Made by a program: the position numbers and the translations under genes
DNA from: Candidatus Woesearchaeota archaeon
Lineage (GTDB): Archaea > Nanobdellota > Nanobdellia > SCGC-AAA011-G17 > GW2011-AR20
Direction: 5' to 3'
DNA length: 32,004 bases
Assembly (NCBI GenBank): GCA_018302685.1
Contig: JAGVZK010000018.1
Span: 1 to 32,004 of the forward strand
In this document: positions 1 through 32,004 of the stretch, piece by piece
Position numbering within the stretch: position 1 is the first letter of the stretch
How the letters are laid out: the number at the start of each line of letters is the position of its first letter
Notes under the pieces: generated by a model
What the model saw: the letters and a program-made list of their open reading frames with translations, nothing else
Database searches by the model: none
What the model was told of the DNA's origin: nothing

Positions 1-11
1 AAGCATCAGAT

Positions 12-23
12 AATTTTATAAAC
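12..23 (+). promoter_or_regulatory. TATA-like element upstream of the uL1 operon, with Shine-Dalgarno taggaggt just before the ATG
   Basis: aattttataaac about 45 nt before the ATG at 66; 'gtaggaggtaag' immediately precedes the start. Confidence 0.55.
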
Positions 24-65
24 CCCCCAAATCCATAAAAACTACTACATTTCGTAGGAGGTAAG

Positions 66-713
66 ATGGACCGTTCAAGTATAAAAAAATCTTTAGAAGA
101 ATTGAGAAAAATTTCTAAGAAGAGGAGTTTCAATCAGTCCATTGATTTCAATGCAAATCTGCAGGATCTCAACATAAAAAAAGCAGAGGATAATGTTGAA
201 ATTTTCCTGACGTTGCCTCATAGATCGGAAAAAAAGCTGAAAATATGCGCCTTGGTTTCAAAAGAGGCAGTTGAAAAAGCAAAGGTCTTTGATAAGATTA
301 TTTCAGAATTGGACTTTGCAGGCTACAGTGATAAGAAGCAGATTAACAAGCTTGCTAAATCTTATGACATTTTTATAGCATCTCCCAATATAATGGGAAA
401 GGTGGCTACCACATTCGGTAAGACATTCGGCCCTAAGGGGAAGATGCCAAATCCAAAAGCCTCGCAGATATTAATTCCGACGCTTGATTTCACAGAGTTG
501 AAGGATAGGTTAGAGAGGACAGTAAGGTTAAAGACCCAGAAAGAGCCGATAGTGAAATGCTCAATAGGAAAGGAAAGCATGACAGATGAACATTTGATTG
601 ATAACTTCATGGCAGTGTACAACGCATTGGCTCGTTCCCTCCCAAAGGAGGAGAACAACATAAAAAGCGTATTTATTAAGACAACAATGTCTAAATCAAT
701 TCCGGTAAAATGA
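66..713 (+). CDS. rpl1: Ribosomal protein uL1
   Basis: GKTFGPKGKMPNPKA.. core typical of L1; followed by uL10 and L12 in the usual archaeal order. Confidence 0.95.
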   Translation: MDRSSIKKSLEELRKISKKRSFNQSIDFNANLQDLNIKKAEDNVEIFLTLPHRSEKKLKICALVSKEAVEKAKVFDKIISELDFAGYSDKKQINKLAKSYDIFIASPNIMGKVATTFGKTFGPKGKMPNPKASQILIPTLDFTELKDRLERTVRLKTQKEPIVKCSIGKESMTDEHLIDNFMAVYNALARSLPKEENNIKSVFIKTTMSKSIPVK

Positions 714-1663
714 CATCAAAGAAAAAATTAAATGAAGTGAAAAAACTGAAGGAGTTGTTCCTCAAGTACAGGGTAATCTCCGTAGGAGACATAACATCGC
801 TTCCTTCAAGGCAGTTCCAGACTATAAGGTCCAAATTAAAACCAAAAGTTGAAGTGAGAGTTACAAAGAAGGCGCTGATAAAAAGGGCGATTGAGGAACT
901 GAAGGAAAAAGATCTGAAAGTTCTTGAGAAATACCTTGAAAGGGCAATGCCGGTTCTTCTGTTCACGAATGAAGATCCATTCAGAATGTACAAGTCTCTG
1001 AAGAAATCAAAATCAAAGGCGGCCGCAAAGCCTGGGCAGACAGCTCCAAACGATATAATTGTAAAAGAGGGCCCTACTGATTTCCCCCCTGGACCGATAA
1101 TAGGAGAGCTGGGTCAGGCCGGAATTTTGGCTGCTGTTGAGAATGGAAAAGTTGCCATAAAGAAAGACAAGATAGTTGTAAAAGAAGGGGAAACAATTTC
1201 AGCCAAAGTTTCCTCTGTGCTCACCAAACTTGGGATAGAACCAATGGAGATAGGCCTGAACCTTAAGGCGGTTTATGACAATGGAATGGTGTACGAGAAA
1301 TCTGTTCTTGACATTGATGAGGAGAAGTTATTGAATGACATCAAACTGGCGCATTTGTATTCCCTAAGCCTCGCACTGAAGATAAACTATCTCAGCAGGG
1401 AAACAACAGCTATTTTAATAGCCAAAGGTTACTTAAATGCAAGGGCGCTTGACTCTAAGGTTGCTCCTAAAATAGAGGAGCTGAAAAGCAGCAGGCACAG
1501 CAGAGAGTTAAATTTAAAAAAGTCAGATTATGAGACAGACTCAGAAAAAGCCCAGGAAGTGTTGACAAGATTGAAGGACAAGGAACAAATTAAGAAAGCA
1601 TCTTCAAACAGGCCGGAGGAAAGACCGTCTCCAATAAAAGCTGAAGATCTTATTGATAATTAG
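710..1663 (+). CDS. rplP0: Ribosomal protein uL10 (acidic stalk P0)
   Basis: Archaeal P0-like sequence (GPTDFPPGPIIGELGQAGI..); ATGA overlap with uL1. Confidence 0.93.
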   Translation: MTSKKKLNEVKKLKELFLKYRVISVGDITSLPSRQFQTIRSKLKPKVEVRVTKKALIKRAIEELKEKDLKVLEKYLERAMPVLLFTNEDPFRMYKSLKKSKSKAAAKPGQTAPNDIIVKEGPTDFPPGPIIGELGQAGILAAVENGKVAIKKDKIVVKEGETISAKVSSVLTKLGIEPMEIGLNLKAVYDNGMVYEKSVLDIDEEKLLNDIKLAHLYSLSLALKINYLSRETTAILIAKGYLNARALDSKVAPKIEELKSSRHSRELNLKKSDYETDSEKAQEVLTRLKDKEQIKKASSNRPEERPSPIKAEDLIDN

Positions 1664-1672
1664 GAGGAAAAA

Positions 1673-1960
1673 ATGCAATATATATACACAACACTTTTGT
1701 TGCATGAAACAAAGCAGGAAGTGAGTGAAGAAAGAATTAAAAAAGTGTTAAGTGCTGCAGGTTCTTCCGTGGATGAAGCTAAAATAAAAGCTTTAGTGGC
1801 TTCACTGGCGGATGTTAACATCGACGAGGCAATTAAGGAAGCAGCAGTGATGCCAAGCGCAGGCGCTCCTGTTTCGGAGCACAAAAAGGAAGAGAAAAAG
1901 GAAGAGCCAAAGGTCGATGAAAATAAGGCAGCAGCTGGATTGGGAAGCCTGTTCGGCTAG
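1673..1960 (+). CDS. rpl12: Ribosomal protein P1/L12 (archaeal stalk)
   Basis: N-terminal helical domain, charged EEKKEEPK hinge and C-terminal GLGSLFG; SD aggagg upstream. Confidence 0.95.
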   Translation: MQYIYTTLLLHETKQEVSEERIKKVLSAAGSSVDEAKIKALVASLADVNIDEAIKEAAVMPSAGAPVSEHKKEEKKEEPKVDENKAAAGLGSLFG

Positions 1961-1997
1961 AGTTTACTTTTTAATATGCATCTTCAACTTGCAAAAA

Positions 1998-2849
1998 ATG
2001 AACGTGAAAGAATTGAACAGAGAGATAAAGGAATTAAAGGGTCAGCTTAATCAGATTAATAATGAAAAAGAAAAGTATTTCAAGCAGAAGGAAGATCTAA
2101 AAAAGGAAATCTCTCTAAAAATTAATTCTGTCAGGGGGCAAAAATTAGAATCAAAGAAAACCTCTGAGGACTTCAAGGCAGTAAAGGAAAAGAGGGACCT
2201 TCACAACAAGAATGTAAAGGACCTCATAGAAAAGGCCAAGGAGCTCAACGAAAAAAAGAAGGAATTTTCAAAAAAACTTGGACTGAAGGATGATCCCTCA
2301 AGGATAAAAGAGGAGATTGAAAAGATGGAGTTCAGCATAGAAACCGAAGCATTGACTTTTTCCCAGGAAAAGAGGGCAATGAGGCAGATAAAGGATCTGA
2401 AGAAGAAGTACGAAAAGTTTGGCGATTTCACAAAGGTGATAGATGAGTATTCAAGGATATCAGGTGAGATAGAGGAAAACAAGAAAAAAGGCGAGGAGTG
2501 CCACAAGAAACTTCAGGAGATTTTCAAGGATAAAAAGCCAAGCCAGGAATCAAAGGAGATAGAGGAGCTTAAGAAAAAGCAGGAGGATTCCTTCAATAAG
2601 TTCATAGAGCTGAAGAATAAATTCACAGACATCAACAATAAGCTGAAAGACAAGCTTAAGCAGACAAAAGAGGTTCAGTCCCAGAAAGAGGATTTGAAGA
2701 GGAAAAAAGAAGATTCTCAGAGGCAGAAGGAATCAAAAGAAATCAAGGAAAAGAAGAAGATTGTCGAGGAAAAGATAAAGAACAAGGAAAAACTTACAAC
2801 TGATGATCTTTTAGTCATGCAGGAAAATGATTTTAAGGGACAAGAATAG
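1998..2849 (+). CDS. Long coiled-coil protein, resembles archaeal COG1340-type proteins
   Basis: Lys/Glu-rich heptad-like sequence throughout; ATG at 1998 preferred over track start 1917, which lies inside L12. Confidence 0.75.
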   Translation: MNVKELNREIKELKGQLNQINNEKEKYFKQKEDLKKEISLKINSVRGQKLESKKTSEDFKAVKEKRDLHNKNVKDLIEKAKELNEKKKEFSKKLGLKDDPSRIKEEIEKMEFSIETEALTFSQEKRAMRQIKDLKKKYEKFGDFTKVIDEYSRISGEIEENKKKGEECHKKLQEIFKDKKPSQESKEIEELKKKQEDSFNKFIELKNKFTDINNKLKDKLKQTKEVQSQKEDLKRKKEDSQRQKESKEIKEKKKIVEEKIKNKEKLTTDDLLVMQENDFKGQE

Positions 2850-2858
2850 CTGATTATT

Positions 2859-3314
2859 ATGAATTCATTGTTTTATGTTGCCCTGTTGAGCGTTTTGCCG
2901 ATATCAGAGCTTAGGGGTTCAATTCCGTTGGGATTCGGTCTTGGATTGGATCCGTTTTTGGTTGTCCTAACAGCAGTGATATTTAATTTTCTCGCCGTAT
3001 TCATCGTATTTTTTTTCATGGACAATCTGCACAGATTATTCCTCAGGGCAAAGTTCTACAGGTCATTTTTTGACGGCTATATTAAAAAAAACAGGAGTAA
3101 GATTGAAAAGGCGGTAGGGAAAAAAACAGAATTTCTGGCTTTGATGATTCTTGTTGCAATTCCTCTTCCATTGACAGGGGCCTACACAGGCTCAGTGCTT
3201 GCATGGTTTTTCGGAATCAGCAGAAGGAAGGCTTATTTGGCAATATTTCTTGGGGTTGTGGTAGCAGCATTGATTATGACATTGGTATCTTTTGGAATTT
3301 TTGGATTATCGTAA
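2859..3314 (+). CDS. Small multidrug-export family membrane protein (COG2426-like)
   Basis: LPISELRGSIPLGFGLGL N-terminus, several TM segments, AIPLPLTGAYTGS motif. Confidence 0.8.
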   Translation: MNSLFYVALLSVLPISELRGSIPLGFGLGLDPFLVVLTAVIFNFLAVFIVFFFMDNLHRLFLRAKFYRSFFDGYIKKNRSKIEKAVGKKTEFLALMILVAIPLPLTGAYTGSVLAWFFGISRRKAYLAIFLGVVVAALIMTLVSFGIFGLS

Positions 3315-3376
3315 GCTTTATAAATGTTTTTTACTTTGAAATAATAACATATAAACATTCACAGGGGGTTATAAAA

Positions 3377-5167
3377 ATGAAAAAAGTACTAATGAGTGTA
3401 TTTTTGCTGTTTGTACTGGTTCTTAGCCCAATCGGAAGTTTTGCTTCCCAAAATGGACAGGCTAGTGAATTGGACGATGTTGTATTGTCTAATTTAGGTC
3501 CAAGCGATAGAACTGTTGTACAGGGCGACTCAATAACGTTGAGTTTTGATATGACAAATAATGAAGCAACTGACTTGACTTTTGATATAACAAGCACAAC
3601 GCCTTCAGATGGAAGCGGGCATACTTTGGCAGCTCCGCAATTTGCAGATGTTTTAGTAGCTACAGGATTGACAGTGCCAGTTACATTCACATTGAACACA
3701 GGCCAAAATCAGGCACCTGGAACTTATTCAGCTGTTATCACAGCAACTGATACTCCTGGCGACACTGTTACAGGCACGTTGAACTATGATGTGATTGTTG
3801 AAGAAGAAGATCCTTCCATGATTGTTGAAGGGCTGAATGCAAATGGAGACTTGGTTCTTAGTGGAGAGGAAGACACCCAGCAGAGTAATATTCCAACAAG
3901 TGAATTTACAGTCAGGAATGACGGAAACGTTGATTTGATTGACTTGAGGCTTTCATTGAACGGAAATCTGAATGACGATGAGATCGAAATTGAAGTCTTG
4001 GTAGGAGAGGACGAAGAGAGATTGTACGATGACGGAAGCAATGAAGTGTCACTTGGAAATCTGAATGCAGGCGCATCAAGCACAGTAACTGTTAAGACTA
4101 TGATTCCAAATGGTATCAAAGAGGATTTGTACAGTGGACTAATGACAGTTTATGCATTCAATTACGAAACTGAAACAACTCAGACGTTTGACCTTATTGT
4201 AAAGGTTGAGCCGGAAGTTTGCACCGACGGAAGAGTTGCTGACGGGCAGTTTGTTTCAGGTCCTAATTCGGGAAACGGATTGAGAATATCAATAGACAAT
4301 CCAGATGATGGAGACAGCTTCGAAATTGGAGAAGAATTTGATGTTGAGGCTTCAGTAAGCAATGAAGGCGCTGAAGATCTTGATGTTACAATTGAAGCTA
4401 TCCTGTACAACCTAGACCAGAATGACGAGATAAATACATGGGAGTCCGAATCCGTTGAAATAAACGAGGATGAAAGCGAGGATTTTACCATTACGATTTC
4501 ATTCCCAAACGACGATGATATGGATGCGGATGACACATATGTGTTGTATGTAAAGACATTGGAAGATGGAAATGAAGATGACTACTGCAATTATGACAGT
4601 GTTGAAATAGAGCTGGACAGGAACAAGGACGATGTTGTCGTTGATGAGTTCGCATTGACTCCAAGTGTTGTCAGCCAGGGAAGTGTGCTTCAGATGTCAG
4701 TAAATGTACATAACATTGGAACTGACAAGCAGGAAGATGTATACGTTCAGGTTATCAACGCCGAATTAGGCCTGGATTTGAGCTCAAACAAATTCGACCT
4801 GAAAGAGTATGATAAATCTGGAAATGATGCACTGAGGACATTTACATTTGAAGTTCCAAGTGACGCTGTCGTAAAAGATTACTTGATTGAAGCAGTGGTT
4901 TACTTTGATCAGGCTGATGAATCAAGTTCAATGTTTTCAACTCTGACGGTTCAGCAAGCTTCTGAGGGAGTAGTTGCAGAAGAGCCTGTTGAAGAAGTAA
5001 CAGAAGGAACAGTCGTTGAGGGAACAACCACAACGCCAACGACATACAATCCAACTGGAAGCTTTGTGCAGTCGGTAGGTTCAAGCAGCACATTCTGGAT
5101 AGTAGGGGATATTATACTTGCAGTGTTAGTTATAGTGTTGCTGGTATTGATATTCAGAAGAAAATAA
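3377..5167 (+). CDS. Secreted, membrane-anchored multi-domain beta-sandwich (CARDB/COG1361-like) surface protein
   Basis: Signal peptide MKKVLMSVFLLFVLVLSPIGSFA, repeated Ig/CARDB-like modules, Thr/Val/Glu linker, C-terminal TM ending FRRK; ATG at 3377 with SD ggggg, so track start 3203 is too early. Confidence 0.75.
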   Translation: MKKVLMSVFLLFVLVLSPIGSFASQNGQASELDDVVLSNLGPSDRTVVQGDSITLSFDMTNNEATDLTFDITSTTPSDGSGHTLAAPQFADVLVATGLTVPVTFTLNTGQNQAPGTYSAVITATDTPGDTVTGTLNYDVIVEEEDPSMIVEGLNANGDLVLSGEEDTQQSNIPTSEFTVRNDGNVDLIDLRLSLNGNLNDDEIEIEVLVGEDEERLYDDGSNEVSLGNLNAGASSTVTVKTMIPNGIKEDLYSGLMTVYAFNYETETTQTFDLIVKVEPEVCTDGRVADGQFVSGPNSGNGLRISIDNPDDGDSFEIGEEFDVEASVSNEGAEDLDVTIEAILYNLDQNDEINTWESESVEINEDESEDFTITISFPNDDDMDADDTYVLYVKTLEDGNEDDYCNYDSVEIELDRNKDDVVVDEFALTPSVVSQGSVLQMSVNVHNIGTDKQEDVYVQVINAELGLDLSSNKFDLKEYDKSGNDALRTFTFEVPSDAVVKDYLIEAVVYFDQADESSSMFSTLTVQQASEGVVAEEPVEEVTEGTVVEGTTTTPTTYNPTGSFVQSVGSSSTFWIVGDIILAVLVIVLLVLIFRRK

Positions 5168-5190
5168 ATTCTTCTTTCTTTTTTTGTTTT
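5168..5190 (+). terminator. T-rich archaeal-type terminator
   Basis: ttcttctttctttttttgtttt directly after the stop at 5167. Confidence 0.4.
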
Positions 5191-5258
5191 AGAAAATGAA
5201 CTGAACTAAGGAATTCTTAACAAATCTTAAGGAGTGTCAAAAAAGACTTGAGGGGTTT

Positions 5259-5570
5259 ATGAATAATTTTGATTATAACACCCCTAATTTAGCCCCTGCT
5301 GATGTAATCATTTCTATGGGCAGGTCAATAGTTGTTAATATGAATAGGGCTGAACAAAGTGAGAGTTTTCAAGATTATGCAGAATTTTCATTGAGGTTGA
5401 GCCCATATAGATAGATAAATTTAATTGTTAAAGGTTTCAATGATTTATCACTAACGTCAAATGGATGTGGATTAGATGAAATTAAAGACGGGGTCAGACA
5501 AAAAACAAACCCTCAAGGTATAGATACCATCCTTATTCAATGTCCTGAAATTAAAATAGATATGGGTTAG
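5259..5570 (+). pseudogene. ORF interrupted by one in-frame TAG (5412-5414); product unknown
   Basis: Same frame reads MNNFDYNTPNLAPADVIISMGRSIVVNMNRAEQSESFQDYAEFSLRLSPYR*INLIVKGFNDLSLTSNGCGLDEIKDGVRQKTNPQGIDTILIQCPEIKIDMG*. Confidence 0.4.
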
Positions 5571-5574
5571 TCTT

Positions 5575-7065
5575 TTAGAATTTGTATATTTCTCTATACT
5601 TCGTTGTAAGGTATTCAATGTAAGCTTCCGGATTTAATCCTTCTCCACAGCATTGTCTTATAATCTCCTCAGCAAGGTATAGAGAGCCTTTTGAATGGAT
5701 GTTCTTTATGAGCCATTCCCTTATTTTTGTGTAATCCCCTGCAGTAATATCATCTTCAATGTCAGGGTATTTTTTCTTTAGTGAGTTAAATATCTGCGCG
5801 GCGTAAATGGTTCCTATTGCATAAGTTGGGAAATACCCAAAATACCCGGAAGACCAGTGCACATCCTGCAAAACTCCTTCGGCGTTATTTTTTGGATACT
5901 TTCCAGTAATCTCCCTCATCTTTTCATTCCATATTTTTGGAAGGTCTTTGACTTTTATTTTTCCATCAATTAATCCAAGCTCAATTTCAAACCTTAAGAT
6001 TATGTGAAGGCAGTAATAGAGTTCGTCTGATTCTATCCTTATGAGTCCATTGTGGACATCATTGACTTCAATCAAAAACTCATCAAGCTTAGGATTTATC
6101 CTGAATTCTTTTCTGAATTTCTTTAAGTAGTATTTCCAGAAGGACCTGCTTTTACCTATCATATTCTCCCAGAATCTTGACTGGGATTCATGAATTCCAA
6201 AGCTTGGTGCATCGCTCAATACAGTGTAATTTTTTGGAGTGTTGAGATCATACAATGTGTGGCCTACCTCATGGATTGTTGAACTGAATGCATGCATTAC
6301 GTTGTCGTGGAAGTTTATTGTGAACCTAACATCATCAATGCCCATCTTCGCAGTAAATGGATGCTCTGAAACTCCAATCCTCGAAAAATCCTCATCAATC
6401 CCAATTCTCCTCGAGACATCCCTGCATACCTTCATCTGTTTGTCCCTGTCAAAGTTCAATTTTATGTATCTTATTTTTTTATTTTTGTAGACTTCTGAGC
6501 TCTCCACCTTGGCACTCAGATCAAGAAGGTCAACTTTTAATTTTGCAAATACAGGAATAAGCCTTTCGACAGTCATTCCCTCCTCAAAATGGTCCAAAAG
6601 GCTGTTGTAAGGGTGGCCTTTGATGCCTATGTATGATGCCTCTTTGATTTTTAGCTTGACTATTCTCTCGAGGTGAGGCTTGAATATTTCAAAATCGCTT
6701 TTCTTTCTTGCTTCTACCCATGCGCCGTATGCAAGTGAAGTCTCTTTGGACATCTTGCCAACGAACTCCTCGGGAAGCTTTCTGGATTTCAAAATTCGCC
6801 TGTAAAGCTTGTCTACCATGGCTTTTTCTTCCTTCGAAAGATTTGCTTTCCTCAGTCTCCTTACGGAATCGTAAAGCCCATTTGATACAAGGAGTTTGTG
6901 TGAAATTGTTTCAATCAAAGATTCGGCTTCTGACCTTGTCCTGAATCCGTTCTTTGGCATCGTTGTATGTTTGTCCCATGTGAGAAGCGAATCAATTCTT
7001 TCGAGAATAATGAGCTCTTTTTGCTTTTCATAAATGTATTCCATATCTTTTCTGGTCATTTTCAC
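5575..7065 (-). CDS. Carboxypeptidase Taq family (M32) metallopeptidase
   Basis: HEVGH zinc motif, GIHESQSRFWEN motif, full-length 496 aa, SD aggaggtg before the ATG. Confidence 0.93.
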   Translation of the reverse strand: MKMTRKDMEYIYEKQKELIILERIDSLLTWDKHTTMPKNGFRTRSEAESLIETISHKLLVSNGLYDSVRRLRKANLSKEEKAMVDKLYRRILKSRKLPEEFVGKMSKETSLAYGAWVEARKKSDFEIFKPHLERIVKLKIKEASYIGIKGHPYNSLLDHFEEGMTVERLIPVFAKLKVDLLDLSAKVESSEVYKNKKIRYIKLNFDRDKQMKVCRDVSRRIGIDEDFSRIGVSEHPFTAKMGIDDVRFTINFHDNVMHAFSSTIHEVGHTLYDLNTPKNYTVLSDAPSFGIHESQSRFWENMIGKSRSFWKYYLKKFRKEFRINPKLDEFLIEVNDVHNGLIRIESDELYYCLHIILRFEIELGLIDGKIKVKDLPKIWNEKMREITGKYPKNNAEGVLQDVHWSSGYFGYFPTYAIGTIYAAQIFNSLKKKYPDIEDDITAGDYTKIREWLIKNIHSKGSLYLAEEIIRQCCGEGLNPEAYIEYLTTKYREIYKF

Positions 7066-7081
7066 CTCCTAAAAGCCAAAG

Positions 7082-7152
7082 AGCACATGCCCGGAATTGC
7101 ACCGGGGATCAGAGGGTTGCAGCCTCTTGCCTTGCTTCTTGGCTACATGTGC
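7082..7152 (-). tRNA. tRNA-Cys (GCA)
   Basis: Reverse complement GCACATG..CATGTGC acceptor, anticodon arm AGAGG-CTGCAAC-CCTCT, T-arm CCGG-TGCAATT-CCGG, U73 discriminator. Confidence 0.92.
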
Positions 7153-7154
7153 AG

Positions 7155-7229
7155 CGGACTCTACGGGATTTGAACCCGCGACCTACAGCTTAGAAGGCTG
7201 TCGCTCTATCCAAACTGAGCTAAGAGTCC
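7155..7229 (-). tRNA. tRNA-Arg (TCT)
   Basis: Reverse complement GGACTC..GAGTCC acceptor, anticodon arm ACAGC-CTTCTAA-GCTGT, T-loop GGTTCAAATCC. Confidence 0.92.
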
Positions 7230-7276
7230 ATATTCTAGACCATTATAAACATGTTTTTAAAACTTTTTAAAGAACT

Positions 7277-7735
7277 TCATTCCCTACTAACTATAATCCC
7301 CATACCATTCCAATCACTTTCACACCCCCCATCAGAAGCATAAACCCTGATGAAAAAGTCTTTTGGCTTATCAAATTCAACATGTGGAGCCTCCCAGATT
7401 ACATAAGGTCCTTCATCATAAGTAAAATCTGTGCTGAGAAATTTTCCTCCGCTGGAATTCCAAAAGTAAGTTATATTATCCCCATCAGCGTCTTTTGATT
7501 CCACCCAAATTCCCATAGTCTGATAAGATACCATACTAACGCCGCGTTCATATTCCCCAGAATAATCATCAACTATGGTATGTCTAATTGATGGGTATGT
7601 GGGGCAGTGATTTTTTCCAGAAGACACAGGACCATCGGCACCATCTTTTGAACAGCCATGAAGACCAAGACCACCGAGAACCAAAGCCCCTAGAAGAACT
7701 CTTCTCCAGGATTCTACTCTCTTTTCCAGACTCAC
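7277..7735 (-). CDS. Predicted secreted lipoprotein with a beta-sandwich/PKD-like domain
   Basis: GTG start at 7735 gives VSLEKRVESWRRVLLGALVLGGLGLHGC (lipobox LHGC); ESKDADGDNITYFWNSSGG resembles a PKD/cadherin-like fold; the upstream extension in the track overlaps leuS and is unlikely. Confidence 0.6.
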   Translation of the reverse strand: MSLEKRVESWRRVLLGALVLGGLGLHGCSKDGADGPVSSGKNHCPTYPSIRHTIVDDYSGEYERGVSMVSYQTMGIWVESKDADGDNITYFWNSSGGKFLSTDFTYDEGPYVIWEAPHVEFDKPKDFFIRVYASDGGCESDWNGMGIIVSRE

Positions 7736-7831
7736 ATGAGAATAAAGTAGAATAAATATATAAACTTTATCTTCCCTCTGCATTGTTAAGCTTTCAAAAC
7801 CTTTAAATAAATAATTTTCAGATTTAATGCT

Positions 7832-10750
7832 ATGTATAACTTCAGGAAAATAGAAAATAAATGGCAGAAGATATGGCAACAAAAAAAATCGTTTGAAACC
7901 GGAAAGTCTTCAAAGAAAAAGTTCTACATGCTTGAAATGTTCCCATATCCTTCGGCTTATGGCCTTCACATGGGCCATGCAAGGAATTACACCATAGGAG
8001 ATGTTCTTGCGAGATACAAGAGGATGACAGGCCTTAATGTTCTCTACTCAATGGGATACGACTCATTTGGATTGCCTGCAGAGAATGCGGCCATAAGGGA
8101 GGGGGTTCATCCTTTAGATTATACTAAAAAAGCGATTAAGAACTACATTAACCAGCAGAGATCGCTTGGATTGAGTTATGACTGGTCAAGAATGGTATGC
8201 ACTCACAAGCCCGACTATTATAAATGGGATCAGTGGATATTTCTCCAGTTTCTGAAAAAGGATTTGGCGTACAGGAAAAAGGCACTAGTGAATTTTTGCC
8301 CAAGATGCAACACCGTGCTGGCTAATGAACAGGTGGAAAATGGAAAATGCTGGCGTCATCATGATACAGAAGTTGAAATAAAAGATCTCGAACAGTGGTT
8401 CCTTAAAATAACAGAGTATGCAGACAAGCTCTACGATAGCCTTGATAAATTAAAATGGCCAGAGACTATTAAAGAAATGCAGAGGAATTGGATTAATCCC
8501 TCTGAAGGAACGCTGATTAAGTTTAAAGTGGATGATGAGTGCATTGAGGTGTTTACAACAAGGCCTGATACTCTTTATGGAGTTACTTTTATTACATTTG
8601 CTCCTGAGCATCCAAAAGTCTTAGAGCTGGTGAAGGGAACCAAATATGAAACTGATGTGAAGAAGTTCATAAATAAAATATTGCTGGAGGACAAGTCTGA
8701 AAGAACTGAAAAGGAAAAGGAAGGGATGTTTATAGGGAAGTATGCAATTCATCCACTGACAAAAGAAAAAATTCCGATTTTTATCGCTAATTTTGTTCTG
8801 CTGGAATATGGAACAGGAGTTGTGATGGGGGTTCCAGCCCATGATAAAAGAGATTATGAATTTGCTAAGAAATATGATCTTAAAATGATAACTGTTATAG
8901 CCCAAAACAAGCCAACCCGAAGTTATCTGGTGGGTGCGTCAGCAATCACGAATGAGGATTTGGAGAAAATAGGCATTAAAATCGTCAGAAGAAAGGACGA
9001 TGGAGATCGTGAAATAGAGATTCCAAAGCAAAGTGTCAAAAAGTATGAGAAGATGATAACTGATAAATTAACTCCCAACTTTTGGAATGAATATATTGGC
9101 GAGGAGATTGTTTTTATTTTCAAGCATAAGGATGGCAAAATTGAAAGACTTGTTCTTAATAAAGATACAGAAGAAAGGATAGACAAACTTGCGGCAGATT
9201 TTATTGGTGAAAACTGGAATAAAAAATGTGTGTGGAAATGGCTGTCTGAGAACAAATTTTATTCAGATTTAGTTACCCATGAGGAAGAAGGAATTTTGGT
9301 CAATTCAGAAGATTTCAACGGATTAACAAATAAAAAAGCAATAATTGAAATTACATCTCGTTTGAATTCTTACAATTTGGGGAATAAAACGATCCAGTAC
9401 CACCTGAGGGACTGGCTCATCTCAAGGCAGAGATATTGGGGCTGCCCTATCCCAATAATATACTGTGATAAGTGTGGAATTGTCCCAGTTCCCGAAAAGG
9501 ACCTGCCAGTTAAACTGCCGAAGAAAGTTGATTTCAAGTCAGGGGGGAATCCTCTGGCGACGAACAAGGAATTCACGAACGTCAAGTGCCCGAAGTGCAG
9601 GGGAAACGCAAGAAGGGAAACAGATACAATGGACACTTTCGTTGACTCTTCATGGTATTTCCTAAGATACACTGACAATAAAAACACCAAGGAAATATTC
9701 TCGCCGGAAAAGGCAAACTACTGGCTTCCGATTGATCAGTACATCGGAGGGAGAGAGCATGCAACCGGGCATCTGATCTATTTTAGGTTCTTCACAAAAT
9801 TCTTCAAAGATATAAAATTAATAAACTTTGATGAACCGGCATTGAGGCTGTTCACTCAGGGAGATGTGAACAAAAATGGAGTCAGGATGTCGAAGTCAAA
9901 GGGAAATGTTGTTGACCCGATGGATATGATAAATGAACACGGATCTGATTCGTTGAGGTTTTATCTGATGTTTGTATCATCGCCTGATTCAGTGTTTGAG
10001 TGGGATGACGGAGGAATAATATCAGTAAGCAATTTCCTGAACAAGCTTTATGATTTATCAAAGGCAAAGTGTGGAGGCAGGGAGAAAGATGGGATAGTCC
10101 TTTCGAAAATAAATTCTCTGATTGGGAGTGTAACTGAAAACATTGAAAATTTCAAGTACAACCGGGCGCTGATAGGGATAATGGAATTTACAAATTACCT
10201 GCATAAAAATAAGGATTATGTTTCACAGAAAGTCTTCAATGAGTCATATAAAGCCTTGCTGACTTTATCCCATCCTTTTGTCCCACACTTGACTTCGGAA
10301 TTAAACTGCGATTCAAAATGGCCAAGCCCAAATAGGAAATTAATTAACAATGAAATTGAATTCGAGGAGGAATTTTTATCCTCAACGATGAATGATATCC
10401 ACAAGATTATTAAATTAATAAAGAAAAAGCCGAATAGAATTAAATTATCAGTTTCAGAATTATGGAAGTATGATTTCTATAAAAGATTAAAGAGCGAAGC
10501 TTCAAAGGAATTCAAGGTTTTGATTGAAAAATTAATGACAAAGGAGCATGGAAAGGAAATTCCAAGAATAGTTCAGAATTATATTAAAAATCCAGGAAAG
10601 GTCCCTTTAGTGATCTTATCACAGATGAAAGAGCTTGAAATATTAAACTCAAATAAAAAAATGCTTGAAAAAGAGTTTGGCTGCGAGATTGAAATGGGAA
10701 AGAACGATTCAAAGGCCAATCCAGGAAAGGTTTCTATTTTAATTGAATAG
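7832..10750 (+). CDS. leuS: Leucyl-tRNA synthetase, bacterial-type architecture
   Basis: FPYPSAYGLHMGHARNYTIGDVLARYKR, GYDSFGLPAENAAI, TTRPDTLYG editing motif, RMSKSKGNVVDP; editing domain follows the CPRC zinc module as in bacterial LeuRS. Confidence 0.95.
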   Translation: MYNFRKIENKWQKIWQQKKSFETGKSSKKKFYMLEMFPYPSAYGLHMGHARNYTIGDVLARYKRMTGLNVLYSMGYDSFGLPAENAAIREGVHPLDYTKKAIKNYINQQRSLGLSYDWSRMVCTHKPDYYKWDQWIFLQFLKKDLAYRKKALVNFCPRCNTVLANEQVENGKCWRHHDTEVEIKDLEQWFLKITEYADKLYDSLDKLKWPETIKEMQRNWINPSEGTLIKFKVDDECIEVFTTRPDTLYGVTFITFAPEHPKVLELVKGTKYETDVKKFINKILLEDKSERTEKEKEGMFIGKYAIHPLTKEKIPIFIANFVLLEYGTGVVMGVPAHDKRDYEFAKKYDLKMITVIAQNKPTRSYLVGASAITNEDLEKIGIKIVRRKDDGDREIEIPKQSVKKYEKMITDKLTPNFWNEYIGEEIVFIFKHKDGKIERLVLNKDTEERIDKLAADFIGENWNKKCVWKWLSENKFYSDLVTHEEEGILVNSEDFNGLTNKKAIIEITSRLNSYNLGNKTIQYHLRDWLISRQRYWGCPIPIIYCDKCGIVPVPEKDLPVKLPKKVDFKSGGNPLATNKEFTNVKCPKCRGNARRETDTMDTFVDSSWYFLRYTDNKNTKEIFSPEKANYWLPIDQYIGGREHATGHLIYFRFFTKFFKDIKLINFDEPALRLFTQGDVNKNGVRMSKSKGNVVDPMDMINEHGSDSLRFYLMFVSSPDSVFEWDDGGIISVSNFLNKLYDLSKAKCGGREKDGIVLSKINSLIGSVTENIENFKYNRALIGIMEFTNYLHKNKDYVSQKVFNESYKALLTLSHPFVPHLTSELNCDSKWPSPNRKLINNEIEFEEEFLSSTMNDIHKIIKLIKKKPNRIKLSVSELWKYDFYKRLKSEASKEFKVLIEKLMTKEHGKEIPRIVQNYIKNPGKVPLVILSQMKELEILNSNKKMLEKEFGCEIEMGKNDSKANPGKVSILIE

Positions 10751-10751
10751 A

Positions 10752-11006
10752 TTATCTGCCGTTTTTGTACTCCCCCATGATTTTTTCGAATATTGGATAA
10801 TCTTCTATTTTTACAATCATATCGACAATAGTTTTCTCAGGCCGTCCTGTTCTTGCGCTGATGTATTTAATCACTGTTAAAAGCTCTTCATATCCCCCAA
10901 TTTGATTTATATACTCTTGAAATTTAGGATCGCCTGTTCCTTCAGCCCATCTTTCAAGAATTCCAGTGAGGCCTTTGTCTTCTAAATCGTGAGGTTTATT
11001 CTCCAT
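10752..11006 (-). CDS. Hypothetical small protein
   Basis: 84-aa ORF convergent with leuS; plausible composition, no recognised family. Confidence 0.5.
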   Translation of the reverse strand: MENKPHDLEDKGLTGILERWAEGTGDPKFQEYINQIGGYEELLTVIKYISARTGRPEKTIVDMIVKIEDYPIFEKIMGEYKNGR

Positions 11007-11304
11007 ATTTTCCTCTAATGTTAAGCGTTAATAAACATTATTATATTCAAAGATACAGAACAAATTTTATAAACAAAAGAATTTTTTCAAATTCATGTTA
11101 ATCCAACCGTATGGCTCAGATGTAGCCAAGATAAGAAAGATTGTTGTAAACACCATGTCAAAAATTGACAAACTAATAAAGAATGAGGGTAATTATAAGA
11201 TTAAATTTCTTTTTATGAGCAAGGGCGACAGAGGAGATTTACAAAGAGTTGACGAAGGCAAAGATAGGAATTCCATTCCATATAAGGACGGTGTATCTGA
11301 AAAA

Positions 11305-11541
11305 ATGAGAAAGATAATATTCCTGCTCTTGATGTTGGTTTTGATTGTTTCCTGCTCCAGCAATGATGAAAAATTAAAAGTCTGCCCTGATGCATGGTAT
11401 GACAACAGGATTCCCGCAATAAATCCTTCTGAAGAAACGCAGTATCTAATTGTCAATGGAGAAAGAGCGGAGATTTCAAATTACGATTTGGATTGGATAA
11501 GAGAGAACTGCGAAGTCAACGAGCCTATGGTTGTTTATTAA
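11305..11541 (+). CDS. Small predicted lipoprotein (CPDAWYDNRIP.. motif)
   Basis: MRKIIFLLLMLVLIVSCSS lipoprotein signal inside the 11095-11541 ORF; frame stays open upstream to an ATG at 11095 behind a TATA-like box, so the start is ambiguous. Confidence 0.6.
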   Translation: MRKIIFLLLMLVLIVSCSSNDEKLKVCPDAWYDNRIPAINPSEETQYLIVNGERAEISNYDLDWIRENCEVNEPMVVY

Positions 11542-11620
11542 TTTAATTTTTTTATCCCATACAGACTCTTTGTAAGCTCTTCATAGAAAGTATTAAATTC
11601 ATTTTGGAACAAGCATTCTT

Positions 11621-11800
11621 ATGGAAGATTCTCTTACGGAAATAGTCAAGGAAACTGGGATGATAGAGGCAAATAGTCTGTTGTCCAATAATCCTTTTCC
11701 AGACGAAGACTTTAAAAGAATCATAATTGAAGTGTTTTACATTGTAAGAGGAGAACGCTTAAGAGTCCAACGGGATCCTCTTAACTTTTATTCAGAATAA
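11621..11800 (+). CDS. Hypothetical 59-aa protein, below the track cutoff
   Basis: ATG at 11621 reads MEDSLTEIVKETGMIEANSLLSNNPFPDEDFKRIIIEVFYIVRGERLRVQRDPLNFYSE*; convergently overlaps the next gene by 20 nt. Confidence 0.45.
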   Translation: MEDSLTEIVKETGMIEANSLLSNNPFPDEDFKRIIIEVFYIVRGERLRVQRDPLNFYSE

Positions 11801-12407
11801 TAATATTCCCCCTTCCCTTCTTGATTTTCTTTATTTTCCCTTCTTTTTCGAGCTGGGTTATTATAAGGCTTATCTTGGACTCTGAAAGCAGGGAATTTTT
11901 CCTTATTTCTCTCTGGGTTATTCTTCTTCGGCTTTTTATCAGACTATAAATCTTATTGAGCTCTCCATCATCATCAGCGTAAAACTCCTCTTTTCTATGA
12001 AGCTTGTATAGGAGGAATATCAATCCAAAAAATATGATCCCAACTATGATGTACTTTAGCGTATTGTTATCATCCTCAATATTAGGGAATTCTTCAAGGT
12101 TTTCAATCTCAGGGAAAAGGAACAAATCGAGGCTGAACTCCCCATCGCTGATTATAGAAACATTTTCCATGACAACATAGTCTTCACCATCAAGCATGGC
12201 AGTAGTGGTTATTGTGTAGTCTCCATACGGAACATTGAAAAAATACTCCCCATATTTTGATATAACCCTTTGGGCAGGAACAGTGTTGATCTCCACCATG
12301 ACATTGTCAACTCTATTGAGCTCAAGGTCATATATCCTTCCCTGAATTATTGCCGCTGATGCATTAGGAATGACAAGCAAAAGCAGGATTATTGCCATAT
12401 ACTTCAT
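11781..12407 (-). CDS. Membrane-anchored winged-helix regulator with an extracytoplasmic carboxypeptidase-regulatory-like domain
   Basis: Signal peptide, IIQGRIYDLELNRVDNVMVEINT..GDYTITTTA Ig-like fold, one TM, then LNKIYSLIKSRRRITQREIRKNSLLSESKISLIITQLEKEGKIKKIKKGRGNIIIL wHTH. Confidence 0.75.
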   Translation of the reverse strand: MKYMAIILLLLVIPNASAAIIQGRIYDLELNRVDNVMVEINTVPAQRVISKYGEYFFNVPYGDYTITTTAMLDGEDYVVMENVSIISDGEFSLDLFLFPEIENLEEFPNIEDDNNTLKYIIVGIIFFGLIFLLYKLHRKEEFYADDDGELNKIYSLIKSRRRITQREIRKNSLLSESKISLIITQLEKEGKIKKIKKGRGNIIILNKS

Positions 12408-12566
12408 AATTATGTTTTGTTCTTTTCAATTATAAATTTTGTCCTTGGTTGGGCCTGAAAGCTGCAGCCTTCATTACTCTAAACATCCTGATTATGCCCC
12501 CCTCAAATTCCCAAGATAAAGTATCATAAAGTTTTATCAAGCGTTGAAAGTATCCCAAAAGCAAGT

Positions 12567-12578
12567 ATTTTTATAAAC
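12567..12578 (+). promoter_or_regulatory. TATA-like element for the 12628 gene, with SD ggaggt at 12614-12619
   Basis: atttttataaac followed by ggaggt and ATG at 12628. Confidence 0.5.
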
Positions 12579-12627
12579 AAAAATGTTTTAGGAATAGGTA
12601 TCTCAAAAAGAATGGAGGTAAGAAAAG

Positions 12628-13905
12628 ATGAAAAAAATATTGGGAATCTTGGTTATGGTGACATTCCTGATCAGCATGATGCCATTGGGCTTTGCTGCTG
12701 AATCGGAGGATGTCTCAGTTGAGGCAAGAAAAAGCGTTATGATATCGGCTACAGTAAGGCTCGTGGATTACATAGACTCTGCAAAGGAAAGGATAGCAAG
12801 CTCATCATTGGAAGAGAATGAGAAGCAGGAGATCATAGGCAAGTTGGATGAAAAGAAGATGATTATCAAAAGCTATCAGGTGGAAATATCTGGTGTCCTG
12901 AGCAAAGACGAAGTCAAGGAAATGAAGGAAAAATTAAAGAATGAGATTTCACAGATGAAGCCTATAATTGAAGAGTCTACTGTCAAAATTCATAAGGACA
13001 GGATAAGCGAAATAACGTTGAAATTGAAGATACTCCTTGAAAAGCTTGAAAAGATAAAGATGGACTTGAGTGAAGAGGACAAGGACAAGGTGGAGAAGCT
13101 TGAATCATTGATAGACAAATCAAAGGACAGCCTTCAATCCGCAGAAAGAATGTATGAAAAGAACCCAAAGGATGTTGAAGAAGTTAAGGCTTTGCTGAAT
13201 GAAGCAACAAAAAGCATAAGGGAATGCTTTTCATTGATAGGGGAAATACTGTCTGACATGGAGGATGGTCTGCTCTTTGGCAATCTTGATAAGGCTAATG
13301 TTGAAGCCAGAAAGACAAGCATGGTAAGAATAGAAGAGGCCTATGGATCAATAGATCCAAGCGCTCGAAGGGTGAACAATGTGCAGAATATATATGTCTC
13401 AATTGGCGAAAGGTTCTCCCTTGTGGAGGATCAGTCTGCCAAACTCTCGCCTAGGGATGATGGGGAAAATGGCTTTGTGATTACAGTAAAGGATTTGAGT
13501 GAGGGTGAAGCGATTATAATCATAAATGGCGGAGAAAGGCAGGAGACCATTGTACAGGGAGACACTATTGCATTTGAAGAGCATACAATAGAATTAACTC
13601 AGGCAAGTGAAAATGAGGCTGTTTTCATGCTAGGTTATGGTGAGCCGGACGGCGAAGATGAGGATGAGTCTGAAGATGAGGATGAGTCTGAAGATGGAGA
13701 GGAGCTTACAGCAACGCTCTTGCCGGGAGAGATGTATCGTGGCGTTACTCTGATATCAGTTGATCTTGGCGGAAACTCATGCGTGGTTGAGTATGAAGGT
13801 GTGATAGAAGTCATCAACAGAGGCGAGTCCAGAAACGTTGGGGATATTGAAATAGAAGTAAAGAGTGTGTCAAGAACTCGTTGTGCTTTGGAGATTGAAG
13901 AATGA
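12628..13905 (+). CDS. Secreted protein: coiled-coil region, acidic repeat, C-terminal beta-rich domain
   Basis: Signal peptide MKKILGILVMVTFLISMMPLGFA; long heptad region; GEDEDESEDEDESEDGEE. Confidence 0.7.
   Translation: MKKILGILVMVTFLISMMPLGFAAESEDVSVEARKSVMISATVRLVDYIDSAKERIASSSLEENEKQEIIGKLDEKKMIIKSYQVEISGVLSKDEVKEMKEKLKNEISQMKPIIEESTVKIHKDRISEITLKLKILLEKLEKIKMDLSEEDKDKVEKLESLIDKSKDSLQSAERMYEKNPKDVEEVKALLNEATKSIRECFSLIGEILSDMEDGLLFGNLDKANVEARKTSMVRIEEAYGSIDPSARRVNNVQNIYVSIGERFSLVEDQSAKLSPRDDGENGFVITVKDLSEGEAIIIINGGERQETIVQGDTIAFEEHTIELTQASENEAVFMLGYGEPDGEDEDESEDEDESEDGEELTATLLPGEMYRGVTLISVDLGGNSCVVEYEGVIEVINRGESRNVGDIEIEVKSVSRTRCALEIEE
13654..13689 (+). repeat. Perfect 18-bp tandem duplication encoding EDEDES x2
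   Basis: gaagatgaggatgagtct gaagatgaggatgagtct. Confidence 0.9.
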
Positions 13906-14093
13906 GAAGGGTAATATCACTTATTTTTTTATTTTTTGTGGTAACTTTGATAACAGGTTGCAGCAACGAGATTGCAGGCGAGGCGGATGCAACTGACGTC
14001 AATATAGATGACATTGATATGGAAATAAATGAGCTGGATGACAGCTTGAATGATGAGTTGAACGAGATAGAAGGCGACATTGATTCAGCGTAA
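13902..14093 (+). CDS. Small acidic lipoprotein
   Basis: MRRVISLIFLFFVVTLITGCSNE lipobox ITGC then Asp/Glu-rich tail; 4-nt ATGA overlap with the preceding gene. Confidence 0.7.
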   Translation: MRRVISLIFLFFVVTLITGCSNEIAGEADATDVNIDDIDMEINELDDSLNDELNEIEGDIDSA

Positions 14094-14115
14094 AACCCTT
14101 TTTCTTTTTATTTGA

Positions 14116-14301
14116 TATCTTCATTGCCAATATACTGCAATAGCTCAGGAAGTACAAAAGCTAAAACTAATTGACAAGCTTGCTTCAAAAAGCAAACTTT
14201 CAATGCAGGAAATTGAAAATAAGTGTGGAATTTTCAGTTACGATAGGGATTTCAAAAAACAAAATGTCATAAAATTGTATGAATCTTCTGAATTGTCATA
14301 A
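14116..14301 (+). pseudogene. Possible fused remnant of an antitoxin and a PIN-domain toxin
   Basis: Open frame ..IAQEVQKLKLIDKLASKSKLSMQEIENKCGIFSYDRDFKKQNVIKLYESSELS*; no plausible upstream start; family match by eye only. Confidence 0.3.
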
Positions 14302-15465
14302 GAACTCTTTAAGTCCCTTCTGTTCCTTCACATAATTCAGCAGTCTGCTCTTCTTGAATACATGTCCAACATCAATTCTCGTTTTATTAAGGATGAAATT
14401 CCTCATGAAATCCAAGGCGCTCTCCCTTGAGTGAAAACTCACAGATTCATTGCCCATCGCCCTTCTCGCGCAGCTTCTCGTAACCCAGACGCCAAGGTTG
14501 GCCCAGTATTCCTCTGTTTCAAACCTTATTATGAACGCTCCAGCCTGTCTCTTGATTCTTCTCAGATATTCAAGAACAGAAAGCCTTACTGAATAGTACC
14601 CCCCTACTGAATTAGAGGCGTAATTCTTCCTTCCGAAGTAATCTTCAAAATCAGTGGATTCCCCCTTTATCTGCCCGTACATTACTCCGTATTCAAATAA
14701 CTCATAGCTGAATATTTCCGGAATCAGGAGAATGAAGTAATAATTTCCGAGATACTTGTCAAAGAACAGTATGTGTTCATTTATCTTCTCATAATTCTTT
14801 ATTTCTTTCATTATCTCTTTCCCTAGAATGTCATCAGTCGCCGTGATTCCCCATCTTGTTGGAACCAATTTTCTGTTTTTCTTCAATCCAAGCGATCCGA
14901 TTGTCAGCAGTTGCTGGAGGAAGCCTTCATCAAATCCATTGTTGTACAGGTAGTTTATTGCTTCATTTGCTTTCATATCAGTGTCAGAAACTACCTTGTC
15001 AACCTTTGTGTGTATCTTTGTGTTTTCAGTTATTCTTATGTTCTTTAATGGGGCTGACAATGATATTGGCTTTGTTATCCTGTCAAGCTCCTTGCTGTAT
15101 CTTGGTATCTTTTCAAGATTGATCTCAAGATCAGTTGGTTTTGAAGCCATCCCTATCTCCTGGCTTTTTTCTGTCAGCTTATTGCTCATTCTCACCCTTG
15201 TCGTGAATCTTGAGTTGATCAGCTGATTCCTCAATCCAAGTATCTGGTTTATTGAAAGGTTTAGGCTTGTCCATTCATTTGAATTGTTCAAAAGCTCAAC
15301 CTGCTTCAGCGGCTGGCTTGGGGACAGGATTCCCACGTTTACATTAGGATACTTTAGCTTTGATCCTATGAACACACTTGGGGGGGAGTTGGATAGAAAG
15401 TCCAATTCTTCTAACTTTCTTGTCTTGAAAAATTGGATATCATCTCTTCTCATTTTATCATACAA
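14296..15465 (-). CDS. NreA-family archaeal DNA repair protein
   Basis: SPPSVFIGSKLKYPNVNVGIL and YYSVRLSVLEYLRRIKRQAGAFIIRFETEEYWANLGVWVTRSCARRAM are characteristic Nre motifs; C-terminal QKGLKEFL PIP-like. Confidence 0.88.
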   Translation of the reverse strand: MYDKMRRDDIQFFKTRKLEELDFLSNSPPSVFIGSKLKYPNVNVGILSPSQPLKQVELLNNSNEWTSLNLSINQILGLRNQLINSRFTTRVRMSNKLTEKSQEIGMASKPTDLEINLEKIPRYSKELDRITKPISLSAPLKNIRITENTKIHTKVDKVVSDTDMKANEAINYLYNNGFDEGFLQQLLTIGSLGLKKNRKLVPTRWGITATDDILGKEIMKEIKNYEKINEHILFFDKYLGNYYFILLIPEIFSYELFEYGVMYGQIKGESTDFEDYFGRKNYASNSVGGYYSVRLSVLEYLRRIKRQAGAFIIRFETEEYWANLGVWVTRSCARRAMGNESVSFHSRESALDFMRNFILNKTRIDVGHVFKKSRLLNYVKEQKGLKEFL

Positions 15466-15572
15466 GGCTTTAAAGTATTTAAAATTAGTTGGGATGAATC
15501 CTAGTAAATTGGTTTAACACTCTCATGCAGCCTTCAATCAGGTTTATATACCCTTTTATTTTTAGTGTGCTT

Positions 15573-15932
15573 ATGGCAAGATTTGAGCGCTCAAGAGAAA
15601 AGAGAAGAGATACAAGGGGAGGTTATCCAAACGGGGCTAGGAAGAATTTCAGGGATAGTCGCCCAGATAGGGATGGCAGGGAAAGAAATAACTCAGGCAG
15701 AGATTTTTCCCCAAGAAATGATAGTAGGCGCGATATCAAGATGACCCGGGTTACATGCTCTTCCTGCGGTGCTGAATGTGAAGTTCCCTTCAAGCCAACT
15801 TCAAGCAAGCCTGTTTATTGCAGCGACTGCTTCACAAAAAAAAGCAGTGGCGGTTCCAACAGATCCAACGGGAACATTGACGTAATCAATGAAAAGCTCA
15901 ATAAAATAATGAAAGCCTTGAAGATTGAATAA
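15573..15932 (+). CDS. Arg-rich small protein with a CxxC...CxxC zinc-ribbon-like domain
   Basis: MARFERSREKRRDTRGG.. low complexity followed by VTCSSCGAECEVPFKPTSSKPVYCSDCF; ATG at 15573. Confidence 0.7.
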   Translation: MARFERSREKRRDTRGGYPNGARKNFRDSRPDRDGRERNNSGRDFSPRNDSRRDIKMTRVTCSSCGAECEVPFKPTSSKPVYCSDCFTKKSSGGSNRSNGNIDVINEKLNKIMKALKIE

Positions 15933-16187
15933 TCATAAATATATCTTTTGAGTCCGTTAATAATATTTACCATCTACACTATCTGTTAATGCTCCACAAC
16001 TGAGAAATACAATTCATCATTGAATCAGGTTCTTCTGATTTTCTTGTCTTGAAATACAACTAAACCCTATTTTCATCCATATTTGCTTTATATTTATAAA
16101 CATGGCGCGGACGGTTGTCCGTTGTGTCTAATATATATTTTAGAGTATACAGGTTAATTTTTAATATAATCAAATCCTTTCTATATT

Positions 16188-16858
16188 GTGAAAATAAAAG
16201 ACATTCCAAACTTCAATAGGCCTGGTTCTAAGTTAATTAAGAATGGAGTTAGTTCTTTAGATACTGCTGAATTACTTTCCATAGTGTTTGGTGTTGGTTC
16301 TAAAGGAGAAAGTGCCATAGAATTAAGTAATAGGTTATTGAAAGATTATAATTTACATAAGTTTGAGGAATTAGGGTTTAAAGAACTCACAAAAGAATGT
16401 AAAGGAGATTTTGTCAAAGCCATGAAGCTCTCTTGAGTATAGTAGAACTAAGCAAAAGGTATAATAAATTAGTAAAAGGAGGATATAATAAAAAACCAAT
16501 AAATTCAGCCAAAGATGTTTATGATATATTTGTGGATGAAATGAGGCCTTATAAGAAAGAGGTTTTGAAGGTTGTTTTGTTGGACACAAAGAATGTTCCT
16601 ATTTCAATTAAAGAAGTTAGTGTTGGTACTTTGAATTCTTCATTGATACATCCAAGGGAAGTTTTTAAGGATGCAATAAAGGAAAGTGCTAACAGTATTA
16701 TATTGGTTCATAATCATCCAAGTGGGAATTGCGAGCCTTCTAGTGAAGATATTGAGATGACTAAATTATTGGTTCAGGCTGGAGAACATTTAGGTGTGAA
16801 AGTTTTAGATCATGTGATTATTGGGAAGAAGAAATATTGGAGTTGGAAAGAAAACTAA
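16188..16858 (+). pseudogene. radC: RadC-family (JAB/MPN) protein split by a frameshift near 16428-16436
   Basis: 16188-16436 encodes the HhH-like N-terminus ending KGDFVKAMKLS*; 16433-16858 encodes SIVELSKRYN.. and the JAMM core HNHPSGNCEPSSED. Confidence 0.8.
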
Positions 16859-16965
16859 CTTTTTATAAATTCTGGTTTGATTTTATCAATAATATGTTTT
16901 ATTTTGTTTATTTTTTCTCTAGTAATTTCTGGAAATATTTTTCTTATTGGAGCAAATTCATTCTA

Positions 16966-17012
16966 GTCGAAAGGAAACTCCCACAGGCTTTAGCCTGTAG
17001 AGGAATTTCGAC
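16966..17012. repeat. Nested palindrome resembling an IS200/IS605-family right-end hairpin
   Basis: gtcgaaa(16966-16972)..acaggc-TTTA-gcctgt(16983-16998)..tttcgac(17006-17012). Confidence 0.5.
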
Positions 17013-17207
17013 CTCCGTTTATTTTTGATAACATTTTTCTTTTTTTAATCAAGGTAAGCAGAGAAGCTCGCGCATTTTATACTAATACATCTCAAGATGA
17101 ATTTAAGATTTTACAAATTATTCTGGAAGTTCATAGAACTCACAAGGAATATGAAAGAAAGGGAGTGTATACTTAACTTTTATAAATAAATTCAACATAT
17201 CAAAAAC

Positions 17208-17472
17208 ATGAAAAGACTGATATTAATCCTGGCTCTTTTGCTAATTACTTCCTGCACAACTCAAAATACAGTCCAGAGTAATCCTTTGGAGATAAACATA
17301 CAGAATTTTGCTTTCACACCTAATGAACTTACAATAAAAGCAGGGTGAATTCAATTCAGGAAATCTAAACCCAGAGCAATCATTTTCATACACATTCTCA
17401 GAACCAGGAAATTATGAATATCACTGCAATTTCCATTCAGGAATGAAAGGAAGAATAACAGTTACTTCTTAA
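17208..17472 (+). pseudogene. Cupredoxin (plastocyanin-like) lipoprotein with an internal deletion and frameshift
   Basis: MKRLILILALLLITSCTTQNTVQSNPLEINIQNFAFTPNELTIKAG* then, in the +1 frame, EFNSGNLNPEQSFSYTFSEPGNYEYHCNFHSGMKGRITVTS*. Confidence 0.8.
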
Positions 17473-17860
17473 TCAAGTCAGCAACTTCTATTCCAATGAA
17501 GAATCCAAGCCCGTGAGTTATGCTCCATACAAATGGAACCAGTACGAACCCAAGGATGACAAACGGAGGAGGAGCATATCCGGCATAGATCCCTAGGGAC
17601 TGGACTAATCCGGAATATGAAGAAACAAGGTAGTAGAAAGTTATCCACAGGCTGAAAACAGCTGAATAGACAATCTTCTTCCAGTGCTTCACGCTGTAAA
17701 AGGCAAAGAACCACATTATCGCAAATACTATTGAATTTAGAAATTTGCTTATGAAGTAGAACTTGCTTTCTCCAACGCCTACGCTGTGAAGTAAAAAATC
17801 AGAAAGCCAGAATATGATGACAGTGATAACGATTTTAACAATCAGTCCCTGTTTTTTCAT
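17462..17860 (-). CDS. Multi-pass membrane protein, unknown
   Basis: 132 aa with about four hydrophobic segments. Confidence 0.65.
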   Translation of the reverse strand: MKKQGLIVKIVITVIIFWLSDFLLHSVGVGESKFYFISKFLNSIVFAIMWFFAFYSVKHWKKIVYSAVFSLWITFYYLVSSYSGLVQSLGIYAGYAPPPFVILGFVLVPFVWSITHGLGFFIGIEVADLIKK

Positions 17861-17913
17861 GTAAAGCCTAATCCATTTATGCTTAAAAAACTAACTAAAG
17901 AATATAAATTTGT

Positions 17914-18177
17914 TCAATCATAACAGCCGAATTCACCGCACTTCAGGCCATATGCAGTAGGATATTCCCCATATCTTTTAGGGATTGGATATTCAGGAGG
18001 ATTTTCAATGTGTGTTCTGCATGCTCCTACAAACCCATAAATTTGGGATGAAGCTTCATTTTTGGTTTTTTTATGGATTCTTCTTCCCTCAAACAGGTAA
18101 ACCAGTCCAACTAAGGTCAACCCTCCGGCTAGGATGATCCCAGAAATAATCTCTTCAAATGATAACTTCCTATCCAT
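17914..18177 (-). CDS. Single-TM hypothetical protein
   Basis: One TM segment and a Cys-containing C-terminus; overlaps the exonuclease gene by 8 nt. Confidence 0.55.
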   Translation of the reverse strand: MDRKLSFEEIISGIILAGGLTLVGLVYLFEGRRIHKKTKNEASSQIYGFVGACRTHIENPPEYPIPKRYGEYPTAYGLKCGEFGCYD

Positions 18178-18739
18178 TTTTCAGCCTTAAATAAACTTTT
18201 TCAGTGATTTCAACATCTTCCCTGCAGTGTTTTATGATTGCATCCATTTTCCCTTCCCTGTAGAGTCTTTCAACCTCCCTCCCGTCAAACCTGTTCTCCC
18301 CGACGTCAATCCCTAAAGTTCTTGCGATAACATCAAGCCGTGTGCTTGTAAAGACGCCGTTCTGGTTGAAGAACAAGAGGGTGTCAAAGTGATTAGAATT
18401 AGCCATGTTAAACTTGTTCATCTGTATAATGCTGCTGAATTTGATTTTATTTATTGCGCTTCTTACAACTATGAATGGAATGTCAAAGCCATATCCATTG
18501 TGCGTGATAAAAGTCTTGTATTCCCTGGCGATGTTCCAGAACTTTCCAAGAATATCGTTTTCATCTCCAGTGAGGATGATTTCTCCCCTTCCTTTAAGGA
18601 CAATACACACGATCTTTGAATAAAGCGGGTTCAGGCTCCTCATCTCCTTGCTTACCTGCTTGTCCATCAGGTATTCTTTTATTGTTTCGTCAGTGATTTC
18701 CAGAGGCACAGTTTCTATGTCAATAACCAGATGATCCAT
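18170..18739 (-). CDS. Predicted 3'-5' exonuclease, PolB-exonuclease-like (DEDDy)
   Basis: DIET, HNGYGFDIPF and HCREDVEIT motifs. Confidence 0.82.
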   Translation of the reverse strand: MDHLVIDIETVPLEITDETIKEYLMDKQVSKEMRSLNPLYSKIVCIVLKGRGEIILTGDENDILGKFWNIAREYKTFITHNGYGFDIPFIVVRSAINKIKFSSIIQMNKFNMANSNHFDTLLFFNQNGVFTSTRLDVIARTLGIDVGENRFDGREVERLYREGKMDAIIKHCREDVEITEKVYLRLKNG

Positions 18740-18943
18740 ATCTTGTCTAAGAAAGCAAAATACTTAAATCTTGTCCACAATTTATTTTCCCCTGTTTTTT
18801 GTGGTCCCCTAAGTTAAGAAGTAGTTCCTGTAATTAACAACTAAATCAAAATTAACTAATTGGCTGTGCAAGGACTGTCAAAGCACAATATAAAATCTAT
18901 TTTTTGTGAGCTTTGGCGATATAAAAACATCTTTATCATTTCC

Positions 18944-19321
18944 TTAAGCCAGGATTAAGCCGGCTATTCCCATGACAATCAAAACGAGGAGTATTATCCT
19001 GACCCATTTGTACAGTTTTCTCTCTGACCTGCTCAGATCGGACCATTTTGCCTTTTTGTAGTTTTTCCATTCTTTTTTATGAAGCAGGCTGATGAACATG
19101 AATGCAATCCCCAATATTGAGAGGATGCTGTTGTTGATCAAGATTCCCAAGACAAACCAGACTATCCCTATTATGAACAGGCCGTAGTAATTGGGTTTGT
19201 GCTTCTTTCTCATTTTGAATATTAGAAACAGTGCAAGCAACAAGACAAGAAGGACAAGAATGCTGAATATTACCCAAATCATAATGAAGCAAATGACTCG
19301 CATCTTTAAAAATATATCCAA
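18944..19321 (-). CDS. Membrane protein, unknown
   Basis: 125 aa, about four hydrophobic segments with a basic cytoplasmic loop. Confidence 0.6.
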   Translation of the reverse strand: MDIFLKMRVICFIMIWVIFSILVLLVLLLALFLIFKMRKKHKPNYYGLFIIGIVWFVLGILINNSILSILGIAFMFISLLHKKEWKNYKKAKWSDLSRSERKLYKWVRIILLVLIVMGIAGLILA

Positions 19322-19362
19322 TCACAGGCTTAGTAGAAAATCTTAATAAAAGGAAATGATTT

Positions 19363-21093
19363 ATGTTATTCATGAAATCTTTCGAAATAAGGAGAAAATA
19401 CATTGAATTCTTCAAAAAAAACAATCATGAAGAAATAATCAATTTTTCATTAATACCTGAAAATGATCCTACAGTTTTATTTACGACTGCAGGAATGCAC
19501 CCATTGGTTCCTTATTTGCTGGGCCAGAAGCATCCTCAGGGAACAAGGTTGGTTAATTATCAAATATGCATAAGAACACAGGACATTGATGAAGTTGGGG
19601 ATAATACCCACCTTACATTTTTTGAAATGCTTGGGAACTGGTCTCTGGGAAATTACTGGAAGGATGAAGCAATAAGGCTTTCATTCAAATTTTTAACAGT
19701 TGAATTGAAAATTCCGAAGGAAAGGCTCGCGATTTCAATATTCAAGGGCAATGGCAAAATCCCAAAAGACAAAGAATCGGAAAGTATCTGGCTGTCATTA
19801 GGAATAAAAAAAGAAAGAATAAAGGAGCTTTCAGACAACTGGTGGGGTCCGGCAGGATCGACAGGTCCCTGCGGTCCCGATACCGAAATGTTTGTTTATG
19901 TAAATGGAAAAGCCCCGAAAGAATTTGATCCAAAGGACAAAAATTGGGTTGAGATATGGAACGATGTCTTCATGGAGTACAACAAGACAAATTCAGGATA
20001 TGAATTTTTAAGGCAGAAAAATGTTGACACTGGTTTTGGGATTGAAAGGGCGGCAATGGTTCTTCAAAATAAAAGTTCAGTTTATGAAACCGACTTATTT
20101 GAAAACATAGTCAGAAAAATAAACTCCATGTCGAAAGGGGAAAATGAAAACTCATTGAGAATTATTGCGGATCATCTCAGGGCGTCATGTTTTATCCTAG
20201 CTGAATTGGTAAAACCAAGCAATACAGAGCATGGGTATATCCTCAGAAGACTGTTAAGGAGATCAATGAGGCATGCAAGGCTGCTGGGTATCAAGGAGAA
20301 TTTTATTCCTGAGATCCTTGATGTAATAATTGAGGATTATGAAAAGGACTATCCGTTGTTAAGGGCAAACAGGGAATTCATACTGACCAATGCAGGGCTT
20401 GAGGAGGAAAAATTCCAGTCTTCCCTGGAGAAGGGGCTGCAGCAATTCAGGAAGATGAACTTCAAGAATAAAATTTCTGGAGAGGATGCATTTTATTTAT
20501 ACCAGTCATTCGGCTTCCCCCTTGAAATTACAAAGGATCTTGCAGGGGAGAATAAATTAAAGATTGATGAAGAGACTTTTAACAGGGAATTTGAAAAACA
20601 TCAGGAAGTATCAAGGAAAGGGGCAGAGCAGAAATTCAAGTCAGGTCTTGCCGATCATTCAGAGGAAACAACAAAGCTTCACACCGCAACTCATTTGCTA
20701 TTTCAGGCTTTGAGAAACAATTTAGGAAGGGAAATCAAGCAGATGGGCTCAAACATAACCAAGGAAAGATTGAGGTTTGATTTTTCGTTTCCAAGAGCCT
20801 TGACCAAAGACGAGCTTAAGAAAATAGAGGATGAAGTTAATTGGCAGATAAGAAGGGATTTGAAGGTTTCAAGAACAGAGATGCCGTTTAATGAAGCCAT
20901 GAAGAAAGGCGTTAATGCATTCTTTAGGGAAAAATACCCCGAGATTGTCTCAGTTTACATCATGGGTGATTACTCGAAAGAAGTCTGCACAGGGCCTCAT
21001 GTTGTGCATACAGGGGTCATGGGTCATTTCAAGATTCAGAAGGAGCAGTCATCATCTTCAGGCATTAGGAGGATAAAGGCTATTTTGGAATGA
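19363..21093 (+). CDS. alaS: Alanyl-tRNA synthetase, short bacterial/CPR-like form without a C-Ala domain
   Basis: ENDPTVLFTTAGMHPLVPYLLG, FFEMLGNWSLGNYW, GPAGSTGPCGPDTEM, NVDTGFGIER; editing motifs HTATH and CTGPH; ends shortly after the editing domain. Confidence 0.93.
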   Translation: MLFMKSFEIRRKYIEFFKKNNHEEIINFSLIPENDPTVLFTTAGMHPLVPYLLGQKHPQGTRLVNYQICIRTQDIDEVGDNTHLTFFEMLGNWSLGNYWKDEAIRLSFKFLTVELKIPKERLAISIFKGNGKIPKDKESESIWLSLGIKKERIKELSDNWWGPAGSTGPCGPDTEMFVYVNGKAPKEFDPKDKNWVEIWNDVFMEYNKTNSGYEFLRQKNVDTGFGIERAAMVLQNKSSVYETDLFENIVRKINSMSKGENENSLRIIADHLRASCFILAELVKPSNTEHGYILRRLLRRSMRHARLLGIKENFIPEILDVIIEDYEKDYPLLRANREFILTNAGLEEEKFQSSLEKGLQQFRKMNFKNKISGEDAFYLYQSFGFPLEITKDLAGENKLKIDEETFNREFEKHQEVSRKGAEQKFKSGLADHSEETTKLHTATHLLFQALRNNLGREIKQMGSNITKERLRFDFSFPRALTKDELKKIEDEVNWQIRRDLKVSRTEMPFNEAMKKGVNAFFREKYPEIVSVYIMGDYSKEVCTGPHVVHTGVMGHFKIQKEQSSSSGIRRIKAILE

Positions 21094-21132
21094 TTACTTC
21101 TCTCTTTAATTATGTTTATTAATGAATTCAAA

Positions 21133-21495
21133 TTAGAAACTTAAGCTATTCAATTTATCTTTTATATCTTCAAGCTCAAGGTCTATCTCGCTAAGCTTTT
21201 CAACCTTGGCATGCTGCTCATGAACTACCTTTTTCTTTTCAACCATTTCATGGATTTTCTCTTCCCTATCTTTAACTACGAAGGGCATCAGACCCTCGAA
21301 ATACCTTATTGCCTTTTTTGTAACCTCTATCTCTTTTTTCAGGGCATCAATTGTAATCATTTTTCTCTCTCTCAACTCCTTAATGCTGTCAACTCTTTTG
21401 ACCAGTTCAATATTCTCGATGGCAACATTGAGCAAGTCCCTTCTCTTGGAACTGGGGTTGTTGACAAAACTGTAGAGAGCTTCTCCTTTATTCAT
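21133..21495 (-). CDS. Coiled-coil protein
   Basis: 120 aa, heptad-rich; 8-nt overlap with the upstream coiled-coil gene. Confidence 0.6.
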   Translation of the reverse strand: MNKGEALYSFVNNPSSKRRDLLNVAIENIELVKRVDSIKELRERKMITIDALKKEIEVTKKAIRYFEGLMPFVVKDREEKIHEMVEKKKVVHEQHAKVEKLSEIDLELEDIKDKLNSLSF

Positions 21496-21916
21496 GTTCG
21501 AAAAGATTCTTGTCTATAAACATAATTTTCTGCTTTATCCTCTTTATTTCATCGTGCCATTCCCTGATCTCTGCATCCTCCCTATCCTTTATCTTGTGCA
21601 GCCTTTCAAGGATGTGCTCTGTGTTCATGAGGCTCTCCTTGACCAGATTCAGCGTCCTCATCGATTCCTTGTACATCTCTATCTTGACAAAGAGAGTATT
21701 GTCCTTCACGACCCTTCCGTGGTGTGGCTCCTGCATAAAATCCTGGGCCAGCGGCCTTTCAAATCTCGGCCTTTGGGGCATGTAATTCTGCTGAGAATCA
21801 GGAAAATTAAGATCCGCAAGGTCAAGCTCATCCATCTTCGGCTGAGTATGGATTATCGGCTCCTGATATTCATTGGAAACAGGCTTAGGAACGCTCAACT
21901 TCTTATTAAAAACCAT
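21488..21916 (-). CDS. Pro/Gln-rich N-terminus plus coiled-coil protein
   Basis: 142 aa; C-terminal helical heptads; overlaps the partner gene. Confidence 0.6.
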   Translation of the reverse strand: MVFNKKLSVPKPVSNEYQEPIIHTQPKMDELDLADLNFPDSQQNYMPQRPRFERPLAQDFMQEPHHGRVVKDNTLFVKIEMYKESMRTLNLVKESLMNTEHILERLHKIKDREDAEIREWHDEIKRIKQKIMFIDKNLFEHE

Positions 21917-22068
21917 GACTAATCACCCAGACTAAAAGGATTAAAGATACTTATTAAATGTTTTCTTATTATTCCAATGTGGTGAAGAATACTCCAAAAA
22001 CCAAAAAGATAAATTTAAATACTTTTTTTAAAACCCCAAGGAATCAAAACTCAGGGGGTTTAACCAAA

Positions 22069-22185
22069 ATGAAAGACGAGTTTAAACTTTTAGCAAAGAA
22101 GAGTAAGCACGAAGAAGAGGAAAATGAAGAAGATTCGGATGATGATGACAAAGATGATGAGGAAGAAGATAGTGACGACTGGTAA
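22069..22185 (+). CDS. Very small acidic protein (38 aa)
   Basis: MKDEFKLLAKKSKHEEEENEEDSDDDDKDDEEEDSDDW with SD-like ggggg upstream and TATA-like atttaaatac near 22012. Confidence 0.5.
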   Translation: MKDEFKLLAKKSKHEEEENEEDSDDDDKDDEEEDSDDW

Positions 22186-22262
22186 AGGGGATTTTTAATT
22201 TCCCTTATTTTTTCTTTTAGGAAATAGCAATATTTTTAAATCAAGGATTGCAGGGAGTATTT

Positions 22263-23078
22263 ATGAAAACAGTGATGCCTCTTTTTGAAGATCTTGCAAA
22301 GAAAATATGCGGTCCCAACTGCATCAAGCTCATTAAGATAATGGAGCTGAAGGATAACATTTCTGAATTTGAGCTTGCTGACAGGATGAAGATCAACATC
22401 AATGAGATGAGGTCAATGCTTTACAAGCTGAATGAGCAGAATCTGGTTTATTCAACAAGGAAGAAGGACAAAGAAAAGGGATGGTACATTTATTACTGGT
22501 CATTTAATTTTAAGCACGCAAGGGACCTGCTTGTGAATCAGAAAAATATGGAAGTAGAAAAGCTCAAGGAAAAGCTGAATATAGGCTCCCACACAAAATA
22601 CATCTGCGAGAACGGATGCGATTCTTATAACATGGAAAGGGCGATGGAATTGAACTTCAGATGCCCTGAGTGCAACTCCCTTCTTAAGATGATGGAGGTT
22701 AATTACAAACCCGAGATAATAAACAAGAAAATATCAGAAACTGAAGAGCAGCTTGATATGCTTAATAGGGCAATAATAGTTGAGAGAGTCCCTGTTGAAA
22801 AGAAAACAGAAGATGTAGAAGCAAAGGGAAAGAAAAAAGTGCCAGAATCAAAGAGATCAGTTAAGAAAAAGCCAAAGAAAAAGGCGCATGGCAAAAAGCC
22901 TCAGAGCCATAAGCCAAAGAAACCCATGAATAAAAAACAGCCTGCTAGGAAACTCAGGAAGCCGGCTAAACCAAATGTTAAACCAAAGCCAAATGTTAAA
23001 CGGAAGGTCAAGCCAAAGAAGAACAATCCAAAAAAGAAAAGCATTCTTGGGAAGTTAAGGGGAAAAATAAGGTTTTAA
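22263..23078 (+). CDS. tfe: Transcription initiation factor TFE (alpha) with a long Lys/Pro-rich C-terminal extension
   Basis: wHTH (ELADRMKININEMRSMLYKLNEQNLV), YYWSFNF, zinc ribbon CENGC...CPEC, then about 95 aa of KKPKKK/KPNVKPK. Confidence 0.88.
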   Translation: MKTVMPLFEDLAKKICGPNCIKLIKIMELKDNISEFELADRMKININEMRSMLYKLNEQNLVYSTRKKDKEKGWYIYYWSFNFKHARDLLVNQKNMEVEKLKEKLNIGSHTKYICENGCDSYNMERAMELNFRCPECNSLLKMMEVNYKPEIINKKISETEEQLDMLNRAIIVERVPVEKKTEDVEAKGKKKVPESKRSVKKKPKKKAHGKKPQSHKPKKPMNKKQPARKLRKPAKPNVKPKPNVKRKVKPKKNNPKKKSILGKLRGKIRF

Positions 23079-23140
23079 TTCAGCTTTAACTCAATGAAAT
23101 TTTCCTAGCCGAATCTTGTTTCATCAAATAGCTTTACCAT

Positions 23141-23570
23141 CTAAATCTGCAGAGTGTACAGTTTCACGCTGACGGCTTTTTTCATGAAGTCTTTTGGTTT
23201 TTTCACAAGCTCCTTGAATTCGGGAAAGCGTTTTATGAAGCATAAAGTGCCCTTCCCAATATGAATTACATTTGTTTTGTACCCTTTGCCGAATAGTTGA
23301 ACTCCTCTCAATTTATTTTTCCAGAATCTGAAATGGCTGTCAAATACATTAGTCGCAACAGAGGAATTTTTCTTGAGGCCCAATAGATTTTGGATCAGTT
23401 ATGATATAAATCCTCAGTTTTTCATCAAAGGCATAGAACGCTGTGTTGATGTAGGCCTTTCCTTTTGGCGTTACAGTCGTCAGCGATAGAATCTTGTTGT
23501 GTTCCAGGATTTCAAACAGACCCTTGTTGGAATCTTTGTCGTTGTAATCCAAGCGGTTGAATTTGAACAT
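23141..23570 (-). pseudogene. Pyridoxamine-5'-phosphate-oxidase-like FMN-binding protein split by a +1 frameshift
   Basis: ILSLTTVTPKGKAYINTAFYAFDEKLRIYIITDPKS continues in another frame as LGLKKNSSVATNVFDSHFRFWKNKLRGVQLFGKG. Confidence 0.75.
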
Positions 23571-23617
23571 TTCAATACAGGAAGCAAGTTTTGTTTTATA
23601 AATCTTCTTTAGAGAAT

Positions 23618-24160
23618 TCAGATCAGCCCGAAAATAGCCCCAAATACATTGCTCCCGTCAAGAGGGGGTATTGGGATCATGTTGAATATGAACAGCCACA
23701 TGTTGATGACTTTGGTTAAATGCCAGAACATAAATTCCCTCTTCTTCATTCTTTTTTTTCGCTTCAGGATTATCAACGCAGTGAGGAACAGAAGGAGATT
23801 GATGAAAGGACCTGCAAATGCAATTATCCCCAAATGAATTGGGTTGTTGGCTGCTATGGAAACATAACCCGGAGCCAGGAGTAAAAACGGGCTTCCGACT
23901 ATCCTTAATATAACTCCTAAGATAAGCCCAAACCACCATATGTAAAAGAAGGAGTTATATCCAAAGGCTATTCCCACAAACTTATGGGCCAGCTCATGAA
24001 GTATTATTGCAGGAGCGGCAACTAGAATTGCAAACTTGATTCCCTTCCAGTTCAGCCCTCTTGAGTAGAGCCCGGGAACCTTGATGTATCCTGAAATGAT
24101 GTATCCAATGGCTAATGTCAGAACAATCAGATAAAATATCTCTTGGAAGCTGGTTATCAT
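23618..24160 (-). CDS. M50/site-2-protease-like membrane metalloprotease
   Basis: HELAHK zinc motif in a TM segment and NMIPIPPLDGS second motif. Confidence 0.88.
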   Translation of the reverse strand: MITSFQEIFYLIVLTLAIGYIISGYIKVPGLYSRGLNWKGIKFAILVAAPAIILHELAHKFVGIAFGYNSFFYIWWFGLILGVILRIVGSPFLLLAPGYVSIAANNPIHLGIIAFAGPFINLLLFLTALIILKRKKRMKKREFMFWHLTKVINMWLFIFNMIPIPPLDGSNVFGAIFGLI

Positions 24161-24255
24161 GATGCAGAATAAATTTCCTCTTCGCCGAGCTCACTGAACA
24201 GCTCTTCAATGAGGAATTCCTCAACCTCTTCCTTTGTGTATCTTCTCTTCACCAT
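24157..24255 (-). CDS. 32-aa small acidic protein coupled to the M50 gene
   Basis: MVKRRYTKEEVEEFLIEELFSELGEEEIYSAS*; ATG directly abuts the upstream stop and its TGA overlaps the M50 ATG. Confidence 0.5.
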   Translation of the reverse strand: MVKRRYTKEEVEEFLIEELFSELGEEEIYSAS

Positions 24256-24441
24256 TTATTTCAGATCGGAAAATCCGAGTAGCAACAGGATCAATCCGAT
24301 GAATATTACAAGCAGTACTATTCCTCCTTTGATTAGTGTCCAAACAGCACCAAACCAGCCTGCCCATATTCCAAACCATACGGCAACTACTACTAAAATC
24401 AATCCTATTATTACTTTTATCAGGTTATTCAAAGCACTCAT
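24256..24441 (-). CDS. Small two-TM membrane protein
   Basis: MSALNNLIKVIIGLILVVVAVWFGIWAGWFGAVWTLIKGGIVLLVIFIGLILLLLGFSDLK with SD ggaggaatt; track start 24543 is probably too long. Confidence 0.7.
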   Translation of the reverse strand: MSALNNLIKVIIGLILVVVAVWFGIWAGWFGAVWTLIKGGIVLLVIFIGLILLLLGFSDLK

Positions 24442-24525
24442 TTTAATTCCTCCGTCCTTTCCTAAGATGGCAATATTTAAAAAATTTTTGAAAAGTTTTA
24501 AATATGCATATTCAAGGATATATTC

Positions 24526-25653
24526 ATGTTCAGGCATTATCACCTTATAAAATATTTGTTCAACAGGGAATTGTCTGAAATGTACATCTCCATAGCAATA
24601 AAGAATCTCGCCCTGTCAATGATAGGGATATTCATTCCAATTTATCTTTACGCTGATTTGGGTTATTCCCTATTCAAGGTTGCAATGTTTTTTCTCATTT
24701 ATTCCATTTCTATGATGGTGACTTCTTTAGCCGTACCAAAGCTGACCTCAAGATTCAGCCTTAAACGCGGAATTTTGCTGTCAATGTTTCTGTTTATCAT
24801 AAACATCATTCTGCTTCAATCGCTGCACTATCACGGTATGTTCTATCTTCCAGCAATGGTGTGGGGTGTGGCAAATGCAATCTATTGGATAAGTTTTCAC
24901 ACCGATTTTGTGAAGAACTCTGACAGGAGAAACAGGAGCCAGGAAGTGAGCTTATGGTACATAATGGCTTTTCTTGGAGTTTTGCTTGGCCCCATATTTG
25001 GATCGATAATAATAACGTATCTTGGTTTTCTTACGCTGTTCCTTGTGTCTATTCTAATCCTGCTTCTGAGCGCCGTGCCCCTGTTCATGTCACCTGAAAT
25101 GCATGAAATTGTGAGATTTTCATATGGAGACATGTTCAGGAAAAGCAATATCAAGCAGACTTTTTTTTACATTTTTTATGGAATACGGGTGATTGTCGGA
25201 AACATGGCCGTGCCGTTGTTCATATTTTTGGTTTTGGGAAAGTATGTTGAGGTTGGAGGAATAGCGTCAATAGCCGCGCTTTCCTCGATGATGATAAGCC
25301 TGTTCGTGGGAAGGGTTGCAAGAACCGAAAAAAGAGAGAGGAAGTTTTTCAAATACGGGGCCATCTTTCACTCATTGGGGCTGTTTATTTTTGTTTTCAT
25401 CAAGACATTCATTCATTTTGTGATAACAAACATTTACCTTTCACTGTCTTTCGTGTTCGTTGAAATCCCCCATCACTCCATGATGTATTCAAAGGCTAAA
25501 AAAACGAGCAATCCCCTTGGGTATATCTGCTACAGGGAAGCTGCAATCTCTCTCGGGAGAGTTTTGGGGATTTTGATAATTATTTTGACCGGAAGTTTAT
25601 TGGCAAACATAGTGATATCAGGGATAGCAGTGATGATTATGGCATTCCTATAA
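24526..25653 (+). CDS. MFS-type transporter
   Basis: 375 aa, about 11-12 TM, loop LTSRFSLKRGILLS. Confidence 0.75.
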   Translation: MFRHYHLIKYLFNRELSEMYISIAIKNLALSMIGIFIPIYLYADLGYSLFKVAMFFLIYSISMMVTSLAVPKLTSRFSLKRGILLSMFLFIINIILLQSLHYHGMFYLPAMVWGVANAIYWISFHTDFVKNSDRRNRSQEVSLWYIMAFLGVLLGPIFGSIIITYLGFLTLFLVSILILLLSAVPLFMSPEMHEIVRFSYGDMFRKSNIKQTFFYIFYGIRVIVGNMAVPLFIFLVLGKYVEVGGIASIAALSSMMISLFVGRVARTEKRERKFFKYGAIFHSLGLFIFVFIKTFIHFVITNIYLSLSFVFVEIPHHSMMYSKAKKTSNPLGYICYREAAISLGRVLGILIIILTGSLLANIVISGIAVMIMAFL

Positions 25654-25689
25654 GAAACATTTTTAAAGACTTCTTTTTGAATATTATCC

Positions 25690-26259
25690 ATGGGAATTTA
25701 TAAGTACATCAAGAACGTCTGGAAGAAGCCAGACAGAAGTTATGGCTCCCTGCTGAAGGACAGATTGGTCGTCTGGAGGAAGTCAAATTCTATTGAAAGG
25801 ATTGAAGATCCGACAAGGCTTGACCGTGCAAGATCGCTCGGATACAAGGCGAAGAAGGGTTATGTCATTGTGAGGGTCAGATTATTGAGGGGGGGAAGGC
25901 AGAGACCCAGAATCAAAAAGGGAAGAAGATCCAAGCATACACGAAGGAAGAAAATAGTTGGAAAGTCATACCAGTGGATTGCAGAAGAAAGGGCAAACAG
26001 GAAATACAAGAATTGCGAAGTTATAGGAAGCTATGACCTTGCAAAGGATGGAAAATATTATTATTTTGAGGTAATTCTCGGGGACAGGGAATTTCTCTCC
26101 AAGTATCCAGGAACAGAGCACTTTGCCTACACCAAGGGAAAGGTTTTCCGCGGTCTGACATCGTCTGGAAGGAAATCAAGAGGGCTCATTGGAAAAGGAA
26201 AAGGTCACGAAAAGAACAGGCCGTCATTGAGGGCTCACAGAAGAAGAGGTAAAAATTGA
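25690..26259 (+). CDS. rpl15e: Ribosomal protein L15e
   Basis: MGIYKYIKNVWKKPD..RLDRARSLGYKAKKGYVIVRVRLLRGGRQRP. Confidence 0.96.
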   Translation: MGIYKYIKNVWKKPDRSYGSLLKDRLVVWRKSNSIERIEDPTRLDRARSLGYKAKKGYVIVRVRLLRGGRQRPRIKKGRRSKHTRRKKIVGKSYQWIAEERANRKYKNCEVIGSYDLAKDGKYYYFEVILGDREFLSKYPGTEHFAYTKGKVFRGLTSSGRKSRGLIGKGKGHEKNRPSLRAHRRRGKN

Positions 26260-27272
26260 TTTCTTTGAGCAAGATAAAATTAATAATCAAAAAATCGGAA
26301 AACCCTCTAATTTTCTTTGATGATGACCCTGATGGATTGTGTTCTTATCTTCAGATTAAAAAATATTTCAACAAGGGAAGCGGCTGCGTAATAAAATCTT
26401 CGCCAACGCTTGATGAATCCTACGCAAAAAAAGTTGAGGAGTATTCCCCTGATTTGGTTATAATCTTGGACAAGCCTATCCTGTCGCAGGAATTTGTGGA
26501 CAGAGTTAATGTTCCCATAATATGGATTGATCACCATCCTCCCGTTGTGATAAAAGGGGTCCATTACTTTAATCCTCTTCTGAAGAATGAGGAGCCATTC
26601 CCTGTTTCGTACTGGTGCTACAGGCTGACAAAAAAATTCCTCTGGATAGGGACAGTTGGGTCTGTAGCGGATTTTTCGTTGGTGACGATGAAAAAGTTCA
26701 ACAAAAAATTTCCAGATCTTAAATCGGAATATGATGATCCTGCAAAAATTCTTTATAACACCAAGCTTGGGAGATTGGTGGATATATTTTTTTCCATACT
26801 TAAGGACCCACATTACAAGGTCATGCAATATGTCAATCTCCTTGAGAAAATAGATTCTCCGGATGAGCTGCTTGAAAATACTTCAAAGTATTCAAATGAA
26901 ATAATAAACATTTATGAAAGGATGAAGAGGAAGTATGATGCAATCCTGGAAAAGGCGGTGTCCGAAATGAATGGAGATAGTAGAGTGGCATCTTTCCTTT
27001 ACTCGGCAGGAAGAATCAGCTTCACTCCGGAATTGTCTACAAATCTTCTCTACATGTTTCCCAGCAAGATAATCATAGTTGGTAGAGTTACTGACGGAAG
27101 AGTCAAGATGAGCCTTAGATCAAAAAATGTCAAGCTGCCTGAGCTGATAAATAAGTCCATGGATGGTTTGGACGGCTATGGCGGAGGCCATGACTATGCA
27201 TGCGGAGGGAATATTTCCCAAAGCGATTTTTCTGAATTCAAGAGCCGTTTAGAAACTTATTTAAAGAATTAA
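26256..27272 (+). CDS. RecJ-like DHH/DHHA1 phosphoesterase
   Basis: FFDDDPDGLCS, IDHHPP, GYGGGHDYACGG; TTG start overlapping the L15e stop. Confidence 0.9.
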   Translation: MISLSKIKLIIKKSENPLIFFDDDPDGLCSYLQIKKYFNKGSGCVIKSSPTLDESYAKKVEEYSPDLVIILDKPILSQEFVDRVNVPIIWIDHHPPVVIKGVHYFNPLLKNEEPFPVSYWCYRLTKKFLWIGTVGSVADFSLVTMKKFNKKFPDLKSEYDDPAKILYNTKLGRLVDIFFSILKDPHYKVMQYVNLLEKIDSPDELLENTSKYSNEIINIYERMKRKYDAILEKAVSEMNGDSRVASFLYSAGRISFTPELSTNLLYMFPSKIIIVGRVTDGRVKMSLRSKNVKLPELINKSMDGLDGYGGGHDYACGGNISQSDFSEFKSRLETYLKN

Positions 27273-27286
27273 TCAAAACAACACAT

Positions 27287-29260
27287 ATGAGGTGGCTGGT
27301 TTTAGTTTTTCTTTTGATAGTTCCTGTAAGCTTTGCCTTTGAAAGTTACCACACTTCTTCCTCAGTGTCTCTCGAGACGGAGATTTCTTCAAGGATATCG
27401 AACGTCAATAATGTCCAGATGCTCAAGATAAACCTGTCCTTTTTTCCCCGTAACTCGGAATTTCAGGAAATAACGAATGAGATTTTGCCTGCAAATTCAG
27501 ACAGGAAAACAGATTATATTTTTACAGAATATGAGGATATAGATTATGATGAGCTGGATTATAATGTAGAGTTTAATTTGGTTTCTGATTTTGAGTTTAA
27601 GGAGATAAAAAGCAAGATATTTTTTCCAATAGAGGACGTCCCCGAGGAGTATGAGCCTTATCTTATTGCGACGGATTATATTAACTCAGATGATGACTTG
27701 GTAGAGCAGACAGCCTCGGAAATAATAGGGGATGAGGATGATTTGTATGAGGCCGTTTTCAAGCTGGGGGAGTGGGCTCATGAGAACATCAATTATTCGC
27801 TGGAGACACTGACTGAAGAACTGACTCAGGATTCAATATGGGTGCTGGAAAATAAGAAGGGAGTGTGCGATGAATTGACTGTGCTGTTCATAGCAATGCT
27901 CAGGTCTCAGGGAATTCCTGCCAAATTCATTTCAGGCCAGGCTTACACATCGTTAATACCTGGCTTTGGCAATCATGCATGGGCGGAAGTTTATTTTCCT
28001 GGAAAAGGCTGGGTTCCTTTTGATGTGACTTACGGTCAGTACGGCTACGTCGACGCAACCCACATAAAAATGAAGGAGAGTGTTTTTGCAAGGGAAACCT
28101 CAATAAGATACATATGGTCTTCAGGGGATATTCAGATTAGTCCGGGAAACATAAATATCACCACGAATGTAGTATCTGAAGAATCAAAGATGGATCGAAA
28201 GGTGAACATAAATATTAACCTGTTGAGGAATGAAATTAAAACAGGATCTTCCCTCCCTGTCGAGATAGAACTGGAGAATTTAGGGGATTATTACATTGCA
28301 ACGACGTTGCAAATAACAAAATCAGCCTCAAGCATAGAGAACAATCTCAAGCCGGTTCTGCTTAAGCCGAAGGAATCAAAAAAAGTTTATTGGATAATTC
28401 CGCTTCCAGAATTGGACCATGGATTTATCTATACTTCTGAAATAGAGATGGTAGATTTCTTTGGATCATCGGATTCAGAGACAGTTGAATACTCCGATGA
28501 TTACCCATACTACAGCCTGCAGGAGGCTGAAGACAAAGTTTATAGCCTTTCATTGGAAAACAGGAATCCAGAATCAGGCCTTGATTTTTTCTGCAATCCG
28601 GACAAAATAAGCTACTACGACTACCAGAATGCAACTTTGATATGCAAGGTTATAAATTCTGAGACCAAAAATTATGATTTGGATCTCTGCTTTCTCGAAG
28701 AGTGCAAGGGAGTGCAGATTGAAAAAGGGGAGATGCAGGTAATCTTTAACATCCCCTTGAGCAATGGAGAAACCAAGGAATACAACTCTCAGCTGAGGGG
28801 CTCAGGCATAATAAAGAACTCCTACTTTGACGTTAATGTAATTCCATCTCCAAACCTAAGGATTGCAAAAATGGAATATTCATCAACTATAACCTATGGC
28901 AGTGATGGAGAGATACTTTTTAGCCTGGATTCACAGTCACCGGCAAAGGAAGTGACGATAAAGTTGAACAATAAAAAATTATTTTATTTCGAAGCTTATG
29001 ATGGAAGTGATAATTTTGAAATTCCGTTCAGCTCAAGCTATTTTTATAGGCACAGGGACTCAAAGATAAGAGTTTCATACAAGGATTTTAATGATGCGGA
29101 GTACAATTTTGAGGAGGATGTGGTAATGGATGTCACCAATGCCCCATTTTATATTGCAGTCGGCTACTGGTGGTTTTTAATCTTAGGGGCCATAATAGCG
29201 ACGGTAATTCTAAGGAGAAAATTCTTCAGGTTTAAAGATGCCCCAAAGCCAAGGCATTAA
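27287..29260 (+). CDS. Secreted/membrane-anchored transglutaminase-like protein
   Basis: Signal peptide; GVCDELTVLFIAMLRSQGIPAKFISG, GNHAWAEVYFPGKGWVPFDVTYGQYG (C-H-D triad); C-terminal TM. Confidence 0.88.
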   Translation: MRWLVLVFLLIVPVSFAFESYHTSSSVSLETEISSRISNVNNVQMLKINLSFFPRNSEFQEITNEILPANSDRKTDYIFTEYEDIDYDELDYNVEFNLVSDFEFKEIKSKIFFPIEDVPEEYEPYLIATDYINSDDDLVEQTASEIIGDEDDLYEAVFKLGEWAHENINYSLETLTEELTQDSIWVLENKKGVCDELTVLFIAMLRSQGIPAKFISGQAYTSLIPGFGNHAWAEVYFPGKGWVPFDVTYGQYGYVDATHIKMKESVFARETSIRYIWSSGDIQISPGNINITTNVVSEESKMDRKVNININLLRNEIKTGSSLPVEIELENLGDYYIATTLQITKSASSIENNLKPVLLKPKESKKVYWIIPLPELDHGFIYTSEIEMVDFFGSSDSETVEYSDDYPYYSLQEAEDKVYSLSLENRNPESGLDFFCNPDKISYYDYQNATLICKVINSETKNYDLDLCFLEECKGVQIEKGEMQVIFNIPLSNGETKEYNSQLRGSGIIKNSYFDVNVIPSPNLRIAKMEYSSTITYGSDGEILFSLDSQSPAKEVTIKLNNKKLFYFEAYDGSDNFEIPFSSSYFYRHRDSKIRVSYKDFNDAEYNFEEDVVMDVTNAPFYIAVGYWWFLILGAIIATVILRRKFFRFKDAPKPRH

Positions 29261-30684
29261 TAGCTCTTGCCTATCCTGACTTCATATCTTGCTTTCTTTC
29301 CGCAAACGATGCAGCTCTCGAGTTTTTTTGGCTGCTCAAATGGAATGTTTAATGTTTTAGCTCCACCAGTTTTTTCTTTGAGTATCTCTTCACACTTTTC
29401 AGTGTCGCACATTTCAACAAGTCCTATCTTTCTGTCATTAATGGTCTTCCGGGCTTCACTAATTGATTTGCATTTTTTAATATTATTTAACACAGAATTT
29501 TTTGATTTCTCATACAGGCTTTTTTGAATGTCCATCAGGATTTCATCAACTTTTTCGCCAAGCAACGTCTCCTTGATGAATTCTTTTTTAGCAGTGTCTC
29601 TTCTCGCAATTACGACTTGTTTTTTGCTTATGTCATTCGGGCCTATTTCAATTCTTATTGGAATACCCTTCATCTCCCATTCATGGAACTTCCATCCAGA
29701 AGAGTATCCATCCCGGTCATCCAGGATAGGATTGAATTTTTTTAGAAGAGACGCTATTTCTTTGCATTTTTTCAAAATTTTTTCCCGGTTTTCTTTGAAT
29801 ATTATTGGAATTATGGCAATCTTGTTTTCGGCAAGTTTTGGAGGAACAATTATTCCATTATCATCTCCATGAACCATTGTCAAAGCTCCGATTGTTCTGG
29901 TTGATATCCCCCAGGAATTCTGCCATACATATTTTTCTTTTGCATCCTTGTCAATAAATTTTATATTGAATGACTTTGCGAAATTTTGCCCAAGGTCATG
30001 CGAAGTTGCCATCTGAAGGGCTCTTCCATCAGGCATGAATGCCTCAATGCTGTAGGTGTTGACTGCCCCGGCAAATTTTTCACCTTGGGTTTTCCTGCCG
30101 TCAAGAACATGAATTGCCAGAAATTCCTCGCATAATTTTTTATATTCATTCAGGTAAATCATGGTTTCCTTTTCGCATTCCTTCTGAGTTTCGTAAACGC
30201 AGTGCCCCTCCTGCCATAGAAATTCCCTAGTCCTTAGGAATAGTCTTGTGGTTTTAGTCTCCCACCTAAGAACATTTACCCATTGATTTATTCTCAGAGG
30301 CAAATCTCTCCATGATCTTATCCATTTTGAATACGAGTCATACATTATTGTTTCTGAAGTTGGCCTTATTGCAAGCCTCTCCTCACCCTTTGTATCAACC
30401 CATGCGACCTCAGGCGAAAATCCCTCGGCATGCTCTGCTTCTTTTTTGAAAAATGATTCTGGAATCAGCAGTGGGAAATATGCATTCTTAACGCCCAGTT
30501 TCTTGATCGCTCTGTCAAAGTTTTTCTGGATATTCTCCCAGAGGGAGTAGCCGTTTGTTCTTATGACCATAAATCCTTTCACAGAGCTGTAATCGGCCAG
30601 CTCGGCTTTTTGGATAACCTGAGTGTACCATTCCGAAAAATCCTCGCTTTTCTTTGCAGTCAGCCCCTTTGTGTCTTCTTTCAT
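29257..30684 (-). CDS. proS: Prolyl-tRNA synthetase, archaeal/eukaryotic type
   Basis: AIRPTSETIMYDSYSKWIRSWRDLPLRINQW, RTREFLWQEGH, C-terminal CIVCGKKARYEVRIGKSY. Confidence 0.95.
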   Translation of the reverse strand: MKEDTKGLTAKKSEDFSEWYTQVIQKAELADYSSVKGFMVIRTNGYSLWENIQKNFDRAIKKLGVKNAYFPLLIPESFFKKEAEHAEGFSPEVAWVDTKGEERLAIRPTSETIMYDSYSKWIRSWRDLPLRINQWVNVLRWETKTTRLFLRTREFLWQEGHCVYETQKECEKETMIYLNEYKKLCEEFLAIHVLDGRKTQGEKFAGAVNTYSIEAFMPDGRALQMATSHDLGQNFAKSFNIKFIDKDAKEKYVWQNSWGISTRTIGALTMVHGDDNGIIVPPKLAENKIAIIPIIFKENREKILKKCKEIASLLKKFNPILDDRDGYSSGWKFHEWEMKGIPIRIEIGPNDISKKQVVIARRDTAKKEFIKETLLGEKVDEILMDIQKSLYEKSKNSVLNNIKKCKSISEARKTINDRKIGLVEMCDTEKCEEILKEKTGGAKTLNIPFEQPKKLESCIVCGKKARYEVRIGKSY

Positions 30685-30723
30685 GGGTTAATTATCTTTT
30701 GAGAATATTTAAAACTTTTTAAG

Positions 30724-30797
30724 CGGGCCTGCAGGGATTTGAACCCTGACCTTCCCGTCCGAAGCGGGAGATTTTATCCAGATTAAACTACAGACCC
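30724..30797 (-). tRNA. tRNA-Arg (TCG)
   Basis: Reverse complement GGGTCTG..CAGGCCC acceptor, anticodon arm TCCCG-CTTCGGA-CGGGA, T-loop GGTTCAAATCC. Confidence 0.9.
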
Positions 30798-30828
30798 AAT
30801 ATATTAGGGAGAATAGTATTTATAAAAA

Positions 30829-31866
30829 TTACATAAACTCAACATCATGGGGTAGGCTCTCATTCAAGCCGGCTTTTGTCATTCTGATGAATTCTGCGTT
30901 TGCCCTTAGGCTCCTAATGTCCTTCCCCCCGCCATAGCTTATTCCAGACTTTACCCCAAGAAGCAGCCTATCAATAATACCCGCCACAGGGCCTTTGTAC
31001 TTCACATAGGCGTCCACCCCTTCGGAATGGAGCATCTCGTCAGGATCTTTTTCATTGTTTATCTTGTATATTTTGCTTGATGAGTTTCTTGAGGCCATTC
31101 CGTTGTAAGCCTTGTACATCGTGCCGTTTTTCTCGATGGTTTCACCAGGACATTCATCAGAGCCCGCAAACAAGCTTCCTATGACAACCGCATCAGCACC
31201 GGCAGCGAGCGCTTTTACAATGTCGCCACTTTTGGTTATTCCTCCAGTTGATATTATAGGGACGTCTGTGTTTTTTGTATGCTCATAAATGTCCATTAGT
31301 GCTGTAATTTGAGGAACCCCAAAACCTGTTACAATTCTTGTTGTGCAGATTGTTCCAAGCCCGATCCCAACATATAATCCATCGACACCAGCTTTTATCA
31401 AATCAATTGCAGCCTGTCTGCTCGCTATCGCTCCAGCAATCAAATCAATTCTAAATTTTCTCTTTATCTCTTTGATTACTTCAATTGACATGGAAGAGTG
31501 AGCATGAGAGACATCAATCTGAAGAACATCAGCTCCTGCATTAATAAGGCTTTCAGCCCTTTCAATGCAGTCTCCGTTAATTCCTATGGCAGCTCCAACC
31601 CTTAAGTTTAATTTCTTGACTTTTCTCACTTCATTTGCCTGGTCCTCTATCGTCAGGTATCTGTGAATAAATCCAATGCTCCCCTTTTTTGCAAAAGCTA
31701 TTGCCATCTCGCTTTCGCATACAGTATCCATTGCAACAGGAACAAGAGGGATATCAATTTCAATATTTCTGGTGAGTTTTGTTTTCAAACTCGCCTCTTT
31801 CCTAGAACTAATGATTCCTTTTTTAGGTATCAACAAAACATCATCAAAAGTCAGCCCTTCCCTCAT
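30829..31866 (-). CDS. IMP dehydrogenase/GMP reductase family protein lacking CBS domains
   Basis: LTFDDVLLIP, VGIGLGTICTTR catalytic loop, ISTGGITKSGDIVKALAAGADAVVIGSLFAG, AGLNESLPHDV. Confidence 0.9.
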   Translation of the reverse strand: MREGLTFDDVLLIPKKGIISSRKEASLKTKLTRNIEIDIPLVPVAMDTVCESEMAIAFAKKGSIGFIHRYLTIEDQANEVRKVKKLNLRVGAAIGINGDCIERAESLINAGADVLQIDVSHAHSSMSIEVIKEIKRKFRIDLIAGAIASRQAAIDLIKAGVDGLYVGIGLGTICTTRIVTGFGVPQITALMDIYEHTKNTDVPIISTGGITKSGDIVKALAAGADAVVIGSLFAGSDECPGETIEKNGTMYKAYNGMASRNSSSKIYKINNEKDPDEMLHSEGVDAYVKYKGPVAGIIDRLLLGVKSGISYGGGKDIRSLRANAEFIRMTKAGLNESLPHDVEFM

Positions 31867-32004
31867 TGCATTAAGAATTTATCTGTTCATACTTTTTAAA
31901 GATTTGTATTATTTTGTATTGTGTATGTTGAAGTGACAAATGCCATTGCAGAACACAAGAACTATAACACAGAAATGTTTATATAGTTAAAATGCAAATT
32001 TGAT

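Follow-up and report, generated by a model that had tools for sequence, protein, structure and literature searches.

A long polybasic extension on the transcription factor TFE-alpha of a Woesearchaeota genome and its relatives

General transcription factors are usually thought to be conservative in layout. In archaea, TFE-alpha keeps the polymerase clamp open and touches the non-template strand (PMC7289017). In Sulfolobus, residues 148-178 of TFE-alpha, which come after the zinc ribbon, are required for the binding of TFE-beta, and lysines in the winged helix of the latter have been proposed as contacts with the non-template strand (PMC4495717). DPANN archaea are reported to be without TFE-beta (PMC7289017), and the tail of the Thermococcus TFE has been drawn as disordered (PMC7704642).

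The gene described here lies in a stretch of 32,004 nucleotides from contig JAGVZK010000018.1 of a Candidatus Woesearchaeota archaeon, the whole of which we refer to as the window. Its host lineage consists of tiny, mostly symbiotic archaea. The TFE-alpha core is already known, and it is the long polybasic extension, at either end of the protein, that appears to be the new part. We found no earlier description of a lysine-rich tail in the literature on TFE tails, DPANN, Woesearchaeota or H1-like proteins, and its novelty is provisional, since that search covered only a minority of subscription papers.

The TFE gene of the window and its tail

A single uninterrupted frame on the forward strand (22263-23078) runs from an ATG at 22263 to a stop codon at 23076-23078 and specifies 271 amino acids; an in-frame TTG at 22248 is judged the less likely start. 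About 26 nt 5' of the ATG, a TATA-like TTTTTAAATC (22233-22242, forward strand), read by eye, is a candidate promoter whose spacing would be as for a leaderless transcript.

The first 169 or so residues are those of a genuine archaeal TFE-alpha core. An extended winged-helix domain (residues 7-106, 22281-22580) matches PF02002 in the Pfam scan (3e-17, 62.9 bits against a cut-off of 22.9), is modelled by AlphaFold with pLDDT mostly above 90 and resembles the PDB folds 6kf4, 6xjf and 6pln. It is followed by a zinc-ribbon domain (residues 109-147, 22587-22703) with all four cysteines (C115, C119, C134 and C137, of which C115, C134 and C137 are invariant among 8 relatives) and modelled strands at 109-115 and 140-147, and then by a helix (residues 150-169, 22710-22769). 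The matches to TIGR00373 (1.6e-27, 96 bits against a cut-off of 149.5) and PRK06266 (1.1e-29, 103 bits against 180) extend from residue 7 to 164-166. The NCBI equivalog cut-off is a threshold for naming and not a biological feature, and we take the scores below it as divergence because the domain order and fold agree with TFE. The nearest PDB sequences are the TFEs 6kf4 and 6pln (~1e-21); by fold, 6kf4 comes first (1.4e-10), followed by TFIIE-alpha chains from yeast and human and by the Pyrococcus TFE. The AlphaFold model, made from an alignment of 30 homologues, is confident to about residue 170 and of low confidence from about residues 170-180 onward.

Behind this core and in frame with it come about 100 residues (170-271) that are predicted to be disordered, close to the ~95 extra residues of the original prediction. 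They comprise a body rich in lysine and proline and scarce in alanine (residues 170-259, 22770-23039) and a basic-hydrophobic C-terminal tip, SILGKLRGKIRF (23040-23075), in which AlphaFold places a short, low-confidence helix at 261-266. The last 106 residues of the protein include 35 Lys, 13 Pro and 8 Arg, and these counts, the continuous frame and the matches to TFE models together bear out the prediction that this TFE ends in a long polybasic tail. Its most basic 50 residues have a net charge of +24, the maximum for the window; among 176 sampled ORFs of the same genome the top value is +23, for a ribosomal protein, and ribosomal proteins account for most of the highest values. The possibility, raised with the prediction, that the tail is a separate gene can be set aside together with that of a frame artefact, since tail and core share the one open 271-residue frame, the lysine codons of the last 106 residues are mixed (19 AAG, 16 AAA) and the other forward frames carry 6 and 11 stops. 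On the last two grounds the tail is real coding sequence; with a longest A run of 6 and those same stops, it is not a poly-A artefact.

The surroundings of the gene offered one candidate for an acidic partner. Just upstream, on the forward strand, lies a 38-aa, extremely acidic mini-ORF (MKDEFKLLAKKSKHEEEENEEDSDDDDKDDEEEDSDDW, 22069-22185), followed by a terminator-like stem-loop (22185-22206). It was rejected as a TFE partner: it was not found upstream of TFE in 80 relatives, and its sole likely homologue (MKEEFKFLAKMDWDDDDEPEDDDNNDNQDDEE, in genome G011) adjoins a gene for an EF-Tu/aIF2-gamma-like GTPase, away from TFE. An acidic partner on Rpo6, an idea taken from PMC13257274, was likewise rejected, since the Rpo6 frames are short (67-117 aa) and in nearly all of them a long acidic extension has no room. 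Two adjacent ORFs of 120 and 142 aa (21133-21916, reverse strand) are divergent from TFE and have no Pfam matches; coiled-coil-like relatives of the 142-aa ORF sit upstream of TFE in L173, L175 and L192.

Distribution of the extension and its restriction to TFE

PF02002 was detected in 90 of 99 relatives, and the survey of TFE lengths in DPANN proposed with the original prediction found the polybasic tail to be widespread. The same order supplied 83 complete TFEs. A C-terminal tail that is basic (net charge +10 or more) and no shorter than 30 aa occurs in 57 of them; 7 have a basic N-terminal extension in place of such a tail (one, in G057, recognised only once its start was extended) and 19 have neither. 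The C-terminal tail is found in 11 of 11 TFEs of the window's own family. A partly overlapping set of 80 Woesearchaeota and Nanoarchaeota TFEs gave 34 with a C-terminal tail, 5 with an N-terminal extension, 39 with neither and 2 that are cut off, so the frequency of the tail depends on the sample. Many TFEs from other orders of the class are also tailed, some with H1-like AKPKKAAKKK and others with plain KKVV repeats; these TFEs were chosen partly for length, a bias that allows no frequency to be given.

Four TFEs (L185, L200, L208 and L209) have basic extensions at both ends, and the N-terminal extensions of L208 and L209 open with a motif, for instance VLRKILKKIKKP, that is basic and hydrophobic. 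In family f8 (L036 and L048 among others) the TFEs have short acidic C-terminal ends, the reverse charge, and no basic tails. A tree built from 125 TFE rows requires 16 or more changes in the presence of the tail, against a mean of 27.8 and a minimum of 24 when the labels are shuffled, and no fewer than 6 switches of the extension between C and N terminus; these counts are rough because the tree is weakly resolved, with 33 of its 122 inner branches strongly supported. So many changes in presence could mean weak selection on the tail.

The long basic tail is nearly specific to TFE. In a comparison that rests on sampled stretches rather than whole proteomes, the only sequences as basic among ~870 other ORFs were ribosomal proteins and one likely spurious ORF, and none of 219 ORFs sampled from one complete genome in the window's family exceeds +15 in 50 residues. 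Around the TFE genes of 80 relatives, a charge of +20 or more in 50 residues is reached by 26 of 77 TFEs versus 3 of 479 neighbouring ORFs, the three being two ribosomal L15e proteins and an ORF, probably spurious, that overlaps a cut-off TFE at a contig end. In 41 relatives the frames for TFB and TBP, measured from stop to stop, are nearly all of ordinary length (a few TFB frames are longer). These charge samples and frame lengths rule out a proteome-wide habit of basic tails. The presence of the tail shows no association with local GC (p 0.29), which speaks against a by-product of AT-rich DNA; that independence, and a composition that is kept while the sequence diverges among relatives, count in favour of pressure at the level of the protein.

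Possible roles of the extension

We lean, by a modest degree, towards the view that the tail, as a disordered polycation, retains TFE on promoter DNA and perhaps substitutes for the DNA contacts made by TFE-beta. The TFE-alpha core would still bind RNA polymerase and help to open the promoter; the tail would bind the nucleic-acid backbone with no sequence preference and might thereby keep TFE, and hence the open clamp of the polymerase, on the promoter. DNA binding by the tail, an effect on initiation and the replacement of TFE-beta are inferences, the first of them plausible. We favour this reading because DPANN archaea are without TFE-beta, which in Sulfolobus docks on the C-terminal tail of TFE-alpha. 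PF05158, the TFE-beta family, had no match in the genome of the window; 6 of 31 genomes showed weak, partial ones, of which one passed the cut-off. A polycation leaving TFE-alpha behind the zinc ribbon could make electrostatic contacts comparable to those of TFE-beta, for which the tail may substitute. That the tail actually replaces TFE-beta's DNA contacts is the weaker half of the explanation and, in our judgment, rather unlikely. The occurrence of extensions at either terminus, with their repeated switches, suggests that charge and attachment matter and not position, and the N-terminal extensions in particular point to an overall effect of charge and away from docking in one set geometry. 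The tail is dispensable, since the 19 extensionless TFEs of the order come from lineages that should lack TFE-beta too. It counts against promoter DNA as the target that a polycation binds RNA or polyphosphate no less readily than it binds DNA.

A broader proposal, which we hold to be doubtful, is that a movable module, made of a lysine-rich linker and a basic-hydrophobic tip and joined to TFE at one terminus or the other, takes the place of TFE-beta or gives the transcription machinery of these very small cells an anchor. If it were true, a class of DPANN archaea would have turned a general initiation factor into a DNA- or membrane-tethering device of its own.

According to the original prediction the tail could link initiation to chromatin; on this reading it would act as the tail of linker histone H1 does, touching DNA beside archaeal histone or Alba complexes and so coupling initiation to genome packing. 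The genome of the window does encode an archaeal histone (C19), the gene that the prediction had proposed to look for, and Alba (C14); H1-like AKPKKAAKKK tails occur in some relatives; and TFE and histone genes lie ~2-4 kb apart in families f2 and f13 (G013, G032, G040, G044, G051, G054, G072, G083 and G087). However, the TFEs of f2 and f13 carry N-terminal extensions or are mostly tailless, 14 TFEs with a basic extension come from genomes in which histone was not detected, the TFE of the window has no H1 domain, and across 83 genomes the presence of the tail is not significantly associated with histone genes (Fisher p 0.10-0.14) or with Alba (p 0.29). The tail does not follow either protein across the order. 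The link to chromatin gained no positive support, and we regard it as improbable.

It is less credible still that the tail serves as a linker for its tip, the terminal basic-hydrophobic helix binding a membrane or a protein. We presume, as a lead only, a likeness to the membrane-targeting end of MinD. A tip related to SILGKLRGKIRF is present in most TFEs of the window's family, whose tails mostly finish in basic-hydrophobic sequence with a terminal Phe (as in SILGKLRGKIRF, GFLGKIRRKIKF and SILGRIRKKVRRLSF). Across 56 tails, Phe is 6.2-fold, Gly 3.9-fold and Leu 2.5-fold more frequent in the final 15 residues than in the tail body, and Asp and Glu are almost missing there; a tip pattern, written after the data had been seen, which counts against it, matches 17 of 57 tails versus 1 of 399 other ORFs; and a similar motif (MLRKILKKFKGKK, VLRKILKKIKKP) stands at or near the far N-terminus of some N-extended TFEs. 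Yet many tails of families f5, f10 and f15 are tipless, and the helical amphipathicity of the tip exceeds that of shuffles in just 15 of 56 tails, the protein of the window not among them, which speaks against a strong amphipathic tip helix.

Equally slight is the chance that the polycation serves localisation or stress control by binding polyphosphate, or nascent RNA close to the Rpo4/7 stalk; the location of the TFE zinc ribbon at clamp and stalk (PMC7289017) and the presence of AlgP on polyphosphate granules, whose positioning needs its C-terminal domain (PMC9239181), would agree with it. As to a tolerated, near-neutral sequence of low complexity that replication slippage has lengthened, the lengths of the extension (about 30 to 256 aa), its frequent gains and losses and the plain tandem repeats of some tails (e.g. 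KKVVKKKVV) are what it would predict, but the near confinement of the tail to TFE, its sustained net charge, the lack of a GC association, the mixed lysine codons and its presence throughout the window's family make this, too, a very poor prospect.

To return to the favoured reading, the polybasic extension of TFE is lineage-wide, may sit at either terminus and is missing from TFB and TBP. This pattern suggests a change, in DPANN archaea, which are without TFE-beta, in how promoters retain the polymerase. Annotation that goes by the core domain only conceals this extension.

Comparison with known systems

The TFE-alphas of Thermococcus (6kf4), Pyrococcus (6pln, 6xjf) and Sulfolobus (1q1h) share with the protein of the window the winged helix, linker helix, zinc ribbon and following helix; the latter differs in its additional ~100 basic residues and hydrophobic tip, whereas the basic end of the Pyrococcus TFE (6pln) is short (KKATRRKKSRSGKK). 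TFE-beta and TFIIE-beta are possible functional counterparts of the tail, in that basic DNA contacts are joined after the zinc ribbon of TFE-alpha, but TFE-beta is a folded winged-helix/Fe-S subunit and the tail is a disordered extension of TFE-alpha itself, with no predicted fold.

The likeness of the tail to the H1/AlgP type goes no further than composition. Like the C-terminal tail of linker histone H1, it is rich in lysine and proline, strongly basic and, by prediction, disordered; unlike H1, it is poor in alanine and fused to a general transcription factor, and the Pfam scan of the window's TFE gave no linker-histone match for the globular winged-helix domain. With the C-terminal domains of AlgP and PhaF of Pseudomonas it shares the plan of a long, disordered, lysine-rich tail on an unrelated folded domain, but AlgP has 25 perfect KPAA repeats (PMC9239181) and the tail of the window's TFE has none.
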